64,000 nucleotides of DNA from assembly GCA_021646415.1 (NCBI GenBank), contig SOEU01000004.1, forward strand, positions 1 through 64,000, written 5' to 3'. The notes below the pieces were generated by a model. It saw only the letters and a program-made list of their open reading frames with translations, ran no database searches and was not told the origin of the DNA. Below are positions 1-64,000 of this stretch, one piece after another. Every line of letters begins with the position of its first letter. Within the stretch, counting starts at the first letter, position 1. This DNA is from Candidatus Brocadia sp. GTDB lineage: Bacteria > Planctomycetota > Brocadiia > Brocadiales > Brocadiaceae. The translations under genes were made by a program, and so were the position numbers.

Positions 1-38
1 AAAAAGGTTTTGAGAAGATCCCAATCTTCATTCATCAT
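1..38 (-). CDS. Start of a probable IS4-type transposase gene (cut by window edge)
   Basis: Reading leftwards from position 38 there is an ATG ATG pair preceded by a good ribosome binding site (AGGAG, nine bases upstream). The twelve visible codons read MMNEDWDLLKTF. The MNEDWD.L start resembles the beginning of IS4/ISAs1-type transposases as I remember them, but twelve residues cannot settle this. The rest lies outside the window. Confidence 0.35.
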   Translation of the reverse strand, partial: MMNEDWDLLKTF

Positions 39-271
39 GGCTTTGTTCTCCTATAAGTAGCGGGATAATTGTTATAAAAATACCATGATGAATAAAATTT
101 GTCAATAAAACAAGTTAGCGCTTATGGAGCATACCCCTGCCTGGCCGCCGCATGAGTTAACTGCATTGCCCTTTGGAAATAACCGTGGTTTGTTCCGGCA
201 ATATAAATCTTTCTTTTTCGAATGCCCGATAACCCGTGATAATATAAATAGCCAAGCCAATCCTGAGCCTG

Positions 272-308
272 AGGAGAGCTAAAGGAGAGCTAAAGGGAGA
301 GCTAAAGG
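272..308. repeat. Short tandem repeat, three copies of GGAGAGCTAAAG
   Basis: The unit GGAGAGCTAAAG occurs three times in direct succession with one extra G before the third copy. It lies between the transposase start at the left edge and the FAD oxidoreductase gene, in non-coding sequence. Confidence 0.8.
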
Positions 309-584
309 TGTCGGATCTTTCAAAATGACAATTTATTTATCCGATTTGTTCATCAATTTTTTTATCAACAATAAAGATACGTCCTCTTACGTCTTTATTT
401 TTCCCAGTGTTCTCTGCGCCCTGTTGAATTGTTACATGATTTGAATACAAGACGGTGTCTTAAAGAAGGTACACGAGTAAATCCCGGATCTTTTTAACTA
501 CTTTTGTTTAGCTCCGCTTTATTTATCAGTGCATCTTTTAAAATACCTGCAACTGTTTTTTGCACCTTCTTCTCCCTCAAAGTT

Positions 585-660
585 GAGTAGGATGGGTTAA
601 ACGAAGTGAACCCATCAGGACAATGATCTCGTTGGGTGCGCTTCGCTTTACCCAACCTGC
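585..660. repeat. REP-like dispersed repeat (GTAGGATGGGTT family)
   Basis: The left half reads GTAGGATGGGTTAAACGAAG with AACCCATC, and the right half has TTGGGTGCGCTTCGCTTTAC with CCAACC, giving imperfect inverted symmetry. Related copies are at 8508-8540, about 3694-3725 and 56958-57008. Such elements are usually non-coding; a 69-codon reading frame across it (494-703) is best explained as chance. Confidence 0.75.
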
Positions 661-699
661 AAAACTGATATACCTCCAAAGAGAAAACGCGGTTTCCTA

Positions 700-2118
700 T
701 CATTTCACATGACCGAGATTTGCACCTTGACGCAAGAGTTCTTTCTGGATATCCACTACCGGTATAGCTCGTAACGTTTTACCTCTGAGAGATGCAAACG
801 CAGCGCATACCCCTGCTGCCTGCCCCGTTGCCATAGAGGCAGGTATTATACGGTACGAAGCATGGGCTTCGTGGGTGCCCGAAATACAACGGCCGGCAAC
901 AATGATCCCCTCAACACCTTTCGGCAAAAGGCAACGCAGGGGGATATCATATGCTTCCCCCGGAGGTAGCCGTTTAAATTCCGTTCCTTTGCCTTCGGGA
1001 TTGTGCATGTCTATAGGATATGTACAGCGTGCAATAACATCAGGAAATTTGCGGGCATTCAATACATCGTTTGCCGTGAGTTGATAATCTCCCAGGATTC
1101 TTCTTGTCTCACGCACACCAATATTTACCCCACTTTGAGCAATATATGTCTTCTCAAAACCTGACACATAACGGCGTAAAAATGACGCGATCTGATGCAT
1201 CTGCCGGCGGCTTGCACATTCTGCATATGTCAAATCCCATACATCAGTACCCAGCATCTTCGTTACGCGCGTGCTGTTCACACTTACCTCTCGTTCGTGC
1301 GGAGTTGCAAAAAACAAGATATCTTCCCGTTGCAGTTCGAGTTCACCTGCATCGGTAGCCTTACGGATAAGGTCCCAAAGCCCGTGAACACCGTACCATT
1401 GGTCAGGATGTTCATTTACATATGCCTTAAAAGCCGTGCGGTCAAACTCTACCAACCGAAACATTAATGTCATAGGCTGCACCAGTCCATCTTGATCCCG
1501 CCCTATTTCATATTGGGCTCCTGCCCGAGCTGCCACGTCACCATCACCGGTACAGTCAATAACAACCTGCGCCTTAATTACTACAGGGCCGGATTTTGTC
1601 TCGAAAACAACCCCTCTCTTCCCCTGATCACCAACAATATCACTTGCGAATGCATGCAACAAAATATTTACGCCAGCTTCATCCATCATTTCTAACATAA
1701 TGAGTTTGAATATCTCAGGATCAAAGGGTACCATATGGCCTGTTTTAGGAGATGGCGGAATAGCTCCCCCCGATTTTATCAGGCGGTTGATCAGCTCCTT
1801 AAACACACCTGCTATTACAGGTTCACCCGGTCCATGGTCTGTGGGGAATAGCGTTGTGGCGGCAGGCTGTTCTTGGGTCGGATGTTCTGTATAAGTTGAT
1901 GCTAGAGGCATAACCAAAGCTGCTGTTGCATTACCACCAAGGAAACCATAACGCTCGGCCAAAATGACCTTTGCACCTGCCCTTGCAGCACCCAGAGCGG
2001 CACCCAGTCCTGCCGGACCACCACCAACGACAAGCACATCTGTCTCAGCAGCAACTATCGCAGAACGGGCTGGCAAATTGACAGAAACAGGATGCATCGG
2101 ATGGGAAAGTACAGGCAC
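700..2118 (-). CDS. FAD-dependent oxidoreductase (FAD_oxidored family)
   Basis: A 472-residue flavoprotein of the FAD_oxidored family, substrate unknown. The dinucleotide-binding motif DVLVVGGGPAGLGAALGAA lies at about residues 27-45, followed by the family's GFLGGNATAA segment. A late conserved block (GIIVAGRCISGTHEAHASYR) binds FAD. There is no signal peptide, so it is probably cytoplasmic. The start is a GTG, chosen because a GGAGGG site sits just before it and because it begins four bases after the stop of the upstream pyruvyl transferase gene. The two genes therefore very likely form one operon. The family is certain; the reaction is not. Confidence 0.9.
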   Translation of the reverse strand: MPVLSHPMHPVSVNLPARSAIVAAETDVLVVGGGPAGLGAALGAARAGAKVILAERYGFLGGNATAALVMPLASTYTEHPTQEQPAATTLFPTDHGPGEPVIAGVFKELINRLIKSGGAIPPSPKTGHMVPFDPEIFKLIMLEMMDEAGVNILLHAFASDIVGDQGKRGVVFETKSGPVVIKAQVVIDCTGDGDVAARAGAQYEIGRDQDGLVQPMTLMFRLVEFDRTAFKAYVNEHPDQWYGVHGLWDLIRKATDAGELELQREDILFFATPHEREVSVNSTRVTKMLGTDVWDLTYAECASRRQMHQIASFLRRYVSGFEKTYIAQSGVNIGVRETRRILGDYQLTANDVLNARKFPDVIARCTYPIDMHNPEGKGTEFKRLPPGEAYDIPLRCLLPKGVEGIIVAGRCISGTHEAHASYRIIPASMATGQAAGVCAAFASLRGKTLRAIPVVDIQKELLRQGANLGHVK

Positions 2119-2122
2119 CCCC

Positions 2123-3313
2123 CTACCCTCCTATAAGTAATTTATCGGATGACTTTCTTGTTAAACCTTCTTTTCGCTTCCGGCCTTCCTTCAGTAAGCG
2201 TACCAAAAAAGTATTGTTCTCAAGGGCACGCCTTTTCAGCCCTGGAAGAGCACGGTTGATTTGCCTCTGCAGCAAACGCTGCTTATCCCAGGATCGGTCT
2301 ATATAAGCTATAAGCCTGCCAGCGTTCACTAAATTGAGAGGAGGCATTATCATGTGTAATCCCTCAATAAACCCGCTAATTTTGGATGCATACGGCAGTG
2401 CAACAAAAGGTACCCCCTGGATCGCCGAGAAAATGAGAAAATGCAAACGCATACCGACTGCAAATGACAAATGCCCAATGATAGAGAGCAGTTGTCCTGA
2501 CGTATATTCACCTTTCAACACGGTGGCCCGTGATGCACGAAGCATACGAGCAACTACCGCATGGGACTGCTGCATATCCTTCACAAGCCGCTCCATAGGA
2601 ATGAATATCACATCGGCATCGAAACGATCCACCATATAATCAGCTGCATCTGCTAAAAGCGCATGATAATGATCTTCGGAGATATCCGGGGCAGCGAACC
2701 CCGGCTCACGGACAGACATGCCTATCATACAACGTTGTCCATCGAGATGCTCCCTTTTTAATGTACCGGGTGGCAGAGGCTCAGGCTTGAGAAGAAGTGC
2801 GGGGTCCGCTGTCACCACGATCTCACGACTCACTCCCACTTCCTCCAGTGCCTTCTGAGCATCCCGCTCACGAACAGTCACTATTGTTGCCCTGTTCAAA
2901 CAATCCCGCACCATTTCCCTGGTAGTTGGGTCATTCAGTGGTCCGACACCTACGGCATAGACCATTGTCGGCACGCCCTTCTCTTGCGCCAGTACTACTT
3001 CCCGTAAGTATATTTTCACCTCCGGATCGAATAAAATTCCTCCTCCACCAAGAATCATAAGATCGAGCCGTTCAATCTCAGGAAGTACCTCATCACGGGT
3101 TATGTTACGAACCGGTACCGCCCGCTCAACATGGTGCCGTCGTAAAGTATCTTCAGGATTCCGTGAAAATACGGTAATCTCCACGGGCAAAGATTGACGC
3201 AACTGAGTAATAATACTTTGCAATATTGCCTCATCACCCAAATTCAGACCACCGTAGGACCCCGATATGCCTACCTTAAAAATATTTTTTTTATTTTTAT
3301 TTTTTACTTTCAT
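2123..3313 (-). CDS. Polysaccharide pyruvyl transferase family protein (CsaB-like)
   Basis: A 396-residue protein of the polysaccharide pyruvyl transferase family. Relatives add ketal pyruvate to cell-wall or exported polysaccharide sugars. The N-terminal GISGSYGGLNLGDEAILQS and the LMILGGGGILFD block are characteristic. The C-terminal third carries the conserved GMRLHFLIFSAIQGVPFVALPY segment, a GT-B-like half with the family histidine. The tail is rich in Arg and Lys. It is the first gene of a two-gene operon with the FAD oxidoreductase. The acceptor cannot be predicted; a role in surface polymer modification is inference. Confidence 0.88.
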   Translation of the reverse strand: MKVKNKNKKNIFKVGISGSYGGLNLGDEAILQSIITQLRQSLPVEITVFSRNPEDTLRRHHVERAVPVRNITRDEVLPEIERLDLMILGGGGILFDPEVKIYLREVVLAQEKGVPTMVYAVGVGPLNDPTTREMVRDCLNRATIVTVRERDAQKALEEVGVSREIVVTADPALLLKPEPLPPGTLKREHLDGQRCMIGMSVREPGFAAPDISEDHYHALLADAADYMVDRFDADVIFIPMERLVKDMQQSHAVVARMLRASRATVLKGEYTSGQLLSIIGHLSFAVGMRLHFLIFSAIQGVPFVALPYASKISGFIEGLHMIMPPLNLVNAGRLIAYIDRSWDKQRLLQRQINRALPGLKRRALENNTFLVRLLKEGRKRKEGLTRKSSDKLLIGG

Positions 3314-3892
3314 AAGATATACCTGATAGCCGATAAGTAGTATTACTTATACTAAATCCTGCAAACAAGGCGAAGCATTATTGCAGGATTAGGCATAAAA
3401 AATGTGGAATCTCCAGGGGAATTGGGACTTGAGAACATTTTAAATGAGATTCACCTTTTCAGTGAAGAATATAACACAAAGAGACCGCAGAATACAACCG
3501 AAAATCAAGGCGGAGATGAGGGGAAGGATTAACATTACATGCAGGACTTTTACCCATCCGTGCTTGACCGAGTCAGGATGAATATTCTTTGTGCCTATTC
3601 TTGTCTGTTACTACAGCGAAGAAGAACCCATTCTTTTTGCTGGTATGGTAATCTACGATATTGCATTATTTCCTTACTATGCCAAATTAGATTGTTGGGT
3701 TTCGTTCCTCAACCCAACCTTACGAGACTGTATCGAGATTAAAGGTAAATGTATTCCTAGCATTATTGCTGTTGCTGATTTTTCAATATTGATAAAAACA
3801 CTGTATTCAGGTATATTTTGTGTCACGCTTCTACAATCGTTTACCCTCTTATTACGATTTAAAATACTTTACTTAAGAATTTCAAATCGAAT
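3314..3892. other. Intergenic stretch with a hairpin and traces of a decayed reading frame
   Basis: A 10-bp inverted repeat (AATCCTGCAA / TTGCAGGATT) lies at about 3355-3393. From about 3370 to 3532 on the + strand one frame is open and reads like a protein tail (IIAGLGIKNVESPGELGLE, then acidic residues, then TAA). It has no start codon and I do not recognise it. Near 3694-3725 is a weak copy of the GTAGGATGGGTT repeat. Nothing here is a supportable intact gene. Confidence 0.5.
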
Positions 3893-4117
3893 ATGAAATA
3901 TCAAGAAATAATAACAATTGAACCTGGGAAACGCTGCGGTAAACCGTGTATTCGTGGTATGCGCATCACGGTATATGACGTATTGTCCTATTTGGCAGCC
4001 GGTATGACCACACAAGAAATACTAAAAGATTTTCCCTACTTGACGAAGGAAGACATTCAGGCATGTTTGAGCTATGCAGCAGACCGTGAGCGTCAGTTGC
4101 TGATAACGCAGTCATGA
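3893..4117 (+). CDS. DUF433-family antitoxin
   Basis: A 74-residue DUF433 protein, a winged-helix-like family normally encoded just before a DUF5615 PIN-like toxin. Typical features are ITIEPGKRCGKPCIRGMRIT near the N-terminus, DVLSYLAAGMTTQEILKDFP in the middle and EDIQACLSYAADRE near the end. It should act as a cytoplasmic antitoxin and DNA-binding autoregulator. The stop overlaps the next ATG (ATGA), the usual arrangement for this pair, but the downstream toxin gene is broken, so this antitoxin appears to be an orphan. Confidence 0.85.
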   Translation: MKYQEIITIEPGKRCGKPCIRGMRITVYDVLSYLAAGMTTQEILKDFPYLTKEDIQACLSYAADRERQLLITQS

Positions 4118-4221
4118 AGCTCCTTTTCGATCAGAACAACAGATGCAAGAAGACACAAACGCCGGGATTCTTTTATTTCAATAAATTAAATGAATATAAA
4201 ACCCACAAGGCGGACGCCTGA
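4114..4221 (+). pseudogene. Truncated DUF5615 PIN-like toxin
   Basis: The frame begins at the ATG overlapping the DUF433 stop and reads MKLLFDQN, which is the hallmark start of DUF5615 toxins (the D is an active-site acid). After eight residues similarity ends and the frame stops after 35 codons, whereas intact members are about 110-120 residues. This is the expected partner of the upstream antitoxin, reduced to its first codons. Confidence 0.75.
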
Positions 4222-4558
4222 AAATATCCAGAGAACCGTAGGATTCAAAGGATTCAACCAGCATTCCGTGTCGGCGATTATTGCATCCACAGATCCAAGA
4301 AAATACAAGGTTCAAGGGGCATGAGGAATTTTAAAAAGAAATTTTACCACAGAGACACAGAGGCACGAGGAAAAACAGAAAAATCAATGATAAATCACAA
4401 ATCAAGGTGTGACACCACAACCATTGCCACAACCATGACTCGTAATTGAGCTTGCAAAGGGGAATTATAAGATTGTTTCTTTTTTCGCAGACTCAAATAA
4501 AATCGGTACGGTTTTATTCCATAGCTCAACTACGGATAAAATACTTAATGTTGACTAA
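4222..4558. other. Gene-poor stretch with small protein-like scraps
   Basis: No intact gene. At about 4256-4328 a frame reads FRVGDYCI, faintly like the end of a RelE toxin. At about 4439-4555 another reads VIELAKGNYKIVSFF, ending LNVD before a stop. Neither has a start or enough length to name. Together with the ABC ATPase scrap that follows they suggest a graveyard of deleted genes. Confidence 0.45.
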
Positions 4559-4783
4559 CCGTCATTAGGGCTTTTACCTAATTTTGTAAAGGCAATCTTT
4601 GAAAAGCTAATAGAGATTAATAAGAACGGAACGAACATTTTAATTGTTGAACAAAATGCTAAAAAGGCCCTCGAGATATGCCATAAAGGGTATGTCTTTA
4701 ACATCGGCACGATTGTCCTGCAGGGCAAAAAAGAAGAACTTGTCCACGAAGAAAAAATAAAACAAGTATATCTTGGAGGGTAA
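4559..4783 (+). pseudogene. 3' fragment of a branched-chain amino acid ABC transporter ATPase (LivF-like)
   Basis: The frame reads PSLGLLPNFVKAIFE, then NILIVEQNAKKALEI, and ends VKQ-like plus YLGG and a stop. This matches the last 75 or so residues of LivF-type ATPases: the segment after Walker B, the H-loop region (here VEQNAKKAL) and the conserved YLGG terminus. Walker A, the signature motif and Walker B itself are absent, and an in-frame TAA lies directly upstream. It is the remnant of a once complete gene or of a recombination junction. Confidence 0.8.
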
Positions 4784-4821
4784 AGCTTATTAATTATTAT
4801 AAAAAGATTGATTGGTTGTTA

Positions 4822-6013
4822 TTAATCTAAAGCCGATGTATTGGTACAGTCGGGCCATAAATAAAGGGAATTTTGATAGTTAAGTATAGTTCTAACAGGA
4901 CCATCTTCAGAAGCAACAAACGCAATCGAACCTGGATGATTACCAACAAATTTTATTGCAGATTTATGTCTAGTTCCATAACCAGATACAGAGATATCGA
5001 ATTTTTCAACATTTGGATTTTTTTTTGTAGGCCCTAGGAATATATTTCCTTGCCAATCATTTGAGTTCAAATGAGTACCAAAATAAAGCGGTTTAAGTTC
5101 CTCATCAATTATAAGTGCTCCGTCAATACCGGTAAGTTGTACTAACAAATCGATGTGGTCACATATATTTTGAAGTATGATTCCCTTTATTTCAGGGTCT
5201 GATTCATTAATAAGATCATAGAGGAGTTGAATTCCTGAAATAGATCTCTTAAATTTAAAACCACCCTTAATATCTTTTTCTGCAGAATCAATAGTTGATT
5301 TGGGAAGCCAGATTATTGTTCCTCCTCTTAGAAGGAGTGAAGTCTGGGTGTAAATTTCAGTTAAACAATCGCGGTACGATAACCAATATGAATTTCCAAA
5401 TCTTTTATATCCCTGATGTTTCTTGATGTACTCTAACAAATATTCAATATATATCTGAGATGCCGTAGGACCAGGATTTGATTCGTAAAACTTACCATCT
5501 TCTAATCGCCCAATGATAAAATTCCCAAAAGAAATATCTACTGAACCTGGTTTATTATTACTAACAATTAAGTACTCTGGAATAGCACTACATTGGCCAA
5601 CCTTATTAATAAGTGATAAACGGGCCCCGTAAGAGACAAATCCATTTATAATGAATTTGTTTGCGTTCTTTGAAATGACTAATGCTGTTTTTGTTTGGTC
5701 AAAAGATAAAGACAGTTTACGTAATTGTTCGGAGGTTAATTCTAAAGGTAAGTTAAATGGCAAATATAATACGCTACTGTACCTGTTAAACGTCAACGAA
5801 GCGTTGGATGTATCGGTATCTACCAACATGATACGTGTTTTAATTGCTTTTCCTTCTTCTGTCTTTAAACTTACAAAAAAAAACAATTTCAACCAGTTTA
5901 GCTAAATCCTCTTGTAGGGGTTTCTTCTTTAGCATTTCAGGACGATTGGTAAATTTGGCAGCATTTTCCCATTTATTAATAATCTCTTCATAAATACTTT
6001 GGTTAAAAAACAT
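4822..6013 (-). CDS. Diadenylate cyclase (DAC/DisA_N) domain protein with N-terminal sensor domain, frameshifted at a poly-A run
   Basis: The C-terminal part is a DAC domain: the DGA motif (D257-A259 counted from 5892) and the GTRHKSA motif (R308-H309-K310) match the two catalytic/nucleotide-binding motifs of enzymes making c-di-AMP. Canonical RHR is RHK here. The preceding ~240 residues resemble the DACNV-type sensor domain found with such cyclases. The long frame begins only at a TTG at 5892, but an upstream frame from ATG 6013 reads MFFNQSIYEEIINKW to LAKLVEIVFF and joins it exactly if one base is removed from the nine-A run (nine T on the coding strand, 5875-5883). The joined junction LVEIVFFVSLKTEEGKA looks natural. 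Either the gene is disrupted, or slippage restores it, or the base call is wrong. Confidence 0.75.
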
Positions 6014-6169
6014 TAATTAATAGCCTTAATTAAATAATAGATTATTACTGTTTTATTTTTTTATCATTTAAGGGAAAGGTGTCGAATCCTTGTTATTGAC
6101 TAGTGCCATAATGGGCAATCATTGCTATAGGCTCCTTACTCTATGCTTACTATACTCCTCTCCTTAATT

Positions 6170-6400
6170 TTACAGGCAATTCCATTCATCTGCAGTAATT
6201 TCTTTACCTATTATTTCTTCTACTTCACGTATCATCATTCGAAGCTGAGGAATAGAGTATTCAGAATTAGATGGAATTGACAGACGATGCCGTTTATAAA
6301 CCATAAACTGATGTCTTGTTCCAGAAAATGGCCCATCAAAACCAAGTATTCGTAACCGACAAATGAAATCCCGACGTTTACACGGAATCCATCGGCTCAC
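6170..6400 (-). CDS. hicA: HicA-family mRNA interferase toxin
   Basis: A 76-residue HicA-type toxin, a small dsRBD-fold RNase that cleaves mRNA. The pattern ending in a glycine-rich turn and catalytic histidine (GPFSGTRHQFMVY, H31 or so) and the following RLSIPSNSEYSIPQLRMMIR block are typical. It overlaps the 3' end of the upstream hicB gene by 23 bases and should be translated with it. Antitoxin-first order is common. The frame is intact. Confidence 0.82.
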   Translation of the reverse strand: MSRWIPCKRRDFICRLRILGFDGPFSGTRHQFMVYKRHRLSIPSNSEYSIPQLRMMIREVEEIIGKEITADEWNCL

Positions 6401-6653
6401 TCGTTGGCTCCCTATTTAAATCAATCTCTCCAATTACAGGTAGAGAATGTCCCAGTTTTAATCCTAACAGAATCCAATCTTCGAGTGTTGAACGTAGTTC
6501 ATTTTCACACTCTCTTAAAGTATTTCCAAAGGCTATAACTCCTTTACAAATCGGAATTTTTCCGGCAAATGTACCGTCTTCAAGCTTGTCATAAAGGGCC
6601 TGTGCCATAGCATGTTCCACATATTCGCTCAGGACATATCGTATTGCAGGCAT
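6378..6653 (-). CDS. hicB: HicB-family antitoxin
   Basis: A 91-residue HicB-like protein with the partial RNase H fold: DGTFAGKIPICKGVIAFGNT then CENELRSTLEDWILLGLKLG. It lacks an obvious C-terminal DNA-binding domain, as in short HicB members. It precedes and overlaps hicA; together they form a type II toxin-antitoxin module. The proline/glycine-rich end (LPVIGEIDLN) is typical. Confidence 0.82.
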   Translation of the reverse strand: MPAIRYVLSEYVEHAMAQALYDKLEDGTFAGKIPICKGVIAFGNTLRECENELRSTLEDWILLGLKLGHSLPVIGEIDLNREPTSEPMDSV

Positions 6654-6812
6654 ATTTAGCCCTACTGAATAAGTACCAACAATATTAAAGGATTAAATCT
6701 AAGAAAGGGGAGCTCTGGTGTTATTTTTCTATCATTTTAGACCTTTTGAATATGCAAGTCAACATGTTTAGTTCTTTACGTTAACCGCGGTGAATCCATC
6801 GGCATAATGGTC

Positions 6813-7058
6813 TTCCTGATAGAGAAACAAAAGAGAGCTTAATGCCTGATTCTACGTGGGAAGCAGACACCTTTCCTCAACAGCAAGATGAGAAAGGAAT
6901 TTACTGACTTCATTTTGTCCCATGTGTAATGGATGCTGTTTTTCGTGAAAAAGGATAAATCGTTTAATCAAATGAACAGAAGCTTCTTCGGTTCTCATTC
7001 TGTAGTGTTTTACCCGAATCGCATCACGCACCTGATCAAAGATTTTAGGTTTGTCCAT
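6813..7058 (-). pseudogene. intI: 5' remnant of an integron integrase (intI) with an amber stop
   Basis: The first 68 codons (KPKIFDQVRDAIRVKHYRMR, then LIKRFILFHEKQHP and FLSHLAVEE) are the N-terminal SAM-like core-binding domain of integron integrases. A TAG at 6852-6854 replaces what should be Gln in the T-Q-N-Q motif; beyond it the same frame continues NQALSSLLFLYQE, again matching IntI, until about 6813 where similarity ends. The catalytic domain is absent. It is transcribed away from the cassette gene at 7180, the standard integron layout. Confidence 0.85.
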
Positions 7059-7121
7059 AAATTTCTCTCTTTTTAAGTAATTTTTTACTTCTAACAGATG
7101 AGTTTTTCACTCATTAAAAAC

Positions 7122-7150
7122 TTGACATTGTTTTGCCAATTATTTAATAT
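7122..7150 (+). promoter_or_regulatory. Strong sigma-70 type promoter facing the cassette gene
   Basis: Consensus -35 TTGACA (7122-7127), a 17-base spacer and -10 TAATAT (7145-7150). It lies between the divergent intI remnant and the cassette gene, where a cassette promoter (Pc) is expected. Confidence 0.75.
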
Positions 7151-7179
7151 TTTGGTAAATAGTCTACAAACTTTATTAT

Positions 7180-8241
7180 ATGCCAAAATGGCCGTATAAT
7201 AAGTCACTTGCAAACGTATTATATGTACTAATAGCCGTAATAAGATGGCTATTAGTACGGATACTTAGTATTAGGACTGAAGACTTGGTAGTCGGACGCT
7301 TGCTAAACGACGTGGTTCATGGATCTGGCTTGCGCGCCTGGATATGGAGAGCCTTGAGCGCCCTTGGGCTCGCTGGCATTACCTATCTCATTTGGGTTTC
7401 CTTCAATTGGCCGCTGACACAGAATGTCGTTGGCGGGCTCTGTGCTAGCCTTGTTGGCATCGGCATTTTGTGGCTTTGGAGGGAGTATCGTGCTTACAGT
7501 CCCATCTTTCAGTTTTGGAACGAGGTATTCCCCGAGGTCCCGCCAAAGCCATTGGAGATTGTGCTTGGGTATCGGGTGAAAAAAGATGAACAGCGCGACA
7601 TGGGGTACGGACAGGCGATGTCTCTGCCATTGATCGCGCAGACGCTCCGTGCTTTGGGTGTGGACTGGGCGGATGCACCTGTGAAATACAGCGACCAGTC
7701 TGTGCGTGCTGATGTAAACTCCGTGATTATCGGAGGGCCCGTAACAAATCAGCACACAAAGGCGATGCAGAGCAGCCTTAGCCTGCCCTACTGCTTCAGT
7801 GACATCACCGACAGCGCCCCAACACGGAGGCTGAGTTCTACTCATCACCAAACCGAGTATGTTGCCAGTATTGCCGAAAACAAAGACTGTGCAATGATCG
7901 TTGTATGGCAGCGGACCACCACATCTAGGCACATGTTTATCGCTGGGGGCAAGCGCCTTGGTGTGCTAGCGGCTACACAACTAGTTTGCCAGCCCTCAAA
8001 CCTGAGGTTGCTGCTCCAGAAAAAAGGAAAGATCGAAGGGTCCTTCCAGGTTGTTCTGGGTGCCACAGTGGATTTCGCCCATGAAAAAGTTCTTGCCATA
8101 GATGTTGACACGCTAAAGATACTGCCCGTTGGCTGCCCATCTGGCGTCGCGCTTAACAACGGTTTGAAGGTGACGAGCCGGCTGGCCGCGATGGCGCAGA
8201 CGAACGACCAAATGTGTCTAGGGCAAGGCCAGCGCGTCTAA
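7180..8241 (+). CDS. Putative integron cassette membrane protein of unknown function
   Basis: A 353-residue protein not recognised by name. Residues 1-30 and about 55-95 are hydrophobic (two to four membrane segments), followed by a soluble domain. That domain contains SVIIGGPVTNQHTKAM (about residues 183-198) and later a segment around EYVASIAENKDCAMIVVWQ and AGGKRLGVLAAT; a GGP..N..T motif followed by a G-rich strand suggests a nucleotide- or sugar-binding fold, but this is a guess. From about 7290 on, GC content is clearly above the AT-rich flank, consistent with arrival as a cassette. The stop codon lies inside an attC-like site. The start is uncertain: the first 35 codons are AT-rich, and a start near 7319 is possible. 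Confidence 0.6.
   Translation: MPKWPYNKSLANVLYVLIAVIRWLLVRILSIRTEDLVVGRLLNDVVHGSGLRAWIWRALSALGLAGITYLIWVSFNWPLTQNVVGGLCASLVGIGILWLWREYRAYSPIFQFWNEVFPEVPPKPLEIVLGYRVKKDEQRDMGYGQAMSLPLIAQTLRALGVDWADAPVKYSDQSVRADVNSVIIGGPVTNQHTKAMQSSLSLPYCFSDITDSAPTRRLSSTHHQTEYVASIAENKDCAMIVVWQRTTTSRHMFIAGGKRLGVLAATQLVCQPSNLRLLLQKKGKIEGSFQVVLGATVDFAHEKVLAIDVDTLKILPVGCPSGVALNNGLKVTSRLAAMAQTNDQMCLGQGQRV
7225..7258. repeat. Perfect 12-bp inverted repeat inside the 5' end of the cassette gene
   Basis: GTACTAATAGCC (7225-7236) and GGCTATTAGTAC (7247-7258) are exact reverse complements around a 10-base loop. It sits just before the point where base composition changes, so it may mark a junction or regulate expression. 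Confidence 0.8.
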
Positions 8242-8277
8242 GGCGTCGGCTCGCAGCTTAATCCGACCGTTGGGCGC
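8234..8277 (+). other. attC-like recombination site of an integron cassette
   Basis: The right-hand core GTTGGGC (8269-8275) fits the R' consensus GTTRRRY. The left half GCGTCTAAGGCGTCGG pairs with CCGACCGTTGGGCGC with small bulges, as in folded attC sites. The left core is GTCTAAG, one base away from RYYYAAC. It overlaps the stop codon of the preceding gene, as cassette sites often do. At 44 bp it is short for an attC. Confidence 0.65.
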
Positions 8278-8537
8278 ACCAGACCACGGACAACAGCACG
8301 ATACAGTCTCTCGATCTCTCGTGTGGCACGCGATCACGCAGTTCGGTACTGGTACTAAAACAGTCATCATTTTCAAATAATGACTAGGATGTCTTTCGGT
8401 GCGAATATCCTAGATGAATGAGCGATTGACTCAATATCCTGTAGGCTCAACGAGCATTAGCAATTTTGGGAGGCAACAAACATGACGAGACTGAAGTGGA
8501 AAGAGTTAAGTAGGATGGGTTAAGCGAAGTGAACCCA
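8278..8537. other. Non-coding stretch after the attC-like site
   Basis: The first 80 bases are still GC-rich, perhaps the scrap of a second cassette; after about 8360 composition returns to that of the chromosome. A ribosome-binding-like GGAGG at about 8469 precedes a 13-codon frame ending in the dispersed repeat. No gene is supported. Confidence 0.45.
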
Positions 8538-8540
8538 TCA
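8508..8540. repeat. REP-like repeat, GTAGGATGGGTT family (half copy)
   Basis: It shares GTAGGATGGGTTAAGCGAAG and GAACCCATCAG with the copy at 585-660. The stop codon of the CapA-like frame lies in its end. Confidence 0.75.
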
Positions 8541-9497
8541 GCATACCAAAATCTCGATATATTGCCCTTTTTCATCGTATCTGGCTGGTGTCTTAAATTC
8601 AGCGCTGAGCTTTTGTATTTTCCCTGAAATTTCCCTTGCTTCTCCCTGCGTGGCTAACCGTGCCTGAAAATCACGAATAACGGTTGGGTAAAGCCTGAGC
8701 CTATAAATTTGGGAATCGCGTGTTTCTACGGTAAAGATGAAAGACTGGTCGTTGCGCTCTATTTCGTCAACTGCATAATCATCGATAAAATCACCGGCGC
8801 CATAGATAATCGGTCGACCCTCATATAGCTCTATACCCTGAAAGACATGGCAGGAATGGCCAAAAACAACATCTGCACCGGCATCGATCAGGGGTGACCA
8901 AACGGGATGTGGCCGGGCCGGGGGTCGATAACCCCAATTCGGCCCCCAATGAGTCGAAACAATCAGAAAGTCAGCCTCTTTTTTGGTCTGGCGAACAAGC
9001 TCAAAAAGCCTTTTTGCACGATTATCATGAATATTAACCGGAATATAAAAGACACCAGGCATTTCTGTGGTGGATTCCCAATCCGGCTCATTATCAGTAA
9101 AGGCAATAAATCCAATCTTTATTCTTCCTATCTTAAATAAGGCAGGTCGGGATGCTTCGTCGAAATTGACACCGGCATAATGAATACCCGCGTCATCCAA
9201 AATTTTCAACATATCAAGCATTGCATCATATCCGTAATCTAACGCATGATTATTAGCCAGAGAAACAACATTAATTCCAGCGATTTTCAATGTTTCAATA
9301 TTCCTTGCATCGGACCGGAAGTGAAAGACCTTGGGTGTTATAATCCATGGAGAACCCCGATTAGAAATCACACATTCGAGGTTACAAATTCTTACATCGG
9401 CATTTCGGAAAATCGGCAGGATATCACCCAGGGATACTCTGGCGGATTTTCCTGTAAAATAATGAAATTTATCGTTCGAAGGATGCTCGACATGATT
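8538..9497 (-). pseudogene. CapA-family (poly-gamma-glutamate/capsule) metallophosphatase-like gene lacking its 5' end
   Basis: The frame encodes most of a CapA/PgsA-type protein of the metallophosphatase superfamily: ADVRICNLECVISNRG, VVSLANNHALDYGYDAML, a DFLIVSTHWGPNWG block and FGHSCHVFQGIELYEGRPIIYGAGDF. In the frame, CapA-like residues extend upstream of the first possible start (GTG at 9371) to about 9465 (TGKSARVSLGDILP). There is no start codon before a TGA at 9498-9500, and the usual first strand with its GDxMLGR metal motif is missing. It is therefore 5'-truncated, or it starts at 9371 as a shortened and probably inactive protein. Upstream sequence has an inverted repeat (TCGACATG/CATGTCGA), suggesting a repeat insertion. 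Confidence 0.7.
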
Positions 9498-9676
9498 TCA
9501 TCCGTGCATGGTAAGCATGTCGAACCATCGCGACGAAGTCCGTGCCACCCTTAATATTATTTCTGAACACAAACTGAGCGTTTTTTATCCCCTTCCCCCT
9601 AACCCAAACGGTCCGGAATGGAATATACTGTGAAGATAGTATACAAACAGGAAAAACACTACTAAAATAAAAAACT

Positions 9677-9698
9677 CTTCCGACTCGTTCGGGTTAGG
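9677..9698 (-). repeat. Short copy of the CCTAACCCGAAC-AGTCGG repeat
   Basis: Read on the minus strand this is CCTAACCCGAACGAGTCGGAAG, the same core that opens the longer composite repeats at 26258, 50551 and 55900. Confidence 0.7.
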
Positions 9699-9805
9699 AA
9701 AAATTCCATAAAATGTGAATTGTTTTTGTATGGTATGGCACCTTTGTTTCTATAAATCATCGTGAATAATATAAATAACACCGAACTCAAGATTATGTTT
9801 TTTAC

Positions 9806-9834
9806 TTGACAGAAAATTTTTTTTATGCTTTAGT
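9806..9834 (+). promoter_or_regulatory. Promoter for the riboswitch transcript
   Basis: TTGACA (9806-9811), a 17-base spacer and TTTAGT (9829-9834, four of six to consensus). A transcript from about 9841 would begin some 35 bases before the riboswitch aptamer. Confidence 0.55.
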
Positions 9835-9874
9835 TATTCAAATTTGAAATTGCTCTATAAAATTGAATTTGTTT

Positions 9875-10012
9875 CCGATAAAGGTAAACCCTGAGCGATT
9901 AGGGGGCACAAAGTAAAGGGTCTTTAGACGAACCGTTGAAGTTTTAGTATTGGATAAGACAGCCTTACTGCCGAAGATGTTGTTGATATCTTTGCAGTAA
10001 GGCTTTTTTTAT
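9875..10012 (+). promoter_or_regulatory. Cyclic di-GMP-I (GEMM-I) riboswitch with terminator expression platform
   Basis: The aptamer shows AAAGGTAAACC, a stem CCCTGA/TTAGGG capped by a GCGA tetraloop, then GGCACAAAG, AGGGTCTT and, after the second leg, AAGACAGCC. These are the conserved joining segments and GNRA loop of c-di-GMP-I aptamers. The 3' strand of the closing stem (GCCTTA, from 9962) is also the 5' strand of a terminator hairpin, so the two are mutually exclusive. Ligand binding should therefore prevent termination and switch expression on; this last step is inference. The next gene is the triple P460-like lipoprotein. A second copy is at 43091-43258. Confidence 0.85.
9962..10010 (+). 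terminator. Intrinsic terminator of the c-di-GMP riboswitch
   Basis: GCCTTACTGC (9962-9971) pairs perfectly with GCAGTAAGGC (9994-10003) and is followed by seven T. Confidence 0.85.
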
Positions 10013-10447
10013 TTTACAGGTCTTGTAAAGAATACGTATTGCTCAGAATAAAGCCATCTACTTCTTTATTTTTTGTTGGTTTTGTCGCCTTGTTGGTTTG
10101 TTATCTTTTGGGATTCCATTTCCATCACTTTGACAATTTCTTTATAGTTTGGATTTACCAAGCAGCAACTATTTCAGGTACAGTTTATTCCCGATCACAC
10201 GATACCGGGGAGGTGTTGAGATCGTCTTGCTTAACACAAATCGCATTAAACCTTTTCTGATATGGAGACACACGTGAATTCAATTAGCAAAATTCTTTTG
10301 TTAATTTTTAATACCAGTAACTGCTCTTTGTTCCTGTTAAGGAATGCATCAGGCACGGAGAGACAAAGCTTTGTCCGTTCAACCCTAAAACCTGCATAAA
10401 TAAAATAAAAATCCTATAAACTACGTGTACGAAAAAAGGAGAGGAAG
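10013..10447 (+). other. Long leader between riboswitch and P460-like gene
   Basis: About 435 bases without a convincing gene. A TTG-started 73-codon frame (10039-10260) has one hydrophobic segment but no ribosome site and a non-protein-like tail, so I do not call it. At about 10357-10377 lies a palindromic hairpin around GACAAAGCTTTGTC. A GAGAGG site precedes the next gene. Confidence 0.45.
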
Positions 10448-12109
10448 ATGAAAAAGATTCATTTGTTTCTTGTATTAACAATATGCCTTTTCTATTTAGG
10501 ATGTGAAAGAATTAAAAAAACATTTGAACCGAAAGAGGAAGTACCCGAAGTTACTGTGAAAGAAGAACCAGAAGTTGTCAAAAGAGAAACATCAGAATAC
10601 GCCAAAGAAGAAGCACCTGAAGTTGAGAAAAAGGAACCGGAAGAATTAGAAATGTCTGCATTATTAAAATTATCAGAGGAAGATATTGCAAAAGAACTCT
10701 GGCAGAAAATACAAAAGGAAAACTATCAGCATAATTGGAAACTGTGGCCGGACAAGAAGACTTTCTATGAGGCAAAAGAACCACATGGGCCTTTACTCAC
10801 TACATACGTGAATGACATTTCATACGATACTATTATAAATAAAAAGGGGAAGATGCCGTTTGATGCAATAATAATTACTGAAAATTACACGTTTGATAAT
10901 AGTCTCATTTCCATAACAGCGATGCGAAAAATAAAAGGTTTTAATCCTGTAAACAATGATTGGTTCTGGGTTGAGTTTGAACCAAGTGGCAAAGTCATGA
11001 CGATGAGAGCAGACGACAAGATTATACAATTAGCTGGCAAAATTGCCACCTGTATCGAATGTCATGGGAAACAAGCCCATAATGACTATATCTTTACACG
11101 TATACTGAGAGATATAGAGCAGGAAACACTTGAGGCAAAAAAACGGGAAGAAGAAGAAGTAAATGCCATAAGAATTGCCAAGGAACTCTGGGACAAAATG
11201 AAGGAAGAAGATTATCAGGCAAACTGGCAGATGTGGCCGGACAAACAGGCTTTTTATGAAGCAAAGCAACCGCATGGAGCTTTGCTCACAACATACGTAA
11301 ATGGCAGAGCTCATGATACGATTCTCAATAAAAAAGAAATAATGCCTCCTGGTGCAATTATTATTGCAGAAAACTATACCTTAGGCAAAAATCTCGCCTC
11401 TACAATCGTGATGCAAAAAATAACAGGTTTTGACCCTCAAACTCATGATTGGTTTTGGGTTCAATTTGACCCGGACGGGAATATTATGACAGAAAAAAAA
11501 TATGGAGAGATCATACTCCAGGCGGGAAAAGTCGCACGGTGTATTGAATGCCATAGGGAGAAGGCCGACAATGACTTTATTTTCACAAGCCCTTTGAAGA
11601 AAACAGAGAAAGTCGAAGGAGTAACACCCGAAGTTAAAAAAACAGAAGAAATATCAGCAGAAAAAATGGCAAATATTCTCTGGAATAAACTGCAAACCGA
11701 AAATTACAGGAAAACCTGGCAGATGTGGCCAGGCAAGCCGGTTTTTTATGAAGGAAAAGAACCGCATGGATATTTTCTCACCACCTTTGTAAATGACATT
11801 GCCCATGAAATAATTAAATATAAAAAAGGAGAAATGCCCTCAGGAGCAATAATTATTAAAGAGAATTATAGGCAGGATAAAAACATTGAATCAATAACTG
11901 TAATGCAGAAGATAAAAGACTTTAATCCCGATTCCAAAGATTGGTTCTGGATTAAGTTTGAACCAGGTGGCAATGTAATGACGGTACAAAAGGAAGGCGA
12001 AACTATAAAGTTGGTTGGTAAAATTGCCAGCTGCATTGAATGTCATGGCAAACAGACCAGTAATGATTATATTATGACAAGTCCTTTGAAGTTAGAACAT
12101 ACGTACTAA
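10448..12109 (+). CDS. Lipoprotein with three tandem cytochrome P460-like haem domains
   Basis: A 553-residue secreted lipoprotein: the signal peptide ends in a lipobox (FYLGC, C19), followed by a Glu/Lys/Pro-rich linker to about residue 70. Three homologous domains follow (about 78-220, 240-385, 405-550). Each has a WxxWPxK.xFYE.K.PHG..LTT(Y/F)VN block, a DWFW motif and a c-type haem motif CIECH (C202, C365, C529). The arrangement fits the cytochrome P460 family, whose single-domain members oxidise hydroxylamine or NO-related species, or detoxify them. A catalytic lysine cross-link cannot be judged by eye. A protein anchored in a membrane with three haems could carry electrons or handle reactive nitrogen; this is inference. 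Expression is probably under the upstream c-di-GMP riboswitch. Start ATG follows GGAGAGGAAG. Confidence 0.85.
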   Translation: MKKIHLFLVLTICLFYLGCERIKKTFEPKEEVPEVTVKEEPEVVKRETSEYAKEEAPEVEKKEPEELEMSALLKLSEEDIAKELWQKIQKENYQHNWKLWPDKKTFYEAKEPHGPLLTTYVNDISYDTIINKKGKMPFDAIIITENYTFDNSLISITAMRKIKGFNPVNNDWFWVEFEPSGKVMTMRADDKIIQLAGKIATCIECHGKQAHNDYIFTRILRDIEQETLEAKKREEEEVNAIRIAKELWDKMKEEDYQANWQMWPDKQAFYEAKQPHGALLTTYVNGRAHDTILNKKEIMPPGAIIIAENYTLGKNLASTIVMQKITGFDPQTHDWFWVQFDPDGNIMTEKKYGEIILQAGKVARCIECHREKADNDFIFTSPLKKTEKVEGVTPEVKKTEEISAEKMANILWNKLQTENYRKTWQMWPGKPVFYEGKEPHGYFLTTFVNDIAHEIIKYKKGEMPSGAIIIKENYRQDKNIESITVMQKIKDFNPDSKDWFWIKFEPGGNVMTVQKEGETIKLVGKIASCIECHGKQTSNDYIMTSPLKLEHTY

Positions 12110-12256
12110 CCTTATTGAATTCAGAAATTCGAAACAAATTCTAAATTCGAATGTTCGAATGCTCAAAACATTTTGTATGTTGAATTTTATTCATTTGAAT
12201 GTGTTTCATTCACCATCTCTGCCCGGCATGACATCATTCCAAAAGAGGGAATAGGT

Positions 12257-13222
12257 ATGGAGAATAAAGAACCTGAAGAAACAGGAAAGAAAATTTGTTT
12301 AAGCTGGAAGGACATACTTGCATGTTATATTGCTCCATTGGGAAGTATAATTGTTGCTATAGCTATTGGGATTTCAGGGTTCCTTGGTTCCAGCTATTTG
12401 AGAGAAAGGGCTGCTTCTAAAGCGCGCACTGAAAAGGGTTACCTGACTGTGGAAGCATTGAGAATATACTCGGAGTTAATGAGCAAACGGGAAGTGGCAG
12501 ATAATGAACTTTATAAAGAGATGTTTGATTCAATTATGAGATCGTATTCTGAGGCTGATAAAATGCCAACAGAAGAACTCTTATTAAATCTTAAACTCCT
12601 TGCCTATAATTTTAACGAATTATTGAATATTAAACCCTTTTTTTTATTCCTCAGGAATAAAATTTTAAATTCCTATGATTTGTCCCGTGAGGAATATTTA
12701 GAAGATTTGAAGTACATTGCACAATGGGTTGTTACGAGACAGATATGGGTTTTGGAAGGAGATGGGAAATGGTTTTCAAGAACTATTGATTTGGATTTAC
12801 TTCACCAAAACCGGTCATGTCTTCTGCTCAAAGACGAGACCCTCATACTGGAAGGAATAGAAAGAAATTTTAAAATTGCAGTATTAGAAACTAATACTGC
12901 AATGAAAGAAATAAAGGTTAGATTAGAAATCAAAACACCAAAAGAATCAAATCATGCACCTGTCATAAAGGTAGCGGAATTCTGGATAGGCTTCTTTGAC
13001 TTTCCCATGATTGATAATATTCGTTTGTCCCATGACCAGAGGTGTGCGGTTGTATTGGACCAACTTTCAGAAACATCCGCAGATATTACTTTAGTGACAT
13101 TTCCCGGTGCGCTTGCAGGTATGAAAGGGAAACCATATTACCAGAAAGCAGTACAACATATTCTTGAAACAGGTGAAGTTTTTGGTACCGAAGGATTAAA
13201 AAAAACATGGTCACTTGAATAA
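12257..13222 (+). CDS. Membrane-anchored protein of unknown function
   Basis: A 321-residue protein, start chosen at 12257 because GAGGGA precedes it at good spacing; an open frame extends 28 codons further upstream without a ribosome site. A short charged N-terminus is followed by one hydrophobic segment (ILACYIAPLGSIIVAIAIGI, about residues 21-45). The rest, mainly helical with many Glu and Lys, is probably cytoplasmic. The C-terminal half has a beta-rich stretch. I do not recognise a family. It lies 147 bases after the P460-like gene, so it may share the riboswitch transcript. Confidence 0.7.
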   Translation: MENKEPEETGKKICLSWKDILACYIAPLGSIIVAIAIGISGFLGSSYLRERAASKARTEKGYLTVEALRIYSELMSKREVADNELYKEMFDSIMRSYSEADKMPTEELLLNLKLLAYNFNELLNIKPFFLFLRNKILNSYDLSREEYLEDLKYIAQWVVTRQIWVLEGDGKWFSRTIDLDLLHQNRSCLLLKDETLILEGIERNFKIAVLETNTAMKEIKVRLEIKTPKESNHAPVIKVAEFWIGFFDFPMIDNIRLSHDQRCAVVLDQLSETSADITLVTFPGALAGMKGKPYYQKAVQHILETGEVFGTEGLKKTWSLE

Positions 13223-13342
13223 ATAGTATCAATTAATTTGATAATCATGAAGGCGTTCGTAAAATAGCAGAAAACAAGCCCGGGCTTTCCTATATTCTTC
13301 AACTCTGCTCAGACACCAGGAGGCGAGAGGATTGATTTGGGC

Positions 13343-14008
13343 TTATGCCTGTGAAGTGAAGTATTTCGTAAACCAATCACAAGCCAGTTGTGCCACCTTT
13401 TCCAATGTCCCGGGTTCTTCGAAGAGGTGTGTGGCGCCCGGAACGATGACCAGCTCTTTGGGACACGTCAATCGTGCATATGCTGTTTCATTCAAGGGGA
13501 TAACCGGTTCGTCATCACCCCCTACGATAAGCAGGGCAGGAGCCTGAACGAGGTGCAAATATTCCATAGCAAGATCGGGACGTCCCCCGCGGGAAACCAC
13601 GGCGGCAATTTCTTCGGGCTCCCGTGCTGCTGCCTGAAGTGCGGCAGCGGCACCCGTACTTGCCCCGAAGTAACCAATCTTCAACCCTTGTGTTTCCGGC
13701 TGCTGGCGTAACCAGTGGGCATTAGCTAAAAGGCGATCGGCCAGGAGGTCTATATCAAAGACATTCTTGCGGTCCAAAGCTTCCGGTTCCTCCAGGAGGT
13801 CTGTCAGCAATGTGGCAATACCCGCATCCTGGAGGATTCGGGCCACAAAATTGTTGCGCGGGCTGAAACGGCCGCTACCACTGCCATGAGCAAAAACAAC
13901 TATCCCTTTTGCCTGAAAGGGTAAGCCAAGGATGCCCTGAAGATGTACAGAGTTTGCAGGGATTACAACTTCTTTTTCATTTTTTCCGATTGATTTTGGT
14001 CGAGTCAT
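13343..14008 (-). CDS. Dienelactone hydrolase-like alpha/beta hydrolase
   Basis: A 221-residue cytoplasmic alpha/beta hydrolase. The oxyanion region is VVFAHGSGSGRFSPRN; the nucleophile serine is in GYFGASTGAAAAL (about residue 118); the acid is probably in VGGDDEPVIP and the histidine in PGATHLFEEPG near the C-terminus. This set matches the family often encoded beside phosphoribosyltransferases of the kind immediately downstream on the same strand in many genomes. Here that enzyme is upstream in transcription (14130-14813), about 120 bases away, so they may form an operon. Substrate unknown. Confidence 0.85.
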   Translation of the reverse strand: MTRPKSIGKNEKEVVIPANSVHLQGILGLPFQAKGIVVFAHGSGSGRFSPRNNFVARILQDAGIATLLTDLLEEPEALDRKNVFDIDLLADRLLANAHWLRQQPETQGLKIGYFGASTGAAAALQAAAREPEEIAAVVSRGGRPDLAMEYLHLVQAPALLIVGGDDEPVIPLNETAYARLTCPKELVIVPGATHLFEEPGTLEKVAQLACDWFTKYFTSQA

Positions 14009-14129
14009 GGCACATTCCTAACGCGGCATAGCCGCAACCAAAAAGAGTTACCTGGTACTGAATAGCAAAAACTTACAAATAAAAGATATTTTTACAAATA
14101 CTCTATTGCGAGGTCAACACATAACTCTT

Positions 14130-14813
14130 TCAGTCGTTCACAGGTTTCTGAGGTTTGGATCGGGCCCAATTGCGGCGAAGGATCGCAACGGCCTCCTCAT
14201 CGCTCACCTGGTCAAAATCGCGGTACCATGCACCAACAGAAAAGAAGGATACTGGTGTGCTGAGAAATATCATTTCATCAGCAAAAACGCTTAACATATC
14301 GACACTGCTTTGAGCAGCGACCGGCGCCGCAGCAACGAGCCGCGCAGGATTACGCCGGCGCAGACCTTCCAGCGCGGCGCGGAAGGTATATCCCGTTGCA
14401 ATGCCATCATCGATCACAATGACAGTCTTTCCAGTGACCTCTGGCGCTGGCCTGTCACCACGGTAAACGCGCAACCGCCGTTCAATCTCCTCCTGCTGGC
14501 AGGCAATCTCACTATTCAGATAATCTGACGAAACACCCAAAGCACGAACCAGCTCTTCGTTAATGATGCTAATGTTATCGCCGTCCACCACTGCACCAAT
14601 ACCCAATTCAGGTTGATAGGGGGCCCTGAGTTTACGGACGATAACGACATCCAGGGATGAGGAGAGGGCTTCGGCGACTTCATCCGCGACCACAACGCCC
14701 CCGCGCGGGATGCCCAGAACCGCCAGCGGCTGATTGCTATAGCCGCGTTTCATGAGGACTTCAGCTAATTGACGCCCGGCGTCACGCCGGTTTTCAAAAA
14801 TTACATTTTTCAT
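14130..14813 (-). CDS. Predicted phosphoribosyltransferase (COG1926 type)
   Basis: A type I phosphoribosyltransferase-fold protein of 227 residues. The PRPP loop VIVIDDGIATGYTFRAA is at about residues 121-137, and the N-terminal LGIPRGGVVVADEVA motif is typical of this COG. The ATG at 14813 is preferred over an in-frame GTG at 14825 because GGAGG lies five bases before it. The family's substrate is uncertain. It often occurs with dienelactone-hydrolase-like proteins, as here. Confidence 0.87.
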   Translation of the reverse strand: MKNVIFENRRDAGRQLAEVLMKRGYSNQPLAVLGIPRGGVVVADEVAEALSSSLDVVIVRKLRAPYQPELGIGAVVDGDNISIINEELVRALGVSSDYLNSEIACQQEEIERRLRVYRGDRPAPEVTGKTVIVIDDGIATGYTFRAALEGLRRRNPARLVAAAPVAAQSSVDMLSVFADEMIFLSTPVSFFSVGAWYRDFDQVSDEEAVAILRRNWARSKPQKPVND

Positions 14814-15139
14814 TATGCCCTCCACTTAGATAAAAAATACACCTTATCGCTCATATGTCAATTCAATTTTTTTCAGAAGATGGAATCCGGCCAGTACGGC
14901 GTCCTTATCCTTGATGAAATCAACAGTGCACTTAAACTGAGGTTGATGTATCCAGGACAGGTCAGAATATCATCCGGCATAAACCACCCCTGATACACCT
15001 TGTTCTAACGAATTGGGAGCCTATCCTCAAATAATTGATCTGGCAGTACCATGAGTGAAATAAAGGAAGTGAGGCATGCTTACAAAAGTGGATCAGACCT
15101 CAACCGGGAATTGATTCTTGAAAAGTAATTCCAGAATTT

Positions 15140-15616
15140 TTATGTTTTAAAAAAGGGGTATTGCTTACTATCACAATAAAAATTTCTGGCTAGTTGCCGC
15201 ACTGCCTTGTTCAACTTGAAAAAATCGATTGGTTTACGAATATAGCTAATGGCACCCAATTTATAACCCTGAACCAGGTCTTTATCCTCTTTTGATGAGG
15301 TAAGAATAATCACCGGGAGCAGCTTTGTCCGCTCATCTGCACGTATGCTGCGCAGTACTTCCAGACCTTCAACTTTCGGCAATTTCAAATCCAAAAGAAT
15401 AATCGCAGGCATCACACTCATATCTCGTCCTGCGTAAACACCTTTACCAAATAGATAATCCAGCGCCTCTTCGCCATCACGGGTCACTATTACCTCATTG
15501 TTGATATAATTCCTTTTTAGCACACGTAAGGACAATTCCACATCGTCCTGATTATCCTCCACCAGCAAGACAACTTTTACTTGTGGATTTGAGATTGAAG
15601 ATTGTTGATTTATCAT
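15140..15616 (-). CDS. Stand-alone response regulator receiver (Rcp1-type)
   Basis: A 158-residue single-domain receiver. Acidic pocket VLLVEDNQDD, phospho-acceptor in AIILLDLKLPKVEG, Thr/Ser in ILTSSKEDKD and the conserved Lys in IRKPIDFFKL. This variant, with the long DGEEALDYLFGKG insert, is the type that pairs with phytochrome-like histidine kinases. It is the last gene of the minus-strand signalling cluster, so it probably takes phosphate from the MEDS-PAS kinase directly upstream. Confidence 0.92.
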   Translation of the reverse strand: MINQQSSISNPQVKVVLLVEDNQDDVELSLRVLKRNYINNEVIVTRDGEEALDYLFGKGVYAGRDMSVMPAIILLDLKLPKVEGLEVLRSIRADERTKLLPVIILTSSKEDKDLVQGYKLGAISYIRKPIDFFKLNKAVRQLARNFYCDSKQYPFFKT

Positions 15617-15693
15617 TGAATTACATCTTTTAATACTTTTGATTCCCTGCTTCGGATTTGAGATTGCCAGGAATCAGTCACAAATCTGAAATC

Positions 15694-18219
15694 TTAAATT
15701 ATAAAATAAAAAACTGCTCCTTTGTCCACTTCGCCTTCGGCCCAGATATGGCCACCATGGCGTTGAATAACGCGCTGGACGATAGCCAGCCCAATGCCGG
15801 TACCTTCAAATTCAGTCGCCATATGCAGACGCTGGAATGCACCAAATAGTTTATTGACATATGCCATGTCGAAGCCAACACCATTGTCACGGACAAAATA
15901 CACTGATTTTTCATTACTCTGTGTAATACCGAATTCTATCCGGGCTTGTTGACGATTTCTGGTGAATTTCCAGGCATTACTCAACAAGTTTTTAAATGCT
16001 ATCCGTAACAAATTGGAATCACCTTTGGTGATTAATCCATTAGCTATGATGAACTCCACTTTTCGCTCCGGCTGCATCTCCTGCAGTTCATTTGCAATCG
16101 ATCTTACCAACTCACTTAAATTAACCGTTACAAAGCATATCTCGCGCCGTGCTATACGGGAGAGATTGAGCAGGTCGTCAATAAGTTGCCCCATATGCTG
16201 GCTTGCAGCGCACACACGCTGAAGGTGCTTCCTGGCCTGCACATCAAGCTTATCAGCATAATCTTCCATCAGCACCTTACTGAAACCATCGATGCTGCGC
16301 AACGGGGCTCTCAGGTCATGAGATACCGAGTAGCAAAATGCCTCTAATTCTTTGTTCGTGGCCGTGAGTTGACGAGTAATATATTCAAGCGAATCGCGTT
16401 GTTTCCGCAATTCGTCCTCTGCATGCTTGCGCTTGGTGATATCTTCCTTAACCGCAAGGAAATGGGTAATAACCCCTTCCGAGTTTTTGATTGGTGAAAT
16501 AGATGCATATTCCCAATAGCGTTCACCGCACTTTTTTTTATTATGTAATTCTCCTCTCCATTCATTTCCTGTAGTAATGGTGTCCCATAAACATTTATAT
16601 TCTTCGGGTGGTTTCTCACCGGATTTTAAGATACGCGTGTTCTGCCCGATTGCCTCTTCGGGGGTGTAACCTGTTGTCTTGCAGAATTTGGGGTTTACAT
16701 ATTCGATGTTGCCATTTGTATCGGTAATGACAATTGAGCACGGGCTTTGTTCAATGGCATTGGATAACTTACGAAGTTCATCCTCCAGCCGCTTATGATC
16801 AGTAATGTCACTTATTGCAGTCCGGCATTGATTAAAATCAGCATCGTTGTTCCGCACCGGTATGCTTTCCAGTTGTGCATAGAATTGAACCCCATTCTTA
16901 TTCATAAGTTTAATCTCACAAGTTTGACGGGCCCCGGTTCTAAAAACCTGTCTGAGGTGTGAATAAAACAGATCCTTATCAGCCGGAACAACATAAAGAG
17001 AAAATGGTTTTTTTATTAAAGAGATTCTTTCTTTACTTAATTTATGAGAACCGGTAAGATTTACTTCTATGATCAGTCCATTTTTATCAAAAGTAAAGTA
17101 AGAAACGGGGGCAAAGTCATAAAGATCGGAATACTTACTGAGTAAATTTTCAAGTTTAATTTGGGCACTGCGAAGCTCTTCGTTTTGCATTTCCAGTTCA
17201 GTCTTATGGATCTGGAGTTCTTCTTCCATCCGCTTTCGCGCGGTAATGTCTCTGATTATACCCCACATCCCCTTCGGTTTATCTTCTCCATCTCTGATCA
17301 GCCAAACCCTGATGGATATCGGGAATACAGTTCCGTCTTTTCTTCTATATTCCTTTTCATATTCATCGGAATAACCTCTTCCAATGATCAGTTCTTTTAC
17401 TATCCTGGATTCCGTCCGGTGCCACTTTTCCGGTGTAAGCTGGTGGTAGGTTAATTTCATTATCTCGTCTTTCGAATACCCAAGCATATCCACATACGCC
17501 TGGTTGCACTCAAGTATATGCCCATCCATATCGGTAGCCACAATCCCGTCTCTGATAGTCTCGTATAAAATGCGGTACTTTTCCTCAGACATTCTCAGCG
17601 CTTCCATTGCATGCCTGCGCTCAGAACTTTCAAAAAGCTCCAGCCTGCCTTCGCGCTTAATAAGGGCGAACTGATGATTGCGAACCACATCGATGATCTC
17701 ATATGCTCCACATGTATCGAGCGAATAACTGCAAATGGCCATCATTGGGTGTTTGCCAATAACATTGTCTATTTCTTCTTCATAATGGGCAAAGTTCCGC
17801 CAATCATTCTTTTCAAGCCAGGCCGTATTCCCTGTTATTCTCATACCCTCGTAACCTCTTGCCATGGCCAGGTTAAGCTTATCAACCCATCCATTGAGGA
17901 CCCTCCGGAGATTGAAAACTCCATCTTTGAGATACCATTCGGTATGCGGAATAATCTCTATCTGCCCTTTATTCGCATAGAGTTCAAAATCACATACCTC
18001 CTTTTTCATCGCATCTCTGGCCTCTTCTACCGTAAGGGGCGCAGAAGTTATCCACATGCAGAATTCGTTGCTTTCCAATCCTGTCTTGAAGTAGGGTACT
18101 AAAATATCAGTTAAATCTTCTTTGGTTTGATAAAATTGACAAAAATGAGTGCCCCATGGTACATCCCCTATGATATCTATCCCTGTTTTCCTCATATTAT
18201 CTGCCATTCTGCCTATCAT
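15694..18219 (-). CDS. MEDS-PAS-PAS-PAS histidine kinase
   Basis: An 841-residue soluble sensor kinase. Residues 1-190 form a MEDS domain (WGTHFCQFYQTKEDLTDIL, then ITGNTAWLEKNDWRNF and MMAICSYSLD), thought to sense small molecules. Three PAS domains follow (about 210-335, 355-480, 490-610), the second and third ending in DIT.HKR / DITKRKH linkers. The HisKA H-box is FCYSVSHDLRAPLRSI, and the ATPase has NLLSNAWKF, DNGVGFDM and GTGIGLAIVQRVIQRHGG. There are no membrane segments. Its ATG overlaps the stop of the receiver-PAS-kinase gene by one base (TAATG), so translation is coupled. Confidence 0.92.
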   Translation of the reverse strand: MIGRMADNMRKTGIDIIGDVPWGTHFCQFYQTKEDLTDILVPYFKTGLESNEFCMWITSAPLTVEEARDAMKKEVCDFELYANKGQIEIIPHTEWYLKDGVFNLRRVLNGWVDKLNLAMARGYEGMRITGNTAWLEKNDWRNFAHYEEEIDNVIGKHPMMAICSYSLDTCGAYEIIDVVRNHQFALIKREGRLELFESSERRHAMEALRMSEEKYRILYETIRDGIVATDMDGHILECNQAYVDMLGYSKDEIMKLTYHQLTPEKWHRTESRIVKELIIGRGYSDEYEKEYRRKDGTVFPISIRVWLIRDGEDKPKGMWGIIRDITARKRMEEELQIHKTELEMQNEELRSAQIKLENLLSKYSDLYDFAPVSYFTFDKNGLIIEVNLTGSHKLSKERISLIKKPFSLYVVPADKDLFYSHLRQVFRTGARQTCEIKLMNKNGVQFYAQLESIPVRNNDADFNQCRTAISDITDHKRLEDELRKLSNAIEQSPCSIVITDTNGNIEYVNPKFCKTTGYTPEEAIGQNTRILKSGEKPPEEYKCLWDTITTGNEWRGELHNKKKCGERYWEYASISPIKNSEGVITHFLAVKEDITKRKHAEDELRKQRDSLEYITRQLTATNKELEAFCYSVSHDLRAPLRSIDGFSKVLMEDYADKLDVQARKHLQRVCAASQHMGQLIDDLLNLSRIARREICFVTVNLSELVRSIANELQEMQPERKVEFIIANGLITKGDSNLLRIAFKNLLSNAWKFTRNRQQARIEFGITQSNEKSVYFVRDNGVGFDMAYVNKLFGAFQRLHMATEFEGTGIGLAIVQRVIQRHGGHIWAEGEVDKGAVFYFII

Positions 18220-19730
18220 TACGCTAATGTAAAATAAAACGTCGCACCCTTGCCCTCTTCACCCGCAGCCCATATTTGTCCGCCATGACGCTGGATGATG
18301 CGCCGTGCGGTAGCCAACCCGATACCGGTACCTTCAAAATCAGTTGATGAATGCAGGCGCTGGAAAGCATTGAATAATTTATCGGCAAGGTCCATTTTAA
18401 AACCGACACCATTGTCTCTTAAAAAATAAACTGATTTTCCATCATGCTGTGCCACCCCAAATTCTATTTTTGCATTTTGATGCATTTTAGTAAACTTCCA
18501 CGCATTACCCAGCAGGTTCTCAAGCATTATCTGTAACAATCCAGGATCACCCCTGGCGGTCAGCCCTTCAGCGATAACAAACTCCACCTGGCGTTCCGGC
18601 TGTCTTTCCTTGAGTTCGTTGGCTAGCAGCTTCACCAGTACACTTAAATTAACTGTCTCATTATGCATCTCACTGCGGGTTGCGCGGGCAAGATGCAGCA
18701 TATTTCTAATAAGTTTTACCATGTGCTGGCTGGCGGTAATCACACGGTGAAGATGATTTTTACCTTGCTGGTCAAGTTTATCAGCATAATCACTTAATAA
18801 GATATCGCAAAAACCTATGATACGATTCAAAGGCGCACTCAGGTCATGAGATACAGAGTAGCTGAATGACTCCAGCTCTTTGTTCAGAGCGGTAAGTTTA
18901 CCGTTAAGATATTCAAGATGTTCGCGTTGTTTCCTCTGTTCTTTTTCAATACGTTTTCGCTCTGTTATGTCCTGTCCAACCGCAATTATCCCGGTAATGT
19001 TTCCCCTGTCATCCATGAGACGGTCAGCATTCCATATGAAAAAACGCTCGCTTCCGTCAGAACCCCTGACAGGATTTTCAAAACCCCGTGTTGGCTCACC
19101 ATTCAAAACCTTCTTTACATCCTCAACAACCCTTTCTCGTATCTCAATGGTAATAAGCAATTCAAAATAATTCTGTCCAAGCACCTCTTCCCGTTTCCAG
19201 CCATAGATGTGTTCTGCTTCAGGATTGAACTCAAGAATCCTGCCCTCTGGCGACAGGCAAATAATAACACTCGGAGCGGCTTGAATGAGCGTCCTGAATC
19301 TTGTCTCACTTTCCCGCAGTACCTCCTCCGCCCGCTTGCGCTCGATGGCATAGCGTATGGAGCGCACCAGCACTTTGCTATCCAATTGCTCCTTCATCAG
19401 GTAATCCTGCGCCCCTTTCTGGACGGCTTCAATACCGATCATTTCGTCGGCAATACTCCCGGTAAGCACCACTATGGGTAATTTCTGTGCCCGGGGAAGG
19501 ATATTGACAAGCGTGGGAAGCCCATAACTTTCCGGAAGCCCAAGATCGAGTAATATCACATCAAACTCTCTCTTTGTAAGGCGCTCCAACCCTAGCGAAA
19601 GACGGTTGGCATGCTCCAGCTCAAATTGAGTGGCGCCGGCATCTTTCAGCATCTCCTGTATCAACCGCACATCGCCTGGGTTATCCTCAATCAGCAGGAT
19701 ATTGATTCGCTTTTTATCCGTTTCACTCAT
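18219..19730 (-). CDS. Receiver-PAS-histidine kinase hybrid
   Basis: A 503-residue cytoplasmic protein with an N-terminal receiver ([16 protein letters not shown], phospho-acceptor in [12 protein letters not shown], Lys at YLMKEQLD). A PAS domain follows at about 140-265 ([12 protein letters not shown]), then a HisKA with H-box [16 protein letters not shown] and a full HATPase ([33 protein letters not shown]). The kinase half closely resembles that of the next gene, suggesting duplication. The order receiver-then-kinase suggests a relay intermediate: phosphate in at the receiver modulating the kinase behind it. It overlaps the upstream receiver gene by eight bases. Confidence 0.92.
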
Positions 19731-20172
19731 ACCGTGGCAATTTCACAATAGTAAACCAGAAATTCTCAATTGCCTTTACCACTGTGGTAAACTGGTCGAA
19801 ATCAATCGGCTTGGTAACGTAACAATTTGCATGGAGGTTATAAGACCTGAGGATATCTTCTTCTGATTTTGAGATGGTCAGAACCACCACCGGGATGCTC
19901 TTCAGATCCTCCTCTGATTTTATTTCTGCAAGTACTTCGCGTCCATCTTTCTTCGGCAGGTTCAGATCGAGCAAAATAAGATCCGGACGAGGCGCATTGG
20001 CATACTTGTCCTTTTTTCGCAGAAAGGACATGGCCTCGACGCCGTCACCAACAATATGTAAATTATTTCGCATCTTGGCTTCCTTTAAAGCCTCCTGCGT
20101 CAACCGGACATCACCGGGGCTGTCCTCTACCAACAGAATTTCAATAGGCTTAGCCATCTCTTCATTGTTCAT
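19723..20172 (-). CDS. Stand-alone response regulator receiver (Rcp1-type)
   Basis: A single receiver domain of 149 residues. Start taken at 20172 ([20 protein letters not shown]) because a GGGAG site precedes it; an in-frame upstream extension lies inside the preceding kinase gene. Acid pocket [10 protein letters not shown], phospho-acceptor [13 protein letters not shown], and Lys in [10 protein letters not shown] are all present. It overlaps the kinase stop before it and the hybrid kinase start after it, consistent with one polycistronic, translationally coupled message. Confidence 0.9.
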
Positions 20173-22250
20173 ATGTATGTTCTCCCTTCTCTTATTGGAA
20201 TTGTAAAATAGAATGTTGATCCCTTTCCTGGCTCCGATTCCACCCAGATTCTTCCGCCATGCCGTTTTACAACTTTCTTGCATATCGACAGACCCAAACC
20301 AACGCCAGGATATTCTCTGCTATGCAGGCGCCTGAAGATGACAAAGAGTCGCCCATGATATTCAGGCTCGATACCGATGCCGTTATCATGCACGGAGAAT
20401 ATCCATTCGTTTTCCTTGTGTTTGGCTGATATATGGATGCAGGGTGGTTCATTACCACGAAATTTGACGGCATTGGTTATGAGGTTCTGAAACACAAGCA
20501 AAAGCTGTGAACTATCAGCCATAACAGCCGGAAGAGGATCATGGGTAATTGTAGCGGCACTCTCTTCAATCACTACTTTCAGGTTGGTCAGGGCCTGCTG
20601 AAGGACAACCTCGCAATCTGCCAATTCGAATGATTTACCGTGGGTATCCACGCGTGAGTATTCGAGCAAGCCGTTGATCATTTTTTGCAGGCGATTGGCT
20701 CCATCCACGGCATATTGAATGAATTCATCTGCATCTTTATCGAGATTGCCTTTATATCTTCTTTTTATCAATTGAAGATAGCTGGATATCATACGGAGGG
20801 GCTCCTGCAGGTCATGAGAAGCAATATAGGCAAAGTGCTGTAGTTCCTCATTACTCCTCTTCAGCTCAGCTGAATAATGCTTTAACTCCTTCTCCGTCCG
20901 CTTGTGTTCGTTAATTATCCGCGCAAGTTCCTCAGCCATACTATTAAAACTGTTTGCCAGGACACCGATTTCGTCCTTGCGTGTTATCTTTACTCTGTGT
21001 TGTAAGTCTCCACCGGCGAACCGCTCTGTTGCCTTCGTCAAATCTTTAATGGGGCGTGACGTTGAAACAGCAAAGACGATTCCGAAGCTTGTAACCGTAG
21101 CAGCACTAACAGCCCCTAAAGTCAGGGCGATAATACCCAACATCTTTAATGGCGCAAATGCCTCTGGCTCATTTGCCTCGGCTAAAAGAATCCAGTTGTA
21201 TTCGGGCAAATCCGTCGAAACGCCAACAACAGACTGACCTCTGTAATCTTTGTAAGTACCAACCATCTCTTCACCACTCTCTATAATTCTGCGGACCGGT
21301 TCCGTATCTACTACCATCTTAAGTGGTGCATCCTCCAGAAATCGTGATTCAGTTAACATCATCCTGTCCCTATTGACCAGATAGACCTCTCCGGTCTCAC
21401 CCATTCCTATATAATTTGTTGTAATCTCATCCAGGGTTATCAGGTTATAGACATTCATAAGAACACCCAATGCCACTGAACCATGCTTGGAGATAATCGG
21501 TGACGAGATAAATATACAGTTTTCATCGAGATCAGGGAAATAATGCGGCTGGCCAACGCATGTTTCACCATAGTCCTTCTGCATGCATTGAACGAATACA
21601 TCCTGGCTGGAAAAATCCATACCCACGAACTTCTCATCGGTGGACGAAACAACCTTACCGGACTTGTCCACAAGGATTATAGCCAGGAGATGCTGAGAAT
21701 AAAGTGGCTGCTTGTTTTTTTTGAGGTATGTATTTAAGCGAACTACTGCCTTTTGCCGGGAAGGCCTTCCACGGACAATTTTCTCAAAACTATTTCTTAT
21801 GAACCCGTCAGAGCTGAAATCAATGGTTCGAACCTTTTTCCGCTCCATGGTAGATAAGATGTGTCGCTCTCTCGATTCTGCAACTCCCTCCAACTTTTCA
21901 ATGATCTCAAACTTCAATGCTTTTCTGGAATGGTAATAGTATATGGTTGTAATTATGGCAATAGGTATGAGCGCAACACAGAGCACAAATATGAGTAATC
22001 TGGCCTTAATTGATAGAAATGTGGTCACCTTGCAAGGCCCCTTAGGATTGTATCGGGATAGCGTTTTAGTAAAGTGTATACGTAAAAAAATGCAAGCTTG
22101 TGTCTTTTTTGCAGCAAATAATTGCTTCGCTGCTTTGCTCTCTGTAATAACGTTTTTCTGTGTATACCTTCGTATACTTAAATCTGTTTGACCACGAGAT
22201 ATTTTAACACACCAATGCTTTCTGTTCAACTCAAAAGATGGAACAGGCAT
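20169..22250 (-). CDS. Membrane histidine kinase with Cache sensor and HAMP
   Basis: Up to 693 residues. A transmembrane helix ([20 protein letters not shown], about 83-102) is followed by a periplasmic Cache region to about 355, a second helix, and HAMP ([20 protein letters not shown]). HisKA has the H-box [16 protein letters not shown]; HATPase has [19 protein letters not shown] and [16 protein letters not shown]. All catalytic motifs are present. The ATG at 22250 is six bases after the stop of the 1309-residue sensor. A GTG at 22028 would remove 74 unusual residues and place the first helix near the N-terminus, so the real start may be there. Receiver genes follow directly. Confidence 0.9.
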
Positions 22251-22256
22251 TTGTAT

Positions 22257-25200
22257 TCAGACTTCTGCACTGCTTCCGGTCTTGCTACGCTGAAACAGTC
22301 CGATTAATTTAAAAAGGACTGGCAACATGCCGGTAAATGTTGATAAAAGAGTTACGGTTGAGTTAAAAACATCCTGCTGCGTTATAAATATAAACAAAGC
22401 CACGCCCATCAAGCCCATCAATAAAGGACCTTTCAGGGTGTCCCAGCTGCTCCTTGCCCCTTTCCGCCAGGCTACAACCTGATCGGGATGGCTTTCCGTA
22501 AGAACAAATCGCCGAAAGCTCTCGTTCATAAGGCGGAGATTCGGTTCTCTGACAATGAGACCTCTCCTCATCAATCTCTGAATTTCGGGATTGGTAAAAC
22601 TTAAAAGCCTGTCTTGCGCAAGATGAAACAGGGTAAGTTTTTCGTCTGACGTACAAATAGCCCAGATTCCATAATAATACGCATAAGCCCGGTCAGATAT
22701 CTGTTGAATAATCTGGTGAGAAGTGAGTTGTTTGTGTCTGAGCTGTTTTACAATCTCTTTACCAATATTCTGAAGGTATGTCCTGGATTTACATTCCCTG
22801 TTCACGATGTTGAACAAACTGGTAAGACATTCTTTCATCCTCTTATCTCTTGTATCGGACAAAATCTTCATCTGCTCCCGGTACACATCCTTCAGAAAAT
22901 CTTCCGGAGTTCCTGTATCCTCGATAGTGATTTTTACAAAGGACTTTAAAACTGTTGTCCAACGCTCCATCTGATTATCTTCAACCCCGGTCTTTCCTGT
23001 GTGATCTTCCCTGGCTCCAGCCTTGAAACGGAAATTCGCCGGATCAACCATTGAAGAAACAACCACGGTTCTGCCGTACATAAGGAGTCCTTCCAGCAAC
23101 TGAAGTTTTTCAAGATTACACCGATGATCATTCATCCTGTACTCAAGGTGATCAATGACAATAACCGTATCTTTCCCGGTCGGAACTTCTTCATACGTGA
23201 ATGTCTCAGACCATCCCGCTTCTTTTGCTACTTCCCGCAAATCGATCAGAGTAACCTCTTTTCTTTTCAAAAGTTCACTCCCTCCGGCAAACGGAGATCT
23301 CAATACGAGGAGATTCTGTGAAATGCTTTTGAAACTCAAATCCCCGTTGTATGAAGGCAAAGGCTCATCCAGGTTCAGGAGAAAAAGTCTCTGCACCATA
23401 GAGCGGACTACGAAGAAAAGGATGGTCAAAAGGATCATTGGCCCTATCCACCATAAAGGGTTCTTTGGTATTTCCAGAATAGGGATCATGGAGCTGATAT
23501 GGAGGACGCTATCTTTCTTATCTCCCCGATTATATCCTGTTCTATGGAGAAACAAACCTGCAGGTGAACTTTTTTCCCATTGCCATAACCCGTCAGTTGA
23601 GGCATCAGGGGTCAGCCCGCCGAGCTCTATAGAGGTTTGATTGTAAAGAGGCCTGGTTTTGGCAAGAAACCAGCGGAAGTAGCCATGAGAGCTTTCGTTT
23701 CTCCTGAAAGGGCATTCGGTTTCCCAAACAGATGTCTCGAAGAAAAATGAATCATAGATATCCCATTTGAGATTCAACCGATTCTCTAACCAATCGTCCT
23801 TTTGTCCACTCACGGTAATGTTATCATAACGGTCTTTTACTCGTCCAAAGCGTTCCTTCAAACCAACAGCAAGATTGAACTGTCCGTGCTTGACAAAAAG
23901 TTTCATCTCCTCATCGTGGATGATTTTAAAAAAGGCACATGAGGGAAGAATGCCAATCAGTGTTAAAAGAGAAAACATCATGAATACATATCCTGCACGA
24001 TAAGGGAGTAAATTCCATTGTTTGAAAACTACAGGGGTTTCAGCTCCCTTTCCCAGGATCGGCCCTTTTTTCAAAATGAAAGCGACCAGAACCATCCCAA
24101 GGAAAGGAAAGGCGAGGGATGAGAAAAAGAGTCGCCATCCATGCGAAGTCAATACCTCCCTGAACAACAAAACACAGAACAGAAAATTGATAATAAACAA
24201 CAGATTGTAACTGACCGTCTGTTCCTTATTGGGCCAAACCCGCCTGGCCTGATCGCCCGAATTCAGTGAATAAATCAACCCAAAGATGATTACCAGACCG
24301 AGTGAATAAAATACGAAGAGAATCACAGAAATACTGAGGATATTGAGGTTGACAGTTCCCGGAATTTGCTTGTCCCGGTAAACAACAAGGGACCAGGGAA
24401 AATCGTCAACCGGACGCACATAGAGCCGGTGCCCCCTGCCCAAATACTTGGCGTTGACAAATTCCTTCTTCCGGCCAAACACGGCGGAAAGAAGCAACCG
24501 ATCATTGTCGCACTCCACAAAGAAATTCTCCCGCAAGTTCCTTGTCTCGTCAGAGTGGAATAGCACTTTCCCATCATTCTCGATAACACAATATCCGAAG
24601 CCAGGGGGTAAAACGGTTTGGATGAGCGACAATATCCGCGTATCAATACTTGCTATCCATGCAGGATTATTTTCAGCCACGCGCATCGAAATGATCGCCG
24701 TGTTCTCCCCGGTATTCCAGGAATAGATCGGCTCCAGCCAGAACCGGTACTTTTTATTTTTCTCTCTATCTTTTATTTCCCAAAGATGGTCTTCTTTCGC
24801 TTTCTTAAAATAGTCCCTGGGCGAAACATTAATAAAAGGCGTTGTGTGTTTTCTCACACTCCATTTAATACGTTGTTGCCCTTCACTATCGGTCCAAAAT
24901 GCCATGTTGAGGTATGGGTATGGGTCATCATGATGAATCATCTGAGCCAGAATGTCGGTAGCTTTTCTCACATTTTCTTTTTCTTTTAAATTCTCGAGCT
25001 CTTCAATATCATGAGCCAATGTATCGTTTAGGTTCCTTAGTTCTCTGAGAACACAGATCACTTCCGTAGTAAGATTTTTGCAAATATTGTCAGAAAATTT
25101 TTTCAATTGATCATCTGTTTTCATTCTTAAATTAACATAAGCATACGTGTCAAGAAAAACAAGAGTCAATAACGCACTGCCCATGAAGGCAGAGAAAACA

Positions 25201-26186
25201 AGAAAATACACATCGGAAGCACGAAGCCTGTCTTTAGGCCCCATGAACCATAATTTGAGAAAAGGCAAACTTAAGAATATGATCAGGACTAAAAATATGA
25301 ATATAATCAGGATGGCATAAGGAATGGCATGAATTTCCGAATGAAAACGGTCAGACCGCACCAATCCGCAAATAACCCATTTCTTCACGGTTCCCTGATC
25401 GCCTGTTGTTCCACTCGCAGGTAAAGAGATTTGAACGGGCTGTAAGAAGAGGTTATAACTCGTGCCGGCAAGACGCACTCCATACAAGCTCGCGGGTGGA
25501 TTGATCGATGTGAATTCGCTCTGCGTGCCATCCTTATCCAGGAGCTTTCCCAGCTTCGCAACGCTCAATTTTGATGCTGCCCGTTGAAAAATCACCCCTC
25601 CGTCTTCTTCTGCCAGCAGTATCTCGTCGAACACCCCCCTGCTGACAAATGGTTCGAAAAGTTCATTCAGATCACTCCTCGCATGAATTTCTATTGTATA
25701 GAAACCCTCATCCTTGCTACCTGTGTAGTCAAAGTAAAGCCATCCTCTATAGTCGATGTACAACCAATAAGTTTCCCCTTCCTGTCTTGTGTTGAAAAGT
25801 ATCTCAGGGTTGGAGATATTTCCTTCGGTTACGGATGGATTGGCTTTTGGAGAGTAGTCTATTAATTTAAGATTTGGAACAAGACTTAAGGATCCTTTGA
25901 CCCTGGCATGTATGAACTCAGCGATGGAATCCTTCGATGTTAAATTTGCATCTTTAGGAACACTTTTAGCGGCGCTCGCAATGTTTTTCAGATTGGTGCC
26001 AAGATTCTCGATCCTTAATTTCATTTGATTACCGATAACGGCAAGCAAACGGAAATTTCGGTTCGTAAAATACGTCTTTTGGGAAGAAACATAAAAGATG
26101 TAATACACACCAAAAGAGATAAGCAGGATAAGCAAGGTGATGGCTACGACATGAAGTTGCGTTAATTTAGAAAATTTTCTGCCCAT
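22257..26186 (-). CDS. Very large polytopic sensor-like membrane protein, unknown family
   Basis: A 1309-residue protein that I cannot name. It begins with a helix (residues 12-32) and a Cache-like extracytoplasmic region to about 280. Next come two helices, a second Cache-like region (about 350-620, containing VSPRDYFKKAKEDHLWEI), a run of four to five helices, a third outer region (about 770-900) and another helix near 920. The following cytoplasmic region (about 950-1230) has LLVLRSPFAGGSELLKRKE, which looks like a Walker A loop without its lysine, and TVIVIDHLEYRMNDH, which looks like Walker B. Two helices end the protein. It is first in the kinase operon, six bases before the Cache-HAMP kinase, so a sensory or input role is likely. 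This is inference from context. Confidence 0.8.
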   Translation of the reverse strand: MGRKFSKLTQLHVVAITLLILLISFGVYYIFYVSSQKTYFTNRNFRLLAVIGNQMKLRIENLGTNLKNIASAAKSVPKDANLTSKDSIAEFIHARVKGSLSLVPNLKLIDYSPKANPSVTEGNISNPEILFNTRQEGETYWLYIDYRGWLYFDYTGSKDEGFYTIEIHARSDLNELFEPFVSRGVFDEILLAEEDGGVIFQRAASKLSVAKLGKLLDKDGTQSEFTSINPPASLYGVRLAGTSYNLFLQPVQISLPASGTTGDQGTVKKWVICGLVRSDRFHSEIHAIPYAILIIFIFLVLIIFLSLPFLKLWFMGPKDRLRASDVYFLVFSAFMGSALLTLVFLDTYAYVNLRMKTDDQLKKFSDNICKNLTTEVICVLRELRNLNDTLAHDIEELENLKEKENVRKATDILAQMIHHDDPYPYLNMAFWTDSEGQQRIKWSVRKHTTPFINVSPRDYFKKAKEDHLWEIKDREKNKKYRFWLEPIYSWNTGENTAIISMRVAENNPAWIASIDTRILSLIQTVLPPGFGYCVIENDGKVLFHSDETRNLRENFFVECDNDRLLLSAVFGRKKEFVNAKYLGRGHRLYVRPVDDFPWSLVVYRDKQIPGTVNLNILSISVILFVFYSLGLVIIFGLIYSLNSGDQARRVWPNKEQTVSYNLLFIINFLFCVLLFREVLTSHGWRLFFSSLAFPFLGMVLVAFILKKGPILGKGAETPVVFKQWNLLPYRAGYVFMMFSLLTLIGILPSCAFFKIIHDEEMKLFVKHGQFNLAVGLKERFGRVKDRYDNITVSGQKDDWLENRLNLKWDIYDSFFFETSVWETECPFRRNESSHGYFRWFLAKTRPLYNQTSIELGGLTPDASTDGLWQWEKSSPAGLFLHRTGYNRGDKKDSVLHISSMIPILEIPKNPLWWIGPMILLTILFFVVRSMVQRLFLLNLDEPLPSYNGDLSFKSISQNLLVLRSPFAGGSELLKRKEVTLIDLREVAKEAGWSETFTYEEVPTGKDTVIVIDHLEYRMNDHRCNLEKLQLLEGLLMYGRTVVVSSMVDPANFRFKAGAREDHTGKTGVEDNQMERWTTVLKSFVKITIEDTGTPEDFLKDVYREQMKILSDTRDKRMKECLTSLFNIVNRECKSRTYLQNIGKEIVKQLRHKQLTSHQIIQQISDRAYAYYYGIWAICTSDEKLTLFHLAQDRLLSFTNPEIQRLMRRGLIVREPNLRLMNESFRRFVLTESHPDQVVAWRKGARSSWDTLKGPLLMGLMGVALFIFITQQDVFNSTVTLLSTFTGMLPVLFKLIGLFQRSKTGSSAEV

Positions 26187-26257
26187 GACAACCTCTCGGC
26201 ACTAAAACAACGATGAATATTCGAGAGAAGAGATATTCCTGTCTCACTTACAGGAAC

Positions 26258-26392
26258 CCTAACCCGAACAAGTCGGAAAAGACAAAATCCGAAGCACAAA
26301 ATTTGTGAGTCAACCCTGTCAGGGTATAAAACCCTGCCAGGGTTAATATTCATAATTGTTGCTGGAAACGTCAAAATTATCTTTGGAAGCGT
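26258..26392. repeat. Composite dispersed repeat (CCTAACCCGAAC / AACCCTGTCAGGGTT / AATTATCTTTGGAAG)
   Basis: It contains CCTAACCCGAACAAGTCGGA, then AAATCCGAAGCACAAAATTT, then AACCCTGTCAGGGTATAAAA with a second CCCTGCCAGGG palindrome, and ends CAAAATTATCTTTGGAAG. The same modules in the same order occur at 50551-50657, and partly at 55900-55997 and 39350-39365. Confidence 0.85.
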
Positions 26393-26397
26393 CTAAA

Positions 26398-26829
26398 TTA
26401 TATATCCAGGATTACCTGCGTTTCCCACCCGTAGTCGGTCTTTTCCAGGCGAAAACGATGGAGGGTGACGGCCTTGACGTCTACCCGAGGATGATGCCGG
26501 TCCGGATCTAGTTTTTCACCCATGAGGATTGCCTCCAGAACATAATTGTGGTCTTTCCCGCTGATTTGAATTTGCCTAACCCGTAACATCAACTGTTCGG
26601 AATCTTTGTAATAGATAAACTCCTGCAGGAAATTGAAAAGGAGCATATCCAGTTCGCTGTTTTCGAGTTTGATTTCACGCTTTTCACGAGGTTGGATCAA
26701 GTCGGGTTCCTCAACCATCACATTCATCGTGGCGTCTGCTGCTGCCGTAAACGTCTCCTCTAAATCCTTACCCCAGGCTTTAAAAGCGATATCAGCAATG
26801 GCGATGTCTTCTAAGAATTTGTATGGCAT
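26398..26829 (-). CDS. Archease
   Basis: A 143-residue archease, the small metal-binding protein that promotes guanylylation and multiple turnover of the RtcB RNA ligase. The N-terminal FLEDIAIADIAFKAWGKDL carries the metal-binding Asp, followed by LEETFTAAADATMNVM. The C-terminal DVKAVTLHRFRLEK is typical and includes a metal-ligand Asp. Its start follows a purine-rich site. It is on the same strand as the G3E GTPase and rtcB but is separated from them by about 530 bases of repeats, so it may have its own promoter. Confidence 0.88.
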   Translation of the reverse strand: MPYKFLEDIAIADIAFKAWGKDLEETFTAAADATMNVMVEEPDLIQPREKREIKLENSELDMLLFNFLQEFIYYKDSEQLMLRVRQIQISGKDHNYVLEAILMGEKLDPDRHHPRVDVKAVTLHRFRLEKTDYGWETQVILDI

Positions 26830-27360
26830 AATTTACTCCGGGATAGCCGCAACCAAAAAAACATTTGAAAAAATGTTACAAGTTGCGGGTTGCGAGTTAC
26901 GAGTTACGAGTTACGAGTTGCGGGTTGTGCATTGTATTTATCTCTCATAAAGTAAATACTACTTCCATTTTAATATTTTAGTTTTTTGAAAAATCTCAGT
27001 AAATGAAACTTAGCCTGGCTTCGAGATTGAGGCCTGAAAAGGCCGTTAGAATATAGCAGGGGGTGAAGCCCCCTGACCTTGAATACAAAACAACAAGCCC
27101 CAAAGGGGCGAAAGGACATCTCTTTATTTCCAAAGATAATTTTCATCGTATTCGATGCCATGTTTGTTAAGAATTCCTTTCGCCCTTTCAGGGCTAATCA
27201 ATTTATTATTCATTTTTCAGGGGGCTTCACCCCCTGCTATACACTGTCTGCCCTTCGGGCATAAAAGTTAACATCTCGGTATTTCGTAAGGCAAAATACT
27301 TACCTTTTTCAAAATACTTAACTGATACCTTTCATTCTGTCTCAAACATACTGAATGAAT
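26830..27360. repeat. Repeat-rich spacer between archease and GTPase genes
   Basis: At 26880-26930 a 7-base unit (GAGTTAC, with variants GGGTTGC) is repeated about seven times. From 27035 to 27275 there is a cluster of hairpins: AGGGGGTGAAGCCCCCTG, CCCCAAAGGGGCGAAAGG, CCTTTCGCCCTTTCAGGGC and CAGGGGGCTTCACCCCCTG, arranged so that the two ends are inverted copies of each other. No gene is seen. It may be an immobile palindromic element. Confidence 0.75.
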
Positions 27361-28245
27361 CTATATCTCACACCTTTTCAACTCCCCGATGATCTTTGAT
27401 TCCTGCGATTTGAGCTCTTTTCCGATGAAAACCAATTTAGTCTTTTCTGCCTGGAAAGGCTCCAATTCCCAACGTCCGGCAACAAAGTTAAAAAGATACG
27501 TCCCTTGAGAAAAACGCACAAAACCCTTGGCGCGATAGACATATTCATTTAAATGATCAGCAAATTGCTCAAAACAGCTTTGATCTAAGGTTGCGCTGGT
27601 TTGATGACTGAATGACTCAAATTCGGGCTGGTGAATATGTTTGGGCTGTAGTATTTCCCGCTCCCGGGCAATTCCAAAAAGTAAATCAGGGTCGACCTGG
27701 GTGCGCTGGGTATACAGGATAGGTGCCATATTATTAAGCTGATGCAGCTTTTCTTGCAACATATCCAGATTTTCAGGCGTAACAAGGTCGATCTTATTGA
27801 GGAGAATGGTATCCGCCGCCTGGATTTGTGTCCGGGTCGTATACCCAAGTTGTGGATACTTTATCATGGCATCGGCATCTGCAATCGTCACTACCCCGTC
27901 CAGCCGCACACGTGGGATGTTTTCATGAATATTGAAGACCAGGGCATCGGGTTCTGCCACCCCGGTGGTTTCAACTACGATGGCTTCCGGGTCTATCTTG
28001 TCGATCACTTCATTTACCGCTGCCTCGAACTCTCCCTGCAGGGAACAACAAACGCATCCACCACCCAGTTCGGCAATGCGGATATTTTTCCCTTCGATGA
28101 TTTTGCTATCGATGGCAATTTCACCAAATTCGTTCATGAGGATCGCTATCTTCTTTGACACCGTATCCAGGATGTGGCGAAGCAGCGTGGTTTTCCCGCT
28201 CCCAAGAGGACCGGTAATCAGGGTAATGGGCGTTCTGACATTCAC
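27361..28245 (-). CDS. G3E (CobW/COG0523) family GTPase, putative metallochaperone
   Basis: A 294-residue G3E P-loop GTPase. Walker A is GPLGSGKTTLLRHIL; the metal-binding CxCC motif is in ELGGGCVCCSLQGEF; Walker B/G3 is in VVETTGVAEPD and the guanine motif is NKID. A CobW C-terminal domain follows (about 200-285). Relatives insert or deliver Zn, Co or Fe. It starts three bases after the stop of rtcB, so the two are co-translated. RtcB needs Mn and GTP, so a role in metal delivery to the ligase is an attractive but untested inference. Confidence 0.88.
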   Translation of the reverse strand: MNVRTPITLITGPLGSGKTTLLRHILDTVSKKIAILMNEFGEIAIDSKIIEGKNIRIAELGGGCVCCSLQGEFEAAVNEVIDKIDPEAIVVETTGVAEPDALVFNIHENIPRVRLDGVVTIADADAMIKYPQLGYTTRTQIQAADTILLNKIDLVTPENLDMLQEKLHQLNNMAPILYTQRTQVDPDLLFGIAREREILQPKHIHQPEFESFSHQTSATLDQSCFEQFADHLNEYVYRAKGFVRFSQGTYLFNFVAGRWELEPFQAEKTKLVFIGKELKSQESKIIGELKRCEI

Positions 28246-28248
28246 GTC

Positions 28249-29706
28249 CTATCCCTTCACGTTACCAATGGGCGTAAAGCGTACTACTCGCCTGCTGATC
28301 CCCGCCCGCTCAGTGGCCTCGATGACATCGTCAATGTCCTTGTAGGCACCGCCCGCCTCCTCAGCAAGCCCTGACCATGAGGCAGTACGGACATAGATCC
28401 CGCGCTTTTCCATATCCTGCTGTAATTTTTCTCCCCACCACATCTTCCGTGCTTTGGTCCGGCTCATGGTTCGGCCGCTGCCGTGTGCCGTGCTGAAGAA
28501 GGTTTGATCGCCTCCGGGGGTTCCCACCAGTAAATAGGAACCCGTCTCCATGCTGCCTCCTATGATAACAGGCTGCCCTGCTTCCTTATATCGTTCCGGT
28601 ATACCCTCCATTTGTGGCCCAAAGGCGCGGGTGGCACCCTTTCGATGCACGAGCAGGTTTTTGATTTGTCCATCAACAACATGCCGCTCGAACTTGGCGG
28701 TATTGTGTGCCACATCATATACCATGTGCATCTGTAAGTCCTGGGGAGAACGATTAAATACATCAGAAAAAACTTCGCGTACCCGGTGTAAGATGACCTG
28801 GCGGTTGGCAAATGACATATTGATCCCGCATTTCATGGCAGCAAAGTAATCTCTCCCCTCAGGAGAATTGAAAGGGGCAGAGGCCAGCTCACGATCCAGA
28901 ATTTTGATCCCATACTTGCTTTGCATGACCCTCAGAAAAACCTGCAGGTAGTCGGTTGCCACCTGATGTCCAAATCCCCTGCTACCGCAGTGAAACATAA
29001 CTACTACCTGGTCAGGGATAGTTATGCCAAAGGTCCGGGCCAGTTCTGTATCGTGAATATTTTCGCGTCGTACTACCTGGATCTCCAGGTAATGATTGCC
29101 GGAGCCCAGGGTACCAATCTGGTTATAACCACGGTCGATGGCTTTTTCACTGATTTTTGATGCATCGGCCCCATCGATACAACCAGACTCTTCAGTTAAC
29201 TCCAGGTCTTCTTCCCATCCATAGCCATTTTTGACACACCACCGCGCACCCTGTTCAACCACCTGGCGGAACTCGTTCCTTGTTAACCTGAGAAAGCCCG
29301 TACTCCCCACCCCTGCCGGGACCCTGTCATAAAGCTTGTCGATCAGGGTTTTAAGATGCGGCTTTACATCATCATACATAAGGTTAGTCGTCACCAGGCG
29401 CATACCGCAATTGATGTCAAAGCCAATACCCCCCGGAGAAATCACCCCTTCGTCAGCATCCATGGCAGCCACTCCCCCAATTGGAAAACCGTATCCGAAA
29501 TGGCCGTCTGGCATGCAGAGCGCATATTTGGTGATACCCGGCAACGTGGCCACATTGGTAACCTGCTCATAGACTGTTTCGTCCATCTCGTGAATCAATT
29601 TTTCCGTTCCGTAGATTCTGGCCGGAACACGCATCCCCTCCTTATAAGAAACGGGTAACTCCCAGATTGTATCGGATATCCGTTTCAAGAACGTTGGGGC
29701 AGGCAT
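28249..29706 (-). CDS. rtcB: RtcB RNA-splicing ligase
   Basis: A 485-residue RtcB ligase, which joins 2',3'-cyclic phosphate (or 3'-phosphate) and 5'-OH RNA ends using GTP and Mn. Metal-site motifs visible are GGIGFDINCGMRL (with the conserved Cys), GSGNHYLEIQ and HCGSRGFGHQ. The guanylylated histidine is in AHGSGRTMSR (about H408). The length is normal for the family. It is the first gene of a minus-strand set with the G3E GTPase and, further on, archease. Its biological targets cannot be inferred from the sequence. Confidence 0.95.
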   Translation of the reverse strand: MPAPTFLKRISDTIWELPVSYKEGMRVPARIYGTEKLIHEMDETVYEQVTNVATLPGITKYALCMPDGHFGYGFPIGGVAAMDADEGVISPGGIGFDINCGMRLVTTNLMYDDVKPHLKTLIDKLYDRVPAGVGSTGFLRLTRNEFRQVVEQGARWCVKNGYGWEEDLELTEESGCIDGADASKISEKAIDRGYNQIGTLGSGNHYLEIQVVRRENIHDTELARTFGITIPDQVVVMFHCGSRGFGHQVATDYLQVFLRVMQSKYGIKILDRELASAPFNSPEGRDYFAAMKCGINMSFANRQVILHRVREVFSDVFNRSPQDLQMHMVYDVAHNTAKFERHVVDGQIKNLLVHRKGATRAFGPQMEGIPERYKEAGQPVIIGGSMETGSYLLVGTPGGDQTFFSTAHGSGRTMSRTKARKMWWGEKLQQDMEKRGIYVRTASWSGLAEEAGGAYKDIDDVIEATERAGISRRVVRFTPIGNVKG

Positions 29707-30179
29707 CGCTTCATTACTCCTTTCTTCAACATTTGGTCCTGTTAAAATAAACCTGCCTTAACATTTGATTAGGCCAACGGCAACTTTTAAATACAAATTT
29801 TTACGACAGTGTGCCACCCCCCTTCACCCCCGCCAGCGGGGGACAGGCGACTGTCCCCCTCAGTGAGGGGGATTAAGGGGGAGGAGCTTTTGTTTGAAAT
29901 CCCTCACATTCAGATTAGGCCTTTTGGCGACGCATCTGTGTTGCAAAGATATCCCATAAAAACACTTACTTTATAATATACTACGATTCAGTTCTATAAC
30001 AACTCTTTTTCCTATTTTACTTTAGTTGTTAAAATGAGTACTATATTTAAAAACAGAGAGGTTATTACCGCCTTAAAATATCTGCTGTCACTGACAAGAT
30101 TAATAGGGAAAAACGGTTATTGCAGGTAAAGAGGCAAATGCGTCCTATACATTTGAAAAAGGGCCTGTTAAAAATCACT
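29707..30179. other. Intergenic region with a GC-rich palindrome
   Basis: Between the divergent rtcB and FAD oxidase genes. At about 29815-29883 several C- and G-runs form hairpins (CCCCCGCCAGCGGGGG, ACAGGCGACTGT, CCCCCTCAGTGAGGGGG). The rest is AT-rich and should contain both promoters, but no clear -35/-10 pair was identified. Confidence 0.5.
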
Positions 30180-31679
30180 ATGATCCGTAGCGCTGACCCC
30201 GATACGATACGTCCATATCTTAAAGACGCTTCTAACCTTACCGGTGGCTATGCAAGCGAGGTGGTCTTTCCTGAAGATGAAAAAGAGGTCATTCAGGTGC
30301 TGGATGAGGCGTGCTACACCCGCACACCTGTAACAATTGCGGGAAATGGTACAGGTCTCGCCGGAGCGAGGATACCGTTTGGCGGAATCGTTCTCTCAAC
30401 TGAAAAGCTCGGCGGATTAAGGAGAATTTATCAAATCAACGGAGGTTCCAGTTACGCCGTGACAGGGCCGGCCATTACTTTAAGAGCGCTGCAGGAGGCG
30501 GTTTCTGCAAGAGGACTCCTTTACCCTCCGGATCCGACAGAACAGAACGCCTTTATCGGCGCCAGCGTCGCAACGAATGCATCGGGGGCACGCACTTTCA
30601 AATACGGAGCTACCCGACGGTGGATAAAACGAATAAGAGTTGTTCTTGCAACAGGAGACATCCTGGAACTGCGCCGTGGGGAGTTCGTTGCTGATAAAGA
30701 AGGCCGCCTTTTCCTGAATGGGGACAGAAACTCTTTTGAATTAAAGCTGCCCCAGTATCAAATGCCGGAGGGAAAGCACTCCGCTGGCTACTATGTGGCT
30801 CCAGGAATGAGCGCCCTGGATCTTTTTATTGGTTCAGAAGGGACTTTGGGTGTGATCACAGAGGTTGAGGTTGAGTTAATTCCTAAGCCACAGGAACTCT
30901 TTAGTGGCGTTGTTTTCTTTGACCAGGAGGAGAATGCCTGGCAGTTCACCGACCATGCAAGAGGAGAGTCGTTAAAAAACCGTGCTTCTCAAAGAAAAGA
31001 TCAGATTGATGCCAGCGCTCTGGAGTATTTCGATTCTCAGTCTCTGGAAATTCTGCGTTCCTCCTATTCTCAAATTCCCCGAAATGCACGGTCAGCCATC
31101 TTTTTTGAACAGGAGATGCAATATGAGTCCGGAAAGATACTCATGGAACAATGGTTTCAGTTATGCAGAGATCATCAATCGCTGTTTGATCAGAGCTGGT
31201 TTGGCAAAAACCCAAAGGAACATGCTGAATTCAGGGTATTTCGTCATGCGATTCCGGTTCTTGTCAATAGAATCCTGCGACAGCATCATCAACTGAAGAT
31301 TGGCACTGATTTTACCGTTCCAAACAAACGCTTTTTTGATCTGTTTAAGCTGTATCGTCAGAGTTTGGATAACTCAGGTCTTCGGTATTGTATCTTTGGC
31401 CATATTGCTGATAATCATCTCCACGTAAACATCCTCCCGCAGAACGATCAGGAAGCTGACCGGGGGTGGCAAATTTATCGCAAAATAGCCAGACAAATTA
31501 TTGAATGGAGAGGCACCATTTCCGCTGAGCATGGCGTGGGCAAGATCAAACGTGAATATCTTTTGGACATGTTTAGCCAATCGGGACTACGGGAGATGGC
31601 CTTCATCAAAAAGACGCTCGATCCGTACGTAATTCTGGGCAGGGGGAATATTATTCCGGAAGAGTTTTTACTCCGCTGA
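30180..31679 (+). CDS. FAD-linked oxidase (GlcD/D-lactate dehydrogenase-like)
   Basis: A flavin oxidoreductase of the VAO/PCMH fold, about 500 residues from the ATG at 30180 (an open frame reaches back to a TTG at 30120). The FAD-binding half includes PVTIAGNGTGLAGARIPFGG and IGASVATNASGARTFKYGATR; the substrate half ends with CIFGHIADNHLHVNILPQ and EHGVGKIKREYL, where the paired His and Glu of GlcD/DLD are present. Enzymes of this group oxidise 2-hydroxy acids such as glycolate or D-lactate, passing electrons to quinone or cytochrome. It lacks the ferredoxin domain of longer DLD forms. The exact substrate is unknown. Confidence 0.88.
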   Translation: MIRSADPDTIRPYLKDASNLTGGYASEVVFPEDEKEVIQVLDEACYTRTPVTIAGNGTGLAGARIPFGGIVLSTEKLGGLRRIYQINGGSSYAVTGPAITLRALQEAVSARGLLYPPDPTEQNAFIGASVATNASGARTFKYGATRRWIKRIRVVLATGDILELRRGEFVADKEGRLFLNGDRNSFELKLPQYQMPEGKHSAGYYVAPGMSALDLFIGSEGTLGVITEVEVELIPKPQELFSGVVFFDQEENAWQFTDHARGESLKNRASQRKDQIDASALEYFDSQSLEILRSSYSQIPRNARSAIFFEQEMQYESGKILMEQWFQLCRDHQSLFDQSWFGKNPKEHAEFRVFRHAIPVLVNRILRQHHQLKIGTDFTVPNKRFFDLFKLYRQSLDNSGLRYCIFGHIADNHLHVNILPQNDQEADRGWQIYRKIARQIIEWRGTISAEHGVGKIKREYLLDMFSQSGLREMAFIKKTLDPYVILGRGNIIPEEFLLR

Positions 31680-31819
31680 GGTGATTAACCCGGTCATTCA
31701 CGGTATATCTCGAACACATTACTTCAAATAATGCGCTATTCATACATATTCAAACCATCATTGTGATATGATGATGTAATAATGCCGTATCAATACAATC
31801 TCCGGAATGGGAGGCAAAT

Positions 31820-32344
31820 ATGGTGAAAAACGTCAAACGTTTCACTTTTTCTCAATCAATGTCAATTGTTTTTTTGTTATTCATGGTCGGCTGCGCCCCG
31901 GTTATATCAAAACAAATCAGAGATCAGATGAGACCTGATATCAGTTTTACTGAGGTACTAAAAGACCCCGAACAATACAAAGGCCAGCTGATTATCCTGA
32001 GCGGAATCATTATCGAAGGCAGAAATACCAGGGAAGGTACCTTATTACGGGTGTTACAGCGTCCAGCAGGTTTTCGCGGGAAACCCAAGGACGTGGATGA
32101 AACCGAAGGGAGGTTTCTGGCTCTCGACCACCGCTACCTGGATGTAGCCGTATTCACAAAAGGAAGAGCTGTTACAATCGCGGGAGAGGTTCAGGGAAAG
32201 AGAATTTTTCCTTTGGACGAAACAGAATACACCTATCCGCTGCTTCACGTGAAAGAAATATACCTCTGGCCGGCTGAAAAAAGCTATTATTCCCCTTATC
32301 CCTCATGGCACATCGGCTTCGGCTTTGGATATTCACACTGGTGA
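31820..32344 (+). CDS. Slp-family outer-membrane lipoprotein
   Basis: A 174-residue lipoprotein: signal peptide with lipobox FMVGC (about C25), then the Slp pattern SFTEVLKDPEQYKGQLIILSG and RFLALDHRYLDVAVFTKGRAVTIAGE. Slp proteins are starvation- or stress-linked outer-membrane lipoproteins with unclear function. The end is rich in Tyr, His and Gly (SWHIGFGFGYSHW). A GGGAGG site precedes the ATG. Confidence 0.85.
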   Translation: MVKNVKRFTFSQSMSIVFLLFMVGCAPVISKQIRDQMRPDISFTEVLKDPEQYKGQLIILSGIIIEGRNTREGTLLRVLQRPAGFRGKPKDVDETEGRFLALDHRYLDVAVFTKGRAVTIAGEVQGKRIFPLDETEYTYPLLHVKEIYLWPAEKSYYSPYPSWHIGFGFGYSHW

Positions 32345-32365
32345 ACCTTTCGCTGCTGATAATTA

Positions 32366-33214
32366 TTAACGACAAAGCAGGATTGGACAGTGTGTAGACC
32401 GCATAACCCTTACCGTAGTGCCACCCAGAATCATTTCCTGGAGCCGGGAATGACCATAAGCGCCCATAACCAGGATATTAAATTTTTCATCTTCGTCATT
32501 ACAAAGTTCCAGGATGCCTTTTGCATGATCGGTTCCTTCTTTTGCGACAGTATTGACGGTAAGGTTGTAACTTTCGAGAAATGTTTTTGCCTTTGAAAGT
32601 ATCTCGGAAGATTCTTCTTTTTTGCCTGCCACGAAGACCACCGTTACAGGTAACTTCATGGGTTGTGCTATTTCAGCGCCGCTACGCAATGCCTTGTCAG
32701 CAAATGAGCTCCCGTCATAAGCAATCAGCATTTTGGTAAAAGGTTTGAATTCTGATGGCGTAATGAGTACCGGTTTATGGGTCTGTCGTACCACAAATTC
32801 AACATTAGTGCCTAAAAACACGTCTCGCCATTCAGCGTGAGCCCCCATCTTTCCCATAGAAATCAGGTCGCAGTCATCGGCAGATTTAATAATCTCACGA
32901 CTCACAACCCCTTCTCTTACCTCCCGGGAAAACGGTATTCCTGCCTGACTGCATTTTCCCTCCAGCAGATTCAAGGCTGCATCAGCCTGCGATTCCATCA
33001 TCTCTCTTACGGTTTGATTGAATGTGCCGTAGGGGACCATTCCACCAATGCTCGTACCAATGTCATGGATCAGGGGACCGGTCAATACCTTGACATCTTT
33101 AACGAACAATCCTTTGACACTGGCGTTAAAAAGGCGTGCCAGGTGTATTGCATAATCGGCTGCCGTTATACTGTTTTCAGAACCATCCGTAGGGACAAGG
33201 ATTAGCTTTATCAT
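32366..33214 (-). CDS. Tandem universal stress protein
   Basis: A 282-residue protein with two UspA domains (about 1-145 and 155-282). Each starts with the strand-Asp pattern (LVPTDGSENS; LIAYDGSSFA), and each has the G-x2-G-x9-G-(S/T) type ATP-binding signature near its end (GKMGAHAEWRDVFLGTN; GAYGHSRLQEMILGGTT). It is predicted cytoplasmic, binding ATP and supporting survival in stress. It is transcribed alone, convergent with the slp gene. Confidence 0.92.
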   Translation of the reverse strand: MIKLILVPTDGSENSITAADYAIHLARLFNASVKGLFVKDVKVLTGPLIHDIGTSIGGMVPYGTFNQTVREMMESQADAALNLLEGKCSQAGIPFSREVREGVVSREIIKSADDCDLISMGKMGAHAEWRDVFLGTNVEFVVRQTHKPVLITPSEFKPFTKMLIAYDGSSFADKALRSGAEIAQPMKLPVTVVFVAGKKEESSEILSKAKTFLESYNLTVNTVAKEGTDHAKGILELCNDEDEKFNILVMGAYGHSRLQEMILGGTTVRVMRSTHCPILLCR

Positions 33215-33642
33215 AAAATGCAGAACCTCCGATTGTCTGGTTTTTGAAAAGTGTATGCTAAAACAGGATTCTCATTCTTCTTAAGTTAGTAACCATTGAA
33301 AATCGATGCGATTATTACCCATGAGTACTGTTTTGTCAAGTTAAATATGATGTTTGATACATATGTAATTTCGAATATCAGTGCCCAATCGTTATTTTAG
33401 AACGTTCAAGCATTTCAAAATATAAGAACGTCCACAAATCTGTTCTTTAAAATCACTTGTATTGAAATTTCAACCAGGTAATGCTCGACTTAGGTGATAA
33501 AGACGGATTTATTTTCAGAATAAGCCATGAAATCCCCCCGCACGAAAATATTCAGTATTATTAAATTATTTATATTAAATTATTTTATTGATCTGCCGAT
33601 AATATTAACGAAAACTGACATTAATAAATGGAGGTAATAATA
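33215..33642. other. AT-rich intergenic region upstream of the chemoreceptor
   Basis: About 430 bases between divergent genes. No reading frame, repeat or hairpin stands out. The chemoreceptor start is set by GGAGGTAATAATA just before 33643. Confidence 0.5.
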
Positions 33643-35778
33643 ATGATGAAGATTACCCTTAACGCGAAGATTATAACGTTATTTGTAATTGCAGGTTTAC
33701 TGCCTTTTATCATTACGGGAATGTTGAGTTATCGCATAGCGAGCAAGTCTCTTTCTGAACAGTCTTTTAATCAGTTAACCTCTGTACGGGATATAAAGAA
33801 GAAGCAGATAGAGGGATATTTTGAGAGAATACGATTAGATATAGCTGCATTATCCGGGGATCCAACACTCTGCAGCGCCATACAGAAAATGAAACAGGCA
33901 TTCACGGAGATAGGCGCAGAGAAAGTCCATGAGCTTTACGTCAAAAAAAATCCATTCCGGAAAGAGAAAAAAATCGATTATCTCCATGCAACTGATGGAA
34001 GTGAGTATAGCAGTTTACACGCCACATATCATCCCTATTTCAAAGGCTTGTTGGAAAAACGTGGTTATTATGACATTTTTTTAATTGATTCAGAGACCGG
34101 GGATGTAATATATACCGCCTTTAAAGAGTCAGATTTTGGTTCTAATCTTTTACATGGTCCGTATGCAGATACGAATATTGCCAGGCTTTATACGGAGGTA
34201 AACAACGCGGACGGACAAGATCTTGTAAAGATGGTCGATTTTGAGTCATATGCGCCTTCTAACTTCGAACCTGCCTCGTTTATTGCAGCCCCTGTTTATG
34301 CAGGATTTAATAAAATAGGGGTTTTGATAATTCAAATACCCATCGATCAGATCAACACTATTATGACTGAAAGGGCTGGCCTGGGAGAAACCGGCGAGAC
34401 CTATCTTGTAGGAATTGACAAATTTATGAGATCTGATTCCAGGTTTTCTGAGAAAAGGACAATATTGGTAAATAAGATAGACACGGAAGCAACCAGGGAT
34501 GCCTTATCAGGCAAGAGTTCCTGTAAGATAATAAAAGATTACAGGGGTTTGGAAGTGCTCAGCGCATATGCACCCCTTGATATAAAGGATACAAATTGGG
34601 CAATTATTGCAGAAATTGACAGAAAGGAGGCCTTTAAAGCAGCAACGTTGCTAAAAAATTGGAATTTTATTATCGGCATAGCAGCAGTGCTTTTTGTCAC
34701 AGCACTTGGATGGGTTGTACTGAAGATTACGGGAAAGATATCGGGCCTCTTTAAGATGTTGCTGGCCGATCTTACGGAGGGGTCTTCTCAGGTTGCCTCG
34801 GCAGCGGAGCAAATCTCAGAATCAAGCCAGAATCTGGCCGAGGGGTCTTCGGAACAAGCGGCTTCAATAGAAGAGACATCTTCATCTATGGAAGAGATTT
34901 CTGCTATGACCAGGCAAAACGCCGACAATGCCAAAGAAGCCGCCAGTTTGGCCAATTTGTGTAATGCATCTGCAGCCCAGGGTGATCATTCGATGGGGAT
35001 GCTGAACACAGCTATACACGAAATCAGTGATAGTAGCAAGAAGATAGCAAATATTATCAAGGTAATTGACGAGATTGCATTCCAGACCAATTTGTTAGCC
35101 CTGAATGCAGCCGTGGAAGCGGCGAGGGCTGGTGAACATGGGAAGGGATTCGCTGTGGTTGCGGAAGAGGTAAGAAACCTGGCACAACGCAGTGCCAGCG
35201 CCGCAAAGGAGACAGCCCAGCTGATCGAGGATAGCGTAAAGAAGGTAGATGTTGGTGTGGAATTAACAAATAAGGTCGGAGAATCCCTCAAGGAAATTGT
35301 GAAAAATGTCAAGAAAGTGACAGATTTGGTAAACGAGATTGCCAATGCATCACAGGAACAGTCTGAAGGAGTCAGTCAGGTGGGAAAAGCCATAACCCAG
35401 ATGGATCAGGTCATACAGCAAAATGCTGTAAATGCTGAAGAAACGGCATCGGCAAGTGAAGAGTTATCTGCACAGGCAAATAGTCTGCTCTCTCTGGTGG
35501 ATAAAATTGCCAAAGAGGCGGGAGGCAGGGAAGCAGATACAGAGACACACAAAGATAAACCACAGGCAGCAAATAAACCTGACAGAGCAAAAGAACCGGC
35601 AAAGAGAACAGTGACAAGGGACAAAACGATATCGTACAATAAACGAAGTAATGAGCATGTCATACACATTTCAGGAGATGGGAATGGAAAAGAGCGAGGA
35701 TTTGGGAAAAGACATCATCCCGAGTCAGATGCAGATGCAATTATTCCGATGGATGAAGAGGCTTTTAAGGACTTCTGA
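33643..35778 (+). CDS. Methyl-accepting chemotaxis protein
   Basis: A 711-residue chemoreceptor. One N-terminal helix (about 9-30) is followed by a large extracytoplasmic dCache-type region (about 35-345) and a second helix ([19 protein letters not shown]). No clear HAMP domain follows; the signalling coiled coil begins soon after. The tip motif is [20 protein letters not shown] followed by [16 protein letters not shown]. The C-terminus ends in a flexible tail (KRHHP...) and MDEEAFKDF, similar in place to the tether sequences that bind methylation enzymes. No che genes are nearby. ATG at 33643 is chosen for the GGAGGT site. Confidence 0.93.
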
Positions 35779-35885
35779 AATCTACTGATGAGCGATATCT
35801 GAAATGTGTTGATAGTCTCCTGGGGTTTAGCTCCTCCCGTCTATACCTCAAAGACTATCAATACATTTTGGATTTACAAACTACG

Positions 35886-36896
35886 TCATAAAATAAAGTA
35901 CAGTGCAAGCAGCGCCAGTGCACCACCGAGAAAATATTGGGAAACATCTTTGATAATATTTTTCTTTTTGATTCCTATGATGTTTTTGTGTTTTTCAATG
36001 ACCTGTGCGAAAATATGTTTAAGTTCGTTGCCTGTGGCATCATGCTGATAAGTCCCGCCAACCATTTCTGCAATTTCCCGTAAAAAAATCGGATTGGGAT
36101 TGGTATAAATAGTTTCTCCTTCTTCCGTAATCTCGTAACCTGTTACGTTCCCTTCCTTATCTCTTTTGGGTATAGGGGATGCCTTTTTCAGGTCTCCGAT
36201 GCCGACAACATAAATAGCGATATCCTTCCTCTCCAACAGCAGTTTTACGGCCTCTGCGACCTGGCTGCGGGTAATGATTTGCTCTTCTCCATCTGTGAGG
36301 AGAATCATCACCTTTTTTGTATTTTCTTTGCCGAACGTATTCATAGCCAGGATAAACGCATTGCCAATATTCGTCCCGTAAGGTACAAATCGCACATAAT
36401 TTTCATTGATCATATTCAATATGCGCAGGAAGACCCTTTCGTAATCATTGGTGGGATACGGCAGAAGTGAAAAGGCACGGGCTGCAAACACCACCAGACC
36501 GACACGGTCACCTTCCAATCCTTGCACAAGATGGGATATCTCCATCTTTGCACGCTGTAATCGGTTGGGTTTTACATCTTCCGCTAGCATGCTGATCGAG
36601 ACGTCTAAGACAAAGACAATCTCCAATCCCTCTTTTTCATAATGGTCCTGTGTTGTTTGCCATTTAGGCTGTAACACCACCATTCCCAGGATACAGCAGG
36701 CTGCACTCATACAAGCACCTTTCAGGAGGTTTCTGTGTATCCTGGGAATTTTGCTAAATCTGTTGATTAAACTTCTTTGGCCAAAGGCCTTTAACCAGGC
36801 TGACTTTCTTCGATAAAGGAATACATACAAGATAAAGATCAGACCTGCAAGTGCATAAACAAGGATTTTATGTTCTTCGTAATTAAAAAATAACAT
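35886..36896 (-). CDS. BatA/BatB-like VWA-domain membrane protein
   Basis: A 336-residue protein with two N-terminal helices (about 8-27 and 55-78), a von Willebrand factor A domain (about 88-290) and a C-terminal helix. The MIDAS motif is DVSISM (DxSxS), with the Thr in PYGTNIG and the Asp in LTDGEEQ. The topology matches BatA/BatB proteins of the aerotolerance operons. It lies downstream of a TPR protein and a lipoprotein on the same strand, but no MoxR ATPase gene is next to it, so the usual full operon is not present in this window. Confidence 0.88.
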   Translation of the reverse strand: MLFFNYEEHKILVYALAGLIFILYVFLYRRKSAWLKAFGQRSLINRFSKIPRIHRNLLKGACMSAACCILGMVVLQPKWQTTQDHYEKEGLEIVFVLDVSISMLAEDVKPNRLQRAKMEISHLVQGLEGDRVGLVVFAARAFSLLPYPTNDYERVFLRILNMINENYVRFVPYGTNIGNAFILAMNTFGKENTKKVMILLTDGEEQIITRSQVAEAVKLLLERKDIAIYVVGIGDLKKASPIPKRDKEGNVTGYEITEEGETIYTNPNPIFLREIAEMVGGTYQHDATGNELKHIFAQVIEKHKNIIGIKKKNIIKDVSQYFLGGALALLALYFIL

Positions 36897-36930
36897 GGAG
36901 GCCCTTATTTCTTAATTTTTAACCAAGAAA

Positions 36931-37515
36931 TTACCAGCGTATCTTCTGTTCTCCGCTATACTTGTATTTTGTACCCCACGGGATGAGTTTTAAGGCTTCG
37001 ATCCGGTCTTCCCGCTCCTGTTGTTCCGGGCTAAACATGGTATTAAACTGCTGTTCGCCCAATCTCATCCTTTCTAAGTTCTTCTTTGCCTGAAAATCAT
37101 TGGCATCAATTTTCAATACCTCAGCATATTGCATAGCGGCGGTAGAAAAATCCATGTCAGTTGCGATGATGTTCGCATTGTTATAAATTGCCCTTGCCTT
37201 TAATATTGGGTCACTTGTTTCCATTGCTTTTCTGTACTCTGCGCTTGCCTTTTTCTTGTTTTCCATAAGGGTGTACAATACTCCTTTATTATAGGCAAGC
37301 ACGGGGTCTTCTTTTTCAAATTTCTCCATGATGCGGATTATTGCAAAATTTTGCAATTCCTGGATGGATGCCAGGGCGTCTTTATACTTTCCCATTTTAA
37401 TCTTTCCTTCCAGCATTGCCAGAGTGTGGTATTTTTTATAATAGCCGTAGCTATACAATACGAGCAAACAAGCAAATACCAGAAGAAATAGCCTTATAAG
37501 ATTTTTTCCAGACAT
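36931..37515 (-). CDS. TPR-repeat membrane protein (BatC-like)
   Basis: A 194-residue protein; start chosen at 37515 because of the AAAGGAG site. One N-terminal helix (LFLLVFACLLVLYSYGYY) anchors it. The rest consists of about three tetratricopeptide-like repeats (VLAYNKGVLYTLMENKKKA; ARAIYNNANIIATD; AMQYAEVLKIDANDFQA). It sits between a lipoprotein gene and the VWA gene, which fits a BatC-type partner in a periplasmic complex. Confidence 0.8.
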   Translation of the reverse strand: MSGKNLIRLFLLVFACLLVLYSYGYYKKYHTLAMLEGKIKMGKYKDALASIQELQNFAIIRIMEKFEKEDPVLAYNKGVLYTLMENKKKASAEYRKAMETSDPILKARAIYNNANIIATDMDFSTAAMQYAEVLKIDANDFQAKKNLERMRLGEQQFNTMFSPEQQEREDRIEALKLIPWGTKYKYSGEQKIRW

Positions 37516-37651
37516 TACATTCTCCTTTAATGACTCAGCAGTGAACAAATCATACTAGAGGCAGGGGCGGGGTTACCCCGCTCCTACGGTGCAATTTACA
37601 TTTTTCAATTTCTTATTTACACTTCCACCTTGTTCGGTTTAGGCTTTGGTT

Positions 37652-37999
37652 TTATTGTGGTGGTGACTGTTGTTCAGTTTCCTGTAAGAGTATCGTTTCT
37701 TCTTCATTTGTCTGTTCCGGTTCTCTCTGACCTGACCTGGCCTTTCGTTCTGCTTCTGCTTTGGCCTTGGCTGCTTCTTCTGCCGCGCGCTGTTTTTGTA
37801 AACGTTTTTTCTCTGCTTCTCTTATTTCATATTCAAGTTCTTTGTTTAATTTATCCGGGTCTGTTTTTGCGTCATCAACGTAAATTTGCCTGGAAGTCCT
37901 GAATTCAATGTTAACCCGCTCACTGCCACAACTGAAAAGTAACAGCGGAATACTGCTCAATAATATAAATATATAGAGCAAATAACCATCGGTATGCAT
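37652..37999 (-). CDS. Small lipoprotein with charged coiled-coil tail
   Basis: A 115-residue protein. The signal peptide ends with LLFSC (lipobox, C24). The mature part has a short N-terminal segment, then a long Glu/Lys/Ala/Arg helix (EAEKKRLQKQRAAEEAAKAK) and a Gln/Glu-rich end. No family is recognised. It is the first gene of the set with the TPR and VWA proteins. Downstream at about 37562-37590 is a short GGCGGGGTTACCCCGC hairpin. Confidence 0.7.
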   Translation of the reverse strand: MHTDGYLLYIFILLSSIPLLLFSCGSERVNIEFRTSRQIYVDDAKTDPDKLNKELEYEIREAEKKRLQKQRAAEEAAKAKAEAERKARSGQREPEQTNEEETILLQETEQQSPPQ

Positions 38000-38097
38000 A
38001 GAAACATTCCTCTTTACATCATACTAAACGAAGATTGGAAACTAATGAAAATCAGGAATTAAAGATAAAAGGTCAAAATTACAAATTAAAATATGAT

Positions 38098-39159
38098 TCA
38101 TGAAACAACTGATGTTCCCAAGATGCGCTGGATATTTTCAGCAAAGGGTTTCGTGATTACTCCCTTTTCGGTAATAATGGCTGTGATATTTTTTGCCGGG
38201 GTTACATCAAAGGCGGGATTAAAGACCTTGACCCCTTCAGGCGCAGTTTTCTTGCCGAATCCGTTGGTAATTTCTTCGGGTGAACGCTCTTCAATGGGAA
38301 TATCGTTTCCTGATTTTATGCTCAAATCAAAGGTTGAAACAGGAGCTGCGACGTAAAAAGGAATTCCGTGTTCCTTTGCCAGAATAGAGACACCGTAGGT
38401 ACCAATTTTATTGGCGGTGTCACCATTGGCGGCGATCCTGTCTGCGCCCACAATTACGCATTGCACCTTTCCCTGCTTCATCACATGTGCTGCCATGCTA
38501 TCACATATCAGGGTAACATCAATACCTGCATGCACGAGTTCCCAGGCAGTCAATCTTGCGCCTTGCAGCAGGGGGCGCGTTTCGTCTGCATAGACCTTGA
38601 TATGTTTGCCTTGTTCCTTGGCCTTAAACAGAACGGCTAACGCAGTGCCATAATCAGCAGTGGCTAAACCGCCTGCATTACAATGGGTTAAAATACCGTT
38701 ACCGTCCTTGATAAGTTTTGCGCCATTCTCGCCAATCTGCCTGCAAATAACCTTATCTTCATTTTGTATTCTTATTGCTTCATGGAGGAGTGCATCTTTT
38801 ATTTCCCGGACGGATTTGTTCTTGTTTTCCCGAGCAACTCGCTCCATACGGGCAATTCCCCAAAAAAGATTGACTGCTGTTGGTCGTGCAGTGCTCAAAT
38901 AGGACGTTACCTGTTTCAGTTCTTTTAAAAAGGTATCCGCATCCTTTGCACGTATGTCCTTAATTCCTAAGACCACACCCATTGCTGCTGCGATACCAAT
39001 TGCCGGCGCACCTCTCACCATGAGTGTTTTAATTGCATGCCAGATACTTTTTATGTCCTCACAGTAAACGAATTTTAACTCGGTGGGCAACAAAGTTTGG
39101 TCGACCAATCGGATACGACCTTCAACATTTCCTTCCCATTCTATAGTTGGTAACGGCAT
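38098..39159 (-). CDS. mtnA: S-methyl-5-thioribose-1-phosphate isomerase
   Basis: A 353-residue MtnA, which converts methylthioribose-1-phosphate to methylthioribulose-1-phosphate in methionine salvage. The motifs LMVRGAPAIGIAAAMGVVLG near the N-terminus, GILTHCNAGGLATADYGTAL (catalytic Cys region), YADETRPLLQGARLTAWEL and IVGADRIAANGDTANKIGTY (catalytic Asp) are all present. The length is standard. A GAGGGAG site precedes the ATG. It is followed in the genome by purE and an HpnG-like nucleosidase on the same strand. Confidence 0.95.
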   Translation of the reverse strand: MPLPTIEWEGNVEGRIRLVDQTLLPTELKFVYCEDIKSIWHAIKTLMVRGAPAIGIAAAMGVVLGIKDIRAKDADTFLKELKQVTSYLSTARPTAVNLFWGIARMERVARENKNKSVREIKDALLHEAIRIQNEDKVICRQIGENGAKLIKDGNGILTHCNAGGLATADYGTALAVLFKAKEQGKHIKVYADETRPLLQGARLTAWELVHAGIDVTLICDSMAAHVMKQGKVQCVIVGADRIAANGDTANKIGTYGVSILAKEHGIPFYVAAPVSTFDLSIKSGNDIPIEERSPEEITNGFGKKTAPEGVKVFNPAFDVTPAKNITAIITEKGVITKPFAENIQRILGTSVVS

Positions 39160-39299
39160 TTCTTCTCCCTCATAGTATTCACGGTAAAATCTTCTTTTTA
39201 TAAGCTTTTCGTAATTGCTACGTATTGTACGTTGCGGGTCATTACTTTGGATATTGAACTCTCAACTCATTACAACTCGCAACTTTCACCTTGGTTGCA

Positions 39300-39427
39300 C
39301 TTGGGAGCATTCCCGATTTTTTGTAACTGTTCATGAGGTCAGGACGACACAACCCTGTCAGGGTTAACACTCTGCAACATTTCACCAAAACCAGCGGAAG
39401 TCACAAAAAATCGGGAATGCTCCCAAG
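39300..39427. repeat. MITE-like element with 25-bp perfect inverted ends
   Basis: CTTGGGAGCATTCCCGATTT (and TTTGT) at 39300-39324 is repeated exactly, inverted, at 39403-39427. The 78-base interior holds AACCCTGTCAGGGTTAAC, a module shared with the composite repeats. It lies six bases from the purE stop, so its hairpins may also act as a terminator. Confidence 0.8.
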
Positions 39428-39432
39428 CGCAC

Positions 39433-39939
39433 TTACAGTAATCCAAGTTCAGTCCGCGCTTCTTTATCCTTTTTTGCAACATCATCCGACAGTTTCTTTT
39501 TATACAGTACCATTTTTTGCCTTATTTTTGGATCGGACAGGCTCACTATCTGGATTGCTAATATTGCGGCATTCATAGCGCCGGATTTTCCAATAGCCAT
39601 GGTAGATACAGGAATACCCGATGGCATCTGCACCATAGAAAGAAGTGAATCCAGCCCACCCAGCCCGGATGTCGGCATGGGTACACCAATGACAGGAATA
39701 GGGGTCAAACTCGCAACAACCCCGGCCAGATGTGCAGCTCCGCCCGCGCCTGCAATAATTACATCGTACTTCTCTTCCGCTTCTGTCGCATACGAGTGAG
39801 CTCTTTCTGGCGAGCGATGGGCTGAAATGATATTCACATCGAAATCCACATCAAATTCCTTCAGTATATTCATGGCCTCCTTCATTATCGTGAGGTCAGA
39901 ATCGCTACCCATGACAATCCCAATCTTTTTTTTTGCCAT
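39433..39939 (-). CDS. purE: N5-carboxyaminoimidazole ribonucleotide mutase
   Basis: A class I PurE of about 168 residues, moving the carboxyl group of N5-CAIR to give CAIR in purine synthesis. The motif KIGIVMGSDSDLTIMKEA opens the protein; SAHRSPERAHSYA and AGAGGAAHLAGVVA form the active site, and GVPMPTSGLGGLDSLLSMVQ is intact. Either of two adjacent ATGs (39942 or 39939) could be used; the second has better spacing from a GGGGGG site. Confidence 0.95.
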   Translation of the reverse strand: MAKKKIGIVMGSDSDLTIMKEAMNILKEFDVDFDVNIISAHRSPERAHSYATEAEEKYDVIIAGAGGAAHLAGVVASLTPIPVIGVPMPTSGLGGLDSLLSMVQMPSGIPVSTMAIGKSGAMNAAILAIQIVSLSDPKIRQKMVLYKKKLSDDVAKKDKEARTELGLL

Positions 39940-39962
39940 CATCCCCCCTCTGGAAATGGTTT

Positions 39963-40736
39963 TTATACTAACAAAGAATTATATATTTGTGTAATAAAAT
40001 TTGGGAAGAACACCGATAAGGTTTTTGTGGCACACCCGGTCTGTTTGCGCAAACGATTCAGGTAGGGGATACGGTGTGGTCTATTCAAGAGATAACGCAC
40101 GGTGGCCGATATGCTGACATTTCCCCCCTCGGTTACCATATCTTCGCAAATCTCCATGTCTTCATCTACGCCATCAGAAATTGCACGCACGACAATAAAA
40201 GGAATTCCCATGGCATTAGCCCGTTCTCCTATCACAAACGATTCCATATCCACGGCTATCGCAGAAGTTTTGGTCCCGATATGTCTTTTGACTGAAGACT
40301 GATGGATTATCTTATGAACGGACAAGATATCTCCGCAATGTGATCTGAGATTATCTGCGCTGCTTAAGGCAACTGCAAGATCTGCAATGGATGTATCACA
40401 GGAAAGGGTTGAATCGATTTTGATTGTTTCTTCCCAGGTTTCCTGGGAAGAATACAGAACATGTTTTCCTATAACTAAATCCCCGATGCCGACTTCTGGC
40501 CTTACGCTGCCTGCAAAACCAGAAGAAACCATTAATTGTATCCTGAAGCATTTTGACAGGCGGTGTACTACATCCGATACATTTTTCCCTATGCCTGTCT
40601 GAACAAGGGTTATCGGAAAACCATGAAATTCTGCCTGATAGAATACGGCATGGGCATACCGAATCTTTTTTACGATATTTACTTGCGATTTTAAGGAGGC
40701 CATTTCCTGGCTTAATGCAAAAAATACTGCTATCAT
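39963..40736 (-). CDS. hpnG: HpnG-like nucleoside phosphorylase/nucleosidase
   Basis: A 257-residue PNP/MTAN-fold protein. Markers are VQTGIGKNVSDVVHRL, VSSGFAGSVRPEVGIGDLVI and DMESFVIGERANAMGIPFIV, with the catalytic Asp in RAISDG. HpnG removes adenine from adenosylhopane in hopanoid side-chain synthesis. It is adjacent to and divergent from hpnH, and shc is 2.6 kb away, which favours HpnG over a generic MTA/SAH nucleosidase. The symbol is given on context; the family alone cannot separate these. Confidence 0.78.
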   Translation of the reverse strand: MIAVFFALSQEMASLKSQVNIVKKIRYAHAVFYQAEFHGFPITLVQTGIGKNVSDVVHRLSKCFRIQLMVSSGFAGSVRPEVGIGDLVIGKHVLYSSQETWEETIKIDSTLSCDTSIADLAVALSSADNLRSHCGDILSVHKIIHQSSVKRHIGTKTSAIAVDMESFVIGERANAMGIPFIVVRAISDGVDEDMEICEDMVTEGGNVSISATVRYLLNRPHRIPYLNRLRKQTGCATKTLSVFFPNFITQIYNSLLV

Positions 40737-40960
40737 AAATCTTCCTATCTGATAAGAAACGCATAAATGGAATCAAATTTAATTGAAATTTTCAATATAA
40801 TTATGAAAAAGTTCTCGCCTGATCAATCACCAGACTACGGAAAACTCAACAGTGACCACTTAAATAATCCTTGACAGTATTATCTATTTGATATAGCATT
40901 TTGTGTTTACGTCTTTGCTCATTATTTTTTGCTTTGTTACAAAATGGAGTTTTCCCTATT

Positions 40961-41956
40961 ATGAGGGTATCATTATCATTAGGTTCTTCTTTGACAAAAT
41001 ATCTGATTAAGAACAAGTTTTTATCCAGAGAACGGTTTCCACTGGTATTAATGTTAGAGATTACTCATTTATGCAATCTCGCTTGTGAGGGTTGCGGCCG
41101 CATACGGGAGTACCGGGAAACCATGCGGGAGATGTTAAGTCCTGAAGAGTGTATTCAGGCGGTGGAAGAATGTCCCGCACCTGTTGTCTCTGTTACAGGC
41201 GGCGAGCCACTGATGCACCCTGAGATTGATAAAATTATCCGTGGTATCCTGGATAAAAAAAGGCACATCTATTTGTGTACCAATGGCATCTTATTGGCAG
41301 ACGCGATAAAAAAGCTGAAGCCCAGTAAATATGTTAACATTAATGTTCACATCGATGGCCTTGCTGAAACACATGATGCTATTGCAGGGAAAGGGGTCTT
41401 TGATCGTGCAACCAGGGCTATTCGGGAGGCAAAACGGGCGGGATTTAATGTCTGCACAAACACAACCATATATAAGAATACCAGTGAAGATGAGATAGAG
41501 GAATTGTTTTCATTTCTGGAGGGGTTAGGTGTCGATGGTATGCTGGTTTCCCCTGGCTTTAGTTTTGAACACAACGAGAATGAGGTGTTCCTTTGCCGGA
41601 ATGAGATACAGGAACGATTTGGATTCATTTATGGAATTTCAAAGAAATACAAGATACTGAACTCTCCCCTGTATTTAAAATTTTTAAAGGGGGAAAGGTA
41701 CCTAAGGTGTACACCCTGGGGAAATCCAACCCGAAACTATTTAGGCTGGAAAAGCCCTTGTTACCTTATTACAGATACTCACTATAAAACCTTTGCTGAG
41801 TACATGGAAAATACGGATTGGGAGAAGTATCAGGAAGGCAATGACCCGCGTTGCGAAAATTGTATGATGCACTGCGGTTTTGAGCCCACAGTAGTGTTAG
41901 AAGGTGGAAAACGATTATCTGATATCATTGAAATGGCCAAATGGAGTTTCAGCTAG
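40961..41956 (+). CDS. hpnH: Hopanoid biosynthesis radical SAM protein HpnH
   Basis: A 331-residue radical SAM enzyme that attaches the 5'-deoxyadenosyl group to diploptene, giving adenosylhopane. The cluster motif is CNLACEGC in LVLMLEITHLCNLACEGCGR; SVTGGEPLMHPEI is the SAM-binding GGE; and the C-terminal PCYLITDTHYKTFAEYMENT and CENCMMHCGFEPT segments are typical of HpnH. Start taken at 40961 (MRVSLSLGSSLTKYLIKNK), matching the usual family start. Divergently arranged with hpnG. Confidence 0.93.
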   Translation: MRVSLSLGSSLTKYLIKNKFLSRERFPLVLMLEITHLCNLACEGCGRIREYRETMREMLSPEECIQAVEECPAPVVSVTGGEPLMHPEIDKIIRGILDKKRHIYLCTNGILLADAIKKLKPSKYVNINVHIDGLAETHDAIAGKGVFDRATRAIREAKRAGFNVCTNTTIYKNTSEDEIEELFSFLEGLGVDGMLVSPGFSFEHNENEVFLCRNEIQERFGFIYGISKKYKILNSPLYLKFLKGERYLRCTPWGNPTRNYLGWKSPCYLITDTHYKTFAEYMENTDWEKYQEGNDPRCENCMMHCGFEPTVVLEGGKRLSDIIEMAKWSFS

Positions 41957-42040
41957 AGAAAATAATCACCTTAGCAACTCACGTGGTTGCGGAAGGAAGT
42001 GTTGCATCTATACACAGCGTCATTAATCAGATACGAATAT

Positions 42041-42102
42041 GTCATTCCCGCGGAAGCGGGAATCCAGAAAAATACTGGATTCCGGGTCAAGCCCGGAATG
42101 AC
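42041..42102. repeat. Dispersed GTCATTCC...GGAATGAC palindromic repeat
   Basis: GTCATTCCCGCGGAAGCGGG with AATCCAG, then CTGGATTCCGGGTCAAGCCC with GGAATGAC: two nested hairpins with matching outer ends. This is a widespread type of non-coding repeat found in many unrelated bacteria. Confidence 0.85.
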
Positions 42103-42124
42103 AGACAGTTGTAAACTTATGTCG

Positions 42125-42974
42125 CTATGTATAGTTGTCTCGTTTAATTATGTTACAGAGTCCTTGAACAGTCCTCTCTTCTGTAAACGCACCCTTACAA
42201 AACTCTGGATCCCTTGTCGTAGGAGTTAAATCATATGCCCCCCTTCCTATTTCAAAGATGCGAGGACGTATCTTATTTAAATCGGCATCATCTTCATTTA
42301 AGATGTCCAGTGCCTGTAACGCAGCAACAAAGACGGAAGTTTGATAGGTGGATCTAAACGGAGGAACATCTCGTTGCCATTTACCAGGAAATTCCAGTCC
42401 ATAACTCGATGCGGCGATCAGGTTCCTTGTAAAAGGTAATTCTGTGTATGCCAGGGGCGGGCGTCAAGGTCTGTGGTAAAAAAGATGGTGTTAGGAAATT
42501 CATCACGAAGCGCTTGCAATATCAGCGTATCCTGACGATACCACTCGTATGGAACTAGACGTTCTTCCCCATTAATCTCTGCTTTAAACGCCCCAATATG
42601 TGTTTCATTCCTGGGTTGATATCCGGCAACATGAAGCGCTGAAAGCACGGCATATCGAGTTCTCAGTCGCTCCTCTGCATCTTTTGTATAATGACCATCT
42701 GTAATCATAACGGGCATGATCAATACCTTCTTAATATCTTTTTGAGGTATGAATATCTTTGAACAGGGGTCATTGATATTACGAATTGTAAAATCTTGAT
42801 GTGCCACCTTGGCATCTTTTCTATAACTTTCAACGGCTTGAAATGGATCCTGCCACAGACGGGCAAGCACCTTTTCCTCATCTACCTGCCGTTCCATCCA
42901 CCTGCGATAATTGCAGCAACAAGCAGGGTAATAGAAAATGGAAACGATGCTTGTTGCTCTTGTTGTTCGGTCAT
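42125..42974 (-). pseudogene. Frameshifted and truncated gene for a membrane protein of unknown family, downstream of a c-di-GMP riboswitch
   Basis: Three pieces in different frames join into one protein. From ATG 42974: MTEQQEQQASFPFSITLLVAA (one membrane helix). Then, frame-shifted, 42897-42418: VLARLWQDPFQAVESYRKDA, MPVMITDGHYTKDAEERLRT and FFTTDLDARPW. Then, shifted again near 42430, 42430-42125: ELPFTRNLIAASSYGLEF, STYQTSVFVAALQALD and RIFEIGRGAYDLTP. The junctions read naturally (DLDAR...LPFTRNL). I recall similar N-termini in proteins of about 1000 residues, so the rest appears deleted. The riboswitch at 43091-43258 is directly upstream on the same strand. Confidence 0.7.
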
Positions 42975-43090
42975 AGTTATGGTATTAATTTTTTGAAATA
43001 AAAAGGATGCAAAGTTAAATAGCTATTATGTTTGTTCAGCAAAGAATCAAATAGGTGGATAAAAAATTATGACCCTTTTTTCTTGTCCTA

Positions 43091-43258
43091 AAAATAAAAA
43101 AGCCGTACTGCAATATATTCATAGCAAACATCTTTGGCAGTAAGGCTGTCTTTTTCAAAGCCGTTTGAACGGTTTAAGCGGTTTAAACTGTTTAAACCGC
43201 TTACAAGACCCTGTCCTTTGCGTCCCCTGATCGCTCAGGGTTTGCCCTTATCGTGATG
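43091..43258 (-). promoter_or_regulatory. Second cyclic di-GMP-I (GEMM-I) riboswitch with terminator
   Basis: On the minus strand: ATCACGATAAGGGCAAACC, the stem CCCTGA/TCAGGG with a GCGA tetraloop, GGACGCAAAG and CAGGGTCTT. The second leg is expanded by hairpins of GTTTAAAC type, including an exact GCGGTTTAAAC/GTTTAAACCGC pair. AAGACAGCCTTACTGCC follows, and the terminator is GCCTTACTGC (43146-43137) with GCAGTACGGC (43111-43102, one mismatch), then a T-rich tract. The aptamer closing strand and the terminator share GCCTTACTGC, as in the first copy. The GGACGCAAAG segment is a better consensus match than in the copy at 9875. Confidence 0.9.
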
Positions 43259-43294
43259 TGAATTTTTCAGTGGAAACAGACAAAGTGTGCCATG

Positions 43295-45367
43295 TCACAC
43301 CTTGTTATGTATGGAATTGCGATATCTCCCCAATGCCATCAAGGGGAAATAGTTGCGATACATATGGTATTTTAAATAAAAGACCTTAGGGAAACCCGTT
43401 GCGGTAAATTCAACTTCATCCCAGCTTCCGTCTTCTTTTTGTTTCATTAATAAAAATTTTATTCCCCTTTCTACTGCATCAGAATGTATCTCGCCTGCGG
43501 CCATTAAACCCAACAAAGCCCACGCCGTCTGCGAAGGCGTACTTTTGCCAATTGCCTTAAGGAATGGGTCATCATACGATTTTATCGTCTCGCCCCATCC
43601 CCCATCGGAATTTTGGACACTTTTCAACCACGCAACGGCCTTTTTGATATACGGCTTGTTCATGTCCTCTCCAACTGCTGCAAGTCCGGCGAGCACAGAC
43701 CATGTGCCGTAAATATAGTTTGCGCCCCAACGCCCAAACCATGTTCCGTCTTTTTCCTGTTCTTTTTTGAGAAATTCTATCGCCATGCGAATCTGGCCCG
43801 AGGTCTTACTAAACCCAATACGACCTAAAAATTCTGTACATCGGGCAGTAACATCGCTCGTACTCGGGTCTAATAATGCATTAAAATCCGCAAACGGTAT
43901 GTGATTGAGAATAGCTCTGTTATTGTTGCGGTCAAATGCGCCCCAACCTCCATCATCACATTGCATAGCCATAATCCATCGTAATCCACGTAAAACCGAT
44001 GCCTCCTTGTGGGCAGTTTCAGGCAATGATACCCGCTGTAATGCCATAAGCACGGCCGCACTGTCGTCGGTATCGGGATAAAACTCGTTTGCATATTGGA
44101 AATACCAGCCGCTCGGTTCTTCCACCTTGCACTTTAAAGCCCAATCTCCAAAATTCCTGACTTCCTTGCTGATGAGCCATCGCCCTGCTTTTTGTAATGC
44201 CGGATCGCTGCCGGGTATCCCCGAGTCATGAAGCGCAATGATTGCCCATGCCGTATCCCAGACAGGCGATACGCATGGTTGTAAATAGAGTTTATTCACT
44301 TCGTATACAACCAGGTTTTCTACCTCTTGCAACTGGCTTTTTAATGCGGGGTGGTCATCCGGATATCCAAGACATTTCATGGCAAAGATCGAGTTGACCA
44401 TTGCGGGCCATATAGCCCCTAAACCACCGGATTTTTCCACATGGTCCAGCATCCATTTTTCTGCCTTGCGGAGAGCCATCCTTCTGATAAATTTAATGGG
44501 TTGCTGTTCATATCTCCTGAAAATACTATCGGCATCAATAAAGAAATTATGCCAGCTCAATCCCGATTGGTCCCGCTTAATACGGTAAACTACCTTTTCG
44601 CGCGGGATCAGGTAAAGTTCCTTCAGCATGTCATCCCCTACCGGAATATGCGGCTTTTTAGCTATGGCAATGGAAAGAGGAACAACAATACATCTCGACC
44701 AATACGACATCTCGTAGATGCTAAAATAAAAACCCGGTGGAAACAGGATCATTTCGGCCGGAACGGCGGGTACAGCCTGCCAATCAACCTGTCCAAACAT
44801 GGCAAGATAAATTTTCGTAAAACAGTTGGCCTTCATGATGCCGCCCATCTCAAGGATGCGCTTCCTGGCTTTTTGCATAAAGGGTTCGTTTGCAGAGTAT
44901 CCTGCCAATTTCAAGGCAAAATAGGCCTTTACCGAAGCGCTGATTTCGCTCGGCCCTCCGTAATAAATATTCCACCCCCCGTCAGAGATCTGATGTTCAC
45001 AGAGTAGATTCGCTGCCAATCTCTGTTTTTCCTGGTTTACCTTTCCAAGAAAATGCATGAGCATGATGTATTCAGATGTTATGGTAGTATCTGCCTCTAA
45101 GATTCCCACCCAATGTCCATCAGACCGGTTTTGATTGCGGAGAAGGTATTGTTGTGCCCTATATATGGTAATGTCCAGGGGATTTTTTGTTGACAACGGA
45201 GTATGGAAACCTGCCCCAAGAGGCATACTTTCGAATCTTAATTCATGCTCGGATAATTCAGGAATAGGGTGATTGCCGTTCCCGTTCCCGTTCCCATTTC
45301 CGTTGCCGTTGAATTTATGGATACTTGTTTCCAATCGTTCAAAAAAGCTAATTAAGAAATTTCTCAT
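43295..45367 (-). CDS. shc: Squalene-hopene cyclase
   Basis: A 690-residue Shc, which cyclises squalene to hopene/hopanol at the membrane. The catalytic acid motif is PDTDDSA (D432-D435 region, where classical enzymes have DVDD). QW-type repeats are visible (QCDDGGWGAFD, QNSDGGWGE, KEDGSWDE) and GRWGANYIYGTW is conserved. Near the N-terminus an Asn-Gly repeat (residues about 20-32) is encoded by tandem hexanucleotides, a likely length-variable linker. An ISL3 insertion sequence lies about 110 bases upstream of the start and may separate the gene from an older promoter. Confidence 0.95.
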   Translation of the reverse strand: MRNFLISFFERLETSIHKFNGNGNGNGNGNGNHPIPELSEHELRFESMPLGAGFHTPLSTKNPLDITIYRAQQYLLRNQNRSDGHWVGILEADTTITSEYIMLMHFLGKVNQEKQRLAANLLCEHQISDGGWNIYYGGPSEISASVKAYFALKLAGYSANEPFMQKARKRILEMGGIMKANCFTKIYLAMFGQVDWQAVPAVPAEMILFPPGFYFSIYEMSYWSRCIVVPLSIAIAKKPHIPVGDDMLKELYLIPREKVVYRIKRDQSGLSWHNFFIDADSIFRRYEQQPIKFIRRMALRKAEKWMLDHVEKSGGLGAIWPAMVNSIFAMKCLGYPDDHPALKSQLQEVENLVVYEVNKLYLQPCVSPVWDTAWAIIALHDSGIPGSDPALQKAGRWLISKEVRNFGDWALKCKVEEPSGWYFQYANEFYPDTDDSAAVLMALQRVSLPETAHKEASVLRGLRWIMAMQCDDGGWGAFDRNNNRAILNHIPFADFNALLDPSTSDVTARCTEFLGRIGFSKTSGQIRMAIEFLKKEQEKDGTWFGRWGANYIYGTWSVLAGLAAVGEDMNKPYIKKAVAWLKSVQNSDGGWGETIKSYDDPFLKAIGKSTPSQTAWALLGLMAAGEIHSDAVERGIKFLLMKQKEDGSWDEVEFTATGFPKVFYLKYHMYRNYFPLMALGRYRNSIHNKV

Positions 45368-45474
45368 ACTTTAGAATCTCCCAAACAACACTCCAATATC
45401 AATTTATTATCATTCTAAAATAGTAAGTAGATGATTACCATAAGGTTAAGGAAATACTTTGGCCAACAAAATAA

Positions 45475-46863
45475 GTGTCTTTCGTATTTAAGTTGAAAGC
45501 TTAGGGTCAAGAAGTCCGCAATGTTGATGAATCTTGAGTAAGAAGTATTTGACGTCTCGATAACCGTATGCCATGCGCTTTAACCTCTTTATTTTGTTAT
45601 TGATTCCTTCTGATATAGCGGACGTTATTTTGCAAACAAAATAGTTCAGAACATAATGCCTCTTCCGGAAAAATTTGTATCCTAGCTCTACAAATGATGC
45701 TATCCCAGACCTTATTACTGTCCCTATCCACGCCCTCAGATTTGCATATGCTACCCTTCGATTACTTGCTACATAAAGAGAAAGAAACTGCTCCTTTAAA
45801 AGCATTGCCTTATATACCTTCTCATTGAGCGTTGAGAGTTTATCTAAAATGTCCTTCTGCTTATTTGTAACCTTATTTTGCATCAATATAAACCTCTTGT
45901 TGCAATGAAGAATTCGACTCAAGTCTTCCTGGTTTTGTTGCCTGGCTTTTCTGAGTTCTTCCTTCCTTACCGCATCTACTGCCTCATTGAGATACTTCTT
46001 TACATGAAAATGATCCAATACTATCAAGGCATTCTTCAAATGCTCTTTCGTAGACGTAAGAAAACCCTTTGCTCCATCACTTGCCACTGCCTTTATCCTC
46101 TTACAACCTTCCTTGCCTATCTTACGATAAAATTTATCCAGCGTTGTCTTGCCCCGTCCATCGTGATTCCAAATCACCTTGCGCTTTTCCACATCAACAA
46201 CATTGGTAACATACTTGTGCCACTTCTGCCATGCAACCTCATCCACACTCATATGACGCGGCGCCTTCACTTTCTCAATTCTCTCCAGTGATAACTCCTC
46301 TAACATCTCCTTATCTATCCGGTACACCGTCTCATCGTCTATTCCAAGAAACCATCCTGCTTCCTTATTTGTCGTTATTGAGGTCAGTCGATACACCTGT
46401 TCCACAAAACGCTTCGTAAATCTCCCCCTTATCCACTCGTGCTCCTCTACCCGAATACTCCCATCTTCAAGGCACATCGATTTCCTCTTCGGTACGTGCA
46501 AATATACCCTCCTACCACTCATCGGTAGGTCTTCTACTGTTATTCTTCCCACACTATGCACTGCCGTATTGTGCACTTTACCGCAACCTGAACATACACT
46601 CGCTCTTTCTTCCTCTTGCTCCAATAAAAACTCTATACTGCTTTCCGTGCTGGATATCATATGCGTTACTTTAAATCCTGGAATTCGTAATAATTCTGTG
46701 ATAGTATCTAACCGCATCGAATTTCTCCTCGTGTAGTATGATCTTATCTCTCATAAAACCATATTACATACGGATGAAATTCGATGCTATCCTTTTACTC
46801 TCATCTTTTACCCTATCTTCCCTACTTATATTTTCCTGTCTTCAACTTTTTTACGAATGAACC
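45475..46863 (-). mobile_element. Insertion sequence of the ISL3 family (1389 bp, intact)
   Basis: Left end GTGTCTTTCGTATTTAAGTTGAA (shown here as 23 bases from 45475) and the reverse complement of the right end GGTTCATTCGTAA... match at 17 of 23 positions. Both ends are flanked by the same eight bases, CAAAATAA (45467-45474 and 46864-46871), the target-duplication size typical of ISL3. The single gene inside is a full-length transposase. The clean duplication suggests a fairly recent insertion between mscS and shc. Confidence 0.9.
45488..46717 (-). CDS. ISL3 family transposase
   Basis: A 409-residue DDE transposase. The N-terminal zinc finger has CSGCGKVHNT and a second Cys (RKSMC). The DDE_Tnp_ISL3 core begins at HMSVDEVAWQKWHKYVTNVV (first Asp), with VASDGAKGF (second Asp), VLDHFHVKKYLNEAVDAVRK and the final acid in AISEGINNKIKRLKRMAYGY. 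Length and motifs are intact, so it is probably functional. It fills almost the whole insertion sequence. Confidence 0.93.
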   Translation of the reverse strand: MRLDTITELLRIPGFKVTHMISSTESSIEFLLEQEEERASVCSGCGKVHNTAVHSVGRITVEDLPMSGRRVYLHVPKRKSMCLEDGSIRVEEHEWIRGRFTKRFVEQVYRLTSITTNKEAGWFLGIDDETVYRIDKEMLEELSLERIEKVKAPRHMSVDEVAWQKWHKYVTNVVDVEKRKVIWNHDGRGKTTLDKFYRKIGKEGCKRIKAVASDGAKGFLTSTKEHLKNALIVLDHFHVKKYLNEAVDAVRKEELRKARQQNQEDLSRILHCNKRFILMQNKVTNKQKDILDKLSTLNEKVYKAMLLKEQFLSLYVASNRRVAYANLRAWIGTVIRSGIASFVELGYKFFRKRHYVLNYFVCKITSAISEGINNKIKRLKRMAYGYRDVKYFLLKIHQHCGLLDPKLST

Positions 46864-46976
46864 CAAAATAACAAATTTAGGAATTAATTGCAAGGAAAAC
46901 TTACATTGTTACTAAATTTCTTGATAGAAAATACCTTCTGTTATTTTTCTATTGAAACAGGCCAAGGTGTCGACCA

Positions 46977-48743
46977 TCAAGATGAAGTCTCTGTGACCTT
47001 TGCGGTATCTGTGGTGGGTTGAATCGGCACAGAAATTCTTTGCTGAGACTGAGATGGAGCAGTATGGATGGTGTATGTCGTGTAAGGAATTTCCCACCCA
47101 AATTTATTGCATGTGTTTAATGCAATTTTTTGAATGATTCGGGAAAGTTTATAATAATCTTTTGCAACCTGCCCCGAAAAATCAGCAAGAATTATATAGT
47201 CGAGAGATGAATCGCCGACTGCTTTAAATTCCACAGTAAGCTTGATGATGTCATTCCCATAACCTTCGTTTATAAGCCCAGCCTTTATCATTTCTCTCAG
47301 TTTATCAGGAATTTCTGTAGTACTTATTGACTGATACTGGTAATCAATACCAAAGGTAACATTAACGCGAAAATTCCTGGAAATATTCGTTGGATTTTGT
47401 TTCAAAAATTCTTCCGTAGGATAAGTTTTATAACTGCCACCGCCGATAATAAGTTGTACAGTCTCGGGAGTCTGTGTAACCACCCTACCCATTGTCCCAT
47501 CTGCCAGAAGCACCCAATCGTTTTCTTTGCAAGGAAACCAGGGTTCATCCGGATGATATGGGCGCGATCTGATATCTTTCAAATCCCGTATGGGAATCCT
47601 GAGCATTCCACCCTTCAATTCCTGATTAACCAGGAGGGTATAGAGGTGCAACGAAGCCACCTTCCATGGAAGACCATTGTATATCACGCGTTCATTTTCC
47701 TTCACAGTTCCAAGGTTTAATAAAAGGGTGCCTTGTTCATAGAAACGAGGAAGAGTTTGCTTCGCCGCCCAAATAAGCCCTATAATAAAAATGAATGCAA
47801 TACCCAAAAGTACCCAATCACCGCAAATATACAATACGATCAATAATGCCCCGGTAGCGCCGACAAATGTGAGTACATAATATAACACTTCTGCAAGGCG
47901 AATGTAAAACGAACTCGCCACCGTCTTGTGAATAAAACTGCCTCTATAGATATGTCGGTGAATGTAACGAAGCAAAAAGAATACAAAAAGGAATGCTAAT
48001 ACGGATAAGACAAAATTTCTCCCCCGGCTTTTGAAAAATACCTGCACGATATTTTTGCTCGATTCAAGAAAAGATTTCCTTTCACTCAATTTATCAGCCA
48101 ATTGGTATTTTGCCACGGTAAGCTGGCTTGAAATTTGTTTTCCTTTATTATACCATTCAGTTTCAAGGTCAATGAGTTGATTTTTCAGATTTTCACCCTT
48201 CACTTGAGCAGCAAGATTGTGGATATTTTCTATGGCATTTCTTACCAGGAAAATTTGCTTTTCGTAGTAATCCACTTGTGTCCGCAGATTTTCAATTAAC
48301 CGTGGGCGGGCAGTCATGCTTTTCAAGTCATTAATAATCGGCCCTATCAGGGTTTGGATTTCCTCCTTCCAGTCAAAACGTTTTTGAGGTTTTGCATAAA
48401 ACGTCTCCAAATCCAGACCAGTTGCAATTTCCTCAAAATTTACCCTGAGAGATTCCAATCGTTCATTCAGTTTATCAATTTCTTTCGATATTTCTGATCT
48501 CTCTTCATGTGTTTCCGCCTCATGGAGTTTCGTTTTTTTGTCTTCGATTTCTTTCCCTAATTCCCTAATTACTTGAATAACGCCGGTAAGGGCGTCTATT
48601 GTATTCACCGCTCCTGTGGCAGCCGGGTTACCGGCAGCAGGGAGTTCCCGGTTTTCTGCTTGCCCGCACACCGGGATATTCTTCAAAAAAAGGAAAGACG
48701 AAATGACGATAAGAAGCGCAATAAGACCTGTCTTTGTTTTCAT
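46977..48743 (-). CDS. MscS-type mechanosensitive channel with long periplasmic coiled coil
   Basis: A 588-residue protein. Start placed at 48743 (MKTKTGLIALLIVISSFLFL), where a signal peptide begins and GGAGG lies upstream; a longer frame to 48965 has no ribosome site. The signal peptide is followed by a Glu/Lys-rich coiled coil (about 45-240), then three to four membrane helices (about 250-345) and an MscS cytoplasmic domain (from GTLLLNLGTVKENERVIYNG to about 560). It should open under membrane tension. The C-terminal tail is rich in Gln, Ser and Thr. Confidence 0.88.
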   Translation of the reverse strand: MKTKTGLIALLIVISSFLFLKNIPVCGQAENRELPAAGNPAATGAVNTIDALTGVIQVIRELGKEIEDKKTKLHEAETHEERSEISKEIDKLNERLESLRVNFEEIATGLDLETFYAKPQKRFDWKEEIQTLIGPIINDLKSMTARPRLIENLRTQVDYYEKQIFLVRNAIENIHNLAAQVKGENLKNQLIDLETEWYNKGKQISSQLTVAKYQLADKLSERKSFLESSKNIVQVFFKSRGRNFVLSVLAFLFVFFLLRYIHRHIYRGSFIHKTVASSFYIRLAEVLYYVLTFVGATGALLIVLYICGDWVLLGIAFIFIIGLIWAAKQTLPRFYEQGTLLLNLGTVKENERVIYNGLPWKVASLHLYTLLVNQELKGGMLRIPIRDLKDIRSRPYHPDEPWFPCKENDWVLLADGTMGRVVTQTPETVQLIIGGGSYKTYPTEEFLKQNPTNISRNFRVNVTFGIDYQYQSISTTEIPDKLREMIKAGLINEGYGNDIIKLTVEFKAVGDSSLDYIILADFSGQVAKDYYKLSRIIQKIALNTCNKFGWEIPYTTYTIHTAPSQSQQRISVPIQPTTDTAKVTETSS

Positions 48744-49163
48744 TGTATTTGTACAGCCTCCATAATTGAACACCGTGATAACAATTTCTTTTGCATCAAA
48801 TTGATAAGACCGAAAATTTATGAAAACTGAGCGGATTATACCCAATACGATACCAAATACTTCCTCAAATGCATGGACATATGTTGTCTGCATAACGAAG
48901 CATTCGTGCAAGTATAGCTTATTTAAACGAACACTCAAGGAGAAATTTTCAACATCGTGATCCAATGGATAGAGGATCTTTTTTATCTTTGAAGATCAAT
49001 GCTGACCATCAATACCTTATGATTCCAATCCGACGACCAAGTTACATTTTACCTTGAGAAAATGCCGTAAAAAATTTATATTCAACAAATCAAAGATTTT
49101 TTGACACATATCTGAACTTCCGTGTAATATAATGGGTAAGTCATTTTATTTAAGAGGTACAAA
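48744..49163. other. Intergenic region between divergent mscS and lipoprotein genes
   Basis: About 420 bases without a recognisable gene or repeat. It includes the promoter at 49101-49130. Confidence 0.5.
49101..49130 (+). promoter_or_regulatory. Sigma-70 type promoter for the 49195 lipoprotein gene
   Basis: TTGACA (49101-49106), an 18-base spacer and TAATAT (49125-49130; a TATAAT also lies at 49128). Confidence 0.65.
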
Positions 49164-49193
49164 ATGAAAGTACTAAAGCATTGGAGGAATTAA
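49164..49193 (+). CDS. Nine-codon mini-gene (MKVLKHWRN) before the lipoprotein gene
   Basis: An ATG preceded by AAGAGG opens a nine-codon frame whose TAA ends just before the next ATG. The GGAGG that serves the lipoprotein gene lies within its last codons. It could be a translational coupler or leader peptide. It may equally be chance. Confidence 0.3.
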   Translation: MKVLKHWRN

Positions 49194-49194
49194 A

Positions 49195-49866
49195 ATGATT
49201 CTGGAACGATTTCGCTTGAGTTGGGTTTATTTGACTATTGTAACAATTACATTCGTGTCTGGCTGTTACAGGGACAAATCCCCGCAAGAAGTAGCTCAAC
49301 ACTTTTGGGATACCATGAAAATTCAGGACATGGAGAATGCCCGTAAATATGCCACAACATCGACCCGAACTTTGATAGACACATCCAACGAACAATTCAA
49401 AGATGCGTTTGTGACGTTTGGCAAGATTGTTATTGATGGTGACCTTACTACCATAGAGACAATGGCGCGAGTACAGAAACATGGCACTGAAACTACTATT
49501 CCACTCCAAACGATTCTTAAAAAAGAGGATGGAAAATGGAGGGTAGATTATGCACAAACAAAAGAAACGATACAGGAAGATGATACCTTTTCTGATATTG
49601 CTAAAAAATTAGAAGCGCTGGGCGGAAAATTGTCAGAGCGTATGGATGAAGCCCTCGGAGAGATAAAACAAAAAATGCCTGAATATGAGGAGAAAATGAA
49701 AAAGGCGGGTGAAGCTGCATCAAAAAAACTGGATGAAGCATTGCAGCGATATGTAACGGAAATTAAGAAAGGTATAGAAAAATTAAGTGGAATCCTGGAT
49801 GAGGTTCTGAAAAAAGAGAGTGAAAAAGACCAACAGGAAAAGCCTGAGGCTGAGGTCCAACTATGA
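49195..49866 (+). CDS. DUF4878-like lipoprotein with C-terminal coiled coil
   Basis: A 223-residue lipoprotein: signal peptide with lipobox FVSGC (C24 or so). An NTF2-like DUF4878 region follows (SPQEVAQHFWDTMKIQDMEN, then TTIPLQTILKKEDGKWRVDY), up to about residue 120. The remainder is a Lys/Glu-rich helix (about 130-215) probably reaching across the periplasm. GGAGGAATTAAA precedes the ATG. It is first in a small operon with the two following frames. Confidence 0.8.
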   Translation: MILERFRLSWVYLTIVTITFVSGCYRDKSPQEVAQHFWDTMKIQDMENARKYATTSTRTLIDTSNEQFKDAFVTFGKIVIDGDLTTIETMARVQKHGTETTIPLQTILKKEDGKWRVDYAQTKETIQEDDTFSDIAKKLEALGGKLSERMDEALGEIKQKMPEYEEKMKKAGEAASKKLDEALQRYVTEIKKGIEKLSGILDEVLKKESEKDQQEKPEAEVQL

Positions 49867-49982
49867 ATTTGAAACAGCTTCAAAATGAATTTACCGAAAC
49901 AGTCCTCATGAAACCAGTCTTCGTAAAAACGGAGAACGGGGAAAAGAGGTTTTCACGCAGTAATACTATAAAAGGAGTTTGA
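49863..49982 (+). CDS. Possible 39-residue peptide
   Basis: The ATG overlaps the preceding stop (ATGA) and the frame ends two bases before the next start. It reads MNLKQLQNEFTETVLMKPVF and then a charged end. No family is recognised. The tight fit between two genes is the only support, together with an amphipathic start. Confidence 0.35.
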   Translation: MNLKQLQNEFTETVLMKPVFVKTENGEKRFSRSNTIKGV

Positions 49983-49983
49983 T

Positions 49984-50535
49984 GTGTTAAACTATCATTA
50001 CTTGAGAAATGCTATTCTTTTTCTTTTGTTTTTGCCTTTCATTATTCCTGTTTCTGTCTCTGCACACGAAGGACATGATCATAATAATGAAACGGTAATT
50101 ACTATCGCAAAGAGGACATATATTCATTTTCAATCGGTCCTGCTGGGTTACCAATACATCTATAGTTATATGGTAAAAGGCGGGGCAAACGAGATCTCCG
50201 GTCTGGCTCAGAATGTAATAGACGCTGCCACTCTGGGTACTCAGACCGAACCAGATGGGCCTGGCCAACACATGATGCAGCATATTCTTGAAGGGGCGGA
50301 GTTATTAAAAAATGCAAAGAATGTGAGTGAACGACAGGAGGCATTCGCTACAATCAGCAATGCCCTTTTCCCTTTTTTTAAGCAATGGCCAAATCAGCTC
50401 ATGCGCAGCAGGCTGAAAATATGTCGCTGCAAGAGCGGACACCAATGGCTTCAACCGGACAATTGTCCCACTGCATGCCCCTATTCTTTGAATAAATCCT
50501 CAAATTGTTTAACTATTGAGGAAACAATATACTAA
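49984..50535 (+). CDS. Secreted protein with HEGHDH motif and Cys-rich end, unknown function
   Basis: A 183-residue protein with a clear signal peptide (AILFLLFLPFIIPVSVSAHE); the mature N-terminus is HEGHDHNN, a likely metal-binding cluster. The middle is helical (IHFQSVLLGYQYIYSYMVKG and HMMQHILEGAELLKNA), faintly like DUF3347-type copper-linked proteins. The last 50 residues have four or five Cys and a His (CRCKSGHQW, then CPTACPYS). The start is GTG, with AAAGGAG upstream. Metal handling is an inference from composition. Confidence 0.65.
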   Translation: MLNYHYLRNAILFLLFLPFIIPVSVSAHEGHDHNNETVITIAKRTYIHFQSVLLGYQYIYSYMVKGGANEISGLAQNVIDAATLGTQTEPDGPGQHMMQHILEGAELLKNAKNVSERQEAFATISNALFPFFKQWPNQLMRSRLKICRCKSGHQWLQPDNCPTACPYSLNKSSNCLTIEETIY

Positions 50536-50550
50536 CAAAGGCTTGTCCCC

Positions 50551-50657
50551 GGACCCGAACGAGTCGGAAAAAACAAAATCCGAAGCACGAAATTCGTGAG
50601 TTAACCCTGTCGGGGTTAATTATTTTTGCTAAAAATGTCAAAATTATCTTTGGAAGA
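50551..50657. repeat. Composite dispersed repeat, second long copy
   Basis: It has the same modules in the same order as 26258-26392: ACCCGAACGAGTCGGAAA, AAATCCGAAGCACGAAATT, AACCCTGTCGGGGTTAAT and CAAAATTATCTTTGGAAG. The gene that follows begins right after it. Confidence 0.85.
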
Positions 50658-50676
50658 TACTATGAGGATGCTTTCC

Positions 50677-51255
50677 ATGAAAAAAGGCGCACCCGAAACA
50701 TCTTCTGCCGTACTGACGATCGGTCATTCTACGCATACACTTGATGTCTTCATAAAACTCTTACAAGCCCATGGCGTAAAACATGTAATAGATGTTCGTA
50801 CCGTACCACGCTCACGGCGCAACCCGCAGTTTAACCGGGAAACACTGCCAAATAGCCTGAAAGCTGCTGGGATAGCTTACACACATATGCCAGGACTCGG
50901 AGGTCTTCGGCGTCCACGTCCCGATTCACCTAACACAGGATGGCGTAATGCATCCTTCAGGGGTTTCGCCGACTACATGCAAACGCCGGAATTTAGGGAA
51001 AACTTAGAAACACTCACTGAACTGGCAAGTAAAGATCGCATCGCATTGATGTGTGCGGAAGCTTTGCCCTGGCGCTGCCATCGCTCCCTGATTACCGACG
51101 CATTACTTGTTCGGGAAATTCAGGTTGAACATATTATGAATGAGAAACACAGGCAGGCCCATAAGCTCACACCCTGGGCCGTGATAAATGGCGCGAACAT
51201 CACGTATCCTCCAGCATCAGCTCAGACCGGCATTGAAGCTGGAAAAGAATGTTGA
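50677..51255 (+). CDS. DUF488-family protein
   Basis: About 192 residues from the ATG at 50677; the longer frame begins within the composite repeat and is unlikely. DUF488 features: VLTIGHSTHTLDVFIKLLQA, VIDVRTVPRSRRNPQFN, YTHMPGLGGLR and the conserved CAEALPWRCHRSLITDALL. The Cys-x-E and CHR residues suggest a redox or nuclease-like active site, but the family has no settled function. No partner genes are evident. Confidence 0.88.
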   Translation: MKKGAPETSSAVLTIGHSTHTLDVFIKLLQAHGVKHVIDVRTVPRSRRNPQFNRETLPNSLKAAGIAYTHMPGLGGLRRPRPDSPNTGWRNASFRGFADYMQTPEFRENLETLTELASKDRIALMCAEALPWRCHRSLITDALLVREIQVEHIMNEKHRQAHKLTPWAVINGANITYPPASAQTGIEAGKEC

Positions 51256-51331
51256 GTTCCGCGGGTAAGTTGGTTATCATCACTCCGTATCTTATGTAAT
51301 AGCAACACACTTTCTTGAGAAGGTACCTACT

Positions 51332-52399
51332 ATGGCGAAACTAATCAAAAAAAGATCGGAGAAAGCCGGCCTCCTGCCAGACGCACTGATCCACATTGGA
51401 GAGAGAAAGACTGAAAAGGTAAAGATTACGATCACAGAGTATGATGAAATGCATTTTCATGAACAAGAGGCGAAGGCAATTGAGGAATGTTTTCCTTTTA
51501 AGGATAAGGGCCGGCCTACGATAGCGTGGATAAATATCGACGGAATTCACCGGAGTGATATATTAGGGAGACTCGGTGAAGGTTTTGGGCTTCATCCACT
51601 CACTGTGGAGGATATTATGAATACCGATCAGCGGCCAAAGATTGAGGATTTTAAAGAATATAGTTATATTGCGCTTAAAATGCTGCAGTTTTCTGGTAAG
51701 GATAGCGAGGTTATCTCTGAACAGGTTAGCCTGGTTTTAGGGTCAAATTTTGTCATTTCATTCCAGGAACGAGAGGTTGATATTTTTCATGTAATCAGGG
51801 AACGGATCAGAACAAATAAAGGCCGCATAAGAAAGATGGGCGCTGATTACCTTGCGTATTGCCTGCTCGATGCAATAGTTGACAACTACTTCATCATCAT
51901 GGAAACACTGGGAGAAAAGATAGAATCATTGGAGGATGAATTAGTCAGTAATCCGACCCCCAGGGTTTTACATGCCATCTATAATCTGAAAAGGAACATG
52001 ATATTATTACGCAGGTCAGTATGGCCATTGCGGGAGTTAATCGGTGGTTTGGAGAGGGGAGAATCTTCACTGATTCAGGAATCTACCAGAATTTACCTGA
52101 AGGATATTTATGACCACACAATTCACATAATTGATACCCTGGAAACCTTTCGGGAAATGGTTGCTGGAATGCTTGAAATCTATCTTTCGAGCATCAGTAA
52201 CAGATTGAATGCCGTCATAAAGGTGCTTACCATGATTGCCACAATCTTTATGCCACTCACCTTCATCGCTGGCATCTATGGAATGAATTTTAAACACATG
52301 CCGGGGCTTGAATGGCGCTGGGGGTATCCGCTGATTTTACTCGTCATGTCCACTATAGGCATTACCATGGTGTATTACTTCAAGAAGAAAAAATGGTAA
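51332..52399 (+). CDS. corA: CorA-type magnesium/cobalt transporter
   Basis: A 355-residue CorA channel for Mg2+ (also Co2+, Ni2+). The cytoplasmic funnel includes HPLTVEDIMNTDQRPKIEDF. The C-terminus has two helices with the selectivity motif YGMNF between them (IATIFMPLTFIAGIYGMNFK) and a basic end (YYFKKKKW). The length is normal. It is transcribed alone. Confidence 0.95.
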   Translation: MAKLIKKRSEKAGLLPDALIHIGERKTEKVKITITEYDEMHFHEQEAKAIEECFPFKDKGRPTIAWINIDGIHRSDILGRLGEGFGLHPLTVEDIMNTDQRPKIEDFKEYSYIALKMLQFSGKDSEVISEQVSLVLGSNFVISFQEREVDIFHVIRERIRTNKGRIRKMGADYLAYCLLDAIVDNYFIIMETLGEKIESLEDELVSNPTPRVLHAIYNLKRNMILLRRSVWPLRELIGGLERGESSLIQESTRIYLKDIYDHTIHIIDTLETFREMVAGMLEIYLSSISNRLNAVIKVLTMIATIFMPLTFIAGIYGMNFKHMPGLEWRWGYPLILLVMSTIGITMVYYFKKKKW

Positions 52400-52420
52400 C
52401 AAATATTTGCATCTTTCGCT

Positions 52421-52538
52421 GGTTCAATCGTGGACGATTGAACCGCAACGTTTGGCATTTTTCAAGATTTGGTGCTCGTCCAAAACGTTATGGTACGGTG
52501 CAAAACTGCTGGTTCAAACTGCAAGTTTGAACCAGCAG
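52421..52538. repeat. Pair of REP hairpins (GGTTCAATC family)
   Basis: GGTTCAATCGT/ACGATTGAACC (52421-52444) and CTGCTGGTTCAAACT/AGTTTGAACCAGCAG (52506-52538, three-base loop) are perfect stems. With the copy at 52787-52815 they flank the zinc-ribbon gene. A half copy forms the start of the gene at 57473. Confidence 0.85.
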
Positions 52539-52554
52539 TCGGTATTTCCCATCT

Positions 52555-52743
52555 TTATACCTCAACCGTCCAATCAGGATCGTATCTGGCATGGCAGCGC
52601 GGACAGATGAGGATGATCTTGCAGGTTTCTTCTGTTGTCCGCACAAATGACGTGTGGAAACCGTCATCATACCCGCAATTGGGACAAATATGGAGTTCAT
52701 GTTCTATCTTTATGGCTACAGGTTTTGGTGTCGTATTATTCAA
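52555..52743 (-). CDS. Small zinc-ribbon protein
   Basis: A 62-residue protein with two Cys pairs: CPNCGYDDG and, 24 residues later, CPRCHARYDPDW. This is a classic zinc ribbon, probably nucleic-acid or protein binding. It lies between REP hairpins and on the strand of the M16 protease gene. Confidence 0.7.
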   Translation of the reverse strand: MNNTTPKPVAIKIEHELHICPNCGYDDGFHTSFVRTTEETCKIILICPRCHARYDPDWTVEV

Positions 52744-52786
52744 AACACTCCTCCTTCTTTATTGAAACCGCCGTGTGGGCATTGCT

Positions 52787-52815
52787 GCTGGTTCAATCTA
52801 CAAGATTGAACCAGC
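52787..52815. repeat. REP hairpin (GGTTCAATC family)
   Basis: GCTGGTTCAATCT, loop ACA, AGATTGAACCAGC: a perfect 13-bp stem, just after the M16 protease stop, where it may help end transcription. Confidence 0.85.
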
Positions 52816-52823
52816 ACAATCAC

Positions 52824-55532
52824 TTATTCCACAATCACGATTAAATAGTTGTCATTCTGGAAGACTTGTCTGGCCAGGCGTTCCACATCCTGTACAGTAA
52901 CCTTTTTTAGCTTCTCTGCATCCTGATCGTCTGCCTCTGGTCCTTTGCCGTCAAACACCTCCATGCTTATGTAATATGCCTGGCTTACCCGGTCCAGCCT
53001 GCGCATGCCACGTCTTCCCAAAATGGCATTTATGGTTTTTTGGACTTCCTGTTCTTCGATCTTTGCTTCACGCATGGAGTGAATCTCATTGCAAATACCG
53101 TTGATGGCCCGTTCTATGTTTTCCGGCCGTGTACCCATCGATATACGATACCACTGAACACCATCGAATTTATGAAAGGAAACGCCAATACTGTAAGCGA
53201 GACCTTGCTTTTCACGCAGATTAAAAGCGAGCCTGTCACTAAAGATGGTTTCCATTACATAGAGCGCCGGTTGATCTTCCTCGCTCACATCACAGACATT
53301 TGCCACAGAGATAGACGACTGCTGTTTCCCCATCTTTTCACGTATCGTAGTACCAAGGGCCTGAAACTGCGGCGTAAATGCTGGGGGATGCCATCCTGCC
53401 TCACCCCAAACACCCCCAAAACATTGTCTGATCAATGATAGTGCCTTTTCGATCGGTATATTACCAGAGATAACCAGCATCAGGTTCGCAGGGTTGTAAA
53501 ACTTACGGTGGAAGTCCTGTATATCTTTTAATTGAATCCGTTCTAGTTGTTTAACATCCCCAAACAGCCGTCCAAAACCGGGGTTTTCTTTAAACAGGTT
53601 ATCATAAAAGATTCGCTCTGCTACCTTTGGTGTACTCATCTTAGCATTAGCCGATAGCGTTATAACCTCTTTCTTCGCTTCAGCAAGGGTTTTTTCAGTA
53701 AGGTTTGGCTGCAATATCATTTCCGAAAGCAGATTCAATCCCTTCTCAAAAAAGGCATCTATTATCTTTAACCGGATGTAAGCAAAACGGGGGGTATGGT
53801 AATAGTCATCGAAAGGAACGGATGGGTCATCGCAAAGTTTTATTTCAGCACCAATGGACTCAAATGCCTGATACAGCGTATTGTCCGGGTGTTCTGTAGT
53901 TCCGCCATCGAGGAGCATGCGCTGTAAGATTTCCGTCATACCCCACTTCTCTTTACCTTCGCTCAGGCTACGATCTTTTGCCAGAAGATGTATACCAGCG
54001 ACCCGGCTGTCCCGGTTTTCTTTCACAACAACTGTCAGGCCATTTTTCAACGTTTCCATTTTATATTGATTGACCGATTGAGTCGAAACATCTTCGGTTG
54101 TTTTCTCAACCGGAGGGGTCATCAATGTAACCACAGGCACCTGGGTACTCACGTATTTTTCAGCTGTCTTTTGAATAGCCTGCGGTGTTACCTTCATTAA
54201 ACCATCCATGTAATTGCGAAGAAGGGCATAGCCGCCAGCGGCCAGATAACCTGATTTCATCATACCGTAGTAGTGTAAACTTTCCTGCAAATAAAGTTCG
54301 TGCGTTGCCCTCGCAATCAGCGTTGATTTCACTTCATTTTCTGGAACGGTTTTTTTTGCCATGCCTTGCACCGCCTGCATAATCAATTCTACCACACGCC
54401 CTGCATCAGCATTCATGGGAAGTTCGGCAGATATCTGTAACGTTGAAAAATCACGGTTGAAATCTATGCTGGTATCAATTGTTTCAACCATATTTTTATA
54501 TTGCTCTTGTTTAAATAATGCTTTCAGAACGGCATTCTCCCTGCCACCGAGAAATTCAGAGAGCAATACCAGCGCTTGAAAATCATCAGAAACTGGCGGT
54601 GGCAAGAGATAACCCATATTCAGATACTGACGATCCTTTGGAAATTTGCCCATACCATTTGCCTTGCTAATGCGTAATTTTTGTGGTGGATTAAGGGTTA
54701 TGGTTTTGTGCTCTGGTATAGGACCCGCTGGATATAGGCCATATTTTTCTTTAACCAATTTCACCATCTCCGGGGTTGAAAAATCACCAATTACCATTAA
54801 GGTCATGTTATTGGGTACATACCACGTCCGGTAATATTCCCATACGCTTTCCCGTTTGAGATGTGTAATGGTGGAAACTGTCCCAAGTACCGGGCGTTCG
54901 TATGGTGTGCCTGCAAAAAGAGTCCTCTGAAAATGGTTGTTGACCTGATATTCAGGCCGGTCTGCGCTTTTGCCTATTTCTTCTATAACGATGCCGCGTT
55001 CCTTTTCGAACTTTTCTTCGGGCAGGGTGGAATTGAAGAGCATATCCGCCTGGATATCCATCCCCTGAGCGATATACTCCTTCGGCATAAGGACCATGTA
55101 GTTGGTGTAATCCTGACCGGTATGGGCGTTGTTATAGCCACCGTAAAAATCCATTTCGTCGTAAATCTGTTTCTGCGTGCGTGTCTTTGTGCCGTTAAAT
55201 AACAAATGTTCCAAAAAATGGGCAGATCCATTGCTGGCCTCATCTTCATTCCGACTGCCGGTCTTAACAATAGTTACTGCTGCGATCATGGGACTGGCAT
55301 GGTTTTCCACGAGGATCACTTCCATGCCATTATCCAGGTAAAATACCGAGGCTTGTTGTGTTTCTTTGAATAAAGATGCTATTTGGTTGTTTTGATCTTC
55401 TCCATAACCCAGATGGCATGCCATCAAGATGGATACTACCATGATCGCAATGAGATTCCTTATGCCTTTTTGCGCATTCCACTGAAAATACCGGATTTTC
55501 AACTGATACCAGAGTCTAGGAATAAATGACAT
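52824..55532 (-). CDS. Two-domain M16 (insulinase-type) peptidase
   Basis: A 902-residue zinc peptidase of family M16 with a probable signal segment near residues 28-45 (LIAIMVVSILMACHLGYG). The first M16 half holds the inverted zinc motif HFLEH (HxxEH, in NGSAHFLEHLLFNGT, about residue 105) and the downstream EKERGIVIEEIGKS glutamates. The second half (about 480-900) has lost the zinc motif, as usual. It should be periplasmic or outer-membrane facing. M16 proteins often occur as a pair of genes; here both halves are in one chain. Confidence 0.92.
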   Translation of the reverse strand: MSFIPRLWYQLKIRYFQWNAQKGIRNLIAIMVVSILMACHLGYGEDQNNQIASLFKETQQASVFYLDNGMEVILVENHASPMIAAVTIVKTGSRNEDEASNGSAHFLEHLLFNGTKTRTQKQIYDEMDFYGGYNNAHTGQDYTNYMVLMPKEYIAQGMDIQADMLFNSTLPEEKFEKERGIVIEEIGKSADRPEYQVNNHFQRTLFAGTPYERPVLGTVSTITHLKRESVWEYYRTWYVPNNMTLMVIGDFSTPEMVKLVKEKYGLYPAGPIPEHKTITLNPPQKLRISKANGMGKFPKDRQYLNMGYLLPPPVSDDFQALVLLSEFLGGRENAVLKALFKQEQYKNMVETIDTSIDFNRDFSTLQISAELPMNADAGRVVELIMQAVQGMAKKTVPENEVKSTLIARATHELYLQESLHYYGMMKSGYLAAGGYALLRNYMDGLMKVTPQAIQKTAEKYVSTQVPVVTLMTPPVEKTTEDVSTQSVNQYKMETLKNGLTVVVKENRDSRVAGIHLLAKDRSLSEGKEKWGMTEILQRMLLDGGTTEHPDNTLYQAFESIGAEIKLCDDPSVPFDDYYHTPRFAYIRLKIIDAFFEKGLNLLSEMILQPNLTEKTLAEAKKEVITLSANAKMSTPKVAERIFYDNLFKENPGFGRLFGDVKQLERIQLKDIQDFHRKFYNPANLMLVISGNIPIEKALSLIRQCFGGVWGEAGWHPPAFTPQFQALGTTIREKMGKQQSSISVANVCDVSEEDQPALYVMETIFSDRLAFNLREKQGLAYSIGVSFHKFDGVQWYRISMGTRPENIERAINGICNEIHSMREAKIEEQEVQKTINAILGRRGMRRLDRVSQAYYISMEVFDGKGPEADDQDAEKLKKVTVQDVERLARQVFQNDNYLIVIVE

Positions 55533-56089
55533 TGCACTCTCCTCATTTTTGTTGTGAATGTTTCTTTAAAATACACCATTTTTCCAATCAACTATTTATC
55601 AAATAAAATATACTTATTGTACCAGCAACCTGACGAACTTCAAAAACTATCTATCGTATTATTTATCATATAAAACTTTCTTTCATAGCAAGTATTTTAC
55701 CTCCCCCTGCCTAAACAAACTTATGGATATCCAGGTATAAGACCACCGGAATTTTCACTCATACCATTCCACCCCCTTAATCCTCCGCCAGCAAGGGACA
55801 TTGGCTCGCAACTCTCTGGCAATATTCATACCATTGTGAGTTACAAGCAGCCACAGACAAACATGGTTCGTTCATGCACTCAAATCGCTTAACTTAGCAC
55901 CTAACCCGAATGAATCGGAAAAGACCGTAGTGGCAAGGCGCGCCTTGCCACTACAAAAAATATTTTTGCTGAAAATGTCAAAATATTTTTTGCAAGGTAT
56001 TACGGGGTACGGGGGGAGAAACAAGGAATTTCGTAACAGTTTAGTTTCTTGAAAAAATTCCAATAAAGCGATGTTTTGCCGCGCTGTAT
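55533..56089. other. Repeat-rich intergenic stretch
   Basis: No gene is seen. The right half holds a composite repeat copy. The sequence CCCCCTTAATCCTCCGCCAG (about 55773) resembles the C-rich repeat near 29817. Confidence 0.5.
55900..55997. repeat. Composite repeat copy carrying a 28-bp perfect palindrome
   Basis: It starts CCTAACCCGAATGAATCGGA and ends GAAAATGTCAAAATATTTTT with TGCAAGG, like the copies at 26258 and 50551. In place of the middle modules is GTAGTGGCAAGGCG joined to its exact reverse complement (55927-55954). Confidence 0.8.
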
Positions 56090-56200
56090 CGCACCATTCA
56101 GGAAATTCTTGGGTACAAAGACGTTAGTACAACGATGATCTACACCCATGTCTTGAATAAAGGAGGTCACGGTGTCCGAAGTCCCGTCAATGGGCTGTAG
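56090..56200 (+). pseudogene. intI: 3' remnant of an integron-type integrase
   Basis: The frame reads [20 protein letters not shown], then [16 protein letters not shown] and a stop. This is the last 36 residues of an IntI-family tyrosine recombinase, including the catalytic Tyr in TMIYTHVLN. The upstream catalytic boxes are absent; the sequence changes abruptly before 56090. It is the opposite end of the type of gene whose start survives at 6813-7058. Confidence 0.88.
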
Positions 56201-56201
56201 T

Positions 56202-56228
56202 CCGGTTTATACAAATTGTATAAACCGG
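56202..56228. repeat. 27-bp perfect palindrome CCGGTTTATACAA-A-TTGTATAAACCGG
   Basis: The two 13-base arms are exact reverse complements around one central base. A second, related palindrome TTTATACAGACTGTATAAT lies at 56340-56358. Both precede the zinc-ribbon gene at 56408, so they could be operators; the first may instead be part of the old integrase terminator. No T-run follows it. Confidence 0.8.
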
Positions 56229-56407
56229 AATGGACAATTTAGCAAAAAGGCGGAAAATGCTTAATTCGAAATAAGTTACAATACGTGATAAGAAGACACG
56301 GCAACTTCTTAAATATATTGAAACAGTCGTGTTTGCCGTTTTATACAGACTGTATAATCATTGTTAGCAGCATCGAAGATAGACCAACTATTCATAAATG
56401 GAAAATC

Positions 56408-56770
56408 ATGGGACACTATTGTAGGATATGTGGAAGACGCCGATCAAATGAAAAATTTTCAGGGAAGGGTCATAAAACTCACGTGTGCAAAGAATGTGCT
56501 CGCATGCCAAAGGAAGAGCGTGAAGCCATCGAACAGGAAGACGAAATATTCGGATTCTTAACGCAGTCTCACATATCGGCAAAAAATATTTCGAGACTCG
56601 AAGCTCTCGCAAAATCTAACAATGATACAATTGTGGCGCTTGCAACCATAGTACTTGAAGTCGGCAAAGTTACACCATACAAAAGACAACGTCTGAAAAT
56701 ATTAGCGCAAAAAAGAAGAGACCTATTACGAAAGCTTGATGAAACAGGCTTGATTTTCGCTCACTATTGA
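56408..56770 (+). CDS. Small zinc-ribbon protein of unknown function
   Basis: A 120-residue protein. Start taken at 56408 (MGHYCRICGRRRSNEKFSGK), where the conserved part begins; a longer frame to 56285 is not protein-like. It has four Cys (C-x2-C and, after KTHV, C-x2-C) in its first 31 residues, then an acidic linker and a Lys/Arg-rich helical C-terminus (KRQRLKILAQKRRDLLRKL). I recall similar short proteins but not a named function. The charged tail suggests nucleic-acid binding. Confidence 0.75.
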   Translation: MGHYCRICGRRRSNEKFSGKGHKTHVCKECARMPKEEREAIEQEDEIFGFLTQSHISAKNISRLEALAKSNNDTIVALATIVLEVGKVTPYKRQRLKILAQKRRDLLRKLDETGLIFAHY

Positions 56771-57101
56771 GAAACGAGAAAACAAATAAGGAATACTTTC
56801 ATTTCAAGTGCCTCTTTTTTTGACTTACCATGGGCCATGCACCCAGGAAGTTCTGGTACTTCAACAACCTAAATATTGTCCGTTTTATCCCAATAAATAA
56901 TCATTTCATAATTGTGATTCACTCATCGCTTCTCCATATATTAAATTTATAAGTTGAGTGCGCTTCGTACCATCGACAAGCTCAGGACGGGCTTCACCCA
57001 ACCTACAAAACTTATTGTTCAGTGTCTTCGATAAATATATCTCTACTCATCTTTCCCGAAATAAATCATTTTTGACACATTTCATTGTTCATTTTTTGAG
57101 T
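56771..57101. other. Intergenic region with a dispersed repeat
   Basis: No gene. At 56958-57008 is a partial copy of the GTAGGATGGGTT repeat family (GAGTGCGCTTCG and CTTCACCCAACCTAC). Confidence 0.5.
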
Positions 57102-57473
57102 CTAGCCCCGTATAAGTTTCTCCACTGCATCAGCCACAGCGCCGATGGTGAAGGGTCGCTGGAGTATTGCTGCCCATTGAAAATCTCTAATCAACTTTTG
57201 ATTCAACTCCGTTACGCCACCAAGAAGGATAATGGGGACACCGATGCGTACCATGGCTTCTAATTCATGTCGTACTAAGATCAGATCGCAAAGCTCAAGT
57301 ACGATCAAGTGAGGTTTTTTAATAAGCGGATAACGGAATGCTGCCAGCGCATGGGCGGGGTTTATATAGCCAACTGCCTCAAAGCCACGTTCGATCAGTT
57401 CGGCGCGTAAATTCGCACGCGGCCAGTGTTGGCTATCAATGATCCATATTACCGGTTTTGCTGGTTCAATCAA
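57102..57473 (-). CDS. Degenerate response-regulator receiver
   Basis: A 123-residue receiver fold (VIWIIDSQHW, VGYINPAHALAAF, HLIVLELCDLI, VPIILLGGVT, LQRPFTIGAV). The phospho-acceptor Asp is replaced by Glu (VLELC), the acidic pocket has one Asp, and the conserved Lys before Pro-Phe is Arg. It is therefore probably not phosphorylated and may act as a fixed-state adaptor. The start is TTG and its first residues (MIEPA) come from a REP half-copy, so the beginning may have been recruited from the repeat. Confidence 0.75.
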   Translation of the reverse strand: MIEPAKPVIWIIDSQHWPRANLRAELIERGFEAVGYINPAHALAAFRYPLIKKPHLIVLELCDLILVRHELEAMVRIGVPIILLGGVTELNQKLIRDFQWAAILQRPFTIGAVADAVEKLIRG

Positions 57474-57709
57474 GAATATCTTAACAGGTCATTATAGTAT
57501 TACATGGGAAAAAAACCTCTTTCCTTTATTCCCCATTTTCACGGGGACAAGTTTTCATGAGGCCAAGTTTCTGTGAGTTTTTACCTCTTCCCATCCCCTC
57601 CTTGCAAGGACAATGTCATTGAGTTAAAATACCATTTCTCCCTTTCAGGCCGAGCAATAAAATCCCTTAACACAAATTTTGAGAAGATCGTTAAAGAATT
57701 GTTTTCTTT
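57474..57709. other. Short intergenic region
   Basis: Between two minus-strand genes; nothing recognisable apart from the REP half-copy at its left edge. Confidence 0.4.
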
Positions 57710-58894
57710 CTATTTTATGGGAACAATTTCAGCCCTTCTGTTCAGGGAGCGGCCCTCTTCGGTATCATTGGGAGCAATAGGCTTTTTATATCCAAAACCC
57801 ACGGTAGAGACGCGCGATTCATGAATGCCTTTTCCGACCAAATAATTCTTTACCGCCTGGGCTCTTTTTTGTGAAAGGTCTATATTGTATTCCATTGAGC
57901 CGATATTGTCCGTATGTCCCTCTATTCTTATATGCATATCCGGATTTTTTTGCAAAACATCGACAATGTTGCTGAGATTCGAGTCAAATTCCTCTTTAAT
58001 ATCCCATTTCTTATAATCAAAAGTAACTCCTTTTACCACCCAGCACCCTCTGGAATCAACAATAGCCCCTTTCGGCGTATCCGGGCATTCATCGTCCTTA
58101 TCGTAAACACCATCACCATCACTATCACTAACTTGTTTTGGTATAGCTGTCAAAAACACCTTTCTGACAAAATCTGCCATGTTGTCACTGGACGCAATTT
58201 CATCAGCAGTTACCGAAAAACCACATTGTACCTCTCGTGCAAGCTCTCTTAGTGCTTTTTCTCCCTCGGCAGTGTTCCCCACAAAAATAGTATAAAGGCA
58301 TACCCTGTCTCCATACATCTCTTTTAAATCTTGTGCCTTCTCCAGAGGACTTCCGATTAACTGTTCACCGTCACTGACAAGTATTACTGCATTTTGACCT
58401 CCAGACGTCAGTAATAAATTCGTTGCATCTTTAATAGCATTACCAGCCGGGCTGCTACCCTCGGGAATCGTTATTCCGTTCAATTCGTTTTCAAAAAGAT
58501 CCCGTGAGTGCTTCGTAAGTTCATAAACAATAAACGTCCTGTCCAACGGCTTAAAAAATCCATGTCCAAAGGTTACAAGGGCACTGTTGATATCGATTTC
58601 AGGCAGGGTATTATTCATTCTCGTCAAAATATCTTTAGCAACGGTAAATTTGGGATGCCCATTATTAACGGCGCCGGCAAATGCATCTTCCATAGATGCT
58701 GATGCATCTAAAATAATTACAAAACTTTTAATTTTTGGTACATATTCCACATCTTGAAATTCTGCATCTAAATTTTGAGGAACGAAAGTTTCAAGGGGCC
58801 CGATAGGTTTCTTAAAAGACTTCAGCTGTGCACAACCTGTAAAAATGGTCATTGATGCCGTAAGAAACGATGCTAAAAGATATATTTTCCGCAT
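57710..58894 (-). CDS. OmpA-family lipoprotein with VWA domain
   Basis: A 394-residue outer-membrane lipoprotein: signal peptide with lipobox FTGC (C20), then a VWA domain (about 55-240; MIDAS DASAS, SSPAGNAI, VSDGEQ). A thrombospondin type-3-like Ca-binding segment DSDGDGVYDKDDECPDTPKG follows (about 257-276), and an OmpA C-terminal peptidoglycan-binding domain (EGHTDNIGSMEYNIDLSQKR, residues about 330-394). VWA plus OmpA in one chain suggests a surface protein linking a ligand to the cell wall. It is transcribed alone; the ribosome site is weak. Confidence 0.9.
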   Translation of the reverse strand: MRKIYLLASFLTASMTIFTGCAQLKSFKKPIGPLETFVPQNLDAEFQDVEYVPKIKSFVIILDASASMEDAFAGAVNNGHPKFTVAKDILTRMNNTLPEIDINSALVTFGHGFFKPLDRTFIVYELTKHSRDLFENELNGITIPEGSSPAGNAIKDATNLLLTSGGQNAVILVSDGEQLIGSPLEKAQDLKEMYGDRVCLYTIFVGNTAEGEKALRELAREVQCGFSVTADEIASSDNMADFVRKVFLTAIPKQVSDSDGDGVYDKDDECPDTPKGAIVDSRGCWVVKGVTFDYKKWDIKEEFDSNLSNIVDVLQKNPDMHIRIEGHTDNIGSMEYNIDLSQKRAQAVKNYLVGKGIHESRVSTVGFGYKKPIAPNDTEEGRSLNRRAEIVPIK

Positions 58895-58973
58895 AACGAT
58901 TCCTCTATAAAAAATATTAGATGAGATAACAGGAAATCGCTTTCCCCATTGGGTGGATAGCCTAACAAAAATG

Positions 58974-59001
58974 AAGAAGATTGCAAGTTATTTTCATTCT
59001 T
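58974..59001. repeat. Direct repeat flanking the Fic module (left copy)
   Basis: GAAGAAGATTGCAAGTTATT with TTCATTCT is nearly the same as GGAGAAGATTGCAAGCTTTT with TCATTCTC at 60084-60110. The GC-rich Fic/antitoxin genes lie between the two copies. Confidence 0.6.
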
Positions 59002-59153
59002 TTCAGTTACATTGATCGAAAAGATGAGTGAAAATAATTAAGAATGGTATGAAATTATAGAATTAAGGAGTGCCTTGATAGACGAGACTGACAGTATCCG
59101 GATCTATCTCTCTCAGCACCACAGAGGATAGGTTTTCGGATAAACGACTTTGG

Positions 59154-59756
59154 CTAGATCGCTTCTCCGAGCCGTCGGATCCATAATTTTTGAAGCGGAT
59201 CGAGATTTCCCGCATCGCCGGCTCGCAGGGCTTCAAGATATTCATGACGCCGCTCAGGGTCCGTTGGTGCGGCTTCGACAGGAGGCAGGGCAAGCTTATA
59301 AAGAAGTGCGGCCAGCACCAGGCGACCAATGCGACCGTTGAAATCTTTGAAAGGGTGAATCCACTGAAATCGCCAGTCCACCCAAGCAAGAAACGCTGCT
59401 ATCTCCGGCAGATTATCATCTTCCAAATGCCGCAACCGCTCGGCTAAATCGTCACAGAAAGACCGCACGAGAATCGGCACTTTATAATAAGCCGGTGGCT
59501 CCAGTGTTCCGACTTTCACATCCGTTGTGCGAAACCGGCCAGCCCATTCGGGGAAGAGGTGCCCGGCAAGTTCCCGGTGCCTCTGGCAGAGCCACTCGGG
59601 CGTGATGATGATCTCATGGGCTGGAGTTTGCAAAATCTGAGCAAGCATCCTGGCAAGCGAGACGGCAAGCCTTTCTGAGACTTCCGTATAGGTAAGCACG
59701 CCCTCAGCCGTGTCAAACGCACGGGTTGATCCTAACTGTCCTGATTCTTTGCCCAT
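59154..59756 (-). CDS. Fic-family protein (probable AMP-transferase toxin)
   Basis: A 200-residue Fic protein; such enzymes AMPylate target proteins. The catalytic motif is HPFKDFNGRIGR (H134), with the preceding flap WVDWRFQWI. The core is intact, including the helix LAERLRHLEDDNLPEIAAFL. There is no inhibitory helix in the chain itself. It overlaps the preceding small gene by 25 bases, which would supply that helix in trans (class I). Higher GC content than its surroundings suggests transfer. Confidence 0.88.
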   Translation of the reverse strand: MGKESGQLGSTRAFDTAEGVLTYTEVSERLAVSLARMLAQILQTPAHEIIITPEWLCQRHRELAGHLFPEWAGRFRTTDVKVGTLEPPAYYKVPILVRSFCDDLAERLRHLEDDNLPEIAAFLAWVDWRFQWIHPFKDFNGRIGRLVLAALLYKLALPPVEAAPTDPERRHEYLEALRAGDAGNLDPLQKLWIRRLGEAI

Positions 59757-59959
59757 TGGTCTAATTGATCTAACAGGATTTTAAGACGGGTCACCGTAAT
59801 CGGTTCGCCTTCGAATGTCATTGATTGGGCCACTCGTTCCAGCATGACTTCCCGATGGGCAGCGACAACCGTGTCTGGTGTTTTGTGCTGAGCCCGCCAT
59901 TGGCGAAACCTGGTTGCTAACGCATCAAGATCGATGGGCTCGCTACTATTTGCTGTCAT
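59732..59959 (-). CDS. Class I Fic antitoxin (inhibitory helix protein)
   Basis: A 75-residue protein from the ATG at 59959. Residues 46-51 (SMTFEG) match the inhibitory motif (S/T)xxxE(G/N) of Fic antitoxins, in the context ERVAQSMTFEGEPITVTRLK. The Glu should displace the ATP gamma-phosphate in the partner's active site. It lies immediately upstream of, and overlaps, the fic gene. Family recognition rests on motif and position. Confidence 0.75.
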   Translation of the reverse strand: MTANSSEPIDLDALATRFRQWRAQHKTPDTVVAAHREVMLERVAQSMTFEGEPITVTRLKILLDQLDQWAKNQDS

Positions 59960-60262
59960 AGCGTGTGTTCTTGCATGGATCCGAGTTTCGGGCAATCACT
60001 TTCCTCTACAGGAGAGACCAACGACATGGCGTTGATGATGGGAAATTACCTTTTTCACTCTGAGGCAATGTTAAATAAAAACGGAGAAGATTGCAAGCTT
60101 TTTCATTCTCGGTTGAATAGACCTGCTGATTTTGCAGATTCTTTGTCTCTTGATACTATTCATTCTCGTTTAAGTTATACATGCAAAGATACGGCATTGC
60201 CTTGTCTCTATTGCCTGAAAAACCCGCTTCAATAAAATGAAAATTCCTGTGTAATCGAGTTA
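59960..60262. other. Intergenic stretch with the right-hand direct repeat
   Basis: A + strand frame at 59963-60235 has no ribosome site and looks random. The right copy of the direct repeat is at 60084-60110. Confidence 0.45.
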
Positions 60263-60292
60263 TTTGACATGCTTAGTCAAATCTGCTATCAT
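60263..60292 (+). promoter_or_regulatory. Promoter with overlapping operator for the CopG/PIN toxin-antitoxin operon
   Basis: TTGACA (60264-60269), a 17-base spacer and TATCAT (60287-60292). The inverted repeat TTTGAC (60263-60268) and GTCAAA (60276-60281) covers the -35 box, a natural site for autorepression by the ribbon-helix-helix antitoxin. Confidence 0.75.
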
Positions 60293-60323
60293 TGAGCCAA
60301 AACTGTAATCACTGGAGGCTAAT

Positions 60324-60572
60324 ATGGTACGTACTCAAATTCAATTGACAGAAGAACAGGTAAAGGCATTAAAAAAAATTGCATTATCCCGGCATCTATC
60401 TATTGCAGAGCTCATAAGGCAAGCAGTCGATACCATGATCCGGTCCAACACAATGGTTGACATCGAAGAAAGACGGAAAAGGGCTATTGACATAGTGGGC
60501 AGATTCAGTTCCGGCAAACGTGACATTTCAAGGAAACACAATACATACCTTGTAGAGGCATTCGGCAAATGA
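60324..60572 (+). CDS. Ribbon-helix-helix (CopG-type) antitoxin
   Basis: An 82-residue antitoxin. The N-terminal MVRTQIQLTEEQVKALKKIA forms the DNA-binding strand and first helix, followed by HLSIAELIRQAVDTMI; the C-terminal part (about 45-82) should wrap the toxin. Its stop overlaps the PIN toxin start (ATGA). The TTTGAC/GTCAAA operator upstream supports autoregulation. GGAGG precedes the ATG. Confidence 0.87.
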   Translation: MVRTQIQLTEEQVKALKKIALSRHLSIAELIRQAVDTMIRSNTMVDIEERRKRAIDIVGRFSSGKRDISRKHNTYLVEAFGK

Positions 60573-60967
60573 GAATTTTTGTTGATACACCGGCATTTTT
60601 TGCCCTGCTCGACAGAGACGATGCCAACCATAAAAAAGCAAAAGATGTATGGAATAAAGTACTCTGCCCTGAAAATGTCCTTATCACCACAAATTATATT
60701 TTGGTGGAAAGCTTTGCCCTTGTACAGCATCGTCTCGGCATGGATGCAGTAATGGGATTTCAGGAAGACATCTTGCCGATTATCAATATTGAGTGGATTG
60801 CATCGGGAGTACACAGATCGGGAGTAAGCGCCCTTCTGGCGGCTTCGAGACGTAAACTGAGCCTTGTTGATTGTATAAGTTTCGAAATTATGCGCAATTC
60901 AGCAATTAAAACCATTTTTACTTTTGATTCCCATTTTGAAGAACAGGGTTTTCATTGCATTCCTTAA
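60569..60967 (+). CDS. PIN-domain ribonuclease toxin (VapC-like)
   Basis: A 132-residue PIN-domain protein. The acidic residues of the Mg-dependent RNase site are visible: D6 (IFVDTPAFFALL), Glu in NYILVESFALVQ, Asp in SLVDCISFEIM and Asp in FTFDSHFEEQGF. With the CopG-type antitoxin it forms a type II module. The frame is intact. Confidence 0.88.
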   Translation: MRIFVDTPAFFALLDRDDANHKKAKDVWNKVLCPENVLITTNYILVESFALVQHRLGMDAVMGFQEDILPIINIEWIASGVHRSGVSALLAASRRKLSLVDCISFEIMRNSAIKTIFTFDSHFEEQGFHCIP

Positions 60968-61015
60968 ACGGTTTAGGTGATCAGGTCTTTCCATGTAATA
61001 AGGGGCAAACACTAT

Positions 61016-61270
61016 TTATTTGTGTTTTGTTTCTTCGGCCTTACCCCTGGCAAGAGATGCCTCTTTTCGTGGGGTTGCAATAAAATGCACATGATTACCA
61101 ATCAGGCAGTAAGCAAACAATGATAGATTATATGTCTTGCTGTACTCATCAATCCGGGAAAGATACCGTAATCGATCTGCGTCATCTTGAAAAATATTTT
61201 GACGAGCATCACCTCTTTGGGTAATATGGCAAATATCGTTTGGAACAACTACCCCTGAAGTACCTGGCAT
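61016..61270 (-). pseudogene. Truncated REP-associated tyrosine transposase (IS200-like)
   Basis: The frame begins MPGTSGVVVPNDICHITQRG and continues to LFAYCLIGNHVHFIATPRKE, the Y1 transposase start with its HUH motif (HVH). It breaks off after ASLARGKAEETKHK with a stop, whereas intact members are roughly twice as long and contain the catalytic Tyr. The fragment could not act alone. Its presence fits the many REP-type repeats in the window. Confidence 0.82.
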
Positions 61271-61319
61271 GTTCAAACATCTGTCCCTATGTGTCTTAAC
61301 CTTAAATTTCCCGGCAAAA

Positions 61320-62675
61320 ATGATTCATAGAACTTATAAAGAACAATTAGAAACCTGGGATAAGACCTATCTCTGGCATCCTTTCACCCAGATGCAGGAT
61401 TACACCAAAGAAACACCTCTGATTATTGAAGAAGGAAATGGTATTTTTCTTAAGGACGTTGATGGCAAAGAATACATCGATGGGATCTCCTCCATGTGGT
61501 GTAATCTGCATGGCCACCGCAAGAAGGAGATCGACAATGCCATAAAACGGCAACTCGATAAGATTGCGCATAGCACACTCCTTGGCCCATCCAATATACC
61601 GGCCATCGAACTAGCAAGAAAACTTGCAGAAATCGCGCCAAAAGGGCTAACAAAGGTTTTTTATTCGGATAACGGTTCCACCGCGAATGAGGTTGCACTC
61701 AAGATGGCCTTCCAATACTGGCAACATAAAGGATTGAAAGATAAGACACAATTTGTAGCCTTGCAATACGGTTACCATGGAGACACTGTAGGAACTATGA
61801 GTGTTGGCGGAATAGAAATATTTCATCGCGCCTTCCGCCCCCTGTACTTCAAGACACACTTCGCACCATCACCTTATTGCTACCGCTGTCCACTGGGAAA
61901 ACAGGATAAGGATTGTGCTTTGGCTTGTCTTGAGGAATTGGAAAATATTTTAAAGGATCATTCAGACCACATTGCCGCTCTGATTATGGAACCACTGGTG
62001 CAAGGAGCCGGGGGGATAATCGTCCATCCGGCAGGCTATCTATCAGGAGCGCGGACTTTGTGCAAGAAATATAACGTGCTTTTTATTTTAGACGAGGTAC
62101 TTACCGGCTTTGGACGGACAGGCAAAATGTTTGCCTGTTTCCATGAAAATATTGTCCCTGATATCATGGCGGTGTCCAAAGGCATCAATGGGGGCTATAT
62201 GCCATTGGCCGCCACACTTGCCACCGAGGAAATTTACCATGCTTTTTTAGGAGAATATTCACAGCTTAAGACATTTTTTCACGGGCATACCTACACGGGA
62301 AATCCTTTAGGTTGTGCAGCCGGGCTGGCCAGTCTGGAATTATTTGAAAAGGAACATCTACTGGAAAATCTGAAATCAAAGATTAATCATTTACGAGCCA
62401 AACTTAAGCGCTTCGAATTGTTGGAACATGTTGGAGACGTCAGACAATGCGGGCTTATCGCAGCTCTTGAACTGGTGAAGGATAAATCCACGAAAGAACC
62501 ATATCCCTGGGAAGAGCGGGTAGGAATCAGGGTATGTCTCGAGGCCAGACAACGCGGCTTGCTCATACGACCGCTTGGACACATTCTTGTTCTTATGCCC
62601 CCACTAACTATCGAAATTAACGAATTGGACAGATTACTCAATATCGTTTATGAATCTATACAAAATGCAGTATGA
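61320..62675 (+). CDS. bioA: Adenosylmethionine-8-amino-7-oxononanoate aminotransferase
   Basis: A 451-residue class III aminotransferase that makes 7,8-diaminopelargonate in biotin synthesis. Start at 61320, where the conserved MIHRTYKEQLETWDKTYLWH begins. Features: LWHPFTQMQDY (typical of BioA), SNGSTANEVALKMA-like SDNGSTANEV, HGDTVGTMSVGG, DEVLTGFGRTG and the PLP lysine in VSKGINGGYMPLAA (K287). The 3' end overlaps murD. Confidence 0.93.
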   Translation: MIHRTYKEQLETWDKTYLWHPFTQMQDYTKETPLIIEEGNGIFLKDVDGKEYIDGISSMWCNLHGHRKKEIDNAIKRQLDKIAHSTLLGPSNIPAIELARKLAEIAPKGLTKVFYSDNGSTANEVALKMAFQYWQHKGLKDKTQFVALQYGYHGDTVGTMSVGGIEIFHRAFRPLYFKTHFAPSPYCYRCPLGKQDKDCALACLEELENILKDHSDHIAALIMEPLVQGAGGIIVHPAGYLSGARTLCKKYNVLFILDEVLTGFGRTGKMFACFHENIVPDIMAVSKGINGGYMPLAATLATEEIYHAFLGEYSQLKTFFHGHTYTGNPLGCAAGLASLELFEKEHLLENLKSKINHLRAKLKRFELLEHVGDVRQCGLIAALELVKDKSTKEPYPWEERVGIRVCLEARQRGLLIRPLGHILVLMPPLTIEINELDRLLNIVYESIQNAV

Positions 62676-64000
62676 ATTTAAAAAGAAAAAAATCACTGTT
62701 ATGGGGTTAGGCTTGTTTGGAGGCGGGGCAGGCGTTGCCCAATTTCTTGCAAAACGCGGTGCTCACGTTACCATAACCGACCTGAGAAACGCCACAGAAC
62801 TTGCTCCATCCATAAAACAACTTGAAGGACTTCCTATTACATACAAACTCGGTGGACACTGCGACGAAGATTTTATCAATGCGGACATGATTATCGTTAA
62901 TCCTGCTGTACCAAAGGAATCAAGATTTATACGAATCGCAAGAGATAACCACGTTCCATTAGATACAGAAATAAACATTTTTTTTCAATTATGTCCGGCC
63001 CCTATTATTGGCATCACCGGTAGCAACGGGAAATCAACTACCACAACACTTACCGGTAAAATATTGCAACAGACACAACGTACAACGTGGGTCGGCGGAA
63101 ATATCGGGAAATCACTCCTCTTACATCTTGAAGAAATAAAGCCTTCCGACATCGCGGTCCTTGAGCTTTCCAGTTTTCAGCTGGAAGAACTCCATAATGC
63201 AAAAAAAAGTCCCGGCATCAGCATCGTAACCAATATATCACCCAATCATTTAGACCGCTACTCAAGCATGGATGACTACATTCAAACAAAAAAAGGCATC
63301 ATCTTACACCAAAAACCAGATGATTATGCAATCCTCAATTATGATGATCCGGAACTGAGAACGTGGCAAAAAGAATGTAAAAGTACTGTTTTGTGGTACA
63401 GCGCAAAAGACACGTTAACCGAAGGTGCCTTTGTAAAAAATGATACCATCGTCCTCTCTGTGAAGGGTAAGATGACGACAATACCGTGCATATCCAGGAT
63501 CAGGATACCCGGTGTCCATAATCTTCAAAACATTCTTGCTGCCTCAGTGGCAGCCTATCTGGCCGGCACCGGCGAACAATACATTGAAAAGGCCATAACC
63601 ACCTTTTCTGGATTAGAACACCGTCTGGAATTTGTTCGTAAGATAAACGGTATACGGTATTACAACGATTCTAAGGCCACTACACCAGAATCGGCCATGG
63701 CTGCCATTACGGCATTCCAGACACCAGTAATACTTATTGCCGGTGGATATGACAAGGGTAGTAGTTTCGAGAAATTTGCTGAGGCATGTGCAAGGCACAC
63801 CAGGGCAGTTGTCCTCATGGGGAAAACAGCGAAAAAAATAAAAGAACTCATACTACAGAAACAGGCGCAAAAAGAAACCCCATCAATATTCACGTCAAAC
63901 ACCTTCCAGGAGGCATTTCAGCAGGCAAATATCCTGGCAAAGGCGGGAGATGTTGTATTACTTTCTCCTGCCTGCGCCAGTTACGACATGTTCCTTAACT
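62650..64000 (+). CDS. murD: UDP-N-acetylmuramoylalanine-D-glutamate ligase (3' end outside window)
   Basis: The frame is open from 62650 to the window edge (450 codons). MurD adds D-Glu to UDP-MurNAc-L-Ala in peptidoglycan synthesis. The N-terminal Rossmann part reads ITVMGLGLFGGGAGVAQFLA; the ATP loop is IIGITGSNGKSTTTTLTGKI; ELSSFQLEEL and NISPNHLDRYSSMDDY follow, and the C-terminal domain has YYNDSKATTPESAMAA and LIAGGYDKGSSF. It begins inside bioA (overlap of 26 bases; another ATG at 62665 would overlap by 11), so the two are co-translated. Peptidoglycan synthesis is notable if the host is a planctomycete. Confidence 0.93.
   Translation, partial: MNLYKMQYEFKKKKITVMGLGLFGGGAGVAQFLAKRGAHVTITDLRNATELAPSIKQLEGLPITYKLGGHCDEDFINADMIIVNPAVPKESRFIRIARDNHVPLDTEINIFFQLCPAPIIGITGSNGKSTTTTLTGKILQQTQRTTWVGGNIGKSLLLHLEEIKPSDIAVLELSSFQLEELHNAKKSPGISIVTNISPNHLDRYSSMDDYIQTKKGIILHQKPDDYAILNYDDPELRTWQKECKSTVLWYSAKDTLTEGAFVKNDTIVLSVKGKMTTIPCISRIRIPGVHNLQNILAASVAAYLAGTGEQYIEKAITTFSGLEHRLEFVRKINGIRYYNDSKATTPESAMAAITAFQTPVILIAGGYDKGSSFEKFAEACARHTRAVVLMGKTAKKIKELILQKQAQKETPSIFTSNTFQEAFQQANILAKAGDVVLLSPACASYDMFLN

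Follow-up and report, generated by a model that had tools for sequence, protein, structure and literature searches.

A GEMM-I riboswitch likely controls the gene of a P460-family haem protein in an anammox bacterium

Organization of the locus and identity of the aptamer

The window analyzed here is the whole 64,000-nt stretch of DNA from Candidatus Brocadia sp. (contig SOEU01000004.1). On its forward strand, a GEMM-I (c-di-GMP-I) riboswitch aptamer at 9874-9976 overlaps an expression platform with an intrinsic terminator at 9962-10010, and farther downstream a gene at 10448-12109 encodes a predicted lipoprotein with three domains of the P460/c'-beta superfamily (PF16694). The host genome (G000; 3.81 Mb, 42 contigs, 99.96% complete) encodes the alpha subunit of hydrazine synthase (HZS; PF18582, E 5e-30) and therefore belongs to an anammox bacterium.

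An earlier note, made from the sequence alone, had described an aptamer with a GCGA tetraloop at this site and proposed an Rfam covariance-model search as a check. We ran this search using cmscan, and the matches to both RF03167 (60.9 bits against a gathering cut-off of 59, with E 6.7e-12 for the whole window) and RF01051 (57.6 bits, cut-off 35) exceed their thresholds. The tetraloop closes P2 at 9895-9898 and the P1 core is formed by 9876-9877 and 9972-9973, so that the aptamer can be regarded as real. A chance structure is ruled out by the Rfam score together with the folding of the whole leader (z = -3.8 versus shuffled sequences). Matches to miRNA families in the same scan were discarded as chance matches to the terminator hairpin.

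Reading the ligand-contact residues from the alignment, we found G20 at 9883, A47 at 9910, and C92 at 9971 (the Vc2 numbering is our own mapping). The common C22-G45 pair is replaced by U22-A45 (9885/9908), a compensatory change that is also present in another riboswitch copy of this genome (C18:62384). Compared with the Vc2 riboswitch of Vibrio cholerae (RF01051), the window aptamer has the same fold, P2 GNRA loop, joining segments, and G20/A47/C92 residues; it differs in its target gene and in being one of approximately 45 copies in its genome, nearly all of which have one common terminator platform. Judged by these sequence features, it is a genuine GEMM-I aptamer with a predicted c-di-GMP-type binding site.

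Ligand class and native signal

Since RF03167 scores higher than RF01051, an alternative is that the aptamer belongs to the altered class represented by RF03167 (c-di-GMP-I-GGC), or that it senses cGAMP instead of c-di-GMP. The name GGC presumably encodes positions 20, 47, and 92. The RF03167 consensus has G at position 47, whereas the window aptamer, although it passes the model score, has A, as do nearly all of its paralogs in G000; it was therefore not filed as GGC, and canonical c-di-GMP is the predicted ligand. A preference for cGAMP (GEMM-Ib) is associated with A at position 20, but the window aptamer has G, which is also present in 43 of the 44 other riboswitches of the genome. The sole copy with a cGAMP-like A20 is found at C9:74491-74600 on the reverse strand of G000, and the reading frames downstream of it resemble ferredoxin and rubredoxin.

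The enzymes that may supply the signal were also examined. The cGAMP-making Hypr enzymes have Ser347 at a site where the readable GGDEF domains of G000 have Asp. In GacA, this Ser lies 26 residues ahead of Asp373 of the GGDEF motif (PMC6456294). Among the 12 GGDEF domains of G000, the equivalent site could be read in 10, all of which have Asp and none the Hypr-type Ser, which makes c-di-GMP a more likely native signal than cGAMP. A weak GEMM-I match below the cut-off (C1:386000-386089, 31.4 bits) was observed 96 nt ahead of a 1605-aa reading frame with a GGDEF domain, possibly forming a feedback loop.

The earlier note had invoked Geobacter as a precedent for c-di-GMP riboswitches upstream of cytochrome genes. 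This precedent holds for the position of the aptamers, in that GEMM-I aptamers precede haem-protein genes at pilM (PMC9262584) and at pgcA, OmcAHG, and OmcST (PMC6456294). It does not hold in general for the ligand, as many of the cytochrome-linked GEMM-I riboswitches in Geobacter sense cGAMP (PMC6456294). These related copies speak for a cGAMP sensor in the window as well. For the most part, however, they are cGAMP sensors located before multihaem electron-transfer cytochromes, whereas the window aptamer has G20 and precedes a P460/c'-beta-type protein. Given the residues at positions 20 and 47 and the GGDEF domains, we consider an altered-ligand class or a cGAMP sensor improbable.

Expression platform and gap

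The earlier note had also placed a promoter ahead of the riboswitch. A perfect TTGACA hexamer is present at 9806-9811 as a possible -35 element; however, our promoter scan reported no promoter here and no acceptable -10 element at 16-18 nt from it, so that this claim could not be confirmed. In contrast, the claim that the terminator shares a strand with the closing stem of the aptamer was borne out by folding. The terminator hairpin (9962-10003; -24.2 kcal/mol alone) is followed by a run of seven U residues (10004-10010), and both P3 and P1 contribute their 3' strands to its 5' arm (9962-9982). Constrained folds of the ligand-free leader gave -42.7 kcal/mol with the terminator versus -22.1 kcal/mol with the aptamer. 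As the two folds are mutually exclusive, ligand binding should block termination, that is, the switch should be a transcriptional ON switch. The same logic was reported for the pilM cGAMP riboswitch of Geobacter, where the ligand prevents termination and turns expression on (PMC9262584).

The mechanism may thus be outlined as follows. As long as no ligand is bound, the 3' halves of P3 and P1 would pair with 9987-10003 to form the intrinsic terminator, and transcription would end at about 10010. When c-di-GMP is bound, the aptamer would retain these strands and no terminator would form. RNA polymerase would then read through approximately 435 nt of gene debris into 10448-12109, the only intact gene downstream, and such read-through would be a main source of the P460 mRNA.

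The earlier note had considered the gap of 435 bases the weak point of the proposal. This untranslated leader is indeed unusually long (few riboswitches in G000 lie farther from their start codon than the 472 nt measured here), but it is largely explained by gene debris, and it contains neither an intact gene nor a convincing terminator (its strongest hairpin has no proper U-tract). Three remnants were recognized in the forward direction. Positions 10057-10169 probably represent a decayed gene for a small membrane protein of the DUF1328 family: local alignments with the two DUF1328 loci of G000 scored 53 and 57, values reached by 0 and 2 of 500 shuffles, respectively, and this was the top alignment among 2092 sampled window positions. 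Because the stretch is T-rich, the assignment is suggestive only. The stretch at 10187-10361 is a truncated 5' fragment of a gene resembling phosphatidylserine decarboxylase (PF02666); it aligns at 80-87% with the leader and the beginning of the coding region (approximately 90 nt), and intact copies of this gene are present in G000 (C10), G003 (C229), and G005. Finally, 10354-10418 is what remains of a palindromic repeat that is abundant across the family. Two contigs of G000 (C21 and C30) start with a common sequence that ends inside this palindromic repeat, possibly an insertion element that targets it, and the repeat is also matched, at about the same point, by the start of a third contig (C18).

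These remnants suggest an alternative in which a genuine riboswitch has been orphaned by the decay of the gene that it once controlled (the DUF1328 or the truncated decarboxylase-like gene), while the P460 gene uses its own promoter in the gap. The long distance from the aptamer and a promoter-like site at 10119-10148 are in line with this, and the leader fragment of another gene is a potential source of a promoter, which is a point against read-through. On the other hand, the promoter-like site is weak and within chance expectation in the promoter scan. In addition, no such riboswitch precedes those intact decarboxylase-like genes that were examined, and this gene is thus not evidently the original target. 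Comparison with congeners, described below, also bears on this question.

The P460-family protein

The gene at 10448-12109, which has a ribosome-binding site (AGGAGAGGAAG) just upstream, encodes a protein of 553 aa and is the only PF16694 gene in G000. The three fused P460-like domains described in the earlier note were recovered by Pfam (92.9 bits over three stretches, E 2.6e-26), each with one of three CXXCH motifs. The protein is a predicted lipoprotein: the Cys residue that terminates the signal sequence is kept in all multi-domain homologs, although the lipobox (YLGC) is not ideal. With the P460/c'-beta superfamily, whose solved members include NeP460 (2JE3), McCP-beta (6HIH), and TtCP-beta (7EAD), the protein has in common the PF16694 domain, the C-terminal CXXCH, and the Lys position in domain 3; it differs in having three tandem domains in one predicted lipoprotein. 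Profile E-values to solved P460s are about 1e-3, and phmmer found no solved structure for the whole protein. Several of the top PDB profile matches were discounted, as they are beta-propeller or WD-type proteins matched on a short PDG-containing stretch. An AlphaFold model of domain 3 based on three sequences was poor (pLDDT 47.7), and its top Foldseek matches, c'-beta cytochromes, were weak (E 4.8e-3) and not relied on; the likeness to TtCP-beta and McCP-beta thus consists of weak profile matches and fold matches from a poor model. A scan of genome contigs gave one distant match (Thiodiazotropha, 33%).

A family motif is present as IIITENY, IIIAENY, and IIIKENY in domains 1, 2, and 3, respectively. 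In the profile alignment, the K of IIIKENY is aligned to Phe61 of TtCP-beta, which has been equated with the cross-linking Lys70 of NeP460 (Table 2 of PMC11928373). Therefore, the cross-link position is occupied by Thr in domain 1, Ala in domain 2, and Lys only in domain 3; among aligned multi-domain relatives, the C-terminal domain always has Lys, and several N-terminal domains have lost it. At the position of the distal carboxylate (Glu96 of NeP460, Asp102 of McP460; Gly82 in TtCP-beta), sequence alignment places Thr or Ile, and in none of the domains is a carboxylate aligned there. It has been reported that NsP460, which lacks this carboxylate, is inactive on hydroxylamine despite its cross-link (PMC11928373).

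If the protein were a true hydroxylamine-oxidizing cytochrome P460, as its PF16694 match and the Lys of domain 3 might suggest, c-di-GMP would directly control an enzyme of nitrogen oxidation. The substitutions at both positions and the modest similarity to solved P460s make this improbable. Because two of the three domains lack Lys and no carboxylate is aligned, we assign the protein to the P460/c'-beta superfamily without labeling it a hydroxylamine oxidase; the label P460 in the earlier note is right at the Pfam level, but nitrogen oxidation chemistry does not follow from it. A P460 haem cross-linked to lysine would be possible in domain 3 only. The most likely role of the protein is that of a haem protein in the cell envelope, either binding small ligands such as NO or transferring electrons.

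Conservation of the riboswitch-gene pair in congeners

In three congeners (G001, G003, and G005), a multi-domain P460 gene likewise lies 0.45-1.44 kb downstream of a GEMM-I riboswitch of the same orientation, with different intervening genes. In G001, the riboswitch is followed by a DUF1328 gene and a two-domain P460 gene (448 nt from the aptamer to the P460 start). In G005 and G003, a CbiX-like gene is located before the two-domain P460 gene (1374 and 1442 nt, respectively), and in G003 the terminator is directly followed by the remaining 3' part of a DUF1328 gene (alignment score 76 versus a shuffle maximum of 55). Apart from the riboswitch and the P460 gene, the window and the G001 locus have no common neighboring gene. 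A co-directional riboswitch this close would be expected by chance in approximately 0.2-1% of cases per genome; as the four genomes are related, these values were not multiplied. No GEMM-I match was detected just upstream of the single-domain homolog in G004 or of homologs in other genera, and the latter result counts against a control link. In G000, the CbiX-like gene stands apart under its own riboswitch (C38:9808-9912, reverse strand). The CbiX-like protein has a hydrophobic stretch at its N terminus, and its gene is linked to a riboswitch in three species, by itself in G000 and ahead of P460 in G003 and G005.

The simplest history would be an ancestral riboswitch-DUF1328-P460 unit, the middle of which was replaced or lost by lineage while its ends were kept together. 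That the pair persists in three congeners despite different DNA in between is the main support for a control link and argues against the orphaned riboswitch, which we regard as rather unlikely. Furthermore, no conserved promoter of the P460 gene itself was evident among the variable upstream sequences of the congeners. Thus, comparative evidence indicates that control of the P460 gene by the riboswitch, as the earlier note had proposed, is likely, and that the biofilm signal c-di-GMP probably switches on the production of this haem protein.

The GEMM-I regulon and its implications

A total of 45 GEMM-I matches (E ≤ 0.001) were identified in G000, 43 of which are above the RF01051 cut-off of 35, and 42 of the 45 have a terminator platform like that at 9962-10010. 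The congeners G001-G010 have 19-56 copies per genome; for G. sulfurreducens, 17 GEMM-I riboswitches have been reported (PMC6456294). Inspection of the downstream reading frames in G000 revealed that many targets look like secreted or surface proteins. A CXXCH motif was found in the first sizeable downstream gene at only two copies, and the P460 gene is therefore an unusual GEMM-I target. While GEMM-I is a known riboswitch class, a target of the P460 family is new.

A second aptamer in the window (43133-43256, reverse strand; 53.3 bits) is located 235 nt upstream of a 159-aa reading frame (42418-42897). Its P3 loop, like many others (for example, C5:85226-85337 and C1:377848-377963), contains an array of the self-complementary motif GTTTAAACNGTTTAAAC, and the majority of the sites of this motif in G000 are inside riboswitches. 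A 24-nt palindrome was considered as a mobile repeat of P3 loops; its sites in G000 are only within riboswitches, and it was rejected as a general repeat there.

Anammox bacteria, which form granules and biofilms, process NO and hydroxylamine. Our search of open-access literature turned up no report of c-di-GMP riboswitches in these bacteria, and the action of c-di-GMP in them is little documented. As a tentative proposal, c-di-GMP may work in this anammox genus through an unusually large riboswitch regulon that includes an envelope P460/c'-beta protein, and the aggregation signal might then directly set the capacity of the cell surface to bind or detoxify NO or hydroxylamine. The regulon of approximately 45 copies offers a ready list of candidate biofilm genes, and the riboswitch before the P460-family gene would be a specific and testable link between aggregation signaling and nitrogen-oxide chemistry.
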